DNA of 64,000 nucleotides from Arthrobacter rhizophilus (GTDB taxonomy: Bacteria > Actinomycetota > Actinomycetes > Actinomycetales > Micrococcaceae): assembly GCF_026241105.1 (NCBI RefSeq), contig NZ_JAPFFT010000001.1, positions 434,001 to 498,000 of the forward strand, in the 5' to 3' direction. The notes below the pieces were generated by a model that was not told the DNA's origin, did no database searches, and was given only the letters and a program-made list of their open reading frames with translations. Shown here one piece after another: positions 1 to 64,000 of this stretch. A program made the position numbers and the translations under genes. Each line of letters begins with the position of its first letter. The first letter of the stretch is position 1.

Positions 1-1
1 C

Positions 2-112
2 ACGGCCGGAGTTCCGGTTGTCGGATTCACGGAGACACTTCCGGAGGGCAAGGACTACATCGCCTGGATGACGGACAACGTGGGCAACATCGCCGCTGCG
101 CTGAACAAGTAG
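2..112 (+). CDS. Metal (zinc-type) ABC transporter substrate-binding protein, C-terminal end
   Basis: Only the last 36 codons are present; the gene begins left of the window. The visible end contains VPVVGFTETLP and closes with NIAAALNK, which resembles the C-terminal lobe of ZnuA/TroA-like metal-binding lipoproteins, where this region follows the last metal ligand. The gene lies 170 bp before an ABC ATPase and an ABC-3 permease on the same strand, which completes a binding protein-ATPase-permease importer. Zinc is preferred because a Fur-family regulator follows; manganese cannot be excluded. Confidence 0.75.
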   Translation, partial: TAGVPVVGFTETLPEGKDYIAWMTDNVGNIAAALNK

Positions 113-282
113 CGATCATAGGCTAGACAGGAAGCTGACGGGCCCAGCAATCGTCCTAAGATGTACAGGGCGGCTGCGGGGCGTTTGTGTTCCGAACATA
201 GGGTGCTTTCCAAAACAGGGGCATTCCAGGCGCATGCAACAGCAACACAGCTTCGCGAACCCCATGGATCGAGGATTTCTTT

Positions 283-1098
283 TTGACACCGGTAGTGAGC
301 CTTCGCGGCGCGGGTCTCCAGTTTGGCCAGCGGGCCCTCTGGAAGGACCTCGATGTGGACATCAGGGCGGGTGAGTTCTTCGCTGTGCTTGGTCCCAACG
401 GCAGCGGCAAGACCAGTTTCCTCAAAGTCCTCCTCGGCCTGCAGCAACTCCACTCAGGGACGGTGACCGTGGGCGGACACCCCGTTGAACGAGGCAGCCG
501 AAGGATCGGCTATGTCCCGCAGCAGAAGTCCTTTACCCCGGACACACCGCTGCGCGCCCGGGACCTGGTTGCCCTCGGCGTCGACGGCCACCGCTGGGGT
601 TTGCGGATTAACCCCAAGGCTGTCAATGACCGCGTTGACAGTCTTTTGGAACTGGTAGGTGCAAGCGATTACGCCCGCGTTCCAGTTGGCCAATTGTCGG
701 GAGGGGAGCAGCAGAGGCTCCGCGTTGCGCAGGCGTTGGCCACTGAGCCTGAACTCCTGCTCTGTGACGAACCGCTGCTCTCCCTGGATTTGCACCACCA
801 ACGGGCCGTGAGCGCCCTCATTGACCGGCAATGCCACGAACGGAACAGCGCCGTGGTGTTTGTGACCCACGAGATCAACCCGGTCATCGACTACGTAGAC
901 CGTGTCCTCTACCTCGCAGGCGGCAGGTTCAGGGTGGGAACACCCGAAGAGGTCATGACCACAGAGGTTCTCTCCGAGCTGTACAACAGCCATGTGGAGG
1001 TTATCCGCGCGAACGGCCGGATCGTCGTCGTCGGGCTTCCGGACGCCACCACCCACTACCATGATGACGCGCACGCCGGCGTGGAGGAGAGCCACTAA
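283..1098 (+). CDS. Metal ABC transporter ATP-binding protein (ZnuC-like)
   Basis: ATPase of a metal-ion importer, 271 aa, cytoplasmic. Walker A GPNGSGKT is at residues 37-44, the signature LSGGEQQR lies mid-protein, and Walker B LLLCDEP follows, all intact. The C-terminus is histidine-rich (THYHDDAHAGVEESH), which could bind zinc. The start is a TTG at 283, chosen because a GAGG ribosome-binding sequence ends 8 bases upstream and no better ATG or GTG precedes the first beta strand. The stop codon abuts the ATG of the permease, so the two are translationally coupled. Substrate assignment to zinc is inferred from the neighbouring Fur-family gene. Confidence 0.88.
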   Translation: MTPVVSLRGAGLQFGQRALWKDLDVDIRAGEFFAVLGPNGSGKTSFLKVLLGLQQLHSGTVTVGGHPVERGSRRIGYVPQQKSFTPDTPLRARDLVALGVDGHRWGLRINPKAVNDRVDSLLELVGASDYARVPVGQLSGGEQQRLRVAQALATEPELLLCDEPLLSLDLHHQRAVSALIDRQCHERNSAVVFVTHEINPVIDYVDRVLYLAGGRFRVGTPEEVMTTEVLSELYNSHVEVIRANGRIVVVGLPDATTHYHDDAHAGVEESH

Positions 1099-2016
1099 AT
1101 GGACTTTGGCAGCATCCTGCACACCATCTTCAACTTTGAAAACTACGGCGAACTGCTGGCGTTGGTGCAGAATTCCATCTGGGCTGGTGCCGTCCTAGGC
1201 TTGCTCGGCGGGCTCGTGGGCACTTTCGTGATGAAACGGGACCTCGCTTTCGCCGTGCACGGCATTTCGGAATTGTCCTTCGCCGGGGCCTCATTCGCGT
1301 TGCTCATCGGAACGGACATCATTCTTGGCTCGCTGGCGGGTTCTGTTGCGGCCGCACTGCTGCTGGGACTCATGGGCGTCCGGGCACGGGACAAGAACTC
1401 GATCATTGGCGTCATCATGCCGTTCGGACTGGGCCTTGGCATTTTGTTCCTGGCCCTTTACCAAGGCCGGGCTGCCAACAAGTTCGGACTCCTGACCGGC
1501 CAGATCGTCTCGGTGGACACCGTGCAGCTCCAGGTTCTGGCAGGCACGGCCGTGGTGGTCATGATCGCGCTCACCGCAATGTGGCGTCCGCTGAGTTTCG
1601 CTAGCGTTGATCCCGAGATGGCGGAAGCCAGGGGAGTGCCCGTCCGCGGGTTGGCGATTTCCTTCATGGTGTTGCTCGGCGTCAGCGTTGCACTGTCCAT
1701 CCAGATAGTCGGCGCATTGCTGGTACTGGCCCTGCTGATCACTCCCGCGGCAGCTGCCCTGCGGGTGACCACTTCGCCGCGGCTTGTGGTCCTGTTGAGC
1801 GTGCTCTTTGCCATCACAGCCACGGTGGGCGGAATCCTCCTGGCGCTCGGCAGCAGGATTCCCATCAGCCCGTACGTCACCACATTGTCGTTCCTGATCT
1901 ACGTGGTGTGCCGGATCATCGGCAACGTACGCGCCAAACGGGGGATCAACGGCCGGGTAGTCCGTCCGCACGCTGTCATGGACCGAGCAGCCGAGGACCG
2001 CGCGGTGGCTGGCTAG
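1099..2016 (+). CDS. Metal ABC transporter permease (ABC-3 family, ZnuB-like)
   Basis: Inner-membrane subunit of the importer, 305 aa, with about eight hydrophobic helices and the family pattern around HGISELSFAGASFALLIG (residues 54-71) and LVLALLITPAAAALR. It starts directly after the ATPase stop. The C-terminal 30 residues are a charged cytoplasmic tail. Its TAG stop lies inside a 17-bp tandem duplication whose second copy carries the stop of the convergent Fur-family gene. Together with the upstream ATPase and binding protein it forms a complete zinc or manganese uptake system. Confidence 0.88.
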   Translation: MDFGSILHTIFNFENYGELLALVQNSIWAGAVLGLLGGLVGTFVMKRDLAFAVHGISELSFAGASFALLIGTDIILGSLAGSVAAALLLGLMGVRARDKNSIIGVIMPFGLGLGILFLALYQGRAANKFGLLTGQIVSVDTVQLQVLAGTAVVVMIALTAMWRPLSFASVDPEMAEARGVPVRGLAISFMVLLGVSVALSIQIVGALLVLALLITPAAAALRVTTSPRLVVLLSVLFAITATVGGILLALGSRIPISPYVTTLSFLIYVVCRIIGNVRAKRGINGRVVRPHAVMDRAAEDRAVAG

Positions 2017-2034
2017 ACGCGGTGGCTGGCTAGA
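2001..2034. repeat. 17-bp perfect tandem duplication over two convergent stop codons
   Basis: The unit CGCGGTGGCTGGCTAGA occurs twice, at 2001-2017 and 2018-2034, with no mismatch. The first copy contains the TAG stop of the permease (2014-2016); the second contains the reverse-strand TAG of the Fur-family gene (2030-2032). It looks like a recent slippage duplication. Confidence 0.9.
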
Positions 2035-2524
2035 GCAGTCCGGCGGCCTTCTTGGCCGTGCACTCGAGGCAGAGTCCGAAAATCTCTACGGTGTGGGCCA
2101 CTTCGGTGTAGCCGTTCTCGGCTGCCACCCGGGCCGCCCATGTCTCGACGGCCGGTGCCTCCACCTCGACGGCCTTGCCGCAATTGCGGCATAGCAAGTG
2201 ATGGTGGTGACCCGTTACGGCGCAGCGGCGGTAGACGGCTTCACCGTCGGCATTGCGAAGGACATCTATGAGGCCATCGTCGGCTAGGGACTGCAGAATG
2301 CGGTAAGCCGTGGCCAAGGACACAGAGACGCCCTGGTTCTGGAGCAACCTGTACAGTTCCTGGGTGCTCACGAAATCGTCCAGTTCGTCCAGGGCGGCAC
2401 TGACAGCCAGGCGCTGCTTGGTGACGCGCTGCTCCCTGACAGCGGGATCCTTCGCAGCCGGGAGCGGCTGGGCTGCGGGCCCGGACGTGGCGGCATTCGC
2501 GCCGTGTGACATTCGTGAACTCAT
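2030..2524 (-). CDS. zur: Fur-family metalloregulator, probably Zur
   Basis: A 164-aa transcription repressor of the Fur family. An N-terminal winged helix (VTKQRLAVSAALDEL, then LATAYRILQSLADDGLIDVL) is followed by the metal-binding dimerisation domain with HHHHLLCRNCGKAVEV and a second pair CLEC; these two CxxC pairs form the structural zinc site known in the family. The gene is convergent with a metal ABC importer, which supports zinc-responsive control of uptake. ATG at 2524 is taken as start; an in-frame ATG at 2512 is equally possible because neither has a strong ribosome-binding site. No consensus Zur operator was found in the visible sequence. Confidence 0.85.
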   Translation of the reverse strand: MSSRMSHGANAATSGPAAQPLPAAKDPAVREQRVTKQRLAVSAALDELDDFVSTQELYRLLQNQGVSVSLATAYRILQSLADDGLIDVLRNADGEAVYRRCAVTGHHHHLLCRNCGKAVEVEAPAVETWAARVAAENGYTEVAHTVEIFGLCLECTAKKAAGLL

Positions 2525-2623
2525 TTCGATGTGGATGTTCGCAAACACCAAGGTTACCAGCCGGCCACCCGTGGACACCGGTCCTTGGGCGCCGGCTCGT
2601 GGACACCGCCGGAGGCCCGCCCC

Positions 2624-2629
2624 TAGGCT
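2624..2629 (+). promoter_or_regulatory. -10 box TAGGCT, leaderless start of the MBL-fold hydrolase
   Basis: TAGGCT ends exactly 6 nt before the ATG at 2636, which would place transcription initiation on the A of the start codon. No Shine-Dalgarno sequence is present. Confidence 0.6.
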
Positions 2630-2635
2630 GGCAGC

Positions 2636-3292
2636 ATGAAGCTCACCAAGTTCACCCACGCTTGTGTCCGCCTGCAAAAGGACAGCCAGGTCCTCGTGAT
2701 TGACCCGGGCACCTTCTCCGAGTCCGAGGAAGCCCTTGCCGGGGCCCACGCGGTGCTGATCACCCACGAGCACGCTGACCATGTGGACGCCGACGCAGTG
2801 GTCGAGGCGCTCAAGGGAAACCCCGGACTGCAGGTGCATGCACCTGCAGGTGTCGCCTCCCAGCTCGCTGTCAAAGCGGGCGACGACGGCGGCCGGGTGC
2901 ACGCCGTCGAACCCGGCTCCTCCTTCGAAGCCGGTGGCTTCGCGATACGCTCCTTCGGAGGGCAGCATGCCCTCATCCACCCGCAGATTCCCGTGGTGGC
3001 CAACATCGGCTACCTCGTGGACGAAAACGTCTTCCACCCAGGCGACTCGTTCGTTGTCCCTGATGGCATTGACGTCAAGACGCTCCTGGTGCCGATTCAC
3101 GCACCGTGGTCAAAGGTGGGCGAAGTGGTGGACTTCGTGATCTCCGTCCGGGCACCCAAGGCCTACCCGGTCCACGATGGCCTGCTCAACGAACTGGGAC
3201 GCGGGTTGGTTGAAGCCCATGTGACCCGGATCGGCGCGAAGTACGGCACCAGCTACGCCAGGCTGTCCCCGCGGGAGTCTGTGGAGGTCTAG
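2636..3292 (+). CDS. MBL-fold metal-dependent hydrolase (UlaG-like)
   Basis: Metallo-beta-lactamase-fold hydrolase of 218 aa. The metal motif HEHADH sits at residues 44-49 (HxHxDH), followed by later histidines GGQHAL and HPGDSF that complete a binuclear site. Short UlaG-like family members like this act on unidentified small substrates, so the reaction is unknown. The gene is monocistronic, divergent from the Fur-family gene and convergent with the cysteine desulfhydrase gene. Start ATG is supported by a leaderless -10 box. Confidence 0.82.
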   Translation: MKLTKFTHACVRLQKDSQVLVIDPGTFSESEEALAGAHAVLITHEHADHVDADAVVEALKGNPGLQVHAPAGVASQLAVKAGDDGGRVHAVEPGSSFEAGGFAIRSFGGQHALIHPQIPVVANIGYLVDENVFHPGDSFVVPDGIDVKTLLVPIHAPWSKVGEVVDFVISVRAPKAYPVHDGLLNELGRGLVEAHVTRIGAKYGTSYARLSPRESVEV

Positions 3293-3314
3293 CCAGGTCC
3301 GCTGGCCGCGCCGT

Positions 3315-4403
3315 CTACATAGTGCTTGGCCACGTGCCCGTCTCGAAGAAGTCGATCAGGATTGCCTCGTACGGCGCGGGATCCAGGCCGCGCTCGGCGA
3401 TCCAGGCCGGGTTGTAATAGCTTCCCGCGTAGCGATCGCCGGCGTCGCACATGAGGGACACAATGCTGCCGCGCTTCCCCTGGGCCACCATGTCGGCAAT
3501 CAATTGGCAGACGCCCCAAAGGTTGGTTCCGGTGGATGGCCCCGCATGAAGCCCGGCAAGCCGCTGCAGTTGCCGCATGGCCGCCACAGAAGCTGCGTCG
3601 GGAACCTGGATCATGGAGTCGATGACGGCCGGGACGAAGCTGGGCTCCATCCGGGGCCGCCCAATGCCTTCGATGCGGGACGGCATCCCCGTGGAATAGT
3701 CCGAAACGCCGTCGCGCCAACCCGGATAGAACGCTGAGTTCTCCGGATCGACAACGGCCAGCCGGGTGGAGTGGCAGTGGTACCGCAGGTACCGGCCGAT
3801 GGTGGCACTGGTTCCCCCTGTGCCCGCGCCCACCACGATCCACTCGGGTACGGGGTGCTCTTCGAGGGCGAGTTGCTCAAAGATCGACTCGGCGATGTTG
3901 TTGTTCCCCCGCCAGTCGGTGGCGCGCTCGGCGAAGGTGAATTGGTCCATGTAGTAACCGCCGGACGTTCGGGCAACGTCCTCGGCTACCGCATAGACCT
4001 CGGAAGCATGGTCCACCAGCAGGCAGGCGCCACCGAACTCTTCGATGAGCGCGATCTTTTCCGGGCTGGTGGTCCGGGTCATCACGGCGATGAACGGAAG
4101 CCCGATCAGCCTGGCGAAGTATGCCTCCGATACCGCTGTGCTGCCGCTCGAAGCCTCGACGATGGTGGTCCCGTCGGTGATCCAGCCGTTGACCAGGCCG
4201 TAGAGGAAGAGCGACCGGGCTAAACGATGCTTGAGGCTGCCGGAACGGTGCGTGGACTCGTCCTTGAGGTAGAGCTGGACGCCCCAGTGTTCGGGGAGTG
4301 GCACCGCGTAGAGGTGCGTGTCCGCCGAGCGGTTGTTCTCGGCCTCGATGCGGCGGATTGCCTCGCTGGCCCATGCCCGGTCCTGATTGCGTAGAGTGCT
4401 CAC
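3315..4403 (-). CDS. cds1: PLP-dependent cysteine synthase-family protein, Cds1-like L-cysteine desulfhydrase
   Basis: Fold-type II PLP enzyme, 362 aa. The Schiff-base lysine is K58 in SGSLKHR; the substrate loop [14 protein letters not shown] and the phosphate-binding loop [14 protein letters not shown] are intact. The overall pattern matches the actinobacterial Cds1 group (M. tuberculosis Rv3684), which releases sulfide, ammonia and pyruvate from L-cysteine, rather than CysK or CBS. A divergent rhodanese 93 bp away fits a sulfur-handling role. GTG at 4403 is the start, 6 nt downstream of a TAGGCT -10 box. Substrate is inferred from family resemblance only. Confidence 0.8.
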
Positions 4404-4409
4404 CGATCC

Positions 4410-4415
4410 AGCCTA
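4410..4415 (-). promoter_or_regulatory. -10 box TAGGCT, leaderless start of the Cds1-like gene
   Basis: On the minus strand TAGGCT lies exactly 6 nt upstream of the GTG start at 4403; no ribosome-binding sequence intervenes. Confidence 0.6.
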
Positions 4416-4496
4416 CCGGCGGTGCCTGCCGCGCAAGGATAGGCTGGTGACCGGTTGGCAGCTGATAGGTAGTCGCTGCAAAACGAAGGAGATTTG

Positions 4497-5351
4497 ATGG
4501 CCACCCTCATTGACGTAGCCGCGCTCAAGGACCGCATGGACGCGGGCAAACGGACGGTATTGCTCGATGTCCGCTGGGTGCTGGGCGATCCGCACGGCCA
4601 CTCGCATTTCCGCCAGGCCCACATCCCCGGCGCAGTCTACGTGGACTTGCACAATGAGCTCGCGGATCCCTCCGCCGAGGGCCAGGGTAGGCACCCGTTG
4701 CCGCGCACCGCTGCGCTGCAGCAAAGCGCCCGTGCTTGGGGCATCAACGACGGCGACACCGTGGTTGCGTATGACGACAGCGGCAGCACCGCGGCGGCGC
4801 GATCATGGTGGCTGCTCCGGGACGCCGGTTTCCATTCCGTGTTCCTGCTCGACGGCGGATTGGGCGCCTGGCGCGCGGCCGGCTACCCGTTGGCCCAGGA
4901 TGAGCAACCACCGGTCCCCGGCGACGTCGTTCTTGGACACGGCCACATGGAAGCGATCAGCATGGAGGAAGCGGCAGACTGGCACAATCGCGGAATCCTT
5001 CTCGATGCCCGCGCGGGAGAACGCTACCGCGGTGAAATCGAACCTATTGATCCCCGCGCCGGACACATCCCCGGCGCGTTGAGCGCCCCCACCGCCGGAA
5101 ACCTCGGCACGGACGGCACATTTCTCCGTGCAGCCGAGCTCCGCTATAGATTTGCTGCCCTGGGCATCGACGATGGCAGCAAAGTGGCTGTCTACTGCGG
5201 TTCAGGTGTGACTGCAGCCCATGAAATCGCCGCCCTTGAAATTGCCGGATTCAAGGCCGCGCTGTTCCCGGGGTCCTTTTCGCAGTGGTCCTCGTTTGAC
5301 TCCAACCGGGTGGTGACGGGTGCCGAGCCCCTGGGCGCGCCCGGCCGGTGA
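4497..5351 (+). CDS. sseA: Thiosulfate/3-mercaptopyruvate sulfurtransferase (two-domain rhodanese)
   Basis: A 284-aa cytoplasmic sulfurtransferase with two rhodanese domains. The N-terminal domain (about 1-120) lacks a catalytic cysteine; the C-terminal one carries YCGSGVTA with catalytic Cys234. CGSGVT is typical of mercaptopyruvate sulfurtransferases, whereas CRKGVT marks thiosulfate enzymes. ATG 4497 is preferred over the TTG immediately before it because GAAGGAG ends 6 nt upstream. It is divergent from the Cds1-like gene, so both may handle sulfane sulfur or sulfide derived from cysteine. Confidence 0.87.
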   Translation: MATLIDVAALKDRMDAGKRTVLLDVRWVLGDPHGHSHFRQAHIPGAVYVDLHNELADPSAEGQGRHPLPRTAALQQSARAWGINDGDTVVAYDDSGSTAAARSWWLLRDAGFHSVFLLDGGLGAWRAAGYPLAQDEQPPVPGDVVLGHGHMEAISMEEAADWHNRGILLDARAGERYRGEIEPIDPRAGHIPGALSAPTAGNLGTDGTFLRAAELRYRFAALGIDDGSKVAVYCGSGVTAAHEIAALEIAGFKAALFPGSFSQWSSFDSNRVVTGAEPLGAPGR

Positions 5352-5419
5352 AATTTGCTTCGGTCAATGACGCCGGAGGACCTGGCGGCACTGGGTGGCA
5401 ATAATTCAGTTCGCAGGGG

Positions 5420-5425
5420 TAGCGT
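5420..5425 (+). promoter_or_regulatory. -10 box TAGCGT, leaderless start of the alcohol dehydrogenase gene
   Basis: TAGCGT is followed by 6 nt and then the ATG at 5432. This favours the long N-terminus over the downstream GTG at 5480. Confidence 0.5.
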
Positions 5426-5431
5426 CGAGGC

Positions 5432-6625
5432 ATGACTCCCGGACGCCCCGTTCCCCCGCCCCTCGGCAAACCGCTCGTCGTGAGTGACGAGACAGCGTTC
5501 GCCGCGCCCGCCACCCCATCAAACCCCGTGGCCGCGCCTATCGCGTCGCCAACTCTCGCGGCAGCCTACGGTGCGACTTCTGCGGTGAGCGGTCTTGTCC
5601 CCCTGACTGTGGCCCGCCGCGCACCCAAGGAAGACGACGTCGAGATCGAGATCGATTTCTGCGGCCTGTGCCACTCAGATGTCCACGCGACACGGGGCGA
5701 ATGGGGGGCCCAAAGCTATCCGCTGGTTCCAGGCCACGAAATCGTGGGCCGGGTCCGCAGCGTGGGCTCGGCCGTTGACGACTTCGCGGCCGGTGACCTG
5801 GTGGGCGTCGGCTGCTTGGTGGACTCCTGCCGGGAGTGCGACAGTTGCCTCGAAGGCCTTGAACAGTATTGCGAACGCGGAAACGTGGGAACCTACGGCG
5901 TGAGGGACGGCCGGAACGGCGACGCCATCACCCAGGGCGGTTACTCAACTTCGGTGGTGGTTGACCGCCGCTTCGTGCTGCGCGTGCCCGAGGGCCTTGA
6001 CCCTGCCGCGGTGGCGCCATTGCTGTGTGCGGGCATCACTACCTACTCGCCGCTGCGTTACTTCGACGTCGAGGAAGGGGACGTGGTGGGCGTCGTCGGA
6101 CTCGGCGGATTGGGCCACATGGCCGTCAAGATCGCCAAGGCGATGGGCGCGCAGGTGGTGGTCTTCACCTCCTCGGATGCCAAGGTTGAGGCGGCAATCG
6201 AGCTTGGTGCGGACGACGTGATCCTCTCAAAGGACCCCGAAGCCATGGCGGGCGCCAACCGCACTATTGACGTGATTATCGACACCGTTGCGGCGCCCCA
6301 TGACCTGAACCCGTACTTCCGCACCCTGCGGCTGAACGGCGCACTCTTCCAATTGGGACTGCCTTCCACAGACATGCCTCCGCTCAGTCCCGGCGCGCTG
6401 ATCCGACGCCGGCTCTCCTACGCGGGCTCGCTGATCGGCGGGATTGCCGAGACCCAGGAAATGCTGGATTTCTGTGCCGAGCACGGCCTGGTCAGCGATG
6501 TCGAAGTCGTCACCGCTCGGCAACTCAATGAGGCCTTCGATCGCATGGTTGCCGGCGACGTAAAATACCGTTTCGTCCTGGACACCAAGACCCTTCAGCC
6601 CCCTTCGGAAGAGGCAGACGTATGA
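5432..6625 (+). CDS. Zinc-dependent NAD(P) alcohol dehydrogenase (YahK/cinnamyl alcohol dehydrogenase type)
   Basis: Medium-chain dehydrogenase of 397 aa. The catalytic zinc ligands are Cys77 (FCGLCHSD) and the GHE motif at 101-103; the structural zinc cysteines follow in the segment with SCRECDSC. The nucleotide-binding glycine motif is GVVGLGGLGHMAVK. The first 40 residues are proline- and alanine-rich and not part of the fold, giving a longer N-terminus than usual for YahK relatives; an in-frame GTG at 5480 is the alternative start. It overlaps the HIT gene by an ATGA junction, so the two are co-transcribed. Substrate is unknown, probably an aldehyde. Confidence 0.85.
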   Translation: MTPGRPVPPPLGKPLVVSDETAFAAPATPSNPVAAPIASPTLAAAYGATSAVSGLVPLTVARRAPKEDDVEIEIDFCGLCHSDVHATRGEWGAQSYPLVPGHEIVGRVRSVGSAVDDFAAGDLVGVGCLVDSCRECDSCLEGLEQYCERGNVGTYGVRDGRNGDAITQGGYSTSVVVDRRFVLRVPEGLDPAAVAPLLCAGITTYSPLRYFDVEEGDVVGVVGLGGLGHMAVKIAKAMGAQVVVFTSSDAKVEAAIELGADDVILSKDPEAMAGANRTIDVIIDTVAAPHDLNPYFRTLRLNGALFQLGLPSTDMPPLSPGALIRRRLSYAGSLIGGIAETQEMLDFCAEHGLVSDVEVVTARQLNEAFDRMVAGDVKYRFVLDTKTLQPPSEEADV

Positions 6626-7050
6626 GCACCCTGTTTACAAAGATCATCAACGGCGAGATTCCCGGACGTTTTGTCTGGAAGGACGACCACGTCGTGGCTT
6701 TCCTGACCATCGCCCCCATCACCCAGGGCCACACTTTGGTGGTCCCTCGAGACGAGGTTGATTCCTGGACCGACGCTTCGCCGGAATTGTTGGGCAAGGT
6801 CATGGATGTGGCCCAGAAGATCGGCAAAGTGCAGGAGGATGTGTTCGCGGCCAAACGCATCGGAGTTCTCGTGGAGGGTTTTGAGATCGAGCACCTGCAC
6901 GTCCACGTGTGGCCGGCCTACTCCATGGCCGATTTCGAGGTCCACAACGTTGACCGTCACCCGGATCCCACAACCATGGACACGAGCGGGGTCAAGCTTC
7001 GTGCCGGCCTCCGCGCAGCCGGGCACGGAGAGTTCGTTCCGGCGGACTGA
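6622..7050 (+). CDS. HIT-family nucleotide hydrolase/transferase
   Basis: A 142-aa histidine-triad protein with the active-site motif HLHVHVWP (His91, His93, His95). Members hydrolyse nucleoside phosphoramidates or related nucleotide conjugates; the third residue group after the triad (WP instead of HxH) places it in the looser actinobacterial HIT group. The N-terminal TLFTKIINGEIPGRFVWKDD is typical of the family. Its ATG overlaps the dehydrogenase stop by 4 bp (ATGA). Confidence 0.88.
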   Translation: MSTLFTKIINGEIPGRFVWKDDHVVAFLTIAPITQGHTLVVPRDEVDSWTDASPELLGKVMDVAQKIGKVQEDVFAAKRIGVLVEGFEIEHLHVHVWPAYSMADFEVHNVDRHPDPTTMDTSGVKLRAGLRAAGHGEFVPAD

Positions 7051-7075
7051 GGTTGGGCGCCGCGGAACTCTCCCA

Positions 7076-7327
7076 GACGCTCGCTCACCTTTGGCGCCTT
7101 TTCCCGATCCTCCTGCGGATATAGGCTGCTTTCGGGCGACGCTCGCTCACCTTTGTTGGAGAAACCCGAAACCCTCCTGCACAAGATGTGAACTGCTCCC
7201 CGGAGGTTGGACTGAGAAATTCAGTTCCGATTTTCCGGGGATCAGTTCTATGAACTGCAGGAGGGTTTCGGTTTTGACCCTTATAAGTGCAAGAGGGATG
7301 AAAGAATGGCCGTGATATGTGAGCGAG
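7076..7327. repeat. Nested direct and inverted repeat block between HIT and hrpA genes
   Basis: This fills the 300-bp gap at 7051-7352, which has no convincing gene. GACGCTCGCTCACCTTTG occurs twice in direct orientation (7076-7093, 7138-7155). From 7142 to 7327 the sequence folds back on itself: CTCGCTCAC 7142-7150 with GTGAGCGAG 7319-7327; CCGAAACCCTCCTGCA 7166-7181 with its perfect complement 7256-7271; GAACTG-TCCCCGG near 7190 with CCGGGGATCAGTTC near 7236; and an inner GGACTGA/TCAGTTCC. The motif CCTCCTGC appears three times. It could be a non-autonomous palindromic element, a structured RNA or a bidirectional terminator. Confidence 0.7.
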
Positions 7328-7352
7328 GATCGGTATCCTCCCGGCGCCTCGG

Positions 7353-10300
7353 CTACGCGGGTGCCAGCGCCTGGTTGAGCACCGTCCGGATACGTTTTTC
7401 CGAGACTGAGTAGGCTGTGCCGAGCTCCACGGCGAAGAGGCTCACACGGAGTTCCTCGATCATCCAGCGCACCCGTGTTAACTCGGCACCCGCGCGTCGG
7501 CCTGGGAGCAGCGCAGACACGGCGTCGTCGTAGTCGTCTTCCAAGGCCTGCACGACGGACATGTTCAACCCGTCCCGCTGGACATTGTTCGGAAGCTTTT
7601 CGAGGCGCTTCTCAATTCCGGCCAGATACCGCGGCAGCTGGCTGAGCTGTGCGTAGCCCGTCCGTGCCACAAAACCAGCGAACACGAGTTGCTCCAGTTG
7701 GCTCTTCATGTCATTGAGCGCACTGATCAAGGCGAGGCTCGTGCTGCCCTTGAGTTGCTTCTCGATCCGCCGGGTGCTGGCCAAAACGCGTTCGACGACG
7801 GCTGTCACCGTGAAGACGGTGTCGATCAGTTCTGCTCGGACCACTTCGTAAAGGGCATCGAACGCTGCCTTGTCCCAGGGGAGTTCGGCCGGAGTCAGCT
7901 TGTCGATAGCCGCGAGGGCACAGTCCGCGATCAAAGCGCTCACTGAGCCGTGCGGGTTCTGGCTGAACGTCAGTTTCTCGGTGTTGTTCAAGTGTTCCAG
8001 GACGTAGCGGTCCGGGGCGGGAACCCGCAACGAGAGCAAACGGATGACACCGCCACGCATGGCGGACTCTTGCTCTGCCCGGGTCTGGAATACCCGCAGC
8101 GCGACGGACTTGCCCTCATCTAGCAGGGCCGGGAAACCCGTGACGTCGTGCCCCTTCACCGTGCGGGTCACTTGGCGTTCAATTGCGCCGAAGGTCCACC
8201 CGGTGAGCCCAGATTGCTCGGACAGGAAACCGGCGGTCTGAGAGATCGGGCCGTTACCGTCGGACGAGGCGGGAACTCCGGCAGCCGTAACCCCGGCGGT
8301 GGGCGCTCCGGTGCCCCTCGGCCCGTTGGCGCGGGCCGTCGTCGCGGGTGTTGCCCCGAGGGACTCGGCGATGGCCCGGCGGGTCGCCGGGGCCAGTTGT
8401 TCCTGAAGGGCGGCGAGGTCCTTACCTTCGTCCAGCACCTTGCCGCGGCTGTCCACCACCTTGAAACTGACACGCAGGTGCGCCGGCACGAAGTCCCAAT
8501 TCCAGGAGCCCGGAGGGATGATGTGTCCGCGGATACGGCGCAGTACGAGTTCGAGCGAGGCCTCAAGGTCGTCCGAGGCAGGATCGAAGTCATTCTCCAA
8601 GGCAGCAGCTGCTTGCCTGGCAACATCCGGGGCCGGGACGAAGTTCTTCCGGATGTGCTTAGGCAGCGACTTGATCAACGCCGTGACGAGCTCCACCCGT
8701 TGGCCGGGGATCTGCCATCGGAAGGCGGCGTCGTCGAGCTGGTTAAGGAACAGCACGGGGACTTCCGCTGTGACACCGTCCGAGGGATTAGGCGGCGAGC
8801 CGGGAGCCACGGGGTGGAACTCGTAGCTCAGCGGCAGCTCAAAGCCTTTGTGCAGCCACGTTTTCGGATAAGCAGAATCATCCAAGGCCTCCGCATCCTC
8901 GCTGATGAGGAGCGATTGGTCGAAGTCCAGCAGGGTGGGGTCTTGCTGGCGGGCTTCCTTCCACCATTTGTCGAAGTGCCGTTCGGAGACCACGTCCTTG
9001 CCGATCCTGGCGTCGTAGAACTCGAACAGCGTGTGGTCATCCACCAGGATGTCCCGGCGGCGCATCCTGGTCTCGAGTTCCTCGATCTCGTGGAGTAGGG
9101 CGCGGTTGCGGTGGAAGAACTTGTGGTGGGTCTTCCAATCGCCTTCGACGAGGGCGTGCCGGATGAAGAGTTCGCGGGAAAGCTCCGGGTCGATCCGGCC
9201 GTAATTGATGCGGCGGTTCGGGATGATGGGAACTCCGTAGAGCATCACCTTCTCGTGCGCCATGACCGAACCTGTCCGGGCGGACCAGTGGGGCTCGCTG
9301 TAGGAGCGCTTCACCAGGTCCGGCGCAACTTGCTCGGCCCACAACGGATCGAACTTTGCCGCGACCCGCGCCCAGAGCCGGCTTGTTTCAACCAATTCCG
9401 CGGCCATGACAAAGGCCGGAGACTTCTTGAACAAGGCCGAGCCCGGGAAGATGGCGAACCGGCTGCCGCGTGCTCCGGCGTATTCGCGCTTGCGTTCATC
9501 CAGCAGGCCGATGTGGCTCAGCAGCCCCGAGAGCAAGCTGATGTGGATGGCCTCGTTGTTGCCTACGGGGTCTGCCTCGCGCTTGTTGTCGATAGTGATG
9601 CCCAGTGGCTTGGCGAGCTGGCGCAATTGCTGGAAGAGGTCCTGCCATTCGCGGACGCGCAGGTAGTTGATGAACTCAGTCCTGCAGAGCCGGCGGAATT
9701 GCGTGGAGGAGAGCTCCTGCTGCTTTTCCTGGATGTAGTTCCAGAGATTCAGGAATCCGGTGAAGTCCGAGTTCTCGTCCCGGAAGCGTGCGTGCTTCTC
9801 CGCTGCAAGCTGTTGCTTGTCCGTCGGGCGCTCGCGCGGATCCTGGATCGTCAAAGCAGCCGCCAGGATCATGACTTCCTTGACGCACCCGCGTCTTCCG
9901 GCCTCCACAATCATCCTGCCGAGCCGGGGGTCGACCGGCAGCTGCGCCAATTTCTGCCCGACGGCGGTCAGGCCGCTGCCCGCACGCCCGTTGCCGCCGT
10001 CGCCCGTGTGGGGAGTGCTGCCGTCGCTCGTGGGGGGAGTGCTGCCGTCGCCCGTGCGGGCAGGGCTCAGGGCGCCGAGTTCGCGCAACAGCGTGACGCC
10101 GTCGTTGATGGCACGGGAGTCCGGCGGCTCAACAAACGGAAAGTTCTCTACGTCTTTGGGGCCGCGGGCTACTCCCATGGCAGTCATCTGCAGGATGACG
10201 GCCGCGAGGTTGGTCCTTAGGATCTCCGGATCGGTGAACTGGGGACGGGACTCAAAGTCTTCCTCCGAATAGAGCCGGATCGCAATGCCTTCAGAGACAC

Positions 10301-11366
10301 GGCCGCAACGACCGGAGCGCTGGCTTGCCGAGGCCTGCGATACGCGTTCAATCGGCAGCCGCTGCACCTTGGTCCGGTGCGAGTAACGCGAGATACGGGC
10401 CGTACCGGTGTCGATGACGTACTTGATGCCGGGAACCGTCAGGGACGTTTCCGCGACATTCGTGGCCAGGATGATCCGCCTCTTACCGCCGGGGTTGAAG
10501 ACCCTGTGCTGCTCCTGCAGGCTCAAGCGGGCAAACAGTGGCAGGACTTCGGTTCCCGCAAGCCTTCGGTTGGACGCGATCCGGCCGTTCAGGGCCTCTG
10601 CTGCGTCGCGGATCTCGCGCTCGCCGGAGAAGAACACCAGAATGTCGCCGGGAGCTTCCAGTGCAAGTTCGTCGACGGCGTCGCACACTGCATCGAGGGG
10701 ATCGCGGTCTTCCTCGAGTTCGTCGTCGGACGCGTCTTCATCGCCACCTCCGGCTGGCTGGGACAGCGGCCGGTAGCGGATTTCCACGGGGTACGTCCGG
10801 CCCGAGACCTCAATGATTGGCGCGGGCTCTTCCTCGCTGCCGAAATGCTTGGCGAAACGCTGGGGATCGATCGTGGCCGAAGTGATGATGACCTTCAGGT
10901 CCGGCCGCTGCGGCAGGATCCGCTTGAGGTAGCCCAGGATGAAGTCGATGTTGAGGCTGCGCTCGTGTGCCTCGTCAATGATGATGGCACTGTATTTCCG
11001 CAGCAGCTTGTCGCGCTGGATTTCCGCGAGCAGGATTCCGTCGGTCATCAACTTGACCTTGGTGGCCTTGCTGACCTCCCCTGTGAATCGGACCTGAAAG
11101 CCCACTTCCTGCCCGATCTCCACGCCCATCTCGAAGGCGATACGTTCGGCAACCGTTCGTGCGGCAAGGCGGCGGGGCTGGGTGTGGCCGATCAACCCCT
11201 TGTCCCCGAGGCCCAGTTCCAGGCACATCTTGGGGATCTGGGTAGTCTTTCCGGAGCCGGTTTCGCCGGCGATGATAGTCACCTGGTTTGCGGCGATGGC
11301 CGCCATCAAGTCCTCGCGGCGCTCGGAGACGGGCAGCTCTGCGGGGTAGGAAATATGAAGTGTCAT
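7353..11366 (-). CDS. hrpA: ATP-dependent RNA helicase HrpA (DEAH box)
   Basis: A 1337-aa DEAH-family helicase. Walker A GETGSGKTT is at residues 34-42, motif II is IIIDEAHERS, motif III SAT follows (ITSATIDPQRF), and the C-terminal motifs ending RSGRCGRVSEG are present; a helicase-associated winged-helix region and the long HrpA-specific DUF3418 C-terminus follow. HrpA in E. coli rescues stalled ribosomes and remodels RNA. A low-complexity linker with three DGSTPPTSDG-type repeats lies near residue 450. ATG 11366 is chosen because it begins the conserved TLHISYPAELP; longer reading into the WYL gene is spurious. It follows the WYL gene by 13 bp. Confidence 0.92.
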   Translation of the reverse strand: MTLHISYPAELPVSERREDLMAAIAANQVTIIAGETGSGKTTQIPKMCLELGLGDKGLIGHTQPRRLAARTVAERIAFEMGVEIGQEVGFQVRFTGEVSKATKVKLMTDGILLAEIQRDKLLRKYSAIIIDEAHERSLNIDFILGYLKRILPQRPDLKVIITSATIDPQRFAKHFGSEEEPAPIIEVSGRTYPVEIRYRPLSQPAGGGDEDASDDELEEDRDPLDAVCDAVDELALEAPGDILVFFSGEREIRDAAEALNGRIASNRRLAGTEVLPLFARLSLQEQHRVFNPGGKRRIILATNVAETSLTVPGIKYVIDTGTARISRYSHRTKVQRLPIERVSQASASQRSGRCGRVSEGIAIRLYSEEDFESRPQFTDPEILRTNLAAVILQMTAMGVARGPKDVENFPFVEPPDSRAINDGVTLLRELGALSPARTGDGSTPPTSDGSTPHTGDGGNGRAGSGLTAVGQKLAQLPVDPRLGRMIVEAGRRGCVKEVMILAAALTIQDPRERPTDKQQLAAEKHARFRDENSDFTGFLNLWNYIQEKQQELSSTQFRRLCRTEFINYLRVREWQDLFQQLRQLAKPLGITIDNKREADPVGNNEAIHISLLSGLLSHIGLLDERKREYAGARGSRFAIFPGSALFKKSPAFVMAAELVETSRLWARVAAKFDPLWAEQVAPDLVKRSYSEPHWSARTGSVMAHEKVMLYGVPIIPNRRINYGRIDPELSRELFIRHALVEGDWKTHHKFFHRNRALLHEIEELETRMRRRDILVDDHTLFEFYDARIGKDVVSERHFDKWWKEARQQDPTLLDFDQSLLISEDAEALDDSAYPKTWLHKGFELPLSYEFHPVAPGSPPNPSDGVTAEVPVLFLNQLDDAAFRWQIPGQRVELVTALIKSLPKHIRKNFVPAPDVARQAAAALENDFDPASDDLEASLELVLRRIRGHIIPPGSWNWDFVPAHLRVSFKVVDSRGKVLDEGKDLAALQEQLAPATRRAIAESLGATPATTARANGPRGTGAPTAGVTAAGVPASSDGNGPISQTAGFLSEQSGLTGWTFGAIERQVTRTVKGHDVTGFPALLDEGKSVALRVFQTRAEQESAMRGGVIRLLSLRVPAPDRYVLEHLNNTEKLTFSQNPHGSVSALIADCALAAIDKLTPAELPWDKAAFDALYEVVRAELIDTVFTVTAVVERVLASTRRIEKQLKGSTSLALISALNDMKSQLEQLVFAGFVARTGYAQLSQLPRYLAGIEKRLEKLPNNVQRDGLNMSVVQALEDDYDDAVSALLPGRRAGAELTRVRWMIEELRVSLFAVELGTAYSVSEKRIRTVLNQALAPA

Positions 11367-11379
11367 GGCTGCTGACAGT

Positions 11380-12366
11380 CTACTGTGGCGGCGCGTCGCC
11401 TTGCAGTGCGTGGTTCCCGGCGGCTTTTTCCAATCGCCCGGCCATGGTGCGCGCGTAGTCCTTGAACTCATCGGGGGAGATGATCTCAAAGTCCATGTCC
11501 AGGGCAGCGAGGTGGGCGGCCGGTTGTGCCAGGCTGTCCCAGCCCGCGCGGAGGAGGGTGGCGTTCCCGCCGTCGTCGCTCAAGCTGGCGAGCTGCGGGC
11601 CGACGACGGCGGCCACCTCGCCAATGGGGGCATGGAGGCGGACGACGACGTCGTAGCGGTACGGCGAGCGGGTCACGGATCGCTGGACGTAGTCCGCGAG
11701 GTCCTTGGCCGGCAAGGGGCGCGGCACATACCTCTTCCGTTCAACCGGCAAGGAAGCGATGCGGTCCGCACGGAACGTGCGCCAGTCTTCCCGGTCAACG
11801 TCCCACGCCACGAGATACCAGCGGCGCCCGGTGTCCACCAAGCGGTACGGTTCCACGAGGCGGCGGCCGGCGTCGCCGTCGGCCTTGACGTAGTCGAAAC
11901 TGAGTTGCCGTTTGTCTGCGATCGCGGCAGAGACCACAGTGAGCTGCTGGGGGTCCACCGACGCCGCGTTGCTCGGCAGCGTGGTGACCGCGGCCTTGAG
12001 CATGGCGAACTTGGGGCGCAGACGGGAGGGCAGCACCTGTTCGAGTTTGGCGAGTGCGCGTACGGACGCCTCCCCGATACCGGCCACAGGGCCCGCCGCC
12101 ACGGAGTTCAGTCCCAAAGCGACCGCCAAGGCCTCGTTGTCGTCGAGCAGTAGTGGGGGGAGTTGGGCTCCGGCGCCCAATTGGTAGCCACCGGCTATGC
12201 CGGGCGAAGCATGGATGGGATAGCCCAGGTTGCGGAGCTTGTCGATGTCGCGGCGGACGGTCCGCTCGGTGACTCCCATCCGGTTGGCCAATGCCGGACC
12301 GGTCCATTCGCGCCGGACCTGCAGCAAGGAAAGCAATTGCAGCAGCCTGGCGGACGTCTGGATCAT
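11380..12366 (-). CDS. WYL-domain transcriptional regulator
   Basis: A 328-aa regulator with an N-terminal HTH_11-type winged helix (MIQTSARLLQLLSLLQ, then MGVTERTVRRDIDKLRNLGYP) and a WYL domain (about 130-230) containing GRRWYLVAWDVDREDWRTFRADRI. WYL domains are thought to sense nucleic acid or nucleotide ligands and often control DNA-damage or defence genes. It sits directly upstream of hrpA on the same strand. Start ATG 12366 is supported by a -10 box 7 nt upstream; an upstream in-frame ATG lies before that box. Confidence 0.88.
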   Translation of the reverse strand: MIQTSARLLQLLSLLQVRREWTGPALANRMGVTERTVRRDIDKLRNLGYPIHASPGIAGGYQLGAGAQLPPLLLDDNEALAVALGLNSVAAGPVAGIGEASVRALAKLEQVLPSRLRPKFAMLKAAVTTLPSNAASVDPQQLTVVSAAIADKRQLSFDYVKADGDAGRRLVEPYRLVDTGRRWYLVAWDVDREDWRTFRADRIASLPVERKRYVPRPLPAKDLADYVQRSVTRSPYRYDVVVRLHAPIGEVAAVVGPQLASLSDDGGNATLLRAGWDSLAQPAAHLAALDMDFEIISPDEFKDYARTMAGRLEKAAGNHALQGDAPPQ

Positions 12367-12373
12367 GGCATTG

Positions 12374-12379
12374 AATCTA
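12374..12379 (-). promoter_or_regulatory. -10 box TAGATT, leaderless start of the WYL regulator
   Basis: TAGATT on the minus strand is 7 nt upstream of the ATG at 12366, which settles the start in favour of MIQTSAR. Confidence 0.55.
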
Positions 12380-12479
12380 GCCCAAAATGCGGACAATAGC
12401 CGTCCTCATTGAGTTCTAGGCTGTGTCCGGGCCTTCCGGCAGCGGACGGGCCGCGCAGGAAGGCTCGGATAGGGCGTGG

Positions 12480-12650
12480 TTAGAAGACGCGAAGCGTCCA
12501 GTAAGGAGTGCTGGGCAGTTCCCGGGCGGTCCAAGGCTCTTCGGAACGGACGGGGGGAAGGTGGCCGCGGCCGTCCCGAAGAACTGCTGAGACGGTAGCA
12601 GCGGCAGTGATGACGAGGATGATGAACACCAAGATTCCGACGATTTCCAT
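12480..12650 (-). CDS. Small single-pass membrane protein, unknown function
   Basis: A 56-aa protein: one N-terminal transmembrane helix (EIVGILVFIILVITAAATVSA, about residues 2-22), then a polar tail with DGRGHLPPVRSEEPWTARELPS and an aromatic C-terminus ending RVF. The arrangement looks constrained rather than random, and I recall similar short proteins in Arthrobacter relatives, though this was not searched. GGAG lies just before the ATG. It is divergent from the GlxA-type regulator, sharing an inverted repeat with it. Function unknown. Confidence 0.6.
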   Translation of the reverse strand: MEIVGILVFIILVITAAATVSAVLRDGRGHLPPVRSEEPWTARELPSTPYWTLRVF

Positions 12651-12685
12651 GTCTCCATCGTGTTCCTGATCCAGTTCAAGAAACA

Positions 12686-12722
12686 GTGGCAGAAATGACC
12701 CATTTAGGCAATTTTCTGCCAC
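12686..12722. promoter_or_regulatory. Candidate operator: 10-bp inverted repeat upstream of the GlxA-type regulator
   Basis: GTGGCAGAAA (12686-12695) and TTTCTGCCAC (12713-12722) are perfect inverted arms, 27 bp centre to centre, ending 9 bp before the regulator's ATG and next to its GGAG. The spacing, between divergent genes, fits autoregulation, but a hairpin in the leader RNA is also possible. Confidence 0.45.
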
Positions 12723-12731
12723 ACTGGAGTT

Positions 12732-13700
12732 ATGTTGAAAACGGTGGCAATCATTGTGGTTCCCAACTTCTCGATCTTCGAGTTCGGGACCGCCTACGAG
12801 GTCTTTGGCATTGATCGCAGGGACCGGGGGAGCGGCGTTCCGAGCTTTGATTTCAGGGTCTGCACCCCTGTCCCGGGCGATGTGAAGATGAAGTCCGGCC
12901 TGTCGATGCACGTCGGCCTGGGGCTGGAGGCCGCGGATGATGCCGACCTCGTCATCATGGCCCCCTACGGCAGGGACGAGGACGTTCCGGAATCCGTGCT
13001 GGATGCCCTGAGGGCAGCCCACGCGCGCGGGGCATGGGTCATGTCCATTTGTTCCGGAGCATACGCACTTGCGCGCGCTGGGCTCTTGGACGGGCGCCGC
13101 TGCACAACGCACTGGCACTACTCCCAGGACCTGGCCAGCAGGTATCCGAAGATCCATGTGGACGAGAACGTGCTCTACGTCCAGGACGGAACACTTATTA
13201 CGAGCGCAGGTACGGCGGCAGGGATTGACGCTTGCCTGCATCTGGTCCGTGTGGAGTTGGGTGCCAATGTCGCAGCAGCCATTGCGCGCGACATGGTGGT
13301 TCCACCGCACCGGGACGGCGGCCAGGCCCAGTTCATCGATCGGCCCATGCCCACGTGCGGCTCCGCGCCCATGGAGGCCTTGCTGCGCTGGATGGTGGAG
13401 AACCTTGATCGCGACCACAGTGTCAACGAACTGGCGTCCCGGCTTCACATGTCCGCCCGGACCTTCGCACGCCGTTTCCGGGCCGAGACGGGCGCCACAC
13501 CTGCAGCCTGGCTCAACTCGCAGCGAGTGCTCCGAGCCCAGGAACTCCTGGAAACCACCGAACTGAATATTGACGAAGTTGCGCGCGAAGCCGGGTTCGG
13601 GCATTCCGTGCTCCTGAGGCACCACTTTGCCAAGGTCCTGGACACGAGCCCGCAGTCCTACCGGAGGGCTTTCCGCGGCCAGTTGGCCGAAGTCGGCTAG
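12732..13700 (+). CDS. GlxA-family transcriptional regulator (DJ-1/PfpI domain + AraC HTH)
   Basis: A 322-aa regulator. The N-terminal DJ-1/PfpI-like domain (about 1-185) has the nucleophile-elbow cysteine Cys107 in SICSGAYAL; the C-terminal AraC domain (about 215-318) has two helix-turn-helix units, including DHSVNELASRLHMSARTFAR and LNIDEVAREAGFGHSVLLRHHF. Such proteins activate or repress catabolic or stress operons; the ligand is unknown. The stop overlaps the convergent emfourin-like gene by 4 bp. Start ATG has GGAG at 12726-12729. Confidence 0.88.
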   Translation: MLKTVAIIVVPNFSIFEFGTAYEVFGIDRRDRGSGVPSFDFRVCTPVPGDVKMKSGLSMHVGLGLEAADDADLVIMAPYGRDEDVPESVLDALRAAHARGAWVMSICSGAYALARAGLLDGRRCTTHWHYSQDLASRYPKIHVDENVLYVQDGTLITSAGTAAGIDACLHLVRVELGANVAAAIARDMVVPPHRDGGQAQFIDRPMPTCGSAPMEALLRWMVENLDRDHSVNELASRLHMSARTFARRFRAETGATPAAWLNSQRVLRAQELLETTELNIDEVAREAGFGHSVLLRHHFAKVLDTSPQSYRRAFRGQLAEVG

Positions 13701-14005
13701 CGGAGGGTTTCCCGGCCTTCCACCTTGGCGTGCTCCACGAGGGTGTGCCATGGCCCGGTGACAGCGGTTTCCGGGAGCGTCGCCCGGTGTTGTCCCGCGC
13801 GGATCGAATACATGAACCGGTCGGCTTGCCCGGCTACCTGACCGGCTACTTGCCCGGCTACCTGACCGCGCGACGGCACCTGATCCCAAGGGCAGGCCTC
13901 CACGATCGGCATCCAGCGTTGCTTATCTTCGGAGCTGGCGGCATCCACGGTCCAGACGCGCGTGATCGCGGCGACGCCGCCGCTGCGCTGGACGGTGATT
14001 TTCAT
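13697..14005 (-). CDS. Emfourin-like inhibitor of the adjacent M4 (protealysin-type) protease
   Basis: A 102-aa protein. MKITVQRSGGVAAITRVW at the start, and DRFMYSIR plus WHTLVE later, match the emfourin family, first known as the proteinaceous inhibitor encoded next to protealysin in Serratia. It lies 33 bp downstream of the M4 protease on the same strand, so protease and inhibitor are co-transcribed. The middle carries three GQVA repeats encoded by a 12-bp tandem repeat just before DRFMYSIR, an expansion not expected in the family. GGAAG lies 9 nt before the ATG. Confidence 0.8.
   Translation of the reverse strand: MKITVQRSGGVAAITRVWTVDAASSEDKQRWMPIVEACPWDQVPSRGQVAGQVAGQVAGQADRFMYSIRAGQHRATLPETAVTGPWHTLVEHAKVEGRETLR
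13831..13866. repeat. Three 12-bp tandem repeats inside the emfourin-like gene
   Basis: CGGCTACCTGAC, CGGCTACTTGCC and CGGCTACCTGAC follow one another, with a partial unit at 13822-13830. In the reverse frame each encodes GQVA. Unit length is a multiple of three, so copy-number change keeps the frame. Confidence 0.85.
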
Positions 14006-14038
14006 GTTCGACGGCTTCCACTGCTCTGGTGAGTGTTG

Positions 14039-15082
14039 CTAGAGCTTTACCTTCACAGTTTCCCACGCCTTCAGGACGGCGTCATGCTCGGAAGAACCAG
14101 CCCCAAACAGTTCCTCCGCAGACGTCGCGGTTGCCTTGGCGAACCGCCGGAACGTGCACGTGGCGGGTAGGGAGCCGCCTGTCAGGGTGTTGTACCAGAT
14201 CTGGCCGGGCGCCTCCCACGCGTTGCCGCCCAACTCCAGCGCAACGATGGAGAAAGCCTTGTTGGGAATGCCTGAGTTGATGTGGACACCGCCGTTGTCT
14301 GCGGTGGTGCGAACATACGTATCCATGGAGTCCGGTTGCGGATCCTTCCCGAGCACGTCGTCGTCGTAGGCGGTACCCGGTGCCTTCATTGAGCGGAGCG
14401 CGGCGCCTTGAACGGCATCGGTGAACAAGCCCTCGCCGATCAGCCAGCTGGCCTCGGCAGCGGATTGCTTTCTGGCATGCTGCTCCACCAGCGCTCCGAA
14501 AACGTCGGACATGGACTCGTTGAGGGCTCCCGCCTGGTTCCGATAGGCGAGGGCTGCAGTGTACTGGGTGACGCCGTGTGCAAGTTCGTGCCCGATCACG
14601 CTGAGCGACTTGGTGAACCTTTGGAAGATCTCACCGTCGCCGTCACCGAAGACCATCTGGCTGCCATTCCAGAACGCATTGTCGTATAGCTGGCCGTAGT
14701 GGACGGTGGCATCGAGTTTCAGCCCGGCGCCGTCGATCGAATTCCTGCTGAACACCTCTGCGTAGAGCCTGTGGGTTTCGCCTAGTCCGTCGTAGGCTTC
14801 ATCGGCGGCCGCGTCTCCGGTAGCCGCACCGCCCTCCTTGCGGAAGAGCTTTCCCGGCAGGACCTCGGTGGATCCGGTGTCGTAGATGGTCCGTTTCGGC
14901 GGACCGGGCCTGGCCTGGCGCGCTGTGGGTACCGGGGCCGGCACCGGAAGCGAGCGGACCGCCTGAAGGGACTTGATGTGGAGCAGGGATTCCTTGGCCG
15001 CCCGTGCAATGATCCGCAGGCGGGGCTCATTCTGGGTTGCCAGCCTGCGCAGCATGTAGGGCGGAATGATGGAACAGATCAC
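14039..15082 (-). CDS. Protealysin-like M4 metallopeptidase
   Basis: Thermolysin-fold zinc protease of 347 aa. The zinc motif HELAH is at residues 165-169 and the third ligand is Glu189 in NESMSDVFG; the catalytic histidine lies in HINSGI. The N-terminus CSIIPPYMLRRLA is the short PPL-type propeptide of protealysins, which replaces the long thermolysin propeptide; there is no signal peptide, so the enzyme is cytoplasmic or leaves by a non-classical route. GTG at 15082 is preceded by AAAGGG. The co-encoded emfourin-like inhibitor probably restrains it inside the cell. Confidence 0.88.
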   Translation of the reverse strand: MICSIIPPYMLRRLATQNEPRLRIIARAAKESLLHIKSLQAVRSLPVPAPVPTARQARPGPPKRTIYDTGSTEVLPGKLFRKEGGAATGDAAADEAYDGLGETHRLYAEVFSRNSIDGAGLKLDATVHYGQLYDNAFWNGSQMVFGDGDGEIFQRFTKSLSVIGHELAHGVTQYTAALAYRNQAGALNESMSDVFGALVEQHARKQSAAEASWLIGEGLFTDAVQGAALRSMKAPGTAYDDDVLGKDPQPDSMDTYVRTTADNGGVHINSGIPNKAFSIVALELGGNAWEAPGQIWYNTLTGGSLPATCTFRRFAKATATSAEELFGAGSSEHDAVLKAWETVKVKL

Positions 15083-15613
15083 AGCGAACCCTTTCGTACC
15101 TGGTGGACTTGACCGGGTACGAACAGCTTAGAAGCGGCCACCGACATTTTGGCCGGCTCGGTGCGGCATGTCCGTTATCGCGTCAAGTGGGAGGCCTCCA
15201 TCGGGCATGGAGGCAAGGGGTCCACATCGTTTTCGGAACCCTTGAGGATCCGTTGCAGCTTGCCGAGGTCCACGATGCCATTGCCCCACGCCAAGTCGAT
15301 TTCGTAGAGGGCTTGTTTGTTGCGGCGGGCGGCTTCACAGTCAGGCATCAGTGTCCTCTGGTTCCGGGCGAAGGACGGTTGCGAGTTGTGCCGCTGGCAG
15401 CCGCGAGAGTTTCCCGGCAAGGACCGGCGCTTTGGCTTCCAGCTCCGGGAACGCAGTTCCCGGCTCCATTTTTGGTATCTGCACAAGAACCATGTGTAGG
15501 GAGGGAGCAAAACGTGACGCGGTTTTTCCACTTATTTTTGAATTGCCATCCCCGCAACCCGCCGGGGCAAAGAAAAACCCCGCCAGTCCTTGGACTGGCG
15601 GGATTTTCTGTTG
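15083..15613. other. 530-bp gap without a recognisable gene, beside tRNA-Arg
   Basis: It contains the protease promoter region and the tRNA terminator. A 118-codon minus-strand frame at 15175-15531 shows no domain that I recognise, and plus-strand frames run into the antisense of the tRNA. There is no integrase-like sequence. It may be a decayed gene or an old insertion scar. Confidence 0.4.
15579..15602 (-). terminator. Rho-independent terminator of tRNA-Arg
   Basis: An 11-bp perfect stem, CCCGCCAGTCC with GGACTGGCGGG, with a tiny TT loop, followed in the minus-strand direction by TTTTTCT. It is 12 bp beyond the tRNA 3' end. Confidence 0.85.
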
Positions 15614-15686
15614 TGCCCTCGATAGGATTCGAACCTACGGCCTTCTGCTCCGGAGGCAGACGCTCTATCCCCTGAGCTACGAGGGC
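15614..15686 (-). tRNA. tRNA-Arg (anticodon CCG)
   Basis: A 73-nt cloverleaf on the minus strand. Acceptor stem GCCCTCG pairs with CGAGGGC, discriminator A; D-arm GCTCAGGGGATAGAGC; anticodon stem TCTGC/GCAGA with loop CTCCGGA giving anticodon CCG; T-arm GTAGGTTCGAATCCTAT. Reads the arginine codon CGG. The terminal CCA is not encoded. Confidence 0.95.
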
Positions 15687-15776
15687 ATCCAGGGCTCCCG
15701 TCCGTTGCCGGAGGGACGTCCACGAGCTTAGCAGGTCACCGCGCCGCAATGGAAAACGGTGAGGCTGTGCGCCGCG

Positions 15777-17297
15777 TCAGTAGCCCGAGAACGAGTCGGT
15801 ATGGATTCTTCGGGCTCCTGCCCGGCGTGCGGCGGCGCGGAGGGAGTCCACGTTTGTCGGGGACCCGGACACGTACACGTCCCGTCCGGCAACATCGGGA
15901 ACGAGTTCCCGCAGCGAGTTGCCATCGATCCGGCCCTGTCCGGCGTCGTGCATGAACGACGGCGGTGGGGAACCGTCTGCCATGCGCGCAATGACGCGCG
16001 CACCGGAGGCCTCCAGGACATCCCGCCCGGCAAGTTCGGCCGCGCTGGGGGCGAGATACAACACCACGATGTCCCTTCGCTCGGAGTCGAGCGACGCCAG
16101 TTGGGACAAGAAAGGCGTGATCCCGATCCCCGCAGCGATGAGCAGCACGGGCCTGCCGACGTCGGACGGTAGGACAAAGTCACCGCCTACTGCGGTGCCA
16201 CGAACGCATTCTCCGGCCTCAAGGGCGAGCAACGCGCGCTTGGCGGCCGAGATCGGCTCCGCCGTGCCGACGCCGAAAGTCAACTCCGGCGAGTCTGGCG
16301 CGCTGGTGATGCTGAAGACCCGTCTCCGTCCCTTCCCGTCGGAGCGCGGGTGCGGAAGGTTGAGCTCCATGAACTGCCCGGGAAGGTAACGAACGGGACG
16401 GCGCGGCTCAAAACGGAATTCGGTAGTGGACGGAGTCAGGGGACGCGACCCCTTGAAGGTCAGCATGACCCCGCGGCGTTGTCCCGCGAGGAATGCGAGG
16501 AAGTTGCCTACGAGCAGCGCAAGTTCCGGCGAATTGGCCACGATACCCAGGTTGTACGGCACTGCGAACAACACGCCGACGACCACCGCCAGCGCCAATT
16601 GCTGCAAGCGCCGAGGCGGCAAGGTGAGCGGCTCCGTGAGCATGAAGCCCACGAAGAACAGGAGTGGCCGTTGCGCAAGCGGCTGCCAGAGGGCCGACCC
16701 CCATGTCATGCCCGCTTGCAGGAGTTCGGCGGACACGATGGATACCGTGACCACCAGGAACGTGCCGGCCATCAGCATCTTCCGCGTCCTGTACAGCACC
16801 AGCAGGACGCCCGGCACCAGGAGCCACAACATGGCCGGTGTCGCCGCCCACCATGTCGCAATGTTCAAACCCGTGAGGCTGGCGATGAAGGCGCCGGCGG
16901 CAGCAGGGTTGAAAATGTGGTGGCCACGGAAAGCCAACACATACTTGGACGCAGACGCCAGGACACAAGCCACAACCACCCCGGCAATGTCAGGAACCTG
17001 AACAGTGGGCAGGAGTTCGGTGGGCCAGAACAGGAAGTAGAGGAGAAGGCCCGTGATGAGCGAAGACTCCGAATGGGGCCGGACCTTGAACAGCACGGCC
17101 ACGAGCCGGTTGGACGCATACGTCAGTCCCAGGCAAAGCACGAGGTGGACGAGCATTTCCGGCAGGCCGAACGTCAGCCAGCCGAGGACGTTCAACACCA
17201 TGCTGTACACCGCAAGGATGGCGAGGATCCACAGAATCAGCCGGTACATGGTGAATCGGCCGAGCCAGGCGTCCGCACGCGCTTTGATGGCAATCAT
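15777..17297 (-). CDS. RnfD/NqrB-like membrane domain fused to a flavin oxidoreductase (FNR) domain
   Basis: A 506-aa fusion. Residues 1 to about 285 are a polytopic RnfD/NqrB-like membrane domain with the typical HHIFNPAAAGAF and FMLTEPLTLPPRR. Residues 290-506 form a ferredoxin-NADP reductase-type module: YLPGQFMEL, FAD motif RRVFSITSAP, and nucleotide-binding AAGIGITPFLSQL. It would accept electrons from NAD(P)H in the cytoplasm and pass them across the membrane. The SGAT flavinylation motif of genuine NqrB/RnfD is absent, so the membrane part is probably not covalently flavinylated. It is the last gene of the FMN-binding lipoprotein-ApbE operon, with an ATGA overlap. Confidence 0.85.
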   Translation of the reverse strand: MIAIKARADAWLGRFTMYRLILWILAILAVYSMVLNVLGWLTFGLPEMLVHLVLCLGLTYASNRLVAVLFKVRPHSESSLITGLLLYFLFWPTELLPTVQVPDIAGVVVACVLASASKYVLAFRGHHIFNPAAAGAFIASLTGLNIATWWAATPAMLWLLVPGVLLVLYRTRKMLMAGTFLVVTVSIVSAELLQAGMTWGSALWQPLAQRPLLFFVGFMLTEPLTLPPRRLQQLALAVVVGVLFAVPYNLGIVANSPELALLVGNFLAFLAGQRRGVMLTFKGSRPLTPSTTEFRFEPRRPVRYLPGQFMELNLPHPRSDGKGRRRVFSITSAPDSPELTFGVGTAEPISAAKRALLALEAGECVRGTAVGGDFVLPSDVGRPVLLIAAGIGITPFLSQLASLDSERRDIVVLYLAPSAAELAGRDVLEASGARVIARMADGSPPPSFMHDAGQGRIDGNSLRELVPDVAGRDVYVSGSPTNVDSLRAAARRAGARRIHTDSFSGY

Positions 17298-18166
17298 GTG
17301 AACAGTGTCCCTTCAAAACCTGCCGAATAGGCGGCGTGTCCGTCCGAATAGACCTTGAGCCAGGAGAAATCGAATTCTTCGTCGAGCACCTTCGGATCCA
17401 CCAAGAAGAGTGCCGTGGCAAGCGCATCGGCTTCCAGCGCCGAGGGGGCCATGGTCCAGGTGGCCACCACCGTCTCCACCGGGCGCCCGGTGGCGCCGTC
17501 CAGGACATGGTGAAGGCCGTCGCCCCACGCGCGCCGGTTGGCCGCAGAAGCGCACAGGGCACCGTCGTGGAGTTCGACGACGCCGATCGCCTGCGTGGGG
17601 TCGTAAGGGTGTTCGAGGGCCACTCCCAGTGGTTCCGCGCCGGAGTGGAGCATGTCGCCGCTCGCGTCCACAAGGAACTCTGTGATCCGCGCTGAGCGCA
17701 GGACCGCGGCCACTAGGTCCACCAGTTGGCCTTTTCCGGCAGCGCCAATGTCCAGTACCAAGGGAGCGGAAGCGGAGATCTTTGAGCCGTTCCACTCCAG
17801 GACATCTTCCCAGCGCGGTGCCGGCACCGGGTGGCCGCGGGGCCGCAGGGCATAGTCCGCCCCGTAGCCCAGCTGCTCAAGGCTGCTGCCGATAAGTGGC
17901 GTCATGGCACCCCTGCTGAGGCGGTACAACTTCCTGAACAACACTTCCAACTCGGACGCCCCTGCCGGGAGAACCACAGTTCCGGGTTCCCGCGCGAGCC
18001 GCGCAATGAGGGAATCGGTGCGGAACCGTGAATAGCTTCGGTCGTAATCCTCCACAACACCCAGCAAGCTGCGGCGGACCGGACTCGGAAGGGGCTTCGG
18101 CGTCGAAATCTCCCACCTGGTTCCGATTCCGTCGAAGGCGAAGTCGCTCCAGCCCGCGTGCGGCAT
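17294..18166 (-). CDS. apbE: FAD:protein FMN transferase (ApbE)
   Basis: A 290-aa ApbE-family enzyme that moves FMN from FAD onto Thr or Ser of target proteins. Recognisable segments are FDGIGTRWEIS, YSRFRTDS, DIGAAGKGQLVDLVA and DASGDM, and the C-terminal magnesium-site region WTMAPSALEADALATALF. No signal peptide is visible, so it may act in the cytoplasm or need another export route. It sits 5 bp after the FMN-binding lipoprotein gene and overlaps the RnfD-like fusion by 4 bp, so its likely substrate is the lipoprotein. Start ATG 18166 begins the family homology. Confidence 0.9.
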   Translation of the reverse strand: MPHAGWSDFAFDGIGTRWEISTPKPLPSPVRRSLLGVVEDYDRSYSRFRTDSLIARLAREPGTVVLPAGASELEVLFRKLYRLSRGAMTPLIGSSLEQLGYGADYALRPRGHPVPAPRWEDVLEWNGSKISASAPLVLDIGAAGKGQLVDLVAAVLRSARITEFLVDASGDMLHSGAEPLGVALEHPYDPTQAIGVVELHDGALCASAANRRAWGDGLHHVLDGATGRPVETVVATWTMAPSALEADALATALFLVDPKVLDEEFDFSWLKVYSDGHAAYSAGFEGTLFT

Positions 18167-18171
18167 GGCGG

Positions 18172-18645
18172 CTATTTGGCCTCGGACTTGATGGTTTCCA
18201 CGGCTTGGTTGAACCCGCCGCTGGTCAGGGAAGAGCCTGCGACCTTGGACACGTTGATGTCGTCCAGCTTCTTGCCGACGATCTGCGCAGCGATTCCGTC
18301 CTTGAACTCGCCCTGGAACTTCTTGGTGTTCGGGTTCGAGGGGTGGACGGTGATGTCGACGCCGGAAATGCTGCCACCGGACAAGGTCAACTGGACGCCT
18401 ACGGTTTCCTGGCCGTTGGGGGAAGTGTAGGAGCCGTCGGCACTGTAGGTGCCGTCCTTGTACGAGCCCGATGATGAGGAGCCTGTCGTGGCCAGCTTGC
18501 CGGCGCCCGCCTGCGTGCTCGTACCCTGCGGTGTGCTGCTCTGGGCTGCGCTGGCTTGGGTGGAGGGCGCGCAAGCTGCCACCGAGCCGGCGAGGGTGAG
18601 GCCGGCGGCGCCGACGAGAATGCTCTTGTGGAGTGGCGTAGTCAT
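18172..18645 (-). CDS. FMN-binding-domain lipoprotein
   Basis: A 157-aa exported protein. An N-terminal signal segment ends in the lipobox VAAC, predicting a lipid-anchored extracytoplasmic protein. A Ser/Thr/Gly-rich linker (about 27-62) leads to an FMN_bind domain with YTSPNGQETVGVQLTL. The ApbE acceptor region aligns as AGSSLTSGGF against the usual SGATvTS pattern, so the flavin-bearing residue would be Ser139 rather than Thr. First gene of a three-gene operon with apbE and an RnfD-FNR fusion; the likely role is extracytoplasmic electron acceptor or carrier. Confidence 0.85.
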   Translation of the reverse strand: MTTPLHKSILVGAAGLTLAGSVAACAPSTQASAAQSSTPQGTSTQAGAGKLATTGSSSSGSYKDGTYSADGSYTSPNGQETVGVQLTLSGGSISGVDITVHPSNPNTKKFQGEFKDGIAAQIVGKKLDDINVSKVAGSSLTSGGFNQAVETIKSEAK

Positions 18646-18725
18646 GTTCTGCTCGTTTCAACTGGACAAGAAAGGGTCTGGCACATGGACCGGACGCACG
18701 GTTCGGGCACGAGGCCGTTCCGATG

Positions 18726-18737
18726 TTCAACGTTGAA
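18726..18737. promoter_or_regulatory. 12-bp palindrome upstream of the flavin electron-transfer operon
   Basis: TTCAACGTTGAA is a perfect palindrome 80 bp before the lipoprotein start and next to a minus-strand TAGGCT (18741-18746) that could be the -10 box. Candidate operator; the regulator is unknown. Confidence 0.4.
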
Positions 18738-18861
18738 ATCAGCCTAGCGGTTCAGTCTGGGAGCTGTAGGTGGTGAAACTGTGCGTAGCCTGTGCGCCAA
18801 CTGGTGCCCACGTGCACGTGATCACGAAGCAAAGAATTCCACCACTTGCAAGCCCCACCGG

Positions 18862-18867
18862 TAGGCT
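18862..18867 (+). promoter_or_regulatory. -10 box TAGGCT, leaderless start of argS
   Basis: TAGGCT ends 6 nt before the GTG at 18874, with no Shine-Dalgarno sequence. Confidence 0.6.
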
Positions 18868-18873
18868 AGACGG

Positions 18874-20523
18874 GTGACTCCCGAAGAACTCTCCGCCGCC
18901 ATATCCGCCTGCCTGAAAGACGCTGTCGCCGCTGGCGAGCTTGCGCTTTCCGAATCTGCCCTCCCCGAGGACGTACGCGTGGAGCGACCCAAGAACCGGG
19001 AGCACGGCGACTGGGCTACCAACATTGCTTTGCAGCTGGCCAAACAAGCAGGGACCAACCCGCGCGAATTCGCCACGATTCTCAGCAAGCGACTGGAAGC
19101 GATCGACGGCGTCTCCGCCGTGGAAATCGCCGGCCCGGGCTTCCTCAACATCACCGTGGACGCGGCCGCCGCCGGCGCACTGGCCAAGGCCATCGTCGAG
19201 GCGGGAAGCTCCTACGGAACCAACCAGGCGCTCGCAGGCCATGTGGTCAACATGGAGTTCGTCTCCGCCAACCCCACGGGACCGCTGCACATTGGACACA
19301 CCCGCTGGGCCGCCCTGGGCGATTCCATCGCCCGCGTGCTCCGCGCCTCCGGCGCGGAGGTCACCGCCGAGTACTACATCAACGACGCCGGCACGCAGAT
19401 GAACGTATTTGCGAACTCGGTGCTGTCTCGCCTGCACGGGCGCGGCGTTCCGGAAGGCGGCTACCCCGGAGAGTACATTCGGGAACTCGGCGACGAGGTC
19501 CTCAAGGCCCATCCGGCAATCCGTGAACTCACCGATGTGGCAGCGCTACCGGTGATCCGCGCCGCCGCCTACCAGGCCCAGATGAAAGACATCAAGGACA
19601 CCCTTGCCGAATTCGGCGTAGCTTTCGATGTCTTCTTCTCCGAACAGGAACTGCACGACGTCGGTGCGATCGAATCCGCTGTTGCGCGCCTCCGGGAGCA
19701 GGGTCATGTGTTCGACGACGGCGGCGCCGTCTGGTTGCGCACCACGGACTTTGGGGACGACAAGGACCGGGTGATGATCCGCGCCAACGGCGAACCGACG
19801 TATTTCGCCGCCGACGCAGCCTATTACCTGTCGAAGAAGGACCGCGGCTTCACGGAGAAGATCTACCTGCTCGGCGCGGACCACCATGGCTACATCAACC
19901 GGCTCAAGGCCATTGCTGCCTGCGCCGGCGATGACCCCGAGGTCAACATTGAGGTCCTGATCGGGCAACTGGTCTCCGTCAACGGCGCCAAGCTGTCCAA
20001 GCGTGCCGGAAACATCATCGAGCTCAAGGACCTTATCGAATGGCTCGGGAAGGACGCGGTGCGTTACTCGTTGGCGCGCTTCCCCGCAGACTCGCCGCTC
20101 ACGCTGGATCCGGAACTGCTGAAGAAGAACAGCAACGAAAACCCGGTGTTCTATGTGCAGTACGCGCATGCCCGTTCCCGCGGAACCGCCCGCAACGCGA
20201 TCGAGGCCGGCGTGGACCACGGCGCTTTCGACGCCTCCCTCCTGGACCACGCCACCGAGAACGAGCTGCTGTCCTACCTCGGCAGCTACCCGTCCATCGT
20301 GGCCAAGGCCGCCGAGCTCCGCGAACCGCACCGGGTGGCCCGCCACCTTGAGGTCATCGCCGGGGCATACCACCGTTGGTACGACGCCTGCCGCGTTTCG
20401 CCGCTAGGGGACGAGCCGGTGCAGGACGTCAACCGCACCCGGTTGTGGCTCAACGACGCCACGAGCCAAGTGCTGGCCAACGGACTTGGGCTCCTCGGCG
20501 TTTCAGCTCCGGAACGGATGTGA
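18874..20523 (+). CDS. argS: Arginyl-tRNA synthetase
   Basis: Class I synthetase, 549 aa, charging tRNA-Arg. The HIGH motif is PLHIGHTRWAALGDS and the KMSKS equivalent is KLSKRAGN; the N-terminal ArgRS additive domain (RPKNREHGDWATNIALQLAK) and the C-terminal DALR anticodon-binding domain (NPVFYVQYAHARSRG) are present. GTG 18874 is the start, fixed by the leaderless -10 box. It begins an amino-acid block (argS-lysA-hom-thrC-thrB) also seen in mycobacteria. Its tRNA substrate type, tRNA-Arg(CCG), happens to be encoded 3 kb away. Confidence 0.95.
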   Translation: MTPEELSAAISACLKDAVAAGELALSESALPEDVRVERPKNREHGDWATNIALQLAKQAGTNPREFATILSKRLEAIDGVSAVEIAGPGFLNITVDAAAAGALAKAIVEAGSSYGTNQALAGHVVNMEFVSANPTGPLHIGHTRWAALGDSIARVLRASGAEVTAEYYINDAGTQMNVFANSVLSRLHGRGVPEGGYPGEYIRELGDEVLKAHPAIRELTDVAALPVIRAAAYQAQMKDIKDTLAEFGVAFDVFFSEQELHDVGAIESAVARLREQGHVFDDGGAVWLRTTDFGDDKDRVMIRANGEPTYFAADAAYYLSKKDRGFTEKIYLLGADHHGYINRLKAIAACAGDDPEVNIEVLIGQLVSVNGAKLSKRAGNIIELKDLIEWLGKDAVRYSLARFPADSPLTLDPELLKKNSNENPVFYVQYAHARSRGTARNAIEAGVDHGAFDASLLDHATENELLSYLGSYPSIVAKAAELREPHRVARHLEVIAGAYHRWYDACRVSPLGDEPVQDVNRTRLWLNDATSQVLANGLGLLGVSAPERM

Positions 20524-20529
20524 TCTGGC

Positions 20530-21999
20530 GTGCAGAATAGCGACGCAGCCTCACCCCTTGCCCCCGAGTGGCTCGCAGTACCGGAGGACGTGAACGCGCT
20601 TCACGCGCCGATGTGGGCCGAAGACGTCCAGAGGACCGACGACGGCGAACTCGCCATTGATGGCGTTCCAGTCAGCGAGCTCAAGGCGCAGTTCGGCACC
20701 CCGCTGTTCGTGATGAGCGAAGGCGATTTCCGTGCCCGCGCCCGCTCCTTCAAGGATGCCTTCGACGCAGCATTCGACGACATCTGCGGGGGAGTGGACG
20801 TTTACTACGCCGGAAAGTCCTTTCTGTGCACTGCCGTGGCGAACTGGGTGGCCCAGGAAGGCCTGCGCCTGGACACCTGCTCCGGCGGAGAACTCGCCGT
20901 CGCGGCCCGCGCCGGCATCAGCGGCGCCAATTTGGGCCTGCATGGCAACAACAAGTCCGACGCCGAGATCAACCGGGCACTGGACATGAAGCTCGGACGC
21001 ATTGTGGTGGACAGCCTCGACGAGCTCGAACGGGTGGCCAAGATAGCCTCCGGCCGCGGCGAAACGGCGAAGGTGATGCTGCGGCTGACTCCAGGTGTCC
21101 ACGCCCACACCCACGAATTCATTGCCACGGCCCATGAGGACCAAAAATTCGGGCTCTCCATGGCCGAAGACTCCACGGAGGCAGTTGGCCTCTCGGCAGC
21201 GGAGGAAGCCGTGGCGGCCGCTACGTCCTACCCCAACGTGGAACTCCTGGGCCTGCACTGCCATATCGGTTCGCAGATCTTCGAGCCGGACGGGTTCGCC
21301 GTTGCGGCCGAAAAGCTCCTGGGATTCCTTGCCGCAATGCAGGAGAAGTACTCCATCGTCTTGCCGGAACTGGACCTGGGCGGTGGCTACGGGATCGCCT
21401 ATACGCCGGCCGACACCCCGCGCCCGCCAGCCGAAATCGCGCAGGCGATGGCCGCCGTCGTACGCTCAAAGTGCGCTGAGCTGGGCATCACGTCGCCGCG
21501 TATTTCGATTGAGCCCGGCCGTGCGATCGTGGGCACCAGCACCTTCACCTTGTACGAGGTCGGGACGCTTAAGACCGTGCGCGTGGATGCGCCTGTAGAT
21601 GCCGATGGCAAGGAAAACGTTACGTTCCCGCGTCGCTATGTGTCGGTGGACGGTGGCATGAGCGACAACGCCCGTCCGGTGCTGTACGACGCGGATTATT
21701 CGGCCATTATCGCCTCGCGCGCCTCGGATGCCGTCCCGCAACTGTCCCGAGTGGTGGGCAAACATTGCGAGAGCGGCGACATAGTTGTTAGAGATGTATA
21801 TCTGCCCGAAGACGTGGCAGCCGGTGATCTTCTCGCTGTACCGGGGACCGGCGCTTACTGCTGGGCCCTCTCAAGCAACTACAACTATCTGGCCAGGCCT
21901 GGCGTTGTCGCTGTGCGCGATGGATCCGCCCGGCTGATCGTCCGCGGGGAAACCGAAGAAGATCTCTTGAACCGCGACATGGGAGTGGCGAATGTCTGA
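20530..21999 (+). CDS. lysA: Diaminopimelate decarboxylase
   Basis: PLP fold-type III enzyme of 489 aa that makes L-lysine from meso-diaminopimelate. The PLP lysine is Lys96 in YYAGKSFLC; the HIGSQIF motif and the glycine-rich ELDLGGGYGI bind PLP phosphate, and the C-terminal catalytic region contains GAYCWALSSNYN. The N-terminal 30 residues extend beyond the usual family start. GTG start, 6 bp after argS; the stop overlaps hom by 8 bp. Confidence 0.95.
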   Translation: MQNSDAASPLAPEWLAVPEDVNALHAPMWAEDVQRTDDGELAIDGVPVSELKAQFGTPLFVMSEGDFRARARSFKDAFDAAFDDICGGVDVYYAGKSFLCTAVANWVAQEGLRLDTCSGGELAVAARAGISGANLGLHGNNKSDAEINRALDMKLGRIVVDSLDELERVAKIASGRGETAKVMLRLTPGVHAHTHEFIATAHEDQKFGLSMAEDSTEAVGLSAAEEAVAAATSYPNVELLGLHCHIGSQIFEPDGFAVAAEKLLGFLAAMQEKYSIVLPELDLGGGYGIAYTPADTPRPPAEIAQAMAAVVRSKCAELGITSPRISIEPGRAIVGTSTFTLYEVGTLKTVRVDAPVDADGKENVTFPRRYVSVDGGMSDNARPVLYDADYSAIIASRASDAVPQLSRVVGKHCESGDIVVRDVYLPEDVAAGDLLAVPGTGAYCWALSSNYNYLARPGVVAVRDGSARLIVRGETEEDLLNRDMGVANV

Positions 22000-23314
22000 A
22001 GTGCGAACTCTGAAGGTGGCCCTGCTGGGCTGTGGCAATGTTGGGGCCCAGGTAGCGCGGATTCTCCTTGACGACGCCGACGCCCTTGCGGCCCGCAGTG
22101 GTGCGCGCTTGGAGTTGTCCGGCATCGCCGTGCGCAATGTCGACGCGCCGCGCGATGTTGAGCTGCCGCGCGAACTCTTCACCACCGACGCCGACACCCT
22201 GGTCAAGGACGCGGATCTGGTGATCGAGCTCATGGGCGGCATTGAGCCGGCCCGTTCGCTCATCCTGGCTGCCATGCAGAACGGCGCCTGCGTCGTCACC
22301 GGCAACAAGGCCCTGCTGGCACAGGACGGTCCCACGCTCTACGAAGAGGCTGACAAGGCCGGCGTCCAGCTCTCCTACGAAGCAGCCGTCGCCGGAGCCA
22401 TTCCGATCCTGCGCCCCATCCGCGACAGCCTCTCCGGCGACCGCATTACCCGGGTACTGGGCATCGTCAACGGCACCACCAACTTCATCCTCGACCAAAT
22501 GGACAGCACCGGTGCACAGTTCGCCGACGCCCTGGCTGAGGCCCAACGCCTCGGTTACGCGGAAGCCGACCCCACCGCCGACGTCGAAGGTCACGACGCC
22601 GCAGCCAAGGCTGCCATCCTCGCGTCCTTGTCCTTCCATACGCGTTTCGCGCTCGAAGACGTCTACTGCGAAGGCATCACCAAGGTCAGCGCAGCCGACA
22701 TTGCGGCAGCGAAAGAAGCCGGCTTTGTCATCAAGCTGCTCGCCATCGCCGAGAAGATCGAGAGTTTGGAGCCCGGTAACGGCGGCGGCATCTCGGTCCG
22801 TGTGCACCCCACCCTCCTGCCGCGTGAACACCCGCTTGCGGCCGTTCGCGGTGCGTTCAACGCAGTCTTCATCGAAGCCGAAAATGCCGGCGAGCTGATG
22901 TTCTACGGCCAAGGCGCCGGCGGAACCCCGACGGCGTCTGCCGTGTTGGGCGACCTCGTCTCGGCTGCCCGGCGGGTTGTGCTCGGAGGTCCCGGTCGAA
23001 CCGAGACCACCACCGGACACGTGCCCGCGTTGTCGATTGATGCCTCGAACACCAGCTACTACATCGGCCTCGACGTTGCCGACCAGGCCGGTGTGCTGGC
23101 CCGGATCACCCATATCTTTGCGGAGCACGGCGTATCCATCGAAATCATGCGCCAGACGATCCACCGTGACGCAGCCTCGAACGTTGAGTCGGCCGAGCTG
23201 AAGATCGTCACGCACCGCGCATCCGAAGCCGCACTCGCGGCAACCGTCGAGGCCATCAAGGGCCTGGACGTCATCAATTCTGTGACATCCGTCCTGCGGG
23301 TAGAAGGGGTCTAA
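21992..23314 (+). CDS. hom: Homoserine dehydrogenase
   Basis: NAD(P)-dependent reductase converting aspartate semialdehyde to homoserine, 440 aa. It has the Rossmann motif LLGCGNVGAQ, the catalytic domain with GTTNFILDQM and AEADPTADVEGHDAAAK, and a C-terminal ACT domain (about 355-430, GVLARITHIFAEHGVSIEIM) that normally gives threonine feedback control. It overlaps lysA by 8 bp and its TAA touches the GTG of thrC, so the block is translated in a coupled way. Confidence 0.95.
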   Translation: MSEVRTLKVALLGCGNVGAQVARILLDDADALAARSGARLELSGIAVRNVDAPRDVELPRELFTTDADTLVKDADLVIELMGGIEPARSLILAAMQNGACVVTGNKALLAQDGPTLYEEADKAGVQLSYEAAVAGAIPILRPIRDSLSGDRITRVLGIVNGTTNFILDQMDSTGAQFADALAEAQRLGYAEADPTADVEGHDAAAKAAILASLSFHTRFALEDVYCEGITKVSAADIAAAKEAGFVIKLLAIAEKIESLEPGNGGGISVRVHPTLLPREHPLAAVRGAFNAVFIEAENAGELMFYGQGAGGTPTASAVLGDLVSAARRVVLGGPGRTETTTGHVPALSIDASNTSYYIGLDVADQAGVLARITHIFAEHGVSIEIMRQTIHRDAASNVESAELKIVTHRASEAALAATVEAIKGLDVINSVTSVLRVEGV

Positions 23315-24421
23315 GTGGCTCACCAATGGCGCGGAGTAATCCGCGAATACGCTGATCGTTTGCCTGTAACGGAAGCCACGAAGGTCATCACCCTCGGTGA
23401 GGGCGGAACACCGCTCGTCCACGCGCAGAAGCTCTCCGAGCTCACTGGATCCACCGTGTACTTGAAGGTGGAGGGCATGAACCCCACCGGGTCCTTCAAG
23501 GACCGCGGAATGACCATGGCCATGACGGCAGCTGTCGAAGCAGGCGCCAAGGCAGTTGTCTGCGCATCCACGGGCAACACCTCGGCTTCGGCCGCTGCGT
23601 ACGCCACTGCCGCCGGGTTGAAGTGCGCCGTGCTGGTTCCCGAAGGCAAGATCTCCATGGGCAAGCTCAGCCAAGCGATCGCACATGGCGCCACGCTCCT
23701 CCAGGTGGATGGCAACTTCGACAACTGCTTGGACATCGCCCGCAAGCTCGGTGAGTCGTATCCGGTGTTCCTCGTGAACTCGGTCAACCCCGCCCGTATC
23801 CAGGGGCAAAAGACCGGTGCCTTCGAAATTGTCGACGCCCTCGGCGACGCTCCGGACATCCACGTCCTGCCGGTAGGCAACGCAGGCAACATCAGCGCGT
23901 ACTGGAAGGGCTACAAGGAGTACTCCGCGCCCTTCGAGTCCGCAACCGCCGGTACCCTTCCCGCCGTCTCCACCAAAACACCGGCCATGTGGGGCTTCCA
24001 GGCCGCAGGTGCTGCACCGTTCGTGGCGGGCCACCCGATCACCGAACCGGACACCATCGCCACGGCAATCCGCATCGGAAACCCGGCGTCCTGGGACACT
24101 GCGATCGCGGCACGCGATGAATCCGGTGGCTTCATCGACGCCGTGACTGACGAAGAGATCCTCGACGCACACCGCTGGCTTTCCGCCAAGGAAGGGGTCT
24201 TCGTCGAACCCGGCTCCGCGGCGGGCGTCGCCGGCCTCATCAAAAAGCACGCCGCAGGCGAAGTTCCCTCCGGAAAGACGATCGTCATCACGGTCACCGG
24301 ACACGGACTCAAGGACCCGCAGTGGGCCCTCCGTACCGAAGACGGCAGTGAAGTCCAGCCCGTCAAGGTACCGAACGACGTCGTGACTGTTGCAGCTGAA
24401 CTGGGACTGGAAGAAAGCTAA
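23315..24421 (+). CDS. thrC: Threonine synthase
   Basis: PLP enzyme of 368 aa making threonine from O-phosphohomoserine. The PLP lysine is Lys62 in [11 protein letters not shown], and the phosphate loop is [13 protein letters not shown]. The short length places it in the actinobacterial/plant-like class rather than the longer E. coli type. GTG start follows the hom stop with no gap, and the stop is 2 bp before thrB. Confidence 0.95.
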
Positions 24422-24423
24422 GA

Positions 24424-25398
24424 GTGGAAACCACGCAGCCCACCGCGACCGGACTTGAGCTTGTCGCGGCAGGCCAGCAGCTGACCGTCAAGGTCCCGGG
24501 CACCAGCGCCAACCTGGGCCCCGGCTACGACAGCCTCGGCCTGGCATTGTCGATCTACGACACCCTGACCGTCGAAACGCTCACCACCGGAGAGCTCGAG
24601 TTCGAGCTCTCCGGTGAGGGGGCAGACAGTCTTCCCCGTGATGCCACCCACCTTGTGGTTCGCGCCATCAACACGGCCCTGGAACGCCTCGGCTTCCGGC
24701 ACAACGGCCTGAAGATCACCGCGGACAACGTCAACCCGCATGGCCGTGGACTCGGTTCCTCGGCGTCGGCAGTGGTTGCGGCCGTTACGGCAGCCAATGC
24801 CCTGGTACCCGAATCCGCCCAACGTGACCGTGAGTGGATCCTGCAACTCACGAGCGAGATGGAAGGCCACCCGGACAACGTCGCACCGGCGATTTTCGGC
24901 GGACTGGCCTTGTCATGGCAGGACAGCGAGCAGTACAGCAGCACGCGTGCGGAAGTGGTTCCGACCGTCATCCCCATCGTCGCCGTGCCCGACTACGAAC
25001 TGTCCACCGAGACAGCCCGCGGCCTGCTTCCGGCTTCCATCGGCCATCACGCCGCAGCCATGAACTCAGGACGCGCCGCGCTCTTGATCCACGCCTTGAC
25101 TGCGCAGCCCCGTTTCCTGCTTCCCGGCACCGAGGACTACCTGCACCAGAGCTACCGCGCCGAGGCCATGCGGCCCAGCGCGGCGCTGATTGCGGCTCTG
25201 CGGTCTTCGGGCCATGCGGCGGTTGTTTCCGGCGCAGGCCCTACGGTTCTGGCATTGGCAAACGGCTCGGACGAGGCAGAAGCGATTACGGATTTCATTG
25301 CCTCTTTCACTGCGGACAACACACCGGACGTTTCTTGGCGCGTGATGACACTGGCAGTGGACGTTGAAGGTGCTAGAGTGGACTTGCACCGGCGGTAG
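24424..25398 (+). CDS. thrB: Homoserine kinase
   Basis: GHMP-family kinase of 324 aa that phosphorylates homoserine. The ATP loop PHGRGLGSSASAVVAAV spans residues 106-121, and N-terminal VPGTSANLGPGYDSLGLAL and C-terminal AAVVSGAGPTVLALANG complete the GHMP fold. GTG start 2 bp after thrC. It ends the hom-thrC-thrB block; rho follows after a 300-bp leader. Confidence 0.95.
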   Translation: METTQPTATGLELVAAGQQLTVKVPGTSANLGPGYDSLGLALSIYDTLTVETLTTGELEFELSGEGADSLPRDATHLVVRAINTALERLGFRHNGLKITADNVNPHGRGLGSSASAVVAAVTAANALVPESAQRDREWILQLTSEMEGHPDNVAPAIFGGLALSWQDSEQYSSTRAEVVPTVIPIVAVPDYELSTETARGLLPASIGHHAAAMNSGRAALLIHALTAQPRFLLPGTEDYLHQSYRAEAMRPSAALIAALRSSGHAAVVSGAGPTVLALANGSDEAEAITDFIASFTADNTPDVSWRVMTLAVDVEGARVDLHRR

Positions 25399-25699
25399 AA
25401 CCGCGGGCAGTTCCCTGACATTGGATCCCGGCATAACGCCGTTCCCGTCTCCTACTGTGTCGAAGTCTGCCGGTGCCGTCTCCTTATCGGCCTGTCGCAG
25501 GTGCCACAGAACCCTTTCTGTTACCCGGACCGTCAGCCCGCGCCCCGCCCGCCGGAGCATCGAAGACGTATCAGTATCCGGCCCTGCTGAAACTAAACCG
25601 GCAAGACCGAAATCACGGCTGCAGATCTGAACTGCAGTCCAGAACAAATCATCGCGTCCAGCTCTAGGTCTGGACGCCGTCGAGGGGGAAGGATCCTTC
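25399..25699. promoter_or_regulatory. Leader region of rho with two hairpins
   Basis: No gene is recognisable in these 301 bp. Close to rho there are a CTGCAG stem (25619-25624 with 25632-25637) and a stronger 8-bp stem GCGTCCAG/CTGGACGC (25654-25661 with 25670-25677), ending 4 bp before the GAGGGGGAAGG ribosome-binding site. The region upstream is C-rich. Long leaders that allow Rho-dependent autoregulation are known for rho genes; here this is an inference. Confidence 0.45.
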
Positions 25700-27802
25700 G
25701 TGACAGAAACCACTGAGCTGGCTTCAGCTGTGGACACAACATCTTCTGCAGCTGAATCAACGGCCGCAACCGCCAAGAGCAGCGGCCTTGCAGGCCTCAA
25801 GCTCGCGCAGCTCCAGGCTCTCGCCAGTCAGCTGGGCATTTCGGGCGGATCCCGGATGCGCAAGGGGGACTTGGTTTCGGCTATCTCAGCCCACCGTGCC
25901 GGCGCAACCACTAGCAAGGCTCCTGCCGCGGCCAAAGCCGTAGCACCAAAGGCCTCGCCTGCAGCAGCAAAAGTTGAGGACTCTGCCGCACCTGCCGCAG
26001 TATCCACCGAAGCTCCTGCGCAGGAAGGCACCCGGGCACGTGGCCGTGGACGAAGCCGCCGCGCCACGAGCGACGGCGTCGTCGCCGCTCCTGCTGCCAC
26101 GGAAACCGTGGAGGCTCCCGCCCCTGCCGCCGAAGCTCCTGCTGCTCCTGTAGCCGAAGCAAGCGAGGCCGTCGGTGAACGCCGCCAGCCCCGCACACGC
26201 AATCGTCGTCGCGGCGAGGCGGCAGCAGCTCCTGCTGAGGCCGGAGAAGCCAGTGAGACCCGTCCGGCCGAGCAGCCCCAGGCTGAACAGCCCCGCGTGG
26301 AACAGCGTCAAACCGATCAGCGTCAGGCCGATCAGCGTCAGGCCCAGCCGCGCCAAGGTGAGCAGGCTTCGGCCGAAGCCGGCGAACCCGCCCAGCGCGA
26401 TCGCCGCGACAGCACCCGTACCCGCCGCGAAGACACTAACGACGGCGATGACACCGGCAACCGCCGCAATCGTCGCAACCGCCGCGACCGCAACGATCGT
26501 CCGGGTCCGCAGGACAACCGCGACGGCCGGGACAACCGCGAAGGAAACACCCGCAGCGACCGCTTCCGCGACCGCAACGAACGCCGTCGCGGCCGCGGCC
26601 AGGGCCCCGACGTCGACGACGTCGAGGTCACCGAGGATGACGTCCTGCTGCCTGTTGCCGGCATCCTGGACGTGCTGGAGAACTACGCGTTCATCCGCAC
26701 TTCCGGTTACCTGCCCGGTCCCAACGACGTTTATGTGTCCCTCGCCCAGGTTAAGAAGTACAACCTGCGCAAGGGTGACGCCGTGGTCGGCGCAATCCGC
26801 GCCCCGCGTGACGGCGAGGACCGCAGCCAGCAGACCGCGCGCCAGAAGTTCAACGCACTTGTCCGCGTCACGTCGGTCAACGGCAAGACGCCTGAAGAGC
26901 TCAAGGACCGCGTCGAATTCGCAAAGCTCGTCCCGCTGTACCCGTCCGAGCGCTTGCGCCTCGAAACGGATCCCAAGAAGATCGGCCCGCGCGTCATCGA
27001 CCTCGTGGCCCCGATCGGCAAGGGCCAGCGCGGCCTGATCGTCTCCCCGCCCAAGGCCGGCAAGACGCTCATCCTGCAGTCCATCGCAAACGCGATCACC
27101 ACCAACAACCCTGAGGTCCACCTCATGATGGTGCTGGTTGACGAACGTCCCGAAGAAGTCACGGACATGCAGCGCACCGTCAAGGGTGAGGTCATTGCCT
27201 CCACCTTCGACCGTCCCGCCGATGACCACACCACGGTTGCCGAGCTTTCCATCGAACGCGCCAAGCGCCTCGTGGAAATGGGCATGGACGTGGTGGTCCT
27301 CCTGGACTCCATGACCCGCCTGGGCCGCGCCTACAACCTGGCAGCACCGGCCTCCGGCCGCATCCTGTCCGGTGGCGTCGACTCCGCTGCGCTCTACCCG
27401 CCGAAACGCTTCTTCGGTGCTGCGCGCAACATCGAAAACGGTGGCTCGCTGACTATCTTGGCAACCGCGCTCGTGGAGACCGGTTCCAAGATGGACGAGG
27501 TTATCTTCGAAGAGTTCAAGGGCACGGGCAACATGGAGCTCCGCCTGTCCCGCCAGCTGGCGGACAAGCGCATCTTCCCGGCCGTGGACGTCAACGCTTC
27601 GGGTACCCGTCGCGAAGAGAACCTGCTTTCGGCCGAAGAAGTCAAGATCATGTGGAAGCTGCGCCGTGTCCTGTCCGGACTCGAGACGCAGCAGAGCCTT
27701 GAACTCCTGACCAACAAGATCCGGGAGACCGGGAGCAACGTCGAATTCCTGATGCAGGTACAGAAGACGACTCTTGGAGCCAAGTCGGATAACGACAAAT
27801 AG
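25700..27802 (+). CDS. rho: Transcription termination factor Rho with long disordered N-terminus
   Basis: Hexameric RNA-dependent ATPase of 700 aa against about 420 in E. coli. Residues 28-66 form the Rho_N (SAP-like) motif, 67-310 an Ala/Pro- then Arg/Asp/Asn-rich disordered insertion with RRNRRNRRDRNDRPG and a short QRQADQRQA repeat, 311-390 the cold-shock-like RNA-binding domain, and the rest the ATPase with Walker A PPKAGKT (450-456). Such basic insertions are usual in high-GC actinobacterial Rho and add RNA affinity. GTG start with a strong GAGGGGGAAGG. Confidence 0.95.
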   Translation: MTETTELASAVDTTSSAAESTAATAKSSGLAGLKLAQLQALASQLGISGGSRMRKGDLVSAISAHRAGATTSKAPAAAKAVAPKASPAAAKVEDSAAPAAVSTEAPAQEGTRARGRGRSRRATSDGVVAAPAATETVEAPAPAAEAPAAPVAEASEAVGERRQPRTRNRRRGEAAAAPAEAGEASETRPAEQPQAEQPRVEQRQTDQRQADQRQAQPRQGEQASAEAGEPAQRDRRDSTRTRREDTNDGDDTGNRRNRRNRRDRNDRPGPQDNRDGRDNREGNTRSDRFRDRNERRRGRGQGPDVDDVEVTEDDVLLPVAGILDVLENYAFIRTSGYLPGPNDVYVSLAQVKKYNLRKGDAVVGAIRAPRDGEDRSQQTARQKFNALVRVTSVNGKTPEELKDRVEFAKLVPLYPSERLRLETDPKKIGPRVIDLVAPIGKGQRGLIVSPPKAGKTLILQSIANAITTNNPEVHLMMVLVDERPEEVTDMQRTVKGEVIASTFDRPADDHTTVAELSIERAKRLVEMGMDVVVLLDSMTRLGRAYNLAAPASGRILSGGVDSAALYPPKRFFGAARNIENGGSLTILATALVETGSKMDEVIFEEFKGTGNMELRLSRQLADKRIFPAVDVNASGTRREENLLSAEEVKIMWKLRRVLSGLETQQSLELLTNKIRETGSNVEFLMQVQKTTLGAKSDNDK

Positions 27803-27809
27803 CTGTTTT

Positions 27810-27869
27810 AGGGGCGGGTGCTGGTTCGTTCGTGCGGTTTGTGCCGCGCGGATGTTCCGCCCCCGCCCC
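27810..27869 (+). terminator. Possible terminator of rho
   Basis: AGGGGCGGG (27810-27818) pairs with CCCGCCCCT (27861-27869), enclosing a smaller GCGG/CCGC hairpin; only a weak T-rich tail follows. Confidence 0.4.
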
Positions 27870-27876
27870 TTCTCGT

Positions 27877-27942
27877 TGCAACGCGGGGTCAGATACGGCC
27901 CATTCAGGCCCCCGGCATGGGCCGTAAGTGACCCCGTGTTGC
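27877..27942. repeat. Palindromic intergenic element between rho and prfA
   Basis: Imperfect 25-nt arms: the left begins GCAACGCGGGGTCAGATAC (27877-27895), the right is TGGGCCGTAAGTGACCCCG followed by TGTTGC (27918-27942). Complementarity is broken at a few positions. The loop is C-rich. I recall similar GGGGTCA/GGCCGTA palindromes between genes in Arthrobacter relatives, but this was not searched. In mycobacteria the rpmE gene stands at this place. Confidence 0.65.
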
Positions 27943-27950
27943 AGTTATTA

Positions 27951-27964
27951 GACTTGTACAAGTC
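27951..27964. promoter_or_regulatory. 14-bp perfect palindrome before prfA
   Basis: GACTTGTACAAGTC lies 15 bp upstream of the prfA ATG, just before its GAAAGAGG ribosome-binding site. It could be an operator or a short leader hairpin. Confidence 0.4.
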
Positions 27965-27979
27965 GAAAGAGGTTTTGAA

Positions 27980-29053
27980 ATGTTTGAGTCCGTACAGGGA
28001 TTGCTTGACGAGCATGCTGCCATTCAGGCGCAGTTGAGTGATCCTGCTGTTTATGCCGACCAGTCCATGGCCCGCAAGTTGGGGCGGCGTTCTGCCCAGT
28101 TGCAGGGCATCGTGGAAGCGTACAACCGTTGGCGCGGGCTCATGGACGATCTTGAAGCGGCTAAGGAAATGGCTTCCGAGGACGCTGAATTTGCTGCTGA
28201 GGTCGGCGAGATTGAGGCGAAGCTTCCGGCAGCCCAGGAGAAATTGCGTCGGCTGCTGATTCCTCGCGATCCCGACGACGCCCGCAACGTCATTCTTGAG
28301 GTCAAGGGTGGTGAAGGCGGCGACGAAGCTGCCCTCTTCGCCGGGGACCTGCTGCGCATGTACATGCGTTATGCGGAGTCGCGCGGCTGGAAGACCGAGC
28401 TTATATCGGCCACGGAATCGGACCTTGGCGGCTACAAGGACGTCCAGATGGCCGTCAAGGGCAATTCGAACGATCCTGCCGAAGGTGTCTACGCCCGGCT
28501 GAAGTTCGAGGGTGGCGTGCACCGCGTCCAGCGCGTCCCCGTCACCGAGTCCCAAGGCCGTATTCACACCTCGGCGGCCGGTGTACTGGTGCTCCCGGAA
28601 GTGGACGAGCCCGAAGAGCTCGAAATCAACCAGAACGACCTCAAGATCGACGTTTACAGGTCCTCGGGTCCTGGCGGCCAGTCCGTCAACACTACAGACT
28701 CGGCAGTCCGCATCACCCACCTTCCCACGGGCATCGTGGTGGCAATGCAGAACGAAAAATCCCAGCTGCAGAACAGGGAAGCCGGCATGCGCGTCCTGCG
28801 CGCCCGCATCCTCGCCCATCAGCAGGAGCAGATCGATGCCGAGAACTCGGCCCAGCGCAAGTCGCAGATCCGCACCATGGACCGTTCGGAGCGCATCCGC
28901 ACGTACAACTTCCCGGAAAATCGGATTGCCGACCACCGAACCGGCTACAAGGCCTACAACCTCGACGCCGTCATGAACGGCGACCTCGAGCCGGTCATCC
29001 AATCGGCCATCGAGATGGACGAACAATCACGCCTGGATGCCCTGGGCGAGTAA
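27980..29053 (+). CDS. prfA: Peptide chain release factor 1
   Basis: A 357-aa factor that reads UAA and UAG. The codon-recognition tripeptide appears as PVT (187-189, in RVPVTES) and the peptidyl-tRNA hydrolysis motif GGQ is at 232-234, within [19 protein letters not shown] 27980 follows GAAAGAGG. The next gene, prmC, encodes the enzyme that methylates the GGQ glutamine, 18 bp downstream. Confidence 0.95.
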
Positions 29054-29071
29054 CAGCCTGCAGGGAAATTC

Positions 29072-29944
29072 ATGACGCTCTTTCCTGGCCAGAGCCTGGC
29101 TGACGCTGTCCGCGAGGCGACCGCTATCCTGTCCGACGCCGGTGTGCCCACTCCGCGCGTGGACGCCGAGCTCCTCGCCGAACATCTCCTGGGTGTCGGC
29201 CTTGGGCGCTTGCGTGCCATGCTGCTCGGCGATTCTGCCGCTCCTGAGGGCTATGCGGACCTGGTGGCGGAGCGTGCACAGCGCGTTCCGCTGCAACACA
29301 TCACCGGCGTCGCGCACTTCCGCTACCTCACGCTGGCCGTGGGCCCTGGCGTGTTCATTCCGCGGCCGGAAACGGAATCCGTCGTCCAGTTGGTCATCGA
29401 CCACCTCCAGGGACTCCCGCACCCGAAGGTTGTGGATCTTGGCACCGGCTCCGGTGCTATTGCTGGTTCGATCGCCCATGAAGTGCCTGGGGCCGAGGTC
29501 CACGCCGTCGAATTCAGCACGTTCGCCCATGCCTGGGCCTCCAGGAACCTGAAGCCACTGGGTGTGAAGCTCGTGCAAGGCGACCTCCGCAACGCCTTGC
29601 CCGAACAGAACGGAACTTTCGACGTCGTCGTTTCCAATCCGCCTTACATCCCCGCTGAAGCAATTCCGAACGAACCTGAAGTGGCACTCCACGATCCGCC
29701 CGAGGCGCTGTACGGCGGGGGAGCGGATGGGATGGAGCTTCCGACGGCGGCTGCCGCCTCGGCTGCCCGGCTCCTGAAGCCCGGTGGCTTCTTCGTCATG
29801 GAGCACGCAGAGGTGCAGGCAGGTTGGATTGCCGAACACCTGAAGGCCGCCGGCTGCTGGATGGAAGTCACTACTCACCTTGATCTCAACGACAAGGAAC
29901 GTGCCACGAGCGCAGTGTTGGCAATCGCTGCCTCCGGGAAATGA
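29072..29944 (+). CDS. prmC: Release factor glutamine methyltransferase
   Basis: SAM-dependent N5-glutamine methyltransferase of 290 aa that modifies the GGQ motif of release factors. The SAM-binding motif is DLGTGSGAI (122-130) and the catalytic NPPY is at 189-192. An N-terminal helical domain (about 5-90) recognises the release factor, with RVPLQHITG typical of the family. Directly follows prfA. Confidence 0.94.
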   Translation: MTLFPGQSLADAVREATAILSDAGVPTPRVDAELLAEHLLGVGLGRLRAMLLGDSAAPEGYADLVAERAQRVPLQHITGVAHFRYLTLAVGPGVFIPRPETESVVQLVIDHLQGLPHPKVVDLGTGSGAIAGSIAHEVPGAEVHAVEFSTFAHAWASRNLKPLGVKLVQGDLRNALPEQNGTFDVVVSNPPYIPAEAIPNEPEVALHDPPEALYGGGADGMELPTAAAASAARLLKPGGFFVMEHAEVQAGWIAEHLKAAGCWMEVTTHLDLNDKERATSAVLAIAASGK

Positions 29945-29950
29945 AAGAAT
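29945..29950 (+). promoter_or_regulatory. -10 box AAGAAT, possible leaderless start of the Sua5 gene
   Basis: AAGAAT covers the end of prmC and is followed by 6 nt before the GTG at 29957. No Shine-Dalgarno sequence is seen, so an internal leaderless promoter is possible. Confidence 0.4.
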
Positions 29951-29956
29951 AGCGCT

Positions 29957-30682
29957 GTGACCACAAGCTACAACTGCACGTCAGAGGAACAACGCGCCGA
30001 AGGCCTGGAGCATGCGCAGCGCGCCATCAACGAGAAAAAGTGTGTCGTCATGCCGACGGACACCGTCTACGGCATTGCCGCGGACGCGTTCTCACCCCAG
30101 GCCGTGACCATGCTGCTTGTCTCGAAAGGCCGCGGCCGGCATATGCCGCCCCCCGTACTGATCCCACGGCTCAATGCGCTGGACGGGCTGGCAACCGATG
30201 TCTCGGAAGACGCCCGTAAACTGGCAGACGCCTTCTGGCCTGGCGGCCTGACGCTGATCTTCCACGCCCAGCCATCCTTGGACTGGGACCTGGGGGAGAC
30301 CCGAGGAACCGTGGCCCTGCGCATGCCGGACGACGAAATTGCGCTTGAACTGCTCAGCCGCACAGGTCCGCTGGCGGTGTCTTCGGCCAATCGCACCGGT
30401 CAACCCGCCGCGCAGACAGCTGCCGAGGCGAGGACCCAGCTTGCCGAATCGGTCGAGGTGTACCTCGAGGGCGGGTTCCGTCCTGTCGAAGGAACCGAGT
30501 CCGTAGCCTCCACCATTGTTGACGCCACCACACTGCCGCTCCGGGTGGTCCGCGACGGTGCTGTTGCCCTGGAACGCCTCCGCGAGGTGGTTCCCGGCGT
30601 GTTGGCGCTCGGCGAAGCCGTGCCTGAGCCGGTCACGGAGCCTGAGCCTGAGCCGGAGTCGGACGAGATCAGGGCCGAATGA
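29957..30682 (+). CDS. L-threonylcarbamoyladenylate synthase (Sua5/YciO/YrdC family)
   Basis: A 241-aa enzyme that makes threonylcarbamoyl-AMP from threonine, bicarbonate and ATP for t6A37 in tRNAs. It has the YrdC core KCVVMPTDTVYGIAADA, SKGRGRHMPPPVLI and TGPLAVSSANRTGQPA. The C-terminal tail is an acidic EPEPEPESDE stretch. GTG start. Its last codons overlap the glycosyltransferase gene by 4 bp (ATGA). Position between prmC and the wecA gene is as in mycobacteria (Rv1301). Confidence 0.92.
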   Translation: MTTSYNCTSEEQRAEGLEHAQRAINEKKCVVMPTDTVYGIAADAFSPQAVTMLLVSKGRGRHMPPPVLIPRLNALDGLATDVSEDARKLADAFWPGGLTLIFHAQPSLDWDLGETRGTVALRMPDDEIALELLSRTGPLAVSSANRTGQPAAQTAAEARTQLAESVEVYLEGGFRPVEGTESVASTIVDATTLPLRVVRDGAVALERLREVVPGVLALGEAVPEPVTEPEPEPESDEIRAE

Positions 30683-31470
30683 GCCTGGTCCGGGATCGTG
30701 TTCCCCTTCTGGACGTGGACGTCACTGCCCTGTGCACGGACGAACTTATCGAGGCCATGAGCGGGTTCGTTTCGGATGGCACCACCAAGGTGGTTCTTGG
30801 GCACAACCTGCACAGCGTCACGCTGTTTCATTCGAGTCCGGATTTCCGCCACCTCTATGAGCGCAGCGATGTAGTCCTCTTGGATGGAGCGCCTGTCGCC
30901 ATGCTTTGGGGACTTGGCCACCGTGGAGACTCACGGAGCGACAGCCCAGGGCTGATGGAATACCGCTTGGGATCCACTGACTGGGTGCCGGCGCTAGGCG
31001 GCGTCGAGGGACTACGCCGGATCGCCGTCGTCGGGGCGGGGCCCGAGGCCAACGCCAAGACGGTAGAACGGCTAAGCGGGATCGTGCCTGGTGCCGAGGT
31101 CTCTGGCCGGCCTGGTGAGAACTGGGACAACTCCAGCGAGGAGGCCGCCGTTGCCTGGCTTGCGGAGTTCCGTCCCCAGCTGGTGCTTCTTGGCCTGGGA
31201 ATGCCGCTGCAGGAGTCCGTCTTGCACCGGCGGCTGGACGAGCTTCCGCCCGCCGTCTACTGCACCGTCGGCGGGGCTATCGAGCAGTTGGCGGGGCTCC
31301 AGAAGCTTGCTCCACGCTGGCTCGGCCGCCTCGGGCTTGAATGGGCTTGGCGACTTGTCCTGCATCCGGGGCGCGTCGCGTACCGGGTCTTCGGCGAGCC
31401 GTGGGTGCTACTCGGCCTGCTGGTCCGCCGTCGGCTCTCTCGTAAGAACAGCACACCGCCGGGCCGCTAG
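30679..31470 (+). CDS. WecG/TagA/CpsF-family glycosyltransferase
   Basis: A 263-aa GT26-type enzyme that adds a sugar (often ManNAc or its uronic acid) to a lipid-linked GlcNAc. Family features are GHNLHSVTLFHSSPDFRHLY, VVLLDGAPVAMLWG and LVLLGLGMPLQE, with the C-terminal GLEWAWRLVLHPGR region involved in membrane association. It overlaps the Sua5 gene and converges with the GT2 gene, whose stop codon shares 3 bp. With the nearby WecA-type enzyme it probably builds a wall glycopolymer linkage unit; the sugar is unknown. Confidence 0.88.
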   Translation: MSLVRDRVPLLDVDVTALCTDELIEAMSGFVSDGTTKVVLGHNLHSVTLFHSSPDFRHLYERSDVVLLDGAPVAMLWGLGHRGDSRSDSPGLMEYRLGSTDWVPALGGVEGLRRIAVVGAGPEANAKTVERLSGIVPGAEVSGRPGENWDNSSEEAAVAWLAEFRPQLVLLGLGMPLQESVLHRRLDELPPAVYCTVGGAIEQLAGLQKLAPRWLGRLGLEWAWRLVLHPGRVAYRVFGEPWVLLGLLVRRRLSRKNSTPPGR

Positions 31471-32363
31471 AACTTCTGGTCCTCCAGCGGGCCAAAGCCC
31501 TTGTTGCGCAAACCGGCTGAGAATGCCCGGAACCACTCGGCGAGCCCGCGGAAGTCACCGCGGGGAAGGAAGTAGCCCAGGTAGCCTCCGACATCGGCCA
31601 CCATGGACTTGCCGCGCCGATACCGGCGGATCAAATAGCCGCGGTTGCGGTAGTAGAAGTAGCGCTTGAACGCCGAATCCGGCACGATCACATGCCAGCG
31701 CGCCCCAAAGACGTGCTTGGTCTCGGAAAACGCGTGCGGGTGGGTGATCCACGCCGTGGCGACCGTACCGAAGCGTATCCCCGCTTTCCTGAGGCGGATC
31801 ATGAAGTCCACTTCATCGCCGCGGATGAACAGCCGGATATCCGGCACTCCCACTTTGAAGAAGACGCTGGAGCGGATGAGGGCCCCGTTGAAGAAGTGCC
31901 CGACGTCGGGCAGGAACCCGGCCTTCTCGACCTCGGAACGGTCGTGGGTCACTTTGCCGTCGATCCGGAAGAAGAAGGAGAGCTTGTCCGGGTGGCCGGG
32001 AGCCACGACGAGCGGGACCACGGCATCCAGTCCCCGGGCTTCCGCTTCGTGAACCAGGGTTTCGAGGCATTCTGGATCGCCTGGTTCGGCGTCATCGTCC
32101 ATGATCCAGACCCATTCAGCGCCGCTGGCCACTGCCTTGAGGATCGCGAGTGCGAAGCCGCCCGCCCCGCCCAGGTTGGCCTCGGAGCGAACGTAGTCCA
32201 CGTTCGGGTGGCTTGATGCGAGCTCCCGCGAAGGGGTTGTACCGCTGTCCACGAGACAGATGGTGTCCACCGCTATGGACTGCTTGTTGACAGCGTCGAG
32301 CAGGACCGCGAGCTCTCCGGGGCGGTCAAAGGTCACAGCCGCAACGGCAACGGAGACAGTCAT
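31467..32363 (-). CDS. Family 2 glycosyltransferase (GlfT-like)
   Basis: A 298-aa GT-A-fold enzyme with VAVAAVTFDRPGELAVLLDAV at the start and metal-binding aspartates in VWIMDDDAEPG. The arrangement, with FFRIDGKVTHDRSEVE and RGDEVDFMIRLRKAGIRF, resembles galactofuranosyl- or rhamnosyltransferases of wall arabinogalactan-type polymers; the donor cannot be told. ATG 32363 begins the homology. It is convergent with the WecG/TagA gene and divergent from the WecA-type gene, together inserted in an otherwise conserved order. Confidence 0.85.
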   Translation of the reverse strand: MTVSVAVAAVTFDRPGELAVLLDAVNKQSIAVDTICLVDSGTTPSRELASSHPNVDYVRSEANLGGAGGFALAILKAVASGAEWVWIMDDDAEPGDPECLETLVHEAEARGLDAVVPLVVAPGHPDKLSFFFRIDGKVTHDRSEVEKAGFLPDVGHFFNGALIRSSVFFKVGVPDIRLFIRGDEVDFMIRLRKAGIRFGTVATAWITHPHAFSETKHVFGARWHVIVPDSAFKRYFYYRNRGYLIRRYRRGKSMVADVGGYLGYFLPRGDFRGLAEWFRAFSAGLRNKGFGPLEDQKF

Positions 32364-32456
32364 GTAGGGTTCCTTCCGGGCAGTAGCGGGGAGGGTCCTC
32401 CCGGCTCGCCCTAGGGGCGCGTGAAACGGAGCAAAGCCGCCGTTGCCGCTAGTATC

Positions 32457-32487
32457 TTGACAGAGTCCAACTGTAGTACAGCAATAT
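32457..32487 (+). promoter_or_regulatory. Putative promoter of the WecA-type gene
   Basis: A perfect -35 TTGACA (32457-32462) with CAATAT (32482-32487) as the best -10 at a 19-bp spacing. The -35 is convincing; the -10 is weak. Confidence 0.4.
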
Positions 32488-32573
32488 TCGGCGGTGCGCA
32501 GAGGTGTTGCGGGTGACGTGCCGGCAGCTATTCGCCGGGGACGAAATCCACCACCGCCAACAGGAGCCGCCAC

Positions 32574-33683
32574 GTGATCATGTACTCACTCATGATGCTC
32601 ACGGCTGCCGTCGTGTCCTATCTTGCAACCTGGGTAGCCCGCCAGATGGGGAACAAACTTCGGCTGTTTGCCCCCATCCGCAGCCGCGATATGCACTCGG
32701 TGCCGATCTCCCGACTCGGTGGTCTGGGACTTTTCGCAGGCTTTGCCGTGGCCCTCGCCGTCGCGAGTAATTCGTTTTTCGTAAAAGACATCTTCCACGG
32801 GAACGGTGCGCCGTGGGGGATACTGGCCGGCGCCCTGGTGATCGTCGCGGTCGGTGTTGCCGACGACGTGATGGACATCCGATGGTGGGTCAAACTGATC
32901 GGCCAGTGCACAGCCGGCACGATCGTTGCGGTCTGGGGCGTGCAGATGTCAGTGATTCCGTTTGTTCCGGAGCCCATCCGGATTGAGTCCGAACCACTGC
33001 GTGTCGTTCTGACTGCCCTCCTCATTGTGACCACCATGAATGCCGTCAACTTCATCGACGGACTCGATGGCTTGGCTGCGGGTGTTGCTGCGATTGGCGG
33101 GGTTGCGTTTTTCCTGACGGCCTACTGGGTCCACCGCAATGCGACACTCACGGACCGCTCGGACCTGGCGGCGCTGCTGATGGCGATCATCGTGGGTTGC
33201 TGCATCGGATTCCTGCCACACAACTGGTTCCCGGCCAAGATCTTCATGGGCGACTCAGGCGCCATGCTTTTGGGCCTCGTGATGGCCTCGGCCGGTGTGG
33301 TATCCACGGGCCAGATCAGCTCCGGGCTTTACGACCGTGCCAACGGTATTCCTACGATCGTCCCCATCCTGCTGCCGTTCGCGATTCTCTCGCTGCCGTT
33401 GTTGGACCTCGGGCTGGCGGTGTTGCGGCGGACTGCACGTGGGCAATCGCCGTGGTCGGCCGACCGAGGACACCTGCACCACAAGCTCATAGAGCTTGGT
33501 CACACACACCGGACGGCAGTGCTCATGATGTACGTGTGGACCTGCATCCTGGCGTTCGGAGGCCTGGCCTTCGCTGTTTTCCCCTGGCAGATGGTTCTCA
33601 CGGTGGACATCGTGGCCGCGCTGATCATGGCCGGCGTGACAGCTTGGCCGTACTTCGCCCGCGGCGGACGCGCCACCCGGTAG
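32574..33683 (+). CDS. wecA: Polyprenyl-phosphate GlcNAc-1-phosphate transferase (WecA/Rfe, GT4)
   Basis: Integral membrane enzyme of 369 aa that starts lipid-linked glycan synthesis by moving a sugar phosphate (GlcNAc-1-P in relatives) to decaprenyl phosphate. MraY-superfamily motifs are present: VGVADDVMDIRWWVK, NAVNFIDGLDGLAAG and FMGDSGAMLLG, with about ten helices. GTG 32574 is chosen because AGGAG ends 7 nt upstream; ATG 32580 is the alternative. Stands immediately before the ATP synthase genes, as rfe/wecA does in mycobacteria (Rv1302). Confidence 0.9.
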   Translation: MIMYSLMMLTAAVVSYLATWVARQMGNKLRLFAPIRSRDMHSVPISRLGGLGLFAGFAVALAVASNSFFVKDIFHGNGAPWGILAGALVIVAVGVADDVMDIRWWVKLIGQCTAGTIVAVWGVQMSVIPFVPEPIRIESEPLRVVLTALLIVTTMNAVNFIDGLDGLAAGVAAIGGVAFFLTAYWVHRNATLTDRSDLAALLMAIIVGCCIGFLPHNWFPAKIFMGDSGAMLLGLVMASAGVVSTGQISSGLYDRANGIPTIVPILLPFAILSLPLLDLGLAVLRRTARGQSPWSADRGHLHHKLIELGHTHRTAVLMMYVWTCILAFGGLAFAVFPWQMVLTVDIVAALIMAGVTAWPYFARGGRATR

Positions 33684-33702
33684 ACGGTGTGTGACAAGGG
33701 CG

Positions 33703-33732
33703 TTAACATCACAGTTCTATCTCATGTAGAAT
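33703..33732 (+). promoter_or_regulatory. Probable promoter of the ATP synthase operon
   Basis: TTAACA (33703-33708), 18-bp spacer, TAGAAT (33727-33732). It lies in the gap after the WecA-type gene and about 75 bp before the first AtpI-like gene. Confidence 0.55.
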
Positions 33733-33810
33733 TTTAGGGCGGACAGTCACTCGCCCGTGCACCCACCCTTTTGAGACTTTGGCATCTTTGCCACGACGAT
33801 TGGCATCCCC

Positions 33811-34299
33811 ATGACCTCCAACGCCGGCGGACAACAGTCCGACTCGAACGGCGTTGCTGTCTCCCGCTCCAGTTCTTCGCTGTGGCTGCGGCTTCTTTTC
33901 CTCAGCTCGACGGCGGCGGTCGCGGCTCTCGCGGCAACGTCCGTTATTGCGGCGGTCATGAACGGTGGCCTGGGAGTTCTTTCCGTCGCGTTCGGCGGGG
34001 CGCTGGTGATGGCCTTTTTTGCCATCAGCCTGCTGATCGGCCATTTTGTTGGCCGTGACAATCCCTCCGGCGCCGTCGGCCTCTTCGTTGGCAGCTACTT
34101 TGTCAAGGTGGTGGGCTTTGCCGCGGTGCTGTTCGTCTTCGGAGCCCCCGCATGGCTGCACGGTCGCTGGTTCGTGATTGGCGCCGTCGTCGCCGTTGTC
34201 TCGTGGCAAGCCGCCGAAATCTACGGCTTCAGCAAGGCCCGGCTCCAGATATATAACGACCCCGCAGCAGGCAAAGGAGGCGACGATGTTCACTCCTAA
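33811..34299 (+). CDS. AtpI-like membrane protein preceding the ATP synthase genes
   Basis: A 162-aa protein with four hydrophobic helices (about 26-48, 55-78, 92-112, 118-138) separated by short loops, including NPSGAVGLFVGSYFVKVVGF. Position and topology correspond to Rv1303 of M. tuberculosis, a poorly known AtpI-type protein thought to aid c-ring assembly. The C-terminus overlaps the next small membrane gene by 14 bp. Start ATG 33811; no clear ribosome-binding sequence. Confidence 0.72.
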   Translation: MTSNAGGQQSDSNGVAVSRSSSSLWLRLLFLSSTAAVAALAATSVIAAVMNGGLGVLSVAFGGALVMAFFAISLLIGHFVGRDNPSGAVGLFVGSYFVKVVGFAAVLFVFGAPAWLHGRWFVIGAVVAVVSWQAAEIYGFSKARLQIYNDPAAGKGGDDVHS

Positions 34300-34624
34300 G
34301 AACCAGCCACAGTCCGCCACGCCCAATGCCCTAAAACCCGGCGATTCCACTGAGTCCGCGAGCGACGGAAGCGACGGCGGATACAACGCCGGTATTGCCG
34401 TCTTCAGCTACATTGTTGGCGGAATCATAGTCTGGAGTTTGATAGGCTGGGGTCTGGATAATCTGTGGGGGACTCACTGGATTGTGCTCCTTGGCGCTCT
34501 GCTTGGAGCCGCAGGAGGGTTCTATCTTTCCCATATGCACGGCCTCACTAGTCAGCGCTCGTCTTCCAGTGAGAGCAAAGCAGACAGTGGTCCGTCCCAG
34601 GACGGGCACAGTAATGCCAAATAA
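34286..34624 (+). CDS. AtpZ/AtpI-family small membrane protein
   Basis: A 112-aa protein with a charged N-terminus, two transmembrane helices (about residues 40-60 and 68-87) and a polar Ser-rich tail. The pattern GWGLDNLWGTHWIVLLGALLGAAGGFY is typical of AtpI/AtpZ proteins encoded ahead of atpB, which help c-ring assembly or carry magnesium. ATG 34286 follows AAAGGAGG closely. It overlaps the preceding gene. Confidence 0.78.
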   Translation: MFTPKNQPQSATPNALKPGDSTESASDGSDGGYNAGIAVFSYIVGGIIVWSLIGWGLDNLWGTHWIVLLGALLGAAGGFYLSHMHGLTSQRSSSSESKADSGPSQDGHSNAK

Positions 34625-34705
34625 TTTCACACGGGAAATGGCTGCAAGAAACGCGGCCGGATCCTCAACAACGCCCAATGATGGACACTGCAGAGAGGAA
34701 ACGCG

Positions 34706-35506
34706 TTGATCGCGCTTGCGCTCCCGGCCCAGGATTCAGGGACCTTCACTCCTCCCGGAATCGACCAAATGCACCTGCCGGCTATCCTGCCGTGGGGTGC
34801 GAGCGATGGCTTCTCCAAGCAGATGTTGCTGGTGATCCTGTCGGTCGTCCTTATCGCTACATTCTTCATTCTCGCCGCGCGCAAGCAGCAGCTGGTTCCC
34901 GGCAAGCTGCAGTTCGCAGGCGAGATGGCCTACGGCTTCGTCCGCAACAGCATCGCCAAGGACATTATCGGCGGCCGCGACTTCATGAAGTTCGTGCCGC
35001 TCTTGTTCTCCCTGTTCTTCTTCATCCTGGTGAACAACATCTACGGCGCCATTCCCGTGATCCAGCTTCCGAGCTTCTCGCACGTCGGCGGGGCCTATGT
35101 GCTGGCCGCAGTCGTGTATGTCACCTGGATCGGCATCGGCATCAAGAAGAACGGCCTGAAGTACTTCAAGCTGGCCACTGTTCCTTCCGGTGTTCCGTGG
35201 TACATCCTGCCGATCGTCGTGCCGATCGAAATCATCTCCAACTTCATGGTCCGCCCGGTCACCCACAGCCTCCGTCTCTTCGCCACCATGATGGCAGGGC
35301 ACCTTATTGTGATGATCGCCGGCTCCGGCATTGAGTTCCTTGTGATGCAGGAAAACGTCCTTCTCAAGGGCGCATCCGTGCTGGTACTCGTTGGCGCCGT
35401 CGCCATGTACATGCTCGAGGCCCTGATCATGGTGCTGCAGGCGTACGTCTTCACCCTTCTGACTGCGATCTACATCGAAGGCGCGCTCCACGCGGACAGC
35501 CACTAG
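34706..35506 (+). CDS. atpB: ATP synthase Fo subunit a
   Basis: Membrane subunit forming the proton half-channels, 266 aa. The essential arginine is in VTHSLRLFATMMAGH; five to six helices are visible. The start is TTG at 34706, supported by GAGAGG about 8 nt upstream; no in-frame ATG precedes the first conserved segment (DQMHLPAILPWG). First structural gene of the order a-c-b-delta-alpha-gamma-beta-epsilon. Confidence 0.93.
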   Translation: MIALALPAQDSGTFTPPGIDQMHLPAILPWGASDGFSKQMLLVILSVVLIATFFILAARKQQLVPGKLQFAGEMAYGFVRNSIAKDIIGGRDFMKFVPLLFSLFFFILVNNIYGAIPVIQLPSFSHVGGAYVLAAVVYVTWIGIGIKKNGLKYFKLATVPSGVPWYILPIVVPIEIISNFMVRPVTHSLRLFATMMAGHLIVMIAGSGIEFLVMQENVLLKGASVLVLVGAVAMYMLEALIMVLQAYVFTLLTAIYIEGALHADSH

Positions 35507-35587
35507 GCACAACCCTTAATCTTCCCCCTCGGGGGTTGAAGCAAACCAAACAACCTGCCGCGAGTGCGGCATCTTGAAAGGAAAACA

Positions 35588-35806
35588 ATGAACGGCGATA
35601 TCAACGGCTCCCTTAACCTCATTGGCTACGGTCTCTCCGCAATCGGCGGTGGTATCGGTGTGGGTCTCGTATTTGCTGCTTACATCAACGGTGTTGCACG
35701 TCAGCCGGAAGCCCAGCGCGTGCTCCAGCCGATCGCGTTCCTTGGTCTGGCTCTGACGGAAGCCCTCGCCATCCTCGGCCTGGTCTTCGCTTTCGTTCTC
35801 AAGTAA
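35588..35806 (+). CDS. atpE: ATP synthase Fo subunit c
   Basis: A 72-aa two-helix hairpin, the rotor subunit. The proton-carrying carboxylate is Glu58 in [10 protein letters not shown]; the polar loop is ARQPEAQ. The lack of the Gln plus Glu-Ser sodium signature indicates proton coupling. ATG 35588 is preferred over an upstream in-frame ATG at 35564 because GAAAGGA precedes it at the right distance and it matches family length. Confidence 0.95.
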
Positions 35807-35857
35807 ACCGCTAAGAACCAAGCGAACATTCAGAACCGAGTAGATAAGGACGGGTGA

Positions 35858-36420
<563 letters not shown>

Positions 36421-36421
<1 letters not shown>

Positions 36422-37248
36422 TGGCAGGTGTATCGAGCGAATCGCTGACCAAAGCGCTGGAGCAGTTGGAAGCTACGCTTCCAACGGCCTCGCTGCAGTT
36501 GGCTAAGGACCTCTTCGGAATCCTGGGAACGGTGGACAGCTCGGCTGGCTTGCGCCGCGCCCTGACTGACCCTTCCCGTAGTGGAGAAGAAAAGTCGGCG
36601 CTGGTCAAGCAGCTGGTTGGCGGGAAAGTCTCCGCTGATGCTGCGGAAATTGCGAGCGGATTGGCCAGCTCACGCTGGGCGTCGGCACGCGATATCGGCG
36701 ATGCACTCGAGACTCTTGCCGCCACGGTGGTTATCGCCGTGGCTGAAAACAAGTCGGCCGTTTCTGCCTCCGGAATCACGGGGCTGGAAGAGCTGGAAAA
36801 CGATCTGTTTGCTTTCAACCAGACCGTTGCTTCCAGCCACGAGGTACAACGTGCTCTGGGAGAGTCGCAGGCAAGTGCTGCGGCCAAGATCAGCCTGGCC
36901 GGGAAGCTGGTTCCTGGCGCAAGCCCGGAAGCCCAACTTCTCATCGGCCAGGCCGTGTCGCAGCCGCGCGGCGTCAAGCCGAGCAAGCTCATCGACAACT
37001 TCGCCAAGCTTGCAGCCAAGCGCCAGCAGCGCTGGATCGCAACTGTCCGCGTTACCCGTCCGTTGACGGATGCGCAGGCCAGCCGTCTGCAGGCGGGGCT
37101 TGATGCCCTCTACGGCCGCGAGCTGAAGGTCAACGTCAGCGTTGATCCGACGTTGATCGGTGGAATCCGGGTCCAGGTGGGCGACGAAGTGCTTGACGCT
37201 TCCGTCGTAGCCCGCCTGTCCGAGCTCCGCCGGCAACTCGCTGGCTAG
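36421..37248 (+). CDS. atpH: ATP synthase F1 subunit delta
   Basis: A 275-aa delta (OSCP) subunit linking the peripheral stalk to alpha3beta3. Family landmarks are near the C-terminus: VTVRVTRPLTDAQ-like segment ATVRVTRPLTDAQASRLQAG and VDPTLIGGIRVQVGDEVLD. It is longer than the about 180-aa E. coli subunit, owing to an N-terminal extension common in actinobacteria. Overlaps atpF by 1 bp. Confidence 0.92.
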
Positions 37249-37283
37249 CCAGACAAGCACAACTTAACTGATACAAACACCGG

Positions 37284-37302
37284 TCATCGTGAGCAACGAT
37301 GA
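37284..37302 (+). other. Small hairpin between atpH and atpA
   Basis: TCATCGT and ACGATGA form a 7-bp stem with a 5-nt loop, 30 bp before the atpA start. It may affect mRNA stability or atpA translation. Confidence 0.4.
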
Positions 37303-37331
37303 TCACGAAAACAGGAGAGCAGGGACTGCAG

Positions 37332-38969
37332 ATGGCCGAATTGACCATCAACGCCGACGACGTCCGTAATGCGTTGAACGAGTTCGCGGCGTCCTACGAA
37401 CCCGGAAACGCAGAGCGCGTAGAGGTCGGCCGCGTGACCGCCGCAAGTGACGGCATCGCCCGTGTTGAGGGCCTTCCCTCGGTCATGGCGAACGAGCTGC
37501 TTCGCTTCGAAGACGGCACCCTGGGCTTGGCCCAGAACCTCGACGTCCGCGAAATCGGCGTCATCATCCTCGGCGACTTCACCGGTATCGAAGAAGGTCA
37601 GGAAGTCCACCGCACCGGTGAAATCCTGTCCGTCCCGGTAGGCGACGCCTTCCTGGGCCGCGTGGTTGACCCCTTGGGCCAGCCGATCGATGACCTCGGC
37701 GAGATCAAGGCCGAGACCACCCGCGCACTGGAACTCCAGGCTCCGGGCGTGACCCAGCGCAAGTCGGTTCACGAGCCCATGCAGACCGGTCTCAAGGCTA
37801 TCGACGCCATGATTCCGATCGGCCGTGGCCAGCGTCAGCTGATCATCGGTGACCGCCAGACCGGCAAGACCGCCATCGCCGTGGACACCATCATCAACCA
37901 AAAGGCCAACTGGGCTTCGGGCGATGTGACCAAGCAGGTCCGCTGCGTTTACGTCGGCGTCGGCCAGAAGGCTTCCACCATCGCGGCTGTCCGCCAGACC
38001 TTGGAAGACCACGGTGCGCTGGAATACACCACCATCGTGGCTTCGCCGGCATCTGACCCGGCTGGCTTCAAGTACTTGGCTCCGTACGCAGGCTCGGCCA
38101 TCGGCCAGCACTGGATGTACGGCGGCAAGCACGTGTTGGTGATCTTCGATGACCTGTCGAAGCAGGCTGAAGCCTACCGCGCAGTTTCCCTGCTGCTCCG
38201 CCGCCCGCCGGGACGCGAAGCGTACCCTGGTGACGTTTTCTACTTGCACTCCCGTCTCCTCGAGCGTTGTGCCAAGCTCTCCGACGAGCTGGGCGCGGGC
38301 TCGATGACCGGACTCCCGATCGTCGAAACCAAGGCAAACGACGTCTCGGCCTACATCCCGACCAACGTCATCTCCATCACTGATGGCCAGATCTTCCTGC
38401 AGTCGGACCTCTTCAACGCCAACCAGCGCCCCGCTGTTGACGTCGGTGTGTCCGTGTCCCGCGTTGGTGGTGCGGCGCAGGTCAAGTCGATGAAGAAGGT
38501 CTCCGGTACCTTGAAACTGGACCTGGCACAGTACCGCGACATGCAGGCGTTCGCGATGTTCGCGTCCGACCTTGACGCGGCTTCCCGCCAGCAGCTGACC
38601 CGCGGTGCCCGCCTGATGGAACTGCTCAAGCAGGGCCAGTACTCGCCGTTCCCGGTCGAGGACCAGGTTGTGTCCATCTGGGCCGGTACAAAGGGCTACT
38701 TGGACGATGTTCCGGTTGAGGATGTCAGCCGATTCGAGTCCGAGTTCCTGGAGCACCTCAAGCACAAGTCCTCCATCCTGACCACGCTGGCGCAGACCAA
38801 CGTCCTGGACGACGACACCGCTGAAGCGCTGAAGACCGCCATCGTTGCCTTCAAGAAGGGCTTCTTCGGCGAAGGCGACAACCTCTTGGTTGGTGCCGGA
38901 CACGAAGAGCACGAAGCGATCTCCGGCGGCGAAGTCGACCAGGAAAAGATCGTCAAGCAGAAGCGCTAG
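37332..38969 (+). CDS. atpA: ATP synthase F1 subunit alpha
   Basis: A 545-aa non-catalytic nucleotide-binding subunit. Walker A is GDRQTGKT at 173-180; [13 protein letters not shown] and the [15 protein letters not shown]-type C-terminal region match the family. ATG 37332 is the start: AGGGA ends 6 nt upstream and [11 protein letters not shown] begins the homology; an in-frame codon at 37299 is not supported. A strong hairpin separates it from atpG. Confidence 0.95.
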
Positions 38970-38979
38970 AGCATTGGTT

Positions 38980-39007
38980 CCCGGGCCTGCGTAAACGCAG
39001 GCCCGGG
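38980..39007 (+). other. Strong hairpin between atpA and atpG
   Basis: CCCGGGCCTGCG and CGCAGGCCCGGG are a perfect 12-bp stem with a TAAA loop. No T-run follows, so it is not a standard terminator; it may protect 3' ends or tune subunit ratios. Confidence 0.7.
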
Positions 39008-39060
39008 GCCTTCGCCAAGCCTTAGCCGCTGATCCATCGGGATCTTAGGAAAGGAAATGT

Positions 39061-39948
39061 ATGGGAGCCCAGATCCGGGTCTACCGCCAGAAGATCAGCT
39101 CGACGACGTCGATGCGCAAGATCTTCAAGGCGATGGAACTGATCGCTACCTCGCGCATCGGTAAGGCCCGCGCCCGCTTGGCAGCTTCACTGCCTTACGC
39201 AAACGCGATCACCCGTGCCGTTTCTGCTGTCGCAAGCCAGAGCGAAATCGATCACCCGCTCGTCACCGAGCCGGAACAGATCCGCCGTGCCGCCGTCCTG
39301 GTTATCACCTCGGACCGTGGCCTGGCTGGTTCTTACTCGGCGAGCGTGCTCAAGCAGGCCGAAGGACTCAACGAACTTCTCCGAGCAGAGGGCAAGGAAG
39401 TCAAGACCTACCTGGTTGGCCGTAAGGCCCAGGCATACTTCGACTTCCGCAACCGTTCGTACTCCCGCGTATGGACCGGCGGAACGGACGCACCGGAATT
39501 CAAGACTGCAAGGGAAGTCGGTGCCGCTCTTCTCGAAGAGTTCGCCAATGACTTCGCTGAGGGTGGCGTGGACGAGATCCACGTCGTTTACACCCGCTTC
39601 AAGTCGATGGTGACGCAGGAACCCACAGTTGTTCGTCTGCTGCCGCTCGAAGTTGAAGAGCAGACGGTCAGTGAGTCCGAGCTTCTGCCTCTGTACGAAT
39701 TTGAACCAGAATCGGAGCAAGTGCTTGACGCACTGCTGCCGCGTTACATCGAGTCCCGCATCTTCGCAGCAATGCTGCAGGCAGCAGCTTCCGAGCTCGC
39801 CGCCCGCCAGCGTGCAATGAAGTCGGCAGGCGACAACGCGACCGATCTGATCAAGAAGTACACGCGTCTGCGCAACACGGCCCGCCAGGCTGAGATCACG
39901 CAGGAGCTTTCCGAAATCGTGGCCGGCGCCGACGCCCTGAGCGCGTAG
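39061..39948 (+). CDS. atpG: ATP synthase F1 subunit gamma
   Basis: Central-stalk subunit of 295 aa. The N-terminal helix has the family pattern ([29 protein letters not shown]) and the C-terminal helix ends [22 protein letters not shown]. Rotates inside alpha3beta3. ATG 39061 follows AGGAAAGGAAATGT. The gene has 112 bp of spacing after atpA and 86 bp before atpD. Confidence 0.94.
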
Positions 39949-39992
39949 CCGCCGGTGTCTGGTTCGGCGCAAGCTGCACCTGCACCAAATAG

Positions 39993-41489
<1,497 letters not shown>

Positions 41490-41490
41490 T

Positions 41491-41775
41491 ATGGCTGAGC
41501 TCGAGGTTGAGATTGTCGCAGCGGACCACTTTGTGTGGTCTGGTGCGGCCAAGATGGTCAAGGCCCGGACCAGCGATGGTGAAATCGGGATCCTGCCGGG
41601 CCACTCGCCGCTCCTCGCCATCCTGGCCGAGGGCGAGCTGGCCATCGAGCCGGTTTCCGGAGACCGCTTGTCGGTAGTTGTGGACGGCGGGTTCTTCTCC
41701 GTCGACAACAACCGCGTGGTGATCGTCGCTGACAACGCCCAGCTGGGCGAAGCAGCTACTGCGGGGATCCGATAG
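41491..41775 (+). CDS. atpC: ATP synthase F1 subunit epsilon
   Basis: A 94-aa subunit containing only the N-terminal beta-sandwich (ARTSDGEIGILPGHSPLLAIL) and lacking most of the C-terminal two-helix domain found in longer bacterial epsilon subunits. Short epsilon is common in actinobacteria and limits intrinsic inhibition of ATP hydrolysis. Starts 1 bp after the atpD stop. Confidence 0.93.
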   Translation: MAELEVEIVAADHFVWSGAAKMVKARTSDGEIGILPGHSPLLAILAEGELAIEPVSGDRLSVVVDGGFFSVDNNRVVIVADNAQLGEAATAGIR

Positions 41776-41785
41776 CAAGACCTTG

Positions 41786-42217
41786 ATGGACGATTCTGCT
41801 ATTCCGTTCATCGCCTTGGCAACGGCGTTTACGTTGCTGATTTTTATACTGTGCCTCGTAGGGGTGCGCCGCTTCAATTTGCGGCGCGCCCTGGGCACGG
41901 TCGACGCCTCCATTTGCATGGCTGGAAACAGCTGGCGGATGGGGGTTTGTCGTTATCAGGACTCGGACCTCGAGTGGTTCCGTTTGCTCTCCCTCAGCTT
42001 CCGTCCGAGGCACAGCTTTCGGCGCAGCTCCTTGGAACTCCTGGGTCGCCGGAAGCCAACCGAAGAAGAACTGACGAGGCTGCAGCCCGACGTCGTGGTC
42101 GTAGAACTCCAGCATGAAGGCCAGCGGTTCATGCTCGCGATGAGATTTGATGCCTACGCCGGGTTGTCTTCCTGGCTGGAAGCCGGCCCCGTGGTGGGCG
42201 TCGGCACCTGGCGCTGA
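41786..42217 (+). CDS. DUF2550 family membrane protein
   Basis: A 143-aa protein with one N-terminal transmembrane helix (about 5-27) and a soluble domain with GNSWRMGVCRYQDSDLEWFRLLSLSFRP. It corresponds in place and pattern to the DUF2550 protein encoded after atpC in mycobacteria (Rv1312). Function is unknown. ATG 41786 is preferred to the TTG just before it. It lies 5 bp upstream of the esterase gene, so it may be part of that unit. Confidence 0.82.
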   Translation: MDDSAIPFIALATAFTLLIFILCLVGVRRFNLRRALGTVDASICMAGNSWRMGVCRYQDSDLEWFRLLSLSFRPRHSFRRSSLELLGRRKPTEEELTRLQPDVVVVELQHEGQRFMLAMRFDAYAGLSSWLEAGPVVGVGTWR

Positions 42218-42222
42218 GGACT

Positions 42223-43494
42223 GTGGACTTTCTTGACAAATTAAGCCTTGTTGATGGTCCATTCTTTTGGACTATCCTTGGCGCGGGAATTGCCGGGGGA
42301 GCATTCCTGCTCTTTCGACCAAGCTGGCGCTGGGTGCTCTTCATTGTTGCGGCCGTTGTCGTGGCAATCGGAGTTGTGGCACTCATCCACTGGTTGCTCG
42401 TCAACGTTCTCATCGTGTTCCCTGAGGACCTCTCCTTCGAAGTTCTCGCGTGGTCCGTGGTTGCCTTCTCAGCGCTGGCCCTCTTTCTGTTCCGGCTCCC
42501 TGGTTCTTCGTGGCGTGTCAGGAGCGCCGCCGCAGGCTCGTTTGTGGCCGTTTTGCTCCTTGCTTCGCTTCAGATCAACAGCTATTTCGGCCTCAACCAC
42601 ACGGCAGCAGATCTTTTCGGCCACAATGTGGGGCGGATTCCGGAGCTTGGGGACGAGTTCAAGAAGGTTGCTTCGGAACCCCTGCCGGTGTCAGCGCATG
42701 GTGCGGGAATAGTCCGCAGGGCATCGATTCCGGGGACCGAATCCGGTTTCAAGGCGCAGGATGCTTTTATCTACCTGCCGCCGGCCTACCTGGCCACCGA
42801 CCGAACCCAACTACCCGTGCTGGTTTTGTTTGCCGGCCAGCCCGGACGTCCCGCCGATTGGCTGACCGGCGGGCTACTCGAACCGACGATGAATGCCTTC
42901 GCGGCAAAACATGGTGGAGCAGCGCCGGTTGTGGTGGTGGTCGATCCAAACGGTTCCGATACTGCAAACACCATGTGCGTGGATAGCCGGATCGCCCGTG
43001 CCGACACGTACCTCGCGGTCGATGTTCCGCGCTGGATCAACTCGACTCTCGGCGTGTCCGCCGATCCAAGGAAATGGGCCGTCGGCGGGTTTTCCTTCGG
43101 TGCGACTTGTGCCATGCAGATGACTACCCTTCATCCTGAAATCTATCCTTCCTTCATTGCTTTCTCGGGCGAGCGAGAGCCTTCGCTTGGTCCCGACCGC
43201 CAGAGGACCATCCAGACCGCATTCGGCGGAGACCCTGCGGCTTTCGATGCCTTGACTCCGCTGACCTTGATGAAAAAGCAAAGCTACGCAGGGCATGCAG
43301 GCTTCATAGCGGTGGGTACCGCTGACGGTGAGTTCAGTCATTTCGCCACCGAGCTTGCGACGGCGGCCCGCGGTGCCGGATTCGACATCAGGCAGGCTTC
43401 GGTTTCGGGAGCCGGCCACTCGTGGGCGGTGGCCGTGCAGGAGTTTCCTTCCGCACTGGATTTCCTGGCTCCGCGGTGGGGGATCACGCAATGA
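42223..43494 (+). CDS. Membrane-anchored esterase (alpha/beta hydrolase, esterase D type)
   Basis: A 423-aa protein with four N-terminal helices (about 14-30, 36-64, 74-92, 100-118) followed by an extracytoplasmic hydrolase domain. The nucleophile is Ser291 in GGFSFGA; an acidic residue and the histidine in SGAGHSW complete the triad. GTG start with CTGAGGA upstream. It overlaps the MprF-like gene by ATGA. Hydrolases encoded with aminoacyl-phospholipid synthases are known to remove the amino acid from the lipid, and that is the suggested role here; a mycolyltransferase-like or unrelated esterase role remains possible. Confidence 0.8.
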   Translation: MDFLDKLSLVDGPFFWTILGAGIAGGAFLLFRPSWRWVLFIVAAVVVAIGVVALIHWLLVNVLIVFPEDLSFEVLAWSVVAFSALALFLFRLPGSSWRVRSAAAGSFVAVLLLASLQINSYFGLNHTAADLFGHNVGRIPELGDEFKKVASEPLPVSAHGAGIVRRASIPGTESGFKAQDAFIYLPPAYLATDRTQLPVLVLFAGQPGRPADWLTGGLLEPTMNAFAAKHGGAAPVVVVVDPNGSDTANTMCVDSRIARADTYLAVDVPRWINSTLGVSADPRKWAVGGFSFGATCAMQMTTLHPEIYPSFIAFSGEREPSLGPDRQRTIQTAFGGDPAAFDALTPLTLMKKQSYAGHAGFIAVGTADGEFSHFATELATAARGAGFDIRQASVSGAGHSWAVAVQEFPSALDFLAPRWGITQ

Positions 43495-46055
43495 GCACCC
43501 AGGAAGCCCAATTGTCCAAGGACCAAGCATCCGTGCACGAGGACGCCAAGCCCGCACGGAAGATGGTGGCAGCGCTCGTTCGGGCCCTGGTTGGAAACGT
43601 GGGTGCACACATTGGTGCAATCCCCTTCACCGTGCTGGTGCTCGCGCTCTACCTGCTTACTCCAGCGATCTTCGATCCCGACGTCGCGTCCAGCCCTGAT
43701 GCGTTGAGGCACCTCACCGGCGTGAGTGGTGGCGGATTGAAGTCAGGGGACTGGTGGTCCATCTGGACCTCGATGTTCTTTGCTGTCAATCCCTTCGACT
43801 ACGTTACGAGCTCGCTGCTGCTCGTCGTGCTATTGGGGTCCTCAGAGCGCAAATTGGGATGGTTCCGCACGGCCGCAGGGTTCCTTGGTGGCCAGTTTGC
43901 CACGGTCACTGCTTTCCTGCTGGTGGTCCAGGTCGCCGCCTACGCCGACGACGGCTGGTTGGGACGGATGATGGACGCCAGCACTTCCGGTCCCCTTCCC
44001 GCAACCCTCTTCGTCTCGATGGCCGCCAGCGGTCTTCTTCCCACGCTGTGGCGCCGGCGGCTCAGGGCGACAGTTGTGTCATTGGCACTTCTCCTGGTCC
44101 TCTACGTTGGCGATCCCTCGGCTGTCATGGCGCTCACCGGTGCGCTGGTAGGACTGGGGGGCGGTCTCTGGCTCCAACTCGACCAGGGCATACCACCGAG
44201 CCATCGCGCAACCAGGCGTGAGACGCGAAACCTGTTATCACTCATGGTGGCGATTTTCGGCGTCGGACCCCTCGTAGCCGGCGCCGTGCGGAGCCCCGCG
44301 GGGCCGTTGGCATTGCTCCGTGAGATGGTCCTGAACCCTGTCCCCACACTCACGCAGCTGCAGGCCAACTGCGGCGGCACCGTGGACATCAAATGCCTGG
44401 AACTTGGACGCCAGGGCTATCCCGGCCCAGCCGGAGTAGCCCTGGCCGTCGTACCCGCATTGCTTCTCCTCATTTGTGCGGTGGGCATGCGTCAAGGGAG
44501 GCGCTTGGCGCTGAAGATCGCCATTGGCGTACAGCTCGGTGTGGTGGCACTGTCCTTCGCCTACCTGGTTTTGTTTGCCAGCATTCCGCACTTTCCAGGA
44601 CGTGCCCGCACCGTGGTCCTGGGGTCCGCAGTGTTCCATATCCTGACCCTCGCGCTGGTTCCTCTCATCCTGGCAGTTCTGCTTTTCCTGTTCAGGGGCA
44701 ACTTTGTGGTGGCGTCGAGGGCGCTTCTTCGCCGAAAGATGGCGTTGCTGGCTGGCGGAACGTGGGTTGTATTGGCGAGTGCCTACACAGGGGCCTGGCT
44801 CGGCTCGGGCGGCATGGCGCACGACGGCGGCGTCTTGGGGCTCGTTGCCGAACTCGCCCGGCAATATCTCCCCCTGCCGATACCGACGGCTTTTGGGCGA
44901 GTGTTCGCCGAGCGGAGCGCCGCCGAATCAATATTGTTCGCCTGGTCGGGGATTATTTTCTGGCTTGTGGCACTCGCCGCGGTGTGGATGCTGCTCCTCA
45001 AGCGGCAACACGGTCCTGGCGGCGACGATCCGGCCCGGCAAGTGGCAAGGGATTTGGTCAAGCGCGGCGGAGAGTCCCTCTCCTGGATGGCGCTATGGGA
45101 GCCGAACAAGTTCTGGTTCACTCCCGGAACGGACGCCGGGATTGCCTACCAGCAGCATGGAAACGTTGCACTGACCCTCGCCGGCCCGTTCGGCGTTCCC
45201 GAACAGGCCCGCGCCGCGACCGAAGGTTTCCTCGACTACTGTGCGGACCACGCATTGGTGCCGTGCCTCTACTCCTGCACCGAGGAATTGTGGCCGATGT
45301 TGCAATCCACGGGATTTCGCCGTATTGCCGTCGCCCAGGAAACCCGGCTGTTCATCCGCGACCTCGAGTTCACGGGCAAAGCATGGCAAAATGTCCGCAC
45401 AGCCAAGAACCGGGCGCTCAAAGCCGGCGTTGAAGTCCGGTGGGGACGCTATTCAAAGTTCTCCCAGCACATCCGTTCCCAACTTGGCGAGGTGTCAGAA
45501 GAATGGGCCGCCAGGAAGAAAGTACCTGAAATGGGCTTTACCCTGGGTTCCCTCGACGAGCTGATGGACGACGACGTGCTGTGTTGCATAGCCGTCGACA
45601 GCAAAGGGTTTGTCTACGGGGTCACCAGTTGGCTTCCGGTGTTTCGTGAGGGTCGAGTGGTTAGCTGGACATTGGACTTCATGCGCCGGCGCGGTGATGC
45701 GTTCCCGGGCATCATGGAATTCATGATTGCCTCAGCAGTGCAGGAGTTGCGTCACGGCGTGGAGGTCATTTCCCTGTCTGGTTCGCCGTTGGCCGGGGAT
45801 CCCGAGGAGTTCTCCAGCGGGGACGCCGGTATGGCGGGCATTCTCGACCTTGTTGGAAGGACCTTGGAACCTGTTTACGGATTCCGATCGCTGGCGCGCT
45901 TCAAATCCAGGTTCCAGCCCGAGTACAGGACCCTCTATATGTACTACCAGGACAGCTTGGAGATTCCCGCGATCGGCGCTGCGCTAAGCCGGGCATATTT
46001 GCCAGGGCTGTCCGTTCGGCAAACTGCCAGGCTTCTTCGCACCCTCGTTGCCTGA
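43491..46055 (+). CDS. MprF-like aminoacyl-lipid synthase (DUF2156) with large membrane domain
   Basis: An 854-aa protein. Residues 40 to about 510 are a multi-helix membrane domain; residues 520-854 are a DUF2156 domain as in MprF/LPG synthases, which transfer an amino acid from aminoacyl-tRNA to phosphatidylglycerol or diacylglycerol (FWFTPGTDAGIAYQQHGNVAL, FTGKAWQNVRTAKNRALKAG, VISLSGSPLAG). The first part of the membrane domain reads like a rhomboid fold (DWW at 87-89, ERKLG at 119-123, GDPSAVMALTGALVGLGGG at 207-225) but without catalytic Ser and His. The amino acid carried is unknown. Start ATG overlaps the esterase stop. Confidence 0.85.
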   Translation: MSTQEAQLSKDQASVHEDAKPARKMVAALVRALVGNVGAHIGAIPFTVLVLALYLLTPAIFDPDVASSPDALRHLTGVSGGGLKSGDWWSIWTSMFFAVNPFDYVTSSLLLVVLLGSSERKLGWFRTAAGFLGGQFATVTAFLLVVQVAAYADDGWLGRMMDASTSGPLPATLFVSMAASGLLPTLWRRRLRATVVSLALLLVLYVGDPSAVMALTGALVGLGGGLWLQLDQGIPPSHRATRRETRNLLSLMVAIFGVGPLVAGAVRSPAGPLALLREMVLNPVPTLTQLQANCGGTVDIKCLELGRQGYPGPAGVALAVVPALLLLICAVGMRQGRRLALKIAIGVQLGVVALSFAYLVLFASIPHFPGRARTVVLGSAVFHILTLALVPLILAVLLFLFRGNFVVASRALLRRKMALLAGGTWVVLASAYTGAWLGSGGMAHDGGVLGLVAELARQYLPLPIPTAFGRVFAERSAAESILFAWSGIIFWLVALAAVWMLLLKRQHGPGGDDPARQVARDLVKRGGESLSWMALWEPNKFWFTPGTDAGIAYQQHGNVALTLAGPFGVPEQARAATEGFLDYCADHALVPCLYSCTEELWPMLQSTGFRRIAVAQETRLFIRDLEFTGKAWQNVRTAKNRALKAGVEVRWGRYSKFSQHIRSQLGEVSEEWAARKKVPEMGFTLGSLDELMDDDVLCCIAVDSKGFVYGVTSWLPVFREGRVVSWTLDFMRRRGDAFPGIMEFMIASAVQELRHGVEVISLSGSPLAGDPEEFSSGDAGMAGILDLVGRTLEPVYGFRSLARFKSRFQPEYRTLYMYYQDSLEIPAIGAALSRAYLPGLSVRQTARLLRTLVA

Positions 46056-46058
46056 GAA

Positions 46059-46124
46059 CCCAACTAACTCGCATTTGTTGTCGTTTTGACGGCTCATAGC
46101 GACAACAAATGCGAGCCAGTTGGG
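46059..46124. repeat. 25-bp palindromic element after the MprF-like gene
   Basis: Arms 46059-46083 (CCCAACTAACTCGCATTTGT at its start) and 46100-46124 pair at 23 of 25 positions, with a 16-nt loop. It is 3 bp beyond the stop codon. I recall similar ATTTGTTGTCG palindromes between genes in Arthrobacter relatives; not verified. Confidence 0.75.
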
Positions 46125-46131
46125 AAGGAGA

Positions 46132-46162
46132 AAGGGGTCCCGCATTCTGCGCGGAACCCCTT
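46132..46162 (-). terminator. Terminator of the cold shock gene
   Basis: AAGGGGTCCCGC (46132-46143) pairs with GCGGAACCCCTT (46151-46162) at 11 of 12 positions, 7-nt loop, with TTTCT following in the minus-strand direction. Confidence 0.65.
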
Positions 46163-46197
46163 CCTTGAACCTGCCAGGCAGAATTCAAGCAGTCAAA

Positions 46198-46401
46198 CTA
46201 GACGGCGGTTACGCCGGTGGCCTGCGGGCCCTTTGCGCCCTGACCGATCTCGAACTGAACACGCTGGTTCTCGTCGAGGGTGCGGAATCCGCCGGTCTGG
46301 ATCTCGGAGTAGTGGACAAAGACGTCGCCTTCTGCGTCGTCCGGGGTAATGAAGCCGAAGCCCTTTTCAGCGTTGAACCACTTGACGGTGCCCAGTGCCA
46401 T
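46198..46401 (-). CDS. cspA: Cold shock protein (CspA family)
   Basis: A 67-aa single-stranded nucleic-acid binding protein with RNP1 KGFGFITP (13-20) and RNP2 VFVHYSEI (27-34). Acts as an RNA chaperone. Monocistronic, with its own terminator and a long upstream region. Whether cold-induced or constitutive cannot be told from the sequence. Confidence 0.95.
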
Positions 46402-46693
46402 TTTTGTTTCTCCTCATTGTGGAACTATTAAGTCCGGCACACCGCGTGCCGACCTTGGTTACTCCGCGAGAAGACCTGGTATTCCGTCCAAGCCAGGCTT
46501 GGTTGGCTTCGCAGGAGCTTCACGCTCGCAACACGTCTTGCGAGCATGAATCACACCTACACAAAGACTGCTACAACACTTTCATGGCGGCTACTGGAGG
46601 TCAACGGTCTGTTCGGGAATTCCGACAAATTTTAAGTAAAAAGAAGGTAACGGAAGAAAGCGGCTCCCGCCATTGGGCGTTTGCGAATTCGGC
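46402..46693. promoter_or_regulatory. Upstream region of the cold shock gene (292 bp, no gene)
   Basis: On the minus strand TTGACC (46599-46604) could be a -35 box, which would give a leader of nearly 170 nt, usual for cspA-type genes. It is less GC-rich than the surroundings around 46550-46640. No gene is recognised. Confidence 0.4.
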
Positions 46694-47941
46694 CTAGGCC
46701 AGCCAATCCCCATTGCGCAATACGCCCGCGAGTTGCAGTTCTTTGTCCACGACTACCAGATCGGCCCGCAGGCCCCTTCGAAGGCCGCCGAGTTCATCGG
46801 AGAGTCCCAAGACTGCGGCTGGAACCGCCGTCGCCGACGAAACGGCGTCGGCGAGCCGGACTCCGGCTGCAACGGTGCGCCGGACGACGTCGAGCATGGT
46901 GGCAGTACCGCCGGCGATGGAGCCGGTGGCATCCAAGGTGGCCACGCCGTCCGTCACGGTCACCGGCGAGGGGCCCAGCATGTAGTTTCCGTCGGAGAGT
47001 CCCGCTGCTGCCATTGAATCGGTCACGAGGACAACGTTCGCGGCACCTACCAGCTGAAAAACGGTTGCCACGGTGCTTGGATCGAGGTGGGTCCCGTCCG
47101 CAATCAGTTCCACTACGGCTTTCCCTTCTTGGGCCGTGCGAAGGGAGGCGGCCACGGGGCCGGGGGAGCGGTGGTGCATGGGAGGCATGCCGTTGAACAA
47201 GTGAGTGACAGTCGGCAAAGAGCTGACGCCGTCGAATCCAGCGGATTCCAAGCCCTCGCGTGCCGCGGTGAGCGAGGCAGCAGCCGTTGCGTCGTCGCAA
47301 TCCGTATGGCCAAGTGACGGCGTGACTCCGTGGAACGTCATGAGGTCCACCAATGCTGCGGCGCCGGGAAGCTCGGGGGCATAAGTCATCGTGGCGAGCT
47401 TGCCTGCAGCGGCTTCTACCAGCTCGTTCATGAGATCCAGGTCCGGCTCAAGCAGGTAGGCCGGGTTTTGCGCGCCGCAGCGGGCATGTGAGAGGAAGGG
47501 TCCCTCCAAGTGGATACCCGCCACAAGCCCTTCATCGGCCAAACGCACGTATAGCTCGATGCCGCGGAGGAGGTCCTCCCGGGACGCCGTGACCATGCTG
47601 GCGAGCAAGGTTGTGGTTCCGGACCGGTGCAGGAAATCGATGGCCTTGCGCGCCGAGGATTCGTCGGCCCCCGGGAAGTCGCCACCGTTGCCGCCGTGGC
47701 AATGCAAATCCACGAAACCGGGAACGATGTAACGTTCCGTGGGGAAATCCGTCCGCGGCGTTTCCTCGAAGCCTTCAAAGGAAGCTTCGTGGAATTCGGC
47801 GGCCGGCCCGGCAAAGGCGATACGATCGTCCTCCACTGCCACCAGGCCATCTTCGATCACCACGCCGTCACTGACGATCGTTCCGGTAATAAGGTGGCGC
47901 ACAGGCGCAGAAGAAGCTGCAGGCCGGTCTGGGACAGTCAT
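46694..47941 (-). CDS. nagA: N-acetylglucosamine-6-phosphate deacetylase
   Basis: Amidohydrolase of 415 aa converting GlcNAc-6-P to GlcN-6-P and acetate. Metal and substrate motifs are FVDLHCHGGNGGDF, GIHLEGPFLSHARCGAQNP, SLGHTDCDDA, THLFNGMPPMHHR and LVTDSMAAAG. Its product is the substrate of NagB, encoded 10 kb away on the other strand. The ATG is preceded by a leaderless -10 box. No operator typical of GlcNAc regulators was seen. Confidence 0.93.
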   Translation of the reverse strand: MTVPDRPAASSAPVRHLITGTIVSDGVVIEDGLVAVEDDRIAFAGPAAEFHEASFEGFEETPRTDFPTERYIVPGFVDLHCHGGNGGDFPGADESSARKAIDFLHRSGTTTLLASMVTASREDLLRGIELYVRLADEGLVAGIHLEGPFLSHARCGAQNPAYLLEPDLDLMNELVEAAAGKLATMTYAPELPGAAALVDLMTFHGVTPSLGHTDCDDATAAASLTAAREGLESAGFDGVSSLPTVTHLFNGMPPMHHRSPGPVAASLRTAQEGKAVVELIADGTHLDPSTVATVFQLVGAANVVLVTDSMAAAGLSDGNYMLGPSPVTVTDGVATLDATGSIAGGTATMLDVVRRTVAAGVRLADAVSSATAVPAAVLGLSDELGGLRRGLRADLVVVDKELQLAGVLRNGDWLA

Positions 47942-47947
47942 GCTTTG

Positions 47948-47953
47948 ATTCTA
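47948..47953 (-). promoter_or_regulatory. -10 box TAGAAT, leaderless start of nagA
   Basis: TAGAAT on the minus strand is separated by 6 nt from the ATG at 47941. Confidence 0.6.
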
Positions 47954-48015
47954 GTTGCCTGTGGTTGCCTCGGACCCGGTTTAGCCCAGGATGAAGGCGG
48001 GGTCAACCGGACCAC

Positions 48016-48720
48016 CTAGAACAAGCGCGACTCGCTGTCATCTACGCCGCGCATGGCGTCATAGTCCAGGGTGATGCAATCGATTCCACGGTCGTTGGCA
48101 AGGACTTTGGCCTGCGGCTTGATCTGCTGGGCGGCGAAAATGCCCCGTACCGGTGCCAGTAACGGATCGCGGTTGAGCAGCTCGAGGTACCGCGTGAGCT
48201 GCTCGACGCCGTCGATGTCGCCACGCCGCTTGAGTTCGACGGCGACTGTCCGGCCGTCGCTGTCCCTGGCGAGGATGTCCACCGGCCCGATGGCGGTGAA
48301 GTACTCACGGCGGATGAGCGAATAGCCGGCCCCGAGGGTTTCGATCTGCTCGGCAAGAAGTCGCTGCAGGTCGGCCTCGACGCCATCCTTGATGAGCCCG
48401 GGGTCGGTTCCGAGGTCGTGGGACGTGTCGTGGAGGTGCTGGTAGATGTTGATGATGAGCCGGTCATCGGTCTTGGCCGATTGCACTGTCCACTGCTCCA
48501 CCACGCCTTCTTCGACCTCGGTCTCCTCCGGCGTGGTCACACGAAGGGTAGCGGGCGGGCTCATCCAGTTCAGCGGCTTGTAGGAGCCGCCGTCGGAGTG
48601 GACCAGCACCGAACCATCGGATTTGACGAGCAAAAGCCGGGTGGCAAGCGGGAGGTGGGCCTTGAGGCGGCCAACGTAATCAACGGAACAACGGGCTATG
48701 ACGAGTCGCACCCGCTCCAC
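48016..48720 (-). CDS. nucS: Mismatch-specific endonuclease NucS (EndoMS)
   Basis: A 234-aa nuclease of the NucS/EndoMS family, which provides mismatch correction in actinobacteria lacking MutS and MutL. The N-terminal dimerisation domain begins [15 protein letters not shown] and contains [10 protein letters not shown]; the C-terminal RecB-like nuclease has catalytic residues in [12 protein letters not shown] and [10 protein letters not shown]. The C-terminus ends DDSESRLF, with a short hydrophobic tail of the kind that could bind the beta clamp. GTG 48720 follows GGAAG. Confidence 0.93.
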
Positions 48721-48756
48721 TTTACTTCCTCTGCCGTTTGCATTCTGCGACTGGGG

Positions 48757-48762
48757 CAGAAT
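48757..48762 (+). promoter_or_regulatory. -10-like CAGAAT before the gene at 48769
   Basis: CAGAAT with 6 nt to the ATG; weaker than the TANNNT boxes elsewhere, and GGAGG within the spacer offers ordinary initiation instead. Confidence 0.3.
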
Positions 48763-48768
48763 GGAGGC

Positions 48769-49101
48769 ATGCCCCGCTCCAACCGCCCCCGACGCACCGA
48801 ATCAGCCAAGGCAAGCTGGAAACGGACAGGCGAGTCGCCGGAACTGGATCTGGAACGCGCCCGTTCGGGCATCGCCCGCAGGGAAAGCGCCCCCGACGGC
48901 GACTGGATGGTCCGGACCATGACCGCACGGAATGCCGAGAAGACCTATATCTGCCCCGGTTGTTCGATGGCCATCATGCCCGGAATCGCCCACTTGGTGG
49001 TGTGGTCCGAGACGCACCTCTTCGGCGAAGCCGCAGGATTGGCGGAACGCCGGCACTGGCACAACAACTGCTGGACAGGCCGCACGTACAGATACCGCTG
49101 A
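48769..49101 (+). CDS. Small putative zinc-binding protein, unknown function
   Basis: A 110-aa basic protein. The N-terminal 45 residues are charged and probably disordered ([20 protein letters not shown]). The rest carries [20 protein letters not shown] and then HWHNNCW, so cysteines and histidines in a CxxC...H...HxxxC arrangement could bind zinc. Proteins of this kind are often labelled ATP/GTP-binding without evidence. It lies 18 bp before a hydrolase gene and is divergent from nucS. I do not recognise its role. Confidence 0.72.
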
Positions 49102-49106
49102 GCACT

Positions 49107-49112
49107 TAAGCT
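49107..49112 (+). promoter_or_regulatory. -10 box TAAGCT before the hydrolase at 49120
   Basis: TAAGCT followed by 7 nt and ATG; leaderless start possible, although GGAAG in the spacer also resembles a ribosome-binding sequence. Confidence 0.4.
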
Positions 49113-49119
49113 TGGAAGC

Positions 49120-49914
49120 ATGAGTTTCGATCCTGCGTCCCTCGTTTTCAGCCAACCGGAGTCTGCAACTGATATCCGGGCGTCGACGGTTCTGCCGGCG
49201 CGCCGCGAGAACGTGGAGTTCCTCACTGATGACGGCAATCGGCTCGTGGGAGAGTTGGCGTTGCCGGAATCCGGTGAGGTCACGGCAACGTTGATTACCC
49301 TGCACCCGCTGCCTACTCACGGCGGATTCATGGATTCGCACGTCTATCGCAAGGCGTCCTATCGACTTCCGGCACTGGCCGGCGTCGCGGTTTTGCGCTT
49401 CAACACCCGGGGGACGCATTCGCCCCGGGGTACCAGCCAGGGGCACTTCGACGAAGGAATCGGTGAAAGGTACGACGTCGAAGCCGCCGTTCGCTTCGCG
49501 GTGGAACGCGGGCTTCCGAACCGTTGGTTGGTGGGTTGGTCTTTTGGTACTGAGCTGGCCTTGATGTACGGGGCAGTTGAACCTGTGGCGTCCCAGGTGG
49601 AGGGCGCCGTGCTGCTGTCACCACCGCTGCACCGGGCGACTGATGTGCACCTGAAGGAATGGGCCGCCTCGGGAAAGCCACTGACCGTCCTGGTTCCGGA
49701 ACACGACGACTATCTTCAGCCTGCTGAGGCCGCTGAGCGATTCAGCCTGGTGCCCCAGGCCAGTGTCCTGGGGATCGACGGCGCCAAGCACCTGTGGGTC
49801 GGGGAGAAGTATGCGGCACGGGTTTTGGACGAGATCGTCGACGACGTGACGGAAGCCGGCGCGGGACCTCACGGCTTGCCGCGCCAATGGACGGGTCTGG
49901 TAGCTACCGCGTGA
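49120..49914 (+). CDS. Alpha/beta hydrolase
   Basis: A 264-aa cytoplasmic hydrolase. The oxyanion segment is TLHPLPTHGGFMDSHVY, the nucleophile is the Ser in LVGWSFGTEL, and the late motif PEHDDYLQPAEA plus GAKHLWVGEKYA supply the acid and histidine. The pattern resembles small carboxylesterase-like alpha/beta hydrolases that lack a signal peptide. Substrate unknown. Confidence 0.82.
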   Translation: MSFDPASLVFSQPESATDIRASTVLPARRENVEFLTDDGNRLVGELALPESGEVTATLITLHPLPTHGGFMDSHVYRKASYRLPALAGVAVLRFNTRGTHSPRGTSQGHFDEGIGERYDVEAAVRFAVERGLPNRWLVGWSFGTELALMYGAVEPVASQVEGAVLLSPPLHRATDVHLKEWAASGKPLTVLVPEHDDYLQPAEAAERFSLVPQASVLGIDGAKHLWVGEKYAARVLDEIVDDVTEAGAGPHGLPRQWTGLVATA

Positions 49915-49963
49915 CCGGTGGCCGCCGGCTGGCCAGTTGCTTGGCCCCAGGCCATCGCAAGGC

Positions 49964-51154
49964 CTAGTGGCGGTCCTGCCGGATGATGAAGACTTCCTTG
50001 ATCAGCAGCATGATGGCTGCCGCCGTCGGGATGGCAATCAAGGCGCCGAGGACGCCCAGCAAACTGCCGCCTGCAATCACCGAGATCACGGCGACTGCGC
50101 CGGGAACAGCGACCGCCTTCTGCATGATGCGCGGGGAGATGAAATAGGCCTCAAATTGCAGATAGGCGAAGTAGCAGATGGCGTAGATCACGGCCGTTTG
50201 CCACCCGGCGGTCAAGGCCACCAGAATGACCACCACGGCGGCGATCATTCCTCCCACCAGGGGTATGAACGCGAGCAGGGCCACCACGAAAGCCAGAAGG
50301 ACGCTGAACGGGATCCCCAGGATACTCATGACGATGAAAGCGAACAATGCGTTGAGCAAGGCCACACAAACTTGGCCGATCACGTAGTTGCCCACCGAAC
50401 GCGTGATTTCCTCTGACAGAGCCTCCACACGCGGCCTGCGCGAGCGGGGGGCAAGCCTGTAGCCCCACCTCTTCATGGCAGGCAGTGCACCGAGGAAGTA
50501 AAGGCTGAGGACCAGGACGATCAGCGTCCCGAACACGCCGTTGGCCACAGTGGAACCGAAACCGACCACACCGCCGAAGATGCCACCCATGGCGTCCGGG
50601 TTCTTGACGAATTTGTCCAGCTCCTGGCTGATCCTGTCGCGGACGCCGAACTGGCTGTCCAAGGACCGGAAGAAATCGGAATCCACGAAACCGCGGATCC
50701 AATCAGGAGCCTGCCGCACGATCTGCGAGACCTGTTCCACGATCGTGGGGATGAGAGTGCCAAAAAACGCTGCCACCCCGGCAACAACCGCTCCGACCGC
50801 GATGACGACCCCGGCAGGGCGCGGAATCCTTCGTCCCTCAAGCCAACCAACCACGGGATCCAAGCCCAGTGCAATGAACAAAGCGGTCACGATCCATAGC
50901 AACAGCTGGGCGGTATTGGTACCGATGTAGTACAACAATAGAGCGACACCGACGCCGGCCGTGCCCATGAATCCGACATAGAGCGGATGCTGCGCGGACA
51001 TCCTCGGACCGGGGGAGCCGAAGCGCGGACCGCCGGATTCGTCCTGCTCGGCCTCGACTGTTTCATCATGCTCAAGCTCGGGCGGCATCTCGAAACGCAC
51101 CCGCGGCTGTGCGCCCGGAATGGGCTGGCGGAGCCGGCGCACGAAGGAAGCCAT
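49964..51154 (-). CDS. AI-2E family transporter (PerM-like membrane protein)
   Basis: A 396-aa protein with about eight helices in the PerM/AI-2E pattern: paired N-terminal helices (ALLLYYIGTNTAQLLLWIV, LDPVVGWL), a soluble middle part (IVEQVSQIVRQAPDWIRGF), and C-terminal segments FIPLVGGMIAAVVVILVAL and FEAYFISPRIM. Some relatives are ion antiporters or export signalling molecules; the substrate here is unknown. ATG 51154 is preferred because GCGAGGGG precedes it; a GTG at 51262 would add 36 polar residues. Confidence 0.82.
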   Translation of the reverse strand: MASFVRRLRQPIPGAQPRVRFEMPPELEHDETVEAEQDESGGPRFGSPGPRMSAQHPLYVGFMGTAGVGVALLLYYIGTNTAQLLLWIVTALFIALGLDPVVGWLEGRRIPRPAGVVIAVGAVVAGVAAFFGTLIPTIVEQVSQIVRQAPDWIRGFVDSDFFRSLDSQFGVRDRISQELDKFVKNPDAMGGIFGGVVGFGSTVANGVFGTLIVLVLSLYFLGALPAMKRWGYRLAPRSRRPRVEALSEEITRSVGNYVIGQVCVALLNALFAFIVMSILGIPFSVLLAFVVALLAFIPLVGGMIAAVVVILVALTAGWQTAVIYAICYFAYLQFEAYFISPRIMQKAVAVPGAVAVISVIAGGSLLGVLGALIAIPTAAAIMLLIKEVFIIRQDRH

Positions 51155-51453
51155 CAGCCCCTCGCCGTGATCCCTGCCGTCCTGGGCGGACCCGTTGGCC
51201 AAACCATCCAGGCTGGTCCCGGGCTGTTGTTCGGCCGGAGTCGGACCCTTGCGCTCTTTCACGTGTTTTAGCTGCCTTTTCGTTCCGCGTTCAGGCCCCG
51301 GCGGTGCCCGATGTGATGTTGTTCGCCACACTATCAGCAGGCGGGAATTGGCGGATTCCAGGGGCCAAGCGGTGCGCCGGGAGCCTCCGTGGCAGGACTC
51401 CGAACTGACTCTTCGGTAACAAAACCGTTACCCTTGAAGTTCAACGACCGCTG

Positions 51454-53208
51454 ATGATTGGTATTCCTGTGCGATTGAAGACTGCAGTTTCGCTGGTGCT
51501 GCTTGGCCTGCTGACACTGTTGGCCGGTGTTGGCCAGCTGACCTTTTGGGCTCCGGCCGAGACCGTGACCGCGTCCGCTCCCGGCGACGCCAAAGCCGCT
51601 CCGCTGACGGTGATCAACCAAAGCGTGCTGACCCACAAAGGCGGTCCCACAAAGATCAGCGTCAAGGGCGATGGCAATTTCGTACTGGCTGTTGGCCGCC
51701 CGGATGACGTCGATGCATGGGTAGGAAAGACCGCACACAACAGCGTCAACGGGGTCTCCGAGGACGGCAAGTCCCTCCAAGTCGCGGGCACTGACGGCGA
51801 AGCGACAGCTCCATCCCCGGCCGGATCGGACCTGTGGGTTGAAACCCAGAACGCCAACGGTCAGCTGGACTACACCTTTACTCCGCCCGCGAGTGGCAAC
51901 TGGTCGCTGCTCTTGGCCAGCGACGGAACCAAGCCCGCGCCGTCGTCGATCTCCGTGACGTTCCGCAACGATGCCACCATGCCGTGGGCCGTCCCGCTCA
52001 TCGTCATTGGCGCGATCCTCATGCTCGCGGGTGTGGCGCTGCCTTTCGTCAACAAGCTCACACGCGGCCGAGGCCGGGGCCCTCGCCCAAGCGATCCCGC
52101 CGACGGCGGGAAGACAAACGAGAACGCGGAAGTCGATAATGGCGCTGCGGGCGAGGACACCAAGAAGAGCACGGGCGGCGGTCCTGCGCTCCGTGTCTCG
52201 ATCGTGGCTGCCGCAGTGGCAGCTGCCCTCGTTGGTGGCACTGCGGCAGGCGCCCAGGCGAGCGATACCCCTTCTCCCTCAGGGTCACCCACCGCGAGCC
52301 CGTCAGAGACCTCCGGGGCCCCGTCTGCCCCTGTCTTGGTGGACGCCCAACTCAAACGCATCCTGGAACAGGTCGCCAGCGCAGTGGCCGCCGGCGATGC
52401 CGCGCGTGATGCCGCCAAGCTCGCTCCCCGGGTTGACGGCGCGGAGCTTCAGGTGCGGACGCAGAACTACAAGATCCGGTCCCAGGTTGCAACGCACGAG
52501 GCACGGATGCCCGTCCGGTCCAGCAAGTTGCTGGGCAGCGTCATTACTACTCAGCGCAACTGGCCGCGCACGGTGATCGCCGTGACGCAGGGCGACGGCA
52601 ACGTGGTTCCCCAGGTTCTGACTCTTGTGCAGGCTTCGGCGCGGGAGAACTACAAGCTCAAGAGTGCCTCTCCGCTCCAGCCCGGGACGTCTTTCCCGGC
52701 GATCCCCTTGGGCGGAACCCAGCAGGTAGCAGCAGAGGACAAGTCCGGGCTGCAGTACAGCGGGACCGAGGCGCTGGCCGCCCTGGGTGATCGCCTGACC
52801 AAGGCGGACTCAGCTTTCAAGGACAAGCTGGTGGAGGGAACCAACTCGCCCTACATTGCCGATGTCCTGGACTACCAGGCCAGCACCGTGAAGGCCGGCG
52901 CCAATGGAAACTTCACCTTCACCCACACCCCCACTCCGGCGGACACGGCAGTGTTCAGGACGTCCGACGGCGGTGCTGTGGTTGTGGGAAAGCTGGACTT
53001 CGATTTCACCAGCAAGCCCAAGTCTGATGGCGACACGCTGACTGTGGACAAAGCTGCGGCTGTGCTTGCCGGCGGGGATTCCACGAAAGTGGGCCTCGTG
53101 CAGACCTTCGCGGAGTCAGTAGCCGTGTACATTCCGCCGGCTGGTTCGACTGCTCCGATGAAGCTCGTTGCCGCGGTCCGCGGTCTGGTGGGAGCCAGCT
53201 TCAAGTAG
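51454..53208 (+). CDS. Large envelope protein with two export-like segments, unknown function
   Basis: A 584-aa protein that I cannot assign to a characterised family. Residues 8-31 are hydrophobic (signal or anchor), 32-170 look extracytoplasmic, 171-198 form a second helix, then a polar linker, and about 247-270 a third hydrophobic segment ending GGTAAGAQAS, which looks like a signal-peptidase site, followed by a Pro/Ser/Thr linker (DTPSPSGSPTASPSETSG). The C-terminal 290 residues are a folded extracytoplasmic domain with regular strands. It reads like two exported domains joined through a cytoplasmic loop. Next to the TPR-thioredoxin gene, 36 bp downstream. Confidence 0.75.
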   Translation: MIGIPVRLKTAVSLVLLGLLTLLAGVGQLTFWAPAETVTASAPGDAKAAPLTVINQSVLTHKGGPTKISVKGDGNFVLAVGRPDDVDAWVGKTAHNSVNGVSEDGKSLQVAGTDGEATAPSPAGSDLWVETQNANGQLDYTFTPPASGNWSLLLASDGTKPAPSSISVTFRNDATMPWAVPLIVIGAILMLAGVALPFVNKLTRGRGRGPRPSDPADGGKTNENAEVDNGAAGEDTKKSTGGGPALRVSIVAAAVAAALVGGTAAGAQASDTPSPSGSPTASPSETSGAPSAPVLVDAQLKRILEQVASAVAAGDAARDAAKLAPRVDGAELQVRTQNYKIRSQVATHEARMPVRSSKLLGSVITTQRNWPRTVIAVTQGDGNVVPQVLTLVQASARENYKLKSASPLQPGTSFPAIPLGGTQQVAAEDKSGLQYSGTEALAALGDRLTKADSAFKDKLVEGTNSPYIADVLDYQASTVKAGANGNFTFTHTPTPADTAVFRTSDGGAVVVGKLDFDFTSKPKSDGDTLTVDKAAAVLAGGDSTKVGLVQTFAESVAVYIPPAGSTAPMKLVAAVRGLVGASFK

Positions 53209-53231
53209 GCAAATGCTCGTGGCGCAGCGGT

Positions 53232-53237
53232 TAGAGT
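53232..53237 (+). promoter_or_regulatory. -10 box TAGAGT before the thioredoxin-TPR gene
   Basis: TAGAGT followed by 7 nt and the ATG at 53245, which excludes an upstream GTG at 53236 that lies inside the box. Confidence 0.5.
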
Positions 53238-53244
53238 GGACGGT

Positions 53245-54210
53245 ATGAGTTCGCCAGGATCCCGTCCCGTCTCTCCAGCCGCTGCCAGCCAGCTCAACCT
53301 TCGCGGCGCCGTCGACCTCTCTGCATTGCGGCGCCCTGCGCCGTCGGCATCGAGCGGTGTCCCGGCTGCCTCAGGGGGAAGCAGCGGAAGTACCCAGCCC
53401 CTGCGAGTAGATGCCACCGAGGCTAATTTCCAAGACCTCGTGCAGCTGTCCTCGCAGATTCCGGTCCTTTTCCTCTTGTGGTCCAACCGCTCCTTGGAAT
53501 CATCGAATCTGCTGCAGAGCCTCGAAACTGTTGTCGAAGGTTTCGCCGGCAAAGTCGTCCTGGCCGCGGCGGATGTTGACGCGTTCCCGCAGCTTGCGCA
53601 GGCATTCCAGATCCAGGCCATCCCCACCGCTGTCGCAGTGTTGAAAGGCCAGCCTGTGCCGCTGTTCGAAGGGCCCGCCTCGGACCAGGAAATCCGCAGC
53701 CTTATCGATGAACTCCTCAAGGTGGCCGAAGCCAACGGAGTGACGGGCAGCATCGGCGACGGCGCCCCTGCCGCTGAGGCCCCGCCTTTGCCACCCCTGC
53801 ACCAAACAGCCTTCGATGCCATTGAGGCGGGGGACTACGCCGCTGCCGCGATCGCTTACCGTCAGGCGCTTGCCGAGAAGCCCGCTGACTCGGAAGCGAA
53901 GGCCGGACTCGCGCAGGTGGAACTGATGGGCCGCCTTGAGTCCTTGACCGCGACAGAAGTCGAAGCCCTGCGCCACCAGGCCGCGGAGGAACCGGACAGC
54001 ATCGAAGTGCAGCTCAGCGTGGCGGATCTGGACATCTCGGGGGGCCACATCGAGGACGCGTTCAACCGCATCATTGCCTTCATCGGCCGCAATTTCGGGC
54101 CTGAGCGCGAAACCGCGCGTGTACGCCTGCTCGAGCTGTTCGATGTCGTCGGCATTTCGGACCAACGTGTGGCCAAGGCCCGGCAAGGCCTCGCTCGGGT
54201 CCTCTTCTAA
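53245..54210 (+). CDS. Thioredoxin-like protein with TPR domain, redox cysteines missing
   Basis: A 321-aa cytoplasmic protein. After a Ser/Pro-rich start, residues about 55-160 are a thioredoxin fold (FLLWSNRSLESSNLLQSLE, IQAIPTAVAVLKG with the cis-proline), and residues 185-320 are TPR-like helices (AIEAGDYAAAAIAYRQALAEKPAD). The active-site WCxxC is replaced by WSNRS, so no disulfide chemistry is possible. The layout matches CnoX/YbbN chaperone-holdases, which also vary in these cysteines. The stop shares its last base with the ATG of the OYE gene. Confidence 0.85.
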   Translation: MSSPGSRPVSPAAASQLNLRGAVDLSALRRPAPSASSGVPAASGGSSGSTQPLRVDATEANFQDLVQLSSQIPVLFLLWSNRSLESSNLLQSLETVVEGFAGKVVLAAADVDAFPQLAQAFQIQAIPTAVAVLKGQPVPLFEGPASDQEIRSLIDELLKVAEANGVTGSIGDGAPAAEAPPLPPLHQTAFDAIEAGDYAAAAIAYRQALAEKPADSEAKAGLAQVELMGRLESLTATEVEALRHQAAEEPDSIEVQLSVADLDISGGHIEDAFNRIIAFIGRNFGPERETARVRLLELFDVVGISDQRVAKARQGLARVLF

Positions 54211-55313
54211 TGACGCAGCCGGCGTTGTTCAGCCCGCTCCAGCTACGCTCCCTGACCTTGCCTCATCGAGGCTGGGTATCACCGATGTGCCAGTACAGTT
54301 GCTCGGCCGACGGCGATGGCGGGGTACCCAACGATTGGCACCTGGTGCACCTTGGAGCGTTTGCCACGGGCGGTGCGGCCCTTATACTCACCGAGGCGGC
54401 AGCCGTGAGCCCCGAGGGGCGGATCAGCCCGAGGGACGCCGGGCTGTATACGGTTGAGCAGGCGGCCGCCTGGGAGCGGATCGTGGACTTTGTACACCGC
54501 AACAGCGCCATAGGCGGCAAAATCGGCGCCCAACTGGCACACGCCGGGCGCAAGGCTTCGACTTATTGGCCATTTGCTGAACAGGACGGATCCGTTGCGG
54601 AGGCCGACGGCGGCTGGGTCCCCCGGGGCCCGGGCGACGAAGCCTTTGCCGGGCTGGCCACCCCTGTTGCGATGAGCGAGGCGGACATCCAGGCCGTGAT
54701 TTCCGATTTCGCGGCGGCGGCCGTGCGGGCAGTGGATGCGGGTTTCGACACCCTCGAGATCCACGGCGCCCATGGCTACCTTCTGCATGAGTTCCAAAGC
54801 CCACTGATCAATAAGCGCGATGATTCCTGGGGAGGCAGTGAGGACGGCCGTAGCCGCCTGACGCTTGCGGTCATCGATGCCGTCCGTGCCGTCATCCCCG
54901 ACTCGATGCCGTTGTTGCTGCGGATTTCGGCCAGCGACTGGGCCGAGGGTGGCGTGGACATTGACACCTCGGTGCGTCTGGCCCGGGCGGCGTCCGAGCG
55001 CGGTGTGGACTTGGTGGATGTCTCTAGCGGCGGCGCTGTGGCCCATCAGCGGATCAAAGCCGGCCCTGGCTATCAGACGGGATTCTCTGAGCAGATCCGG
55101 CGCGAGGCGGGCGTCCCTACCGGGGCTGTAGGATTCCTGACGTCCTCCGGGCAAGCCGAACATACCGTGGCCACCGGCCAAGCCGACGGCGTCTTCATGG
55201 CCCGCGCGGCACTCCGGGATCCGCACTGGTGGCTTCGTGCAGCTTTTGAACTTGGGTTCCCCTTGGAGTGGGCGCCGCAGTATCAGCGCGCGGTTCCGCG
55301 GCACAGCTTCTGA
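54210..55313 (+). CDS. Old yellow enzyme family NADH:flavin oxidoreductase (YqjM-type)
   Basis: FMN enzyme of 367 aa with a TIM-barrel fold, reducing activated C=C bonds with NAD(P)H. Typical segments: LFSPLQLRSLTLPHR, SPMCQYSC (the regulatory cysteine found in the YqjM class), IGAQLAHAGRKAS, FDTLEIHGAHGYLLHEFQSP, and the arginine-containing RISASDW. Overlaps the thioredoxin-TPR gene by 1 bp. Physiological substrate unknown. Confidence 0.9.
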   Translation: MTQPALFSPLQLRSLTLPHRGWVSPMCQYSCSADGDGGVPNDWHLVHLGAFATGGAALILTEAAAVSPEGRISPRDAGLYTVEQAAAWERIVDFVHRNSAIGGKIGAQLAHAGRKASTYWPFAEQDGSVAEADGGWVPRGPGDEAFAGLATPVAMSEADIQAVISDFAAAAVRAVDAGFDTLEIHGAHGYLLHEFQSPLINKRDDSWGGSEDGRSRLTLAVIDAVRAVIPDSMPLLLRISASDWAEGGVDIDTSVRLARAASERGVDLVDVSSGGAVAHQRIKAGPGYQTGFSEQIRREAGVPTGAVGFLTSSGQAEHTVATGQADGVFMARAALRDPHWWLRAAFELGFPLEWAPQYQRAVPRHSF

Positions 55314-55429
55314 CGCCAAGCGTTTGGAGATCTAATCCTTTGCACATCTAGTCCTTTGGGATGAGGCAGGTCCGGAGGGGTGGTCCGGAGTTCCCCCTCA
55401 GGGACGAGCCCCGGAAGCCTTGCCGGGAC

Positions 55430-55435
55430 TAGGCT
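55430..55435 (+). promoter_or_regulatory. -10 box TAGGCT, leaderless start of the ABC exporter
   Basis: TAGGCT with exactly 6 nt to the ATG at 55442. Confidence 0.6.
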
Positions 55436-55441
55436 GGCTGC

Positions 55442-56233
55442 ATGAGTGTCCAGCTTCCCGATTCCGCTTCCACCTTCCGGGTGCCCGCCTTGGCGCTTCG
55501 CGGACTGGCCAAACGCTTCGGCGGCAAGATCGCCGTCGACGGCATCAGCCTGGATGTGCCCGCCGGCTCCTTCTACGGAGTGGTTGGTCCCAACGGGGCG
55601 GGCAAGACGACCACGTTGTCCATGGCAACGGGGCTCCTGCGGCCGGATTTCGGAACTGCCTTCATTCATGGCGTGGACGTATGGGCGAAGCCTCTGGAAG
55701 CCAAGAAACTGATGGGGATATTGCCGGACGGTGTGAGGCTCTTCGACAGATTGACCGGTGAACAGCTGGTCACGTATGCGGGCCTGCTTCGCGGCATGGA
55801 CAGGGAAATCGTTGCCCAGAGGGTAGGGGAACTGCTTGAAGCACTGGATCTCAGCGGCGACGCGGGCACCCTCGTGGTGGACTATTCCGCCGGCATGACA
55901 AAGAAGATCGCACTGGCCTCGGCGCTCATCCATGCGCCAAGGCTGTTGGTGCTGGACGAGCCCTTTGAATCGGTGGATCCAATCTCAGCTGCCAACATCA
56001 GGGGGATCCTGGACAATTATGTGTCCTCGGGAGGAACCGTGATCGTCTCAAGCCACGTCATGGACCTGGTGCAGCGCATGTGCGACCACGTGGCCGTGGT
56101 CGCGGCGGGCAGGGTGTTGGCTGCCGGAACCGTGGATGAGGTCCGCGACGGCGCCACGCTCGAGGACCGCTTTGTGCAGTTGGTGGGCGGCGGAAACCGG
56201 ACGAAAGGCCTGGAATGGTTGCGCACCTTCTGA
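55442..56233 (+). CDS. ABC exporter ATP-binding protein
   Basis: ATPase of 263 aa. Walker A GPNGAGKTT, a signature region reading YSAGMTKKIALASALIHAP (YSAGM replaces LSGGQ), and Walker B LLVLDEPFE are present, with the switch histidine in VIVSSHVMD. The altered signature is typical of DrrA/NatA-like type-2 exporters. It overlaps the permease gene by 19 bp and is transcribed from its own leaderless promoter. Substrate unknown. Confidence 0.88.
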   Translation: MSVQLPDSASTFRVPALALRGLAKRFGGKIAVDGISLDVPAGSFYGVVGPNGAGKTTTLSMATGLLRPDFGTAFIHGVDVWAKPLEAKKLMGILPDGVRLFDRLTGEQLVTYAGLLRGMDREIVAQRVGELLEALDLSGDAGTLVVDYSAGMTKKIALASALIHAPRLLVLDEPFESVDPISAANIRGILDNYVSSGGTVIVSSHVMDLVQRMCDHVAVVAAGRVLAAGTVDEVRDGATLEDRFVQLVGGGNRTKGLEWLRTF

Positions 56234-57786
56234 GCCTGAAATGGCGGCTCCTGCTGAACGGCTTCCGGCGCAGTCCGGGCCAGATCGTGGGGATCGCGAT
56301 CGGTGGGCTCTACGCATTAGGAGTCGTGGCGGCCCTGATTGCGGTCCTTGTCGCCTTGCGGTGGGCCGATACTGAGACCGCACATACCGCCGTCGTCCTC
56401 GGCGGCGCTGCTGCGATCCTGGCCTGGGCTGTGGTGCCGCTGATGGCTTCGGCCGCGGATATGACGCTTGACCCTTCCCGCTTCACGACGTCGGCGATCC
56501 CCATGCGCCAGCTGCTGACCGGACTTGCCCTCGCCGGATTCATCGGATTGCCGGGCTTGTCCACCCTGTTGGTGGCTTTGTTCACTGCGGCAACATGGTG
56601 GCGAAGTGCGCCGGCGGTGGCCGGTGCCCTGGTGGGTGCCGTGCTGGGCGTCCTCAGCTGTGTGGTGCTGTCGAAAGTGGTAACGACGGCGACAGCCAGC
56701 CTCGCTGCCTCCCGTCGCTTCAAGGATGCGAGCAGCATTGTGGTCTTTGTGCCGCTTGTCTTGATGGGACCGATCGTGGCTGGCGTCGTCGGAGGAGTGT
56801 CCAGTTCCACCGACTATCTTCCCGGACTCGCCCGGACGGTCTCCTGGACTCCCCTCGGCGCTCCCTGGGCCCTTGGTGGGGATCTGGCATCGGGAGATGC
56901 CGCGGGCGCCGGCATTAAGACGCTCATCTCGTTGGCCACTCTCCTCGCGTTGTTTGCATGTTGGAATGCACTGCTCAAGCGGGCGCTGGTTACTCCGAGA
57001 TACTCCGGCGGATCAGGGAAACGCGGCGGAAAACTTGGCTTGTTCGGGCTTCTGCCGGCAACTCCTACCGGCGCTGTTGCGGCTCGCGCCCTCACCTACT
57101 GGCTCCGTGATCCGCGCTATGCGGCCGCACTGACTGTGGTCCCGTTGCTGCCGGTGATCTTCCTGTTCGAATCCGGGCAGTCCGGAGGCTACTCCATGCT
57201 GATGGTCCTCGGGCCCCTGACTGCTTTTGTCCTCGCCTGGTCCATCGCAGCCGATGTTTCGTACGACAACACCGCGTTTGCCTTGCATCTGGCCACCGGG
57301 GTCCGCGGCATCGACGACCGGCTTGGCCGGGCCCTTGCTTGCCTGGCCTTCGCGCTCCCCGTGGTGCTGATTTTCGCCGTCGGGCCATTTTTCCTGACGG
57401 GAGATTGGGGCTGGCTGCCCGGTATTCTTGGACTTTCCTTGGGCGTATTGTTTACGGGCCTCGGGTTGTCTTCCATCGTGTCGGCGCGGTACACGTCAAG
57501 CGTGCCGTTGCCCGGTGACAGCCCGTTCAAGAAGCCGCCAGGCAACGTTGCCCAGACACTGGCCGTCCAGTTCGGAGGAATGGCGGTCCTGCTTGTCCTG
57601 CTCCTTCCCGAACTTGTGCTCGTGATTGTCCAGTCCGTCACGGGCGATCCGTTGTGGGGGTGGATCAATCTTGCAATGGGCGCACTTCTTGGAGTAGTTC
57701 TCTTCGTGGCGGGTGTCCGGATCGGCGGCCGCTGGCTTGACCGACGCGGGCCGGAACTCTTTGCTCAACTCAGCGTCCACCGTTGA
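56215..57786 (+). CDS. ABC exporter membrane subunit
   Basis: A 523-aa membrane protein with about ten to twelve helices and short loops, no recognisable soluble domain. It resembles the large ABC-2-like permeases encoded after DrrA/NatA-type ATPases in actinobacteria. ATG 56215 lies within the ATPase gene, so translation is coupled. What it exports is unknown; no biosynthetic or immunity gene is adjacent. Confidence 0.8.
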   Translation: MVAHLLSLKWRLLLNGFRRSPGQIVGIAIGGLYALGVVAALIAVLVALRWADTETAHTAVVLGGAAAILAWAVVPLMASAADMTLDPSRFTTSAIPMRQLLTGLALAGFIGLPGLSTLLVALFTAATWWRSAPAVAGALVGAVLGVLSCVVLSKVVTTATASLAASRRFKDASSIVVFVPLVLMGPIVAGVVGGVSSSTDYLPGLARTVSWTPLGAPWALGGDLASGDAAGAGIKTLISLATLLALFACWNALLKRALVTPRYSGGSGKRGGKLGLFGLLPATPTGAVAARALTYWLRDPRYAAALTVVPLLPVIFLFESGQSGGYSMLMVLGPLTAFVLAWSIAADVSYDNTAFALHLATGVRGIDDRLGRALACLAFALPVVLIFAVGPFFLTGDWGWLPGILGLSLGVLFTGLGLSSIVSARYTSSVPLPGDSPFKKPPGNVAQTLAVQFGGMAVLLVLLLPELVLVIVQSVTGDPLWGWINLAMGALLGVVLFVAGVRIGGRWLDRRGPELFAQLSVHR

Positions 57787-57879
57787 TTCCATGAGCGACA
57801 ATGACAAGATATGGGACATGGGATAACCTGAAAGTCGAACCAGTCGATCCGGGAAACTCAGCCAGAAAGGTCGTGGACC

Positions 57880-58662
57880 ATGGAAGTTGTCATCCTTCCG
57901 GGAAGCAAGCAGATCGGGGCACTTGCCGCTGATGCCATCGAGTCGCTGCTTCGTCGAAAGCCGAACGCTGTCCTGGGCCTCGCCACGGGCTCGTCTCCGC
58001 TCCCTGTCTACGACGAGCTTGCGCGCCGCCACCAGGAAAGGGGCCTTGACTTCAGCCAGGCCCACGCTTTCGCCCTGGACGAATACGTAGGGCTCGAGCC
58101 TGGACATCCGGAATCGTACCGTGAAGTCATCCGGCGCGAATTCACGGACAGGGTCAACATCGACCCCGCGAACGTCCATAGCCCAGACGGTACCGCAGCC
58201 GACCTTCCTGCAGCGTGCCAGGCGTATGAGGACTCCATGCGGGCACTCGGCGGCGTTGACCTGCAGATTCTCGGTGTGGGGACCGATGGCCACATCGGAT
58301 TCAATGAGCCCGGCTCGTCGCTCGCCTCGCGGACCCGGATCAAGACGCTGATCGAGCAGACACGCAAGGACAACGCCCGCTTCTTCAAGAGCATCGACGA
58401 CGTCCCGCACCACGTGGTCACGCAGGGGCTCGGAACCATCATGGATGCCCGGCATGTTGTCCTGATTGCCACCGGGGCGCAGAAAGCCCAGGCTGTCCGG
58501 GACTTTGTGGAAGGGCCCGTCGCAGCCATCTGCGCCGCGTCGGTGCTGCAGATGCACCAGCACGCCACCATCCTGATTGATGAAGCTGCCGCTTCCTCGC
58601 TCAAGCTTGCCGACTACTACCGCCACACGTACGACAACAAGCCGAAGTGGCAGAGCATCTGA
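57880..58662 (+). CDS. nagB: Glucosamine-6-phosphate deaminase
   Basis: A 260-aa isomerase/deaminase converting GlcN-6-P to fructose-6-P and ammonia. Family motifs are LGLATGSSPLPVYDEL, FALDEYVGL (catalytic Asp), and ILGVGTDGHIGFNEPGSSL (catalytic Asp, Glu and His). Together with nagA at 46694-47941 it allows GlcNAc-6-P use. Not in an operon with nagA. Start ATG 57880 follows a region with AGAAAGG. Confidence 0.93.
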   Translation: MEVVILPGSKQIGALAADAIESLLRRKPNAVLGLATGSSPLPVYDELARRHQERGLDFSQAHAFALDEYVGLEPGHPESYREVIRREFTDRVNIDPANVHSPDGTAADLPAACQAYEDSMRALGGVDLQILGVGTDGHIGFNEPGSSLASRTRIKTLIEQTRKDNARFFKSIDDVPHHVVTQGLGTIMDARHVVLIATGAQKAQAVRDFVEGPVAAICAASVLQMHQHATILIDEAAASSLKLADYYRHTYDNKPKWQSI

Positions 58663-58680
58663 TCGCGAAGCTGCAGCGGC

Positions 58681-58686
58681 TAAGAT
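58681..58686 (+). promoter_or_regulatory. -10 box TAAGAT, leaderless start of the DUF3039 gene
   Basis: TAAGAT followed by 7 nt and the ATG at 58694; it overlaps the alternative ATG at 58685, which therefore cannot be the start of a transcript made here. Confidence 0.5.
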
Positions 58687-58693
58687 GGATGGC

Positions 58694-59026
58694 ATGACGA
58701 CGCTGCCTCCGGACCCATTCGAAAACGATCCCATGCGCGAGCTTTCCGGAGCCGGAACTTCCACTGCAACCATTGAGCGCGAGGAAGTGCGCCAGGAAGT
58801 GGAACCCGGTGACCGGGAGCGTTTCTCGCACTATGTCCGCAAGGAAAAGATCATGGAGTCCGCCCTGACAGGCGCACCCGTGATTGCGCTGTGCGGCAAA
58901 GTGTGGACTCCTGGCCGGGATCCGCAGAAGTTCCCGGTCTGCCCCGAGTGTAAAGAAATCTATGACGGACTTCGCCCTGGTAACGACGGCGGAGACAAGG
59001 GCAGCGGATCGGGCGACTCCAAGTAG
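58694..59026 (+). CDS. DUF3039 domain protein (putative zinc ribbon)
   Basis: A 110-aa protein with acidic N-terminus (TTLPPDPFENDPMRELSG) and a domain containing RFSHYVRKEKI, IALCGKVWTP and FPVCPECKEIYDGL, so three cysteines and one histidine could bind zinc. It is recognised as DUF3039, an actinobacterial family of unknown function, usually near a helicase gene as here. Gly/Ser-rich C-terminus. Confidence 0.82.
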   Translation: MTTLPPDPFENDPMRELSGAGTSTATIEREEVRQEVEPGDRERFSHYVRKEKIMESALTGAPVIALCGKVWTPGRDPQKFPVCPECKEIYDGLRPGNDGGDKGSGSGDSK

Positions 59027-59115
59027 TCAGCAAGTCCCAGCAGTGAGCAATCCCTAGTAGTTGGATATTTCCTAGTAGCAGGAGGGGGAGTTTTTTGTCC
59101 TGCCTGTTTGCTTCC

Positions 59116-59304
59116 ATGCGTGATCCGGCGCATCCGGAAAAGATTGGTGTTTTTGTGGTTATTTGGGTTTCGCTGGCTACAGCGGCCTTGCTTGGAATCG
59201 TCGCTGCCTCGCGCAGCGGCCTGCATGGAGCTGCGCCTGGTGGCGTGGCCCGCGGCCTGATCGCCGCGAGTCAGGCAGACACCAGGCGGGTGGAATCCGC
59301 GTGA
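59116..59304 (+). CDS. Possible small membrane protein upstream of the helicase
   Basis: A 62-codon frame with one hydrophobic segment (IGVFVVIWVSLATAALLGIV) and a basic tail; not recognised. Its TGA overlaps the helicase GTG (GTGA), as in translationally coupled pairs, which supports it. Against it, no clear ribosome-binding sequence precedes ATG 59116; an alternative TTG at 59095 has GGAGGGGG 8-10 nt upstream. Could be spurious. Confidence 0.4.
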   Translation: MRDPAHPEKIGVFVVIWVSLATAALLGIVAASRSGLHGAAPGGVARGLIAASQADTRRVESA

Positions 59305-61079
59305 CTGAAACACTTTTCGGCGGCCCTGCGCTGCCCCCGGCGTATCCGGAACGCGCGGCCTGGGGAACCGCCCCGAAACTGCGCGCCTGGCAGCAGGAAG
59401 CCCTGGATCTGTATTTGACCACCAACCCCCGTGATTTTCTCGCGGTGGCCACGCCGGGTGCCGGTAAGACCACGTTCGCTCTCCGGATCGCTTCGACGCT
59501 CATTGACAACGGAACCGTCAACCGCGTGACGATCGTTGCTCCCACCGACCACTTGAAGCGCCAGTGGGCGGACGCCGCCGCCAAGGTGGGCATTGCCATC
59601 GACCCCAACTTCAAGAATTCCGACGGCCAGCACGGCAGGGGTTTTGTCGGCGTCGCGGTGACGTATGCACAAGTGGCCAGCAAACCGATGCTCCACCGCG
59701 CCAAGACCGAGGCCGCCCGCACGCTGGTCATCCTTGACGAAATCCACCACGGTGGAGAGGCATTGTCCTGGGGCGACGGATTGCGGGAGGCCTTCGATCC
59801 CGCTACAAGGCGATTGGCCCTCACAGGGACGCCTTTCCGTTCCGATACTTCGCCGATTCCTTTCGTCGAATATGCCGAAGACCGCGACGGCATCCGCCGA
59901 TCGAAGGCGGACTACACCTACGGCTACGGCAACGCCTTGAGGGACCATGTTGTCCGCCCTGTGCTGTTCATGGCCTACTCGGGCCAGATGCGGTGGCGTA
60001 CCAGCGCCGGCGACGAAATGGCGGCTTCCCTCGGCGAGGCCGCCGTGACCAAGGACGTCACCTCCCAGGCCTGGCGGACCGCGCTGAACGCCAGCGGCGA
60101 ATGGATCCCAGCGGTTCTTGCCGCCGCGGACAAGCGCCTCAGCGAGGTGCGCCGTACCGTGCCCGACGCCGGAGGCCTCGTCATTGCAACGGACCACGAC
60201 GACGCCCGTGCGTACGCCGGCCAGCTCAAGAAGATCACGGGTCAGTCGCCCACGGTGATTCTGTCCGATGATTCCAAGGCTTCGCACAAGATCGAGGAGT
60301 TCACCGAGAGCGAAAAGCGCTGGATGGTGGCTGTCCGCATGGTGTCCGAAGGCGTTGACGTCCCCCGGCTTTCGGTCGGCGTCTACGCGACGTCCACGTC
60401 CACGCCGCTGTTCTTCGCCCAGGCCGTGGGCCGTTTCGTCCGTGCCCGCAAGCGCGGCGAGACGGCGTCGGTGTTCCTGCCCTCCGTGCCGCCCCTCATG
60501 GCCCTCGCCAACTCCATGGAGGCTGAGCGGGACCATGCCTTGGACCGGCCTGAGAAGGAAGATCCGGACGGTCTCTTCAACCCCGAAGAGAACCTGATGG
60601 CCGAGGCCAACCGCGAGGAGAAGGCGTCGGACTCCTTGGAAAAGGGCAAGTTCGAAGCACTCGATTCCCAGGCGTCCTTTGACCGCGTGCTGTTCGACGG
60701 CGGCGAATTCGGTACGGGAGCAGATATCGGTTCCGAGGACGAACTTGATTTCCTCGGGATTCCGGGGCTGCTTGATGCCGAACAGGTGGGAACTTTGCTC
60801 AGGCAACGCCAGCATGATCAGCAGTCGCGGAAGAAGCGTCAGTCGCCGTTGGCGGCCGCAGCGTCACCCGCGGTTCCGGACCACCGGATGCTGATGGATC
60901 TGCGCAACGAGCTTGCCAAGAACGTAGCGGCGTGGTCTGCCCGCACAGGCACTCCGCACGGCGTCGTTCATAACAAATTGCGCGAGGTGTGCGGCGGGCC
61001 GGCCGTCGCCCAAGCGAACGAAGACCAATTGCAGTCGCGACTGCGCAAGCTTCAGGATTGGTTCATCGGGCGGAAGTAG
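59301..61079 (+). CDS. DExH-box superfamily 2 helicase
   Basis: A 592-aa helicase. Motif I VATPGAGKTTF, motif II ILDEIHHGG (DEIH), motif III LTGTPFRSD, and motif VI QAVGRFVRARKRG are in order in an N-terminal RecA pair (about 25-420). The C-terminal third is acidic, then helical and unrecognised. Related SF2 proteins take part in DNA repair or restriction; here it is a stand-alone gene beside DUF3039, so a housekeeping DNA-repair role is likely. GTG 59301 is chosen since TETLFGGPALPPAYPERAAW begins the homology. Confidence 0.85.
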   Translation: MTETLFGGPALPPAYPERAAWGTAPKLRAWQQEALDLYLTTNPRDFLAVATPGAGKTTFALRIASTLIDNGTVNRVTIVAPTDHLKRQWADAAAKVGIAIDPNFKNSDGQHGRGFVGVAVTYAQVASKPMLHRAKTEAARTLVILDEIHHGGEALSWGDGLREAFDPATRRLALTGTPFRSDTSPIPFVEYAEDRDGIRRSKADYTYGYGNALRDHVVRPVLFMAYSGQMRWRTSAGDEMAASLGEAAVTKDVTSQAWRTALNASGEWIPAVLAAADKRLSEVRRTVPDAGGLVIATDHDDARAYAGQLKKITGQSPTVILSDDSKASHKIEEFTESEKRWMVAVRMVSEGVDVPRLSVGVYATSTSTPLFFAQAVGRFVRARKRGETASVFLPSVPPLMALANSMEAERDHALDRPEKEDPDGLFNPEENLMAEANREEKASDSLEKGKFEALDSQASFDRVLFDGGEFGTGADIGSEDELDFLGIPGLLDAEQVGTLLRQRQHDQQSRKKRQSPLAAAASPAVPDHRMLMDLRNELAKNVAAWSARTGTPHGVVHNKLREVCGGPAVAQANEDQLQSRLRKLQDWFIGRK

Positions 61080-61112
61080 AGCCGCTTGACTCCCTGGCCG
61101 GGATTCCCGGCT

Positions 61113-61739
61113 TTAGCTCTGTCCCAGTTCGACGCCGTTTTCCTCGAGTTCCGCGTAGGTCTCGCCAAGATCTTCCGCGATTCCTGCGGTGAGTTCGCCG
61201 ATCACTGTCACGGAGTAGCCGGCCTGGACGGCATCCAAAGCCGTGGCCTTGACGCAATAGTCGGTGGCTATCCCCACCACCACCACTTCTTCCACTCCGT
61301 GGCTTTGCAGCCAGTCGTCGAGGCCCAGCGCGTCTTCATCCAGTTCGACGGAGGGGACGGCGCCGGGTGCGAGCTCGCCCGTGGGCACCTCGTCTTCGGG
61401 TGCCAGGACTCCTTCGAACCCTGAGTACGCCGCGGTGTACTGTCCCTTGCGGAAATAGGCCTGGATGTACTCGGCATCCAGGTCCGGGTGGAGCTCAGCG
61501 CCCTTGCTCCCGGCGCGGCAATGCGGAGGCCAACTGTCCACCAGGTCCGGCGTGTCCGAAAAATGGTTGCCCGGGTCCACGTGCCAGTCCTGTGTGGCCA
61601 CGATGTGGTCGAAATGCTGGTGATTGGAATCGAGGTATTCGCTGATGGCTGCGGCTGTGGCAGCGCCGCCTTCCACGGCAAGGGATCCGCCCTCGCAGAA
61701 GTCGTTCTGGACGTCGACGATGATCAGGGCCCGGGACAT
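61113..61739 (-). CDS. pncA: Nicotinamidase (isochorismatase family)
   Basis: A 208-aa cysteine hydrolase converting nicotinamide to nicotinate. Catalytic Asp lies in IVDVQNDFCEGG, the metal ligands in TQDWHVDPGNHFS, and the nucleophile cysteine in GIATDYCVKATALDA. Starts directly after the pncB stop, so both are one operon for NAD salvage. Confidence 0.94.
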   Translation of the reverse strand: MSRALIIVDVQNDFCEGGSLAVEGGAATAAAISEYLDSNHQHFDHIVATQDWHVDPGNHFSDTPDLVDSWPPHCRAGSKGAELHPDLDAEYIQAYFRKGQYTAAYSGFEGVLAPEDEVPTGELAPGAVPSVELDEDALGLDDWLQSHGVEEVVVVGIATDYCVKATALDAVQAGYSVTVIGELTAGIAEDLGETYAELEENGVELGQS

Positions 61740-63068
61740 TCAGTCCTCCTCGTAGATGGTGGGGATTGCCGGCTCGCCGCGTTGCAACCTCCGGACCACG
61801 GGAGGGAGCTCAGCCATGGTGGCTGCATGGCGGTCCTGTGCCCGGACTACCCCTTCGTGCCCTGTCCACCCAGGGAGCAGTTCACCATTCTTGATGAACT
61901 GCTGGAGCAGCGGGCGGTCGTTGCCGTCGTCTTCCGGCCGGTGTCCGATGCCTACGATCTCGTGCGTTGCGATGCCGTGTTCGTCAAGTTTGCGGAGGGC
62001 GTATTTGCGCCCGCCCACACTGGCCTTGTTCTTGGCAACCTTGGCGACAGAGACGAATTCCCCGGCATCGTTGGTGCGGCTGACCAGCTTGTAGACCATG
62101 CTGGCCGTCGGCGCTCCTGATCCGGTGACCAGGGAGGTGCCCACGCCGTACACATCCACCGGAGCCGACTGGAGGGCCGCGATGGCGTATTCATCCAGGT
62201 CCGAGGTGACGACGATCCTGGTGTTGACGTTGCCGAGACTGTCCAGAAGCTCGCGAACCCATTGTGCCTGGGCCACCAGGTCTCCGGAATCCAAGCGGAC
62301 CGCTCCGAGCTTGTCACCCGCGAGTTCGACGGCGGTGCGAACCCCGGTCCCGACGTCGTAGGTGTCTACCAGAAGCGTTGTTCCCGGCCCGAACGCGGAG
62401 ATCTGCGCTTCGAAGGCCTCGCGCTCCGTATCGTGCAGGAGCGTGAACGAGTGGGCCGCGGTGCCTACGGTCTTGATGCCGTAACGGCGGCCGGCCTCAA
62501 GGTTGGAGGTACTGCCAAAGCCGGCGATGACCGCGGCCCGTGCGGCCGCCGTCGCGGATTCCTCCTGGGTGCGCCGGGAGCCCATCTCGATGCAGGGGCG
62601 GTTCCCGGCGGCACTGGTCATGCGGGAGGCGGCCGAAGCTATGGCGGTGTCGTGGTTGAGCACGGACAGGATGTAGGTTTCCAGGATGCACGCTTCCGCG
62701 AACGTGGATTCGACGATCAGGATGGGGGAGCCGGGGAAGTATGCTTCACCTTCGGGATAGCCCCAGATGTCGCCGGAGAACCTGTAGTCGGCCAGGAAGT
62801 CCAGGGTTTGCCTGTCCACCACTTTGTGCTGGTCCAGGAAGGCGAGTTCGGCGTCGCCGAAACGGAAGTCCTTGATTCCCTCGAGCAGCCGGCCGGTGCC
62901 GGCGACGATGCCGTAGCGGCGCCCATCTGGCAGGCGGCGGGCGAAGGCCTCGAAAACCGAGCGCCGGTGCGCCGCCCCTGAATGCAGGGCAGCTTCCAGC
63001 ATTGTTAGCTCATAGTGATCGGTGTACAACGACGTGCGGGGATGGTCCCAGGCGACGGATCTACTCAC
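61740..63068 (-). CDS. pncB: Nicotinate phosphoribosyltransferase
   Basis: A 442-aa enzyme joining nicotinate to PRPP to make nicotinate mononucleotide, the step after PncA. Landmarks: SLYTDHYELTMLEAAL at the N-terminus, FAEACILETYILSVLNHDTAIAS, RRTQEESATAAARAAVIAGF and VRLDSGDLVAQA. GTG 63068 is fixed by a leaderless -10 box 6 nt upstream. Confidence 0.94.
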   Translation of the reverse strand: MSRSVAWDHPRTSLYTDHYELTMLEAALHSGAAHRRSVFEAFARRLPDGRRYGIVAGTGRLLEGIKDFRFGDAELAFLDQHKVVDRQTLDFLADYRFSGDIWGYPEGEAYFPGSPILIVESTFAEACILETYILSVLNHDTAIASAASRMTSAAGNRPCIEMGSRRTQEESATAAARAAVIAGFGSTSNLEAGRRYGIKTVGTAAHSFTLLHDTEREAFEAQISAFGPGTTLLVDTYDVGTGVRTAVELAGDKLGAVRLDSGDLVAQAQWVRELLDSLGNVNTRIVVTSDLDEYAIAALQSAPVDVYGVGTSLVTGSGAPTASMVYKLVSRTNDAGEFVSVAKVAKNKASVGGRKYALRKLDEHGIATHEIVGIGHRPEDDGNDRPLLQQFIKNGELLPGWTGHEGVVRAQDRHAATMAELPPVVRRLQRGEPAIPTIYEED

Positions 63069-63074
63069 GAATTC

Positions 63075-63080
63075 ACTCTA
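63075..63080 (-). promoter_or_regulatory. -10 box TAGAGT, leaderless start of pncB
   Basis: On the minus strand TAGAGT is 6 nt upstream of the GTG at 63068. Confidence 0.6.
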
Positions 63081-63084
63081 GTCC

Positions 63085-63206
63085 CCACCGGCTCCCAGGT
63101 CTCGCTTCGCTCGACCCGGGCCCCTCGCCGGCGTGGGCCCATCCACCGGCTCCCAGGTCTCGCTTCGCTCGACCCGGGGCCCTCGCCGGCGTGGGCCCAC
63201 CCACCG
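63085..63206. repeat. 58-bp tandem duplication between pncB and clpS
   Basis: Two copies, 63085-63142 and 63143-63200, differ at two positions; a third begins with CCACCG at 63201. Each begins CCACCGGCTCCCAGGTCTCG and is GC-rich. It separates two divergent leaderless promoters. Confidence 0.85.
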
Positions 63207-63210
63207 CCAT

Positions 63211-63216
63211 TAGAAT
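63211..63216 (+). promoter_or_regulatory. -10 box TAGAAT, leaderless start of clpS
   Basis: TAGAAT with 6 nt to the ATG at 63223, 10 bp beyond the tandem duplication. Confidence 0.6.
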
Positions 63217-63222
63217 GGACAG

Positions 63223-63609
63223 ATGACCACTACCGCCGCCCCCGGCACCTGCGCAGCCACAGACATAGGCATAAAGGGAGAGGAACGGACGGACATCGCG
63301 GAGCAGTCGTCCACCGACGTCCTCAGCGCTGCTGACATCCCTTGGAACCTGGTGGTCTGGAACGATCCCGTCAATCTCATGAGCTATGTGAGTTACGTGT
63401 TCCAGAGCTACTTCGGCTATTCCGAGGCGAAATCCAACAAACTCATGCTCGAGGTCCATAGGAAGGGCCGTTCGATCGTGGCGTACGGTGGCAAGGAACA
63501 GGTTGAGCAGCACGCGGTTGCCATGCACGGCTACGGTTTGTGGGCAACGGTTGAAAAGGCGAGCAGCAGCGGCGATGGCCGGGGACGCAAGGGTGGCGCA
63601 CGTGGCTAA
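63223..63609 (+). CDS. clpS: ATP-dependent Clp protease adaptor ClpS
   Basis: A 128-aa N-end-rule adaptor that delivers substrates to ClpC/ClpA. The core is PWNLVVWNDPVNLMSYVSYVFQSYFGY with the N-degron pocket residues (NDPVNLM), then KLMLEVHRKGRSIVAYG and EQHAVAMHGYGLWATVE. The first 38 residues are a flexible extension longer than usual. Overlaps the DUF2017 gene by 8 bp. Confidence 0.93.
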   Translation: MTTTAAPGTCAATDIGIKGEERTDIAEQSSTDVLSAADIPWNLVVWNDPVNLMSYVSYVFQSYFGYSEAKSNKLMLEVHRKGRSIVAYGGKEQVEQHAVAMHGYGLWATVEKASSSGDGRGRKGGARG

Positions 63610-64000
63610 GGCTTTCAAGTACGGACTCAAAGGGATCACCGGCTACCTTGAGCCCGCCGAGCGCGAACTCCTGCGCGGCCTTCTGGACGATGTCATTTCC
63701 ATGCTGGAACCGGAGCTGTCCCAGAATGAAGACCCCTTGACGGCCCTGATCGGCCTGGACATGAATGTCAAGGAACCGTCCGATCGCGCCTTGCTCAGGC
63801 TGTTGCCAAACGTCATGAAGAACGACGACGCCGCCTCCCTCGAGTTCCGCCAGCTCACCGAGCGCTCGCTGAGGGAAGGAAAAATCGGTGCGCTTCGGGC
63901 CGCAGCGATGGGCCTGGACCGCAACGAGCTTGTGCTCACGCCGGAAGAAGCCAAGCTCTGGTCCATGGCGCTCAACGACGTCCGCCTGGTGCTGGCCGAG
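63602..64000 (+). CDS. DUF2017 domain protein, N-terminal part
   Basis: 133 codons are visible; the gene runs off the right edge. The sequence starts VAKAFKYGLKGITGYLEPAE and continues as a helical domain with RALLRLLPNVMKNDDAASLEFRQLTERSLR. It resembles DUF2017 proteins regularly encoded after clpS in actinobacteria; function unknown. GTG 63602 lies inside the end of clpS, so translation is coupled. Confidence 0.8.
   Translation, partial: MAKAFKYGLKGITGYLEPAERELLRGLLDDVISMLEPELSQNEDPLTALIGLDMNVKEPSDRALLRLLPNVMKNDDAASLEFRQLTERSLREGKIGALRAAAMGLDRNELVLTPEEAKLWSMALNDVRLVLAE

Follow-up and report, generated by a model that had tools for sequence, protein, structure and literature searches.

The window analyzed is a stretch of 64,000 nucleotides from the Arthrobacter rhizophilus genome. 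Three genes on its minus strand form a cassette. The first (18172–18645) encodes a surface lipoprotein of 157 aa with a match to the FMN_bind profile and a lipobox, SVAAC, identified by eye. The second (17294–18166) encodes a 290-aa ApbE, an FAD:protein FMN transferase, with a profile match of E 4.2e-35. The third (15777–17297) encodes a 506-aa protein whose predicted fold joins an RnfD/NqrB-like membrane domain to an FNR-type reductase. The argS gene (18874–20523, plus strand) is transcribed divergently from the cassette; it is a neighbor conserved in the genus but outside the system. The lipoprotein gene and apbE are separated by 5 bp (18167–18171), and apbE overlaps the fusion gene by 4 bp (17294–17297) – coordinates that confirm the spacing given in an earlier note on this DNA.

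The order of the three genes is kept in all 52 loci from the genus, the window's own included, and in 79 of 80 named loci, a set that overlaps with the 52; the 80th locus is truncated at a contig end. The complete cassette is present in Paenarthrobacter aurescens TC1 and Pseudarthrobacter chlorophenolicus (loci L188 and L224). The order is also kept in all 20 loci fetched from other genera, which mostly have no adjoining argS (argS lies inside the fetched stretch in 5). An arrangement kept in all three sets is not due to chance. Judged by gene order, the lipoprotein, apbE and fusion genes are a real unit, as the earlier note had held, and a lack of co-occurrence in relatives, which it had named as counting against the idea, is excluded.

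In the fusion protein, residues ~1–272 make up the membrane domain and ~273–506 the cytosolic reductase domain for FAD and NAD(P)H. Profile scores were low for both PF03116 (21.2 bits, E 2e-4, cut-off 27.7) and PF00175 (16.6 bits, E 0.013, cut-off 22), with matches at E ≤ 0.01 in 13 and 17 of 29 members, respectively. An AlphaFold model made with 29 alignment rows (A2) had a pLDDT of 89.4 and a pTM of 0.84; a model made with 15 close relatives had a poor membrane domain and a pLDDT of 70.8. The 29-row model aligned with the solved RnfD chains 8ahx_D, 8rbq_D and 9eri_D at Z 22.4 and with FNR family folds at Z up to 25.4 (NqrF-like FNR domains, ~22–23). Because the predicted fold fits both RnfD and FNR, the weak profile matches are considered settled. 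The protein thus combines a membrane domain with a reductase module, as claimed earlier, and its NAD-binding domain (PF00175) is C-terminal and cytosolic. The flavinylation motif D-x-x-[ST]-G-A-[ST] was absent from all 50 fusions of the genus and from every one of the 29 A2 rows; the covalent-flavin Thr site of NqrB/RnfD is not conserved.

These folds are shared with the RNF and Na+-NQR complexes, from which the cassette differs in having a single fused polypeptide and a membrane domain without the flavinylation motif. RnfA/B/C/E or NqrA/D/E are not encoded within the cassette. NQR/RNF-like flavinylation systems, described from Actinobacteria in the accessible portions of PMC8238504 and PMC10979944, have the same parts: an FMN_bind protein, ApbE, and an NqrB/RnfD-like domain that lacks the covalent site and is fused to an NAD-binding reductase. 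As in those systems, a lipidated FMN_bind gene adjoins apbE, where the limit is five genes. The present cassette differs in its fusion and lipoprotein, which score below the Pfam cut-offs, in its degenerate, Ser-type acceptor motif, in an ApbE without a signal peptide, and in a SigL-like ECF promoter with a PF03640 co-regulon, which the accessible portions of the two papers do not mention. MsrQ-like/FRE flavinylation systems of Actinobacteria also pair FMN_bind and ApbE with a membrane/NAD-binding fusion, but the membrane domain here has the RnfD fold, not the FRE/heme type. Two FRE-like loci, named by eye, are found elsewhere in the genome, one of them with its own apbE.

The lipoprotein matches the FMN_bind profile at 21.4 bits (E 4e-4, cut-off 22). 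Its C-terminal SKVAGSSLTSGGFN is the predicted flavin-acceptor motif, of the Ser type. At the aligned site S-K-V-A-G-S-S, only the G and the acceptor Ser fit the canonical motif; the D, [ST] and A are missing, and the site is degenerate in all 52 lipoproteins from the genus. A single genus lipoprotein (L053) does contain a canonical string, but in a linker away from the aligned site, and the match was attributed to chance. These missing residues, together with two further FMN_bind proteins in the genome that have GGAT motifs, would suit a lipoprotein that is not flavinylated at all – one that uses non-covalent flavin or another carrier, while ApbE serves other substrates. This reading is distinctly unlikely, given that apbE adjoins the lipoprotein gene at all 52 loci of the genus and all 20 from other genera, that GSSLT is conserved in all 52 lipoproteins of the genus and in 18 of the 20 distant ones, and that the aligned stretch of one distant lipoprotein (L268), DVVSGAS, is fully canonical with a Ser acceptor. 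Ser acceptors have been reported in published work, in which loss of the Asp had only a minor effect, and one of the other FMN_bind loci has an apbE of its own. FMN is probably attached by ApbE to the Ser of GSSLT. The ApbE sequences themselves were searched with four motif patterns, which matched in 62, 67, 54 and 69 of 72 and were too narrow to serve as a test.

Since the cassette belongs to the published NQR/RNF-like kind, the electron path that the earlier note had proposed, from NAD(P)H through the membrane to a flavin lipoprotein, is not new. It agrees with the published model (accessible portions of PMC8238504 and PMC10979944), while the direction of flow is one that we infer. The cytosolic FNR domain would take electrons from NAD(P)H onto FAD, the RnfD-like domain would pass them across the membrane via a non-covalent flavin, and the FMN on the surface lipoprotein would receive them and, once reduced, hand them to an acceptor in the envelope. 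Were that acceptor surface Fe(III), reduced for uptake, the relay would be an assimilatory ferric reductase. Iron is linked to such proteins elsewhere: the available portion of PMC8238504 reports the iron transporter VIT1 in 6 of 127 NQR/RNF-like clusters, and that of PMC5449479 reports that in Bifidobacterium breve an apbE gene and a protein of the FMN_bind type are important when iron is limiting. In the present loci, however, the best match to a DtxR/IdeR-like box (a 19-mer consensus) had at least 7 mismatches in all 51 intergenic regions, none of the conserved neighbors tracked in the genus (argS, lysA and a protease) is an iron gene, and the promoter is of the ECF class. A ferric reductase is therefore unlikely, and the metal reduction suggested in the earlier note found no support.

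The predicted promoter of the cassette lies at 18729–18754 on the minus strand and reads TGAACC (18754–18749), a 16-nucleotide spacer, and CGTT (18732–18729). TGAACC is the −35 element of mycobacterial SigL, and a SigL-like sigma factor is predicted to act here. The pattern TGAACC-N16-CGT[CT] occurs in the sense of the cassette in 48 of the 51 argS–lipoprotein intergenic regions of the genus and antisense in none, compared with 10 of 20,400 Markov shuffles. There were 51 matches in 1.31 Mb of strand, nearly all at the cassette site, and the named loci have it in 76 of 79 cases. The three genus promoters that fail the strict pattern include that of a near relative (G022). A palindrome near the start site, TTCAACGTTGAA, was considered as an operator and rejected; by eye the palindrome is not conserved, and what is conserved is the two ECF elements.

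The spacer also contains TAGGCT (18741–18746, minus strand), a possible housekeeping −10, and TACGCT or TAGGCT lies within the spacer in many, not all, relatives. With argS divergent from the cassette, the upstream sequence could instead belong to the argS promoter or be a housekeeping promoter with TACGCT as its −10. Several observations make this very improbable. In an alignment of 49 sites, whose rows were picked by GAACC and two of which (L037, L068) are misplaced, GAACC never varies and neither does the G of CGT, but only 40 sites retain the A of the TA. The motif occurs in the sense of the cassette alone, it recurs at sigL loci in other parts of the genome, and in a genome outside the genus (G264) it lies away from argS. 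The ECF-type promoter, which the earlier note had not seen, points to a role for the cassette in redox stress.

Elsewhere in the A. rhizophilus genome, a back-to-back pair of the motifs lies between a gene for a PF03640 lipoprotein and a divergent sigma/anti-sigma operon; with the cassette, this makes a set of three promoters. The solved structure closest to the sigma factor is SigL (6dv9, E 2.7e-33), and that closest to the anti-sigma factor is RslA (3hug_B, E 4.5e-6). The zinc/redox motif HxxxCxxC is present in 30 of 30 fetched anti-sigma factors. TGAAC[CT]-N16-CGT[CT] precedes sigL in all 30 fetched loci and the PF03640 lipoprotein gene in 29; no such lipoprotein was found in the remaining locus (L132). 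As in Mycobacterium SigL/RslA, a site of the same class precedes the sigma factor's own operon. The Arthrobacter targets are different ones, and the −10 reads CGT[CT], not CGTG: of the T(−12) G(−11) preferred by SigL of M. tuberculosis, T is kept and G is replaced by T or C. In M. tuberculosis D60 of SigL reads the G at −11; Asp is absent from this position in 30 of 30 sigma factors, in a loop that aligns uncertainly (Ser in one alignment, a gap for the A. rhizophilus sigma in another). Because of the replaced G(−11) and the missing Asp, the sigma factor is named SigL-like only. H54 of SigL, considered as the reader of −12, is H in only 16 of 30 and was dropped.

A stricter pattern, TGAACC-N-TT-N13-CGTY, had 150 matches in 61 genomes, 90 at sigL/PF03640, 30 at the cassette and 30 elsewhere, compared with 14 matches in a reversed control. 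Within the A. rhizophilus genome, a search for the promoter motif gave 32 matches against 21 in the reversed control. Thirty of the 32 were inspected; apart from the accepted sites and two others (L104, L108), they lie inside ORFs. Those two are outside ORF calls but ~500–700 bp away from the gene that follows, and were discarded.

Outside the genus, the site is absent from the promoter region of the cassette in 18 of 20 loci, a count that leaves out matches far upstream of the cassette in L275 and L279. The two genomes with it, G288 and G264, are those whose sigL relatives score best (E 8.5e-33 and 3.3e-31), and in both the site also precedes sigL. In G264, from another family, the cassette and sigL sites read CGTG and the sigma factor keeps Asp at the D60 place. 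Weaker sigma matches in five genomes (G325, G329, G206, G192 and G226; E 1e-21 to 1e-27) have no site before them and were not counted as sigL. One genome, G119, has sigL, the anti-sigma factor and the PF03640 lipoprotein with their own sites and a cassette without one, so the cassette is outside the regulon there. G040 has the cassette and its promoter without a sigL orthologue, and sigL is retained in 8 of the 9 genomes of the genus that gave no long match to the cassette; the two therefore do not have to occur together. A stop interrupts the sigL frame in G009 and G015, and in G030 and G053 the frame is split.

We consider it likely that the cassette is an NQR/RNF-like flavin relay under SigL-like/RslA-like redox control. 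In Arthrobacter and a few relatives, the SigL-like ECF sigma factor would transcribe it and the RslA-like zinc anti-sigma factor would hold that sigma factor. RslA senses oxidation via its CXXC (accessible portion of PMC2877774), and by analogy with M. tuberculosis we infer that oxidation would free the sigma factor, bringing more reducing power to the envelope. On the sequence evidence, the cassette is most likely an export route for reducing power induced by redox stress. The type of relay has already been published; the promoter control is what is new. In the accessible portions of the sources, NQR/RNF-like relays rest on comparative genomics and structure models only, and no trigger or acceptor is reported. 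An open-access literature search found nothing that links flavinylation, ApbE or FMN-binding to a sigma factor, and no SigL-type ECF factor of Arthrobacter. The conserved promoter links the relay with a sigma factor of a type that senses oxidation and with one uncharacterized lipoprotein family, which makes its function testable, and predicts an inducer, a regulator and a candidate partner.

The PF03640 lipoprotein, for which no PDB entry matched below E 0.29, would be co-induced in Arthrobacter and may be a partner of the relay. More tentatively, and with less than even likelihood, the three promoters could define an envelope redox-defense regulon in which this lipoprotein is the relay's partner or acceptor and cytosolic ApbE flavinylates the Ser before export. 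ApbE lacks a signal peptide, yet its substrate lipoprotein is exported, which raises the question of where and when the surface flavoproteins of actinobacteria are flavinylated. Tat export of the lipoprotein was considered as a reason for a cytosolic ApbE. By eye, the n-region lacks a twin arginine in all of 30 genus lipoproteins. Six of 20 distant lipoproteins have one (L264–L267, L274 and L276), and L275 would be a seventh if its start lies upstream.

The cassette at 15777–18645 lies on the minus strand and consists of three genes, for an FMN_bind lipoprotein, ApbE, and a fusion of an RnfD-like membrane domain with an FNR-type reductase. As the earlier note described, a 5 bp gap is followed by a 4 bp overlap. 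The identity of ApbE is unambiguous (Pfam E 4.2e-35; E 2.3e-13 against a solved ApbE). The other two proteins score below the Pfam cut-offs – the lipoprotein at 21.4 bits for FMN_bind (cut-off 22), and the fusion at 21.2 bits for PF03116 (27.7) and 16.6 bits for PF00175 (22) – so surveys based on these cut-offs may overlook the clade.

An AlphaFold model of the fusion, from 29 sequences (pLDDT 89.4, pTM 0.84), was compared with solved structures using VIA-align 2. The C-terminal part resembles FNR-family reductases (4eh1_A, Z 25.4, 222 residues, 2.6 Å) and NqrF (Z about 22.8). The membrane part resembles RnfD of RNF complexes (8ahx_D, Z 22.4, 260 residues, 5.1 Å, with further matches to 8rbq_D and 9eri_D); the higher rmsd probably results from alignments extending beyond the membrane domain. 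The motif D-x-x-[ST]-G-A-[ST] was absent from all 50 fusions of the genus and all 29 sequences used for the model, the sole [ST]GA[ST] among them being within the reductase domain at locus L059. The same loss was reported for the NqrB/RnfD-like subunit of Huang et al. (PMC10979944), which the cassette fusion resembles in this respect. Such an architecture defines the NQR/RNF-like systems of Meheust et al., with 127 clusters mainly from Actinobacteria and the candidate phyla radiation, for which electron flow from NAD(P)H to extracytosolic FMN_bind was proposed (PMC8238504). The cassette very probably belongs to these systems, a known kind, and the mechanism in the earlier note – NAD(P)H electrons passing through the membrane to a flavinylated lipoprotein – is the published model, arrived at independently.

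Among relatives of the fusion in named genomes, the best 80 of 119 are by title from Arthrobacter, Paenarthrobacter or Pseudarthrobacter, except for one Micrococcaceae bacterium. With "Arthrobacter" used in the broad sense, 52 of the 61 genomes of the genus, own genome included, have a long match to the fusion, which is split into two frames in two of them (G030 and G053). The order lipoprotein–apbE–fusion, beside divergent argS-lysA, was found in all 52 fetched loci, bearing out the proposed three-gene unit, and in 79 of the 80 named loci, which overlap this set; the 80th is truncated by the end of its contig. Since synteny within a genus is weak functional evidence, the order was surveyed more widely. 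Of 297 genomes in 94 genera, 35 in 12 genera match the fusion at E ≤ 1e-40, and 20 of the 27 matching genomes outside the genus, from 10 genera, were fetched. All 20 have the three-gene order intact, with an apbE–fusion spacing of 600–760 bp in two of them (L269 and L272). In five the fetched stretch includes argS, which adjoins the lipoprotein gene in four. Phylum-wide, 10 of 396 genomes had matches; two of these cover just the reductase domain, and one is interrupted by a stop. In two other genomes of the genus, G009 (locus L311) and G056 (L312), the cassette has decayed, leaving beside argS a C-terminal piece of the fusion and, in G009, the ECF-type promoter as well.

The final Thr or Ser of the published flavinylation motif is the acceptor (PMC12052999). 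When aligned with the GGAT proteins of its own genome, the cassette lipoprotein has S-K-V-A-G-S-S, with Ser at this position. GSSLT is present in all 52 lipoproteins of the genus, preceded by SKVA (47), SKVS (3), AKVA (one) or TKVA (one). Of 20 distant lipoproteins, 18 have GSSLT, one SSSLT and one GASLT. The last of these (L268) supports the predicted placement: its stretch, DVVSGAS, is fully canonical and has Ser at the acceptor position. From these alignments, flavinylation of the cassette lipoprotein is plausible, though not assured.

Across 30 inspected loci of the genus, ApbE starts at its own fold. An in-frame start lies further upstream in four of them, but the resulting extension is not hydrophobic and runs into the gap or the lipoprotein gene. 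The 20 distant ApbE proteins, by eye, are similar, and a signal peptide is likewise missing from the second ApbE of the own genome. A twin arginine was found in the lipoprotein signal of none of 30 genus proteins and 6 or 7 of 20 distant ones. According to a review (PMC12052999), ApbE is typically secreted, and the cytosolic case given there has a soluble target. In the cassette, an ApbE without a signal peptide is paired with an exported lipoprotein.

TGAACC-N16-CGT[CT] lies in the sense of the cassette in 48 of the 51 intergenic regions compared between the lipoprotein gene and argS, and antisense in none; the 52nd locus was left out for want of an aligned argS start. The control gave 10 in 20,400 first-order Markov shuffles, and 51 matches in total occur over the 1.31 Mb of strand in the fetched loci. 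No recognisable site was found in L037 (genome G022) or L068, and that of L059 has one mismatch. Of the named loci, 79 have sufficient sequence for the comparison, and the site is present in 76 of these. The own genome has 32 matches against 21 for a reversed control, so lone matches carry little meaning. A narrower pattern, TGAACC-N-TT-N13-CGTY, gave 21 matches in eight genomes, against one in the control, and 19 of them were at three promoters: those of the cassette, of sigL, and of a PF03640 lipoprotein gene. Across the 61 genomes it gave 150 matches against 14: 90 at sigL/PF03640, 30 at the cassette (including the G009 remnant) and 30 elsewhere. Because this pattern skips any cassette promoter whose spacer differs from it, the one in the window among them, the figure of 30 should not be taken as the total of such promoters.

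In the own genome, a back-to-back pair of motifs (C3:76571/76603) lies between the PF03640 lipoprotein gene (L093:873–1415, on G000:C3), divergent from sigL, and an ECF sigma/zf-HC2 anti-sigma operon. The nearest solved relatives are M. tuberculosis SigL for the sigma and RslA for the anti-sigma. A sigma orthologue (E ≤ 1e-15) is present in 59 of the 61 genus genomes, four with a stop or split frame. TGAAC[CT]-N16-CGT[CT] precedes sigL in all 30 fetched loci (26 TGAACC, 4 TGAACT), and TGAACC-N16-CGTC precedes the PF03640 lipoprotein gene in 29; the lipoprotein was not found in the remaining locus. It had no significant relative in the PDB, and C-x(2-4)-C-x(2-4)-WP is present in 29 of 29 relatives. 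All 30 anti-sigmas have HxxxCxxC; oxidation of the CXXC of M. tuberculosis RslA releases SigL (PMC2877774).

Outside the genus, two of the 20 cassettes have TGAAC[CT]-N16-CGT[CTG] in the promoter region: CGTC in G288, a different genus of the same family, and CGTG in G264, of a different family. Among the 20 genomes, the strongest sigL relatives are also found in these two (E 8.5e-33 and 3.3e-31, respectively), each followed by a zinc-type anti-sigma gene and preceded by a sense TGAACC-N16-CGT site (CGTT in G288, CGTG in G264). M. tuberculosis SigL reads a G at –11 of the –10 element with D60 (PMC6372665). G264 has Asp at this place in its sigma and G in both promoters, whereas the Asp is missing from all 30 Arthrobacter sigmas, and C or T replaces the G in the promoters there. 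The pairing fits an altered –10 specificity that would be common to the sigma and the cassette. The G119 genome, of another family, has sigL, anti-sigma and PF03640 lipoprotein genes with sites of their own, so that the sigL–PF03640 pair recurs; its cassette has no site in the promoter region, which counts against shared control of sigma and cassette. One Arthrobacter genome (G040) lacks an orthologue of sigL (its best match is at E 2e-13) and yet carries both cassette and promoter, and sigL occurs in eight of the nine Arthrobacter genomes that gave no long match to the cassette. The predicted regulon is a lineage trait. Within Arthrobacter, SigL-like control of the cassette is likely, and a role in redox defence has about an even chance. 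Judged by sequence, the cassette's place in a known kind of system is well supported; the regulatory link is newly seen, and would provide the cassette with a candidate partner and with oxidation as its probable trigger.

The own genome has two other flavinylation loci. The second (G000:C1:1409–4309, the same coordinates in L078) encodes a FRE/MsrQ-like membrane reductase (by eye), an FMN_bind protein with GGAT, and the ApbE without a signal peptide. The third (L079:5403–7639, on G000:C16) encodes a FRE-like membrane reductase (by eye) and an FMN_bind protein with GGAT; it is without an adjacent apbE and adjoins a two-component system. Directly downstream of the cassette is a tRNA-Arg (CCG) gene (15613–15686), followed by a probable M4-type metalloprotease gene (14039–15082), assigned by eye from its HELAH motif and found near the cassette in 49 of the 52 genus loci.
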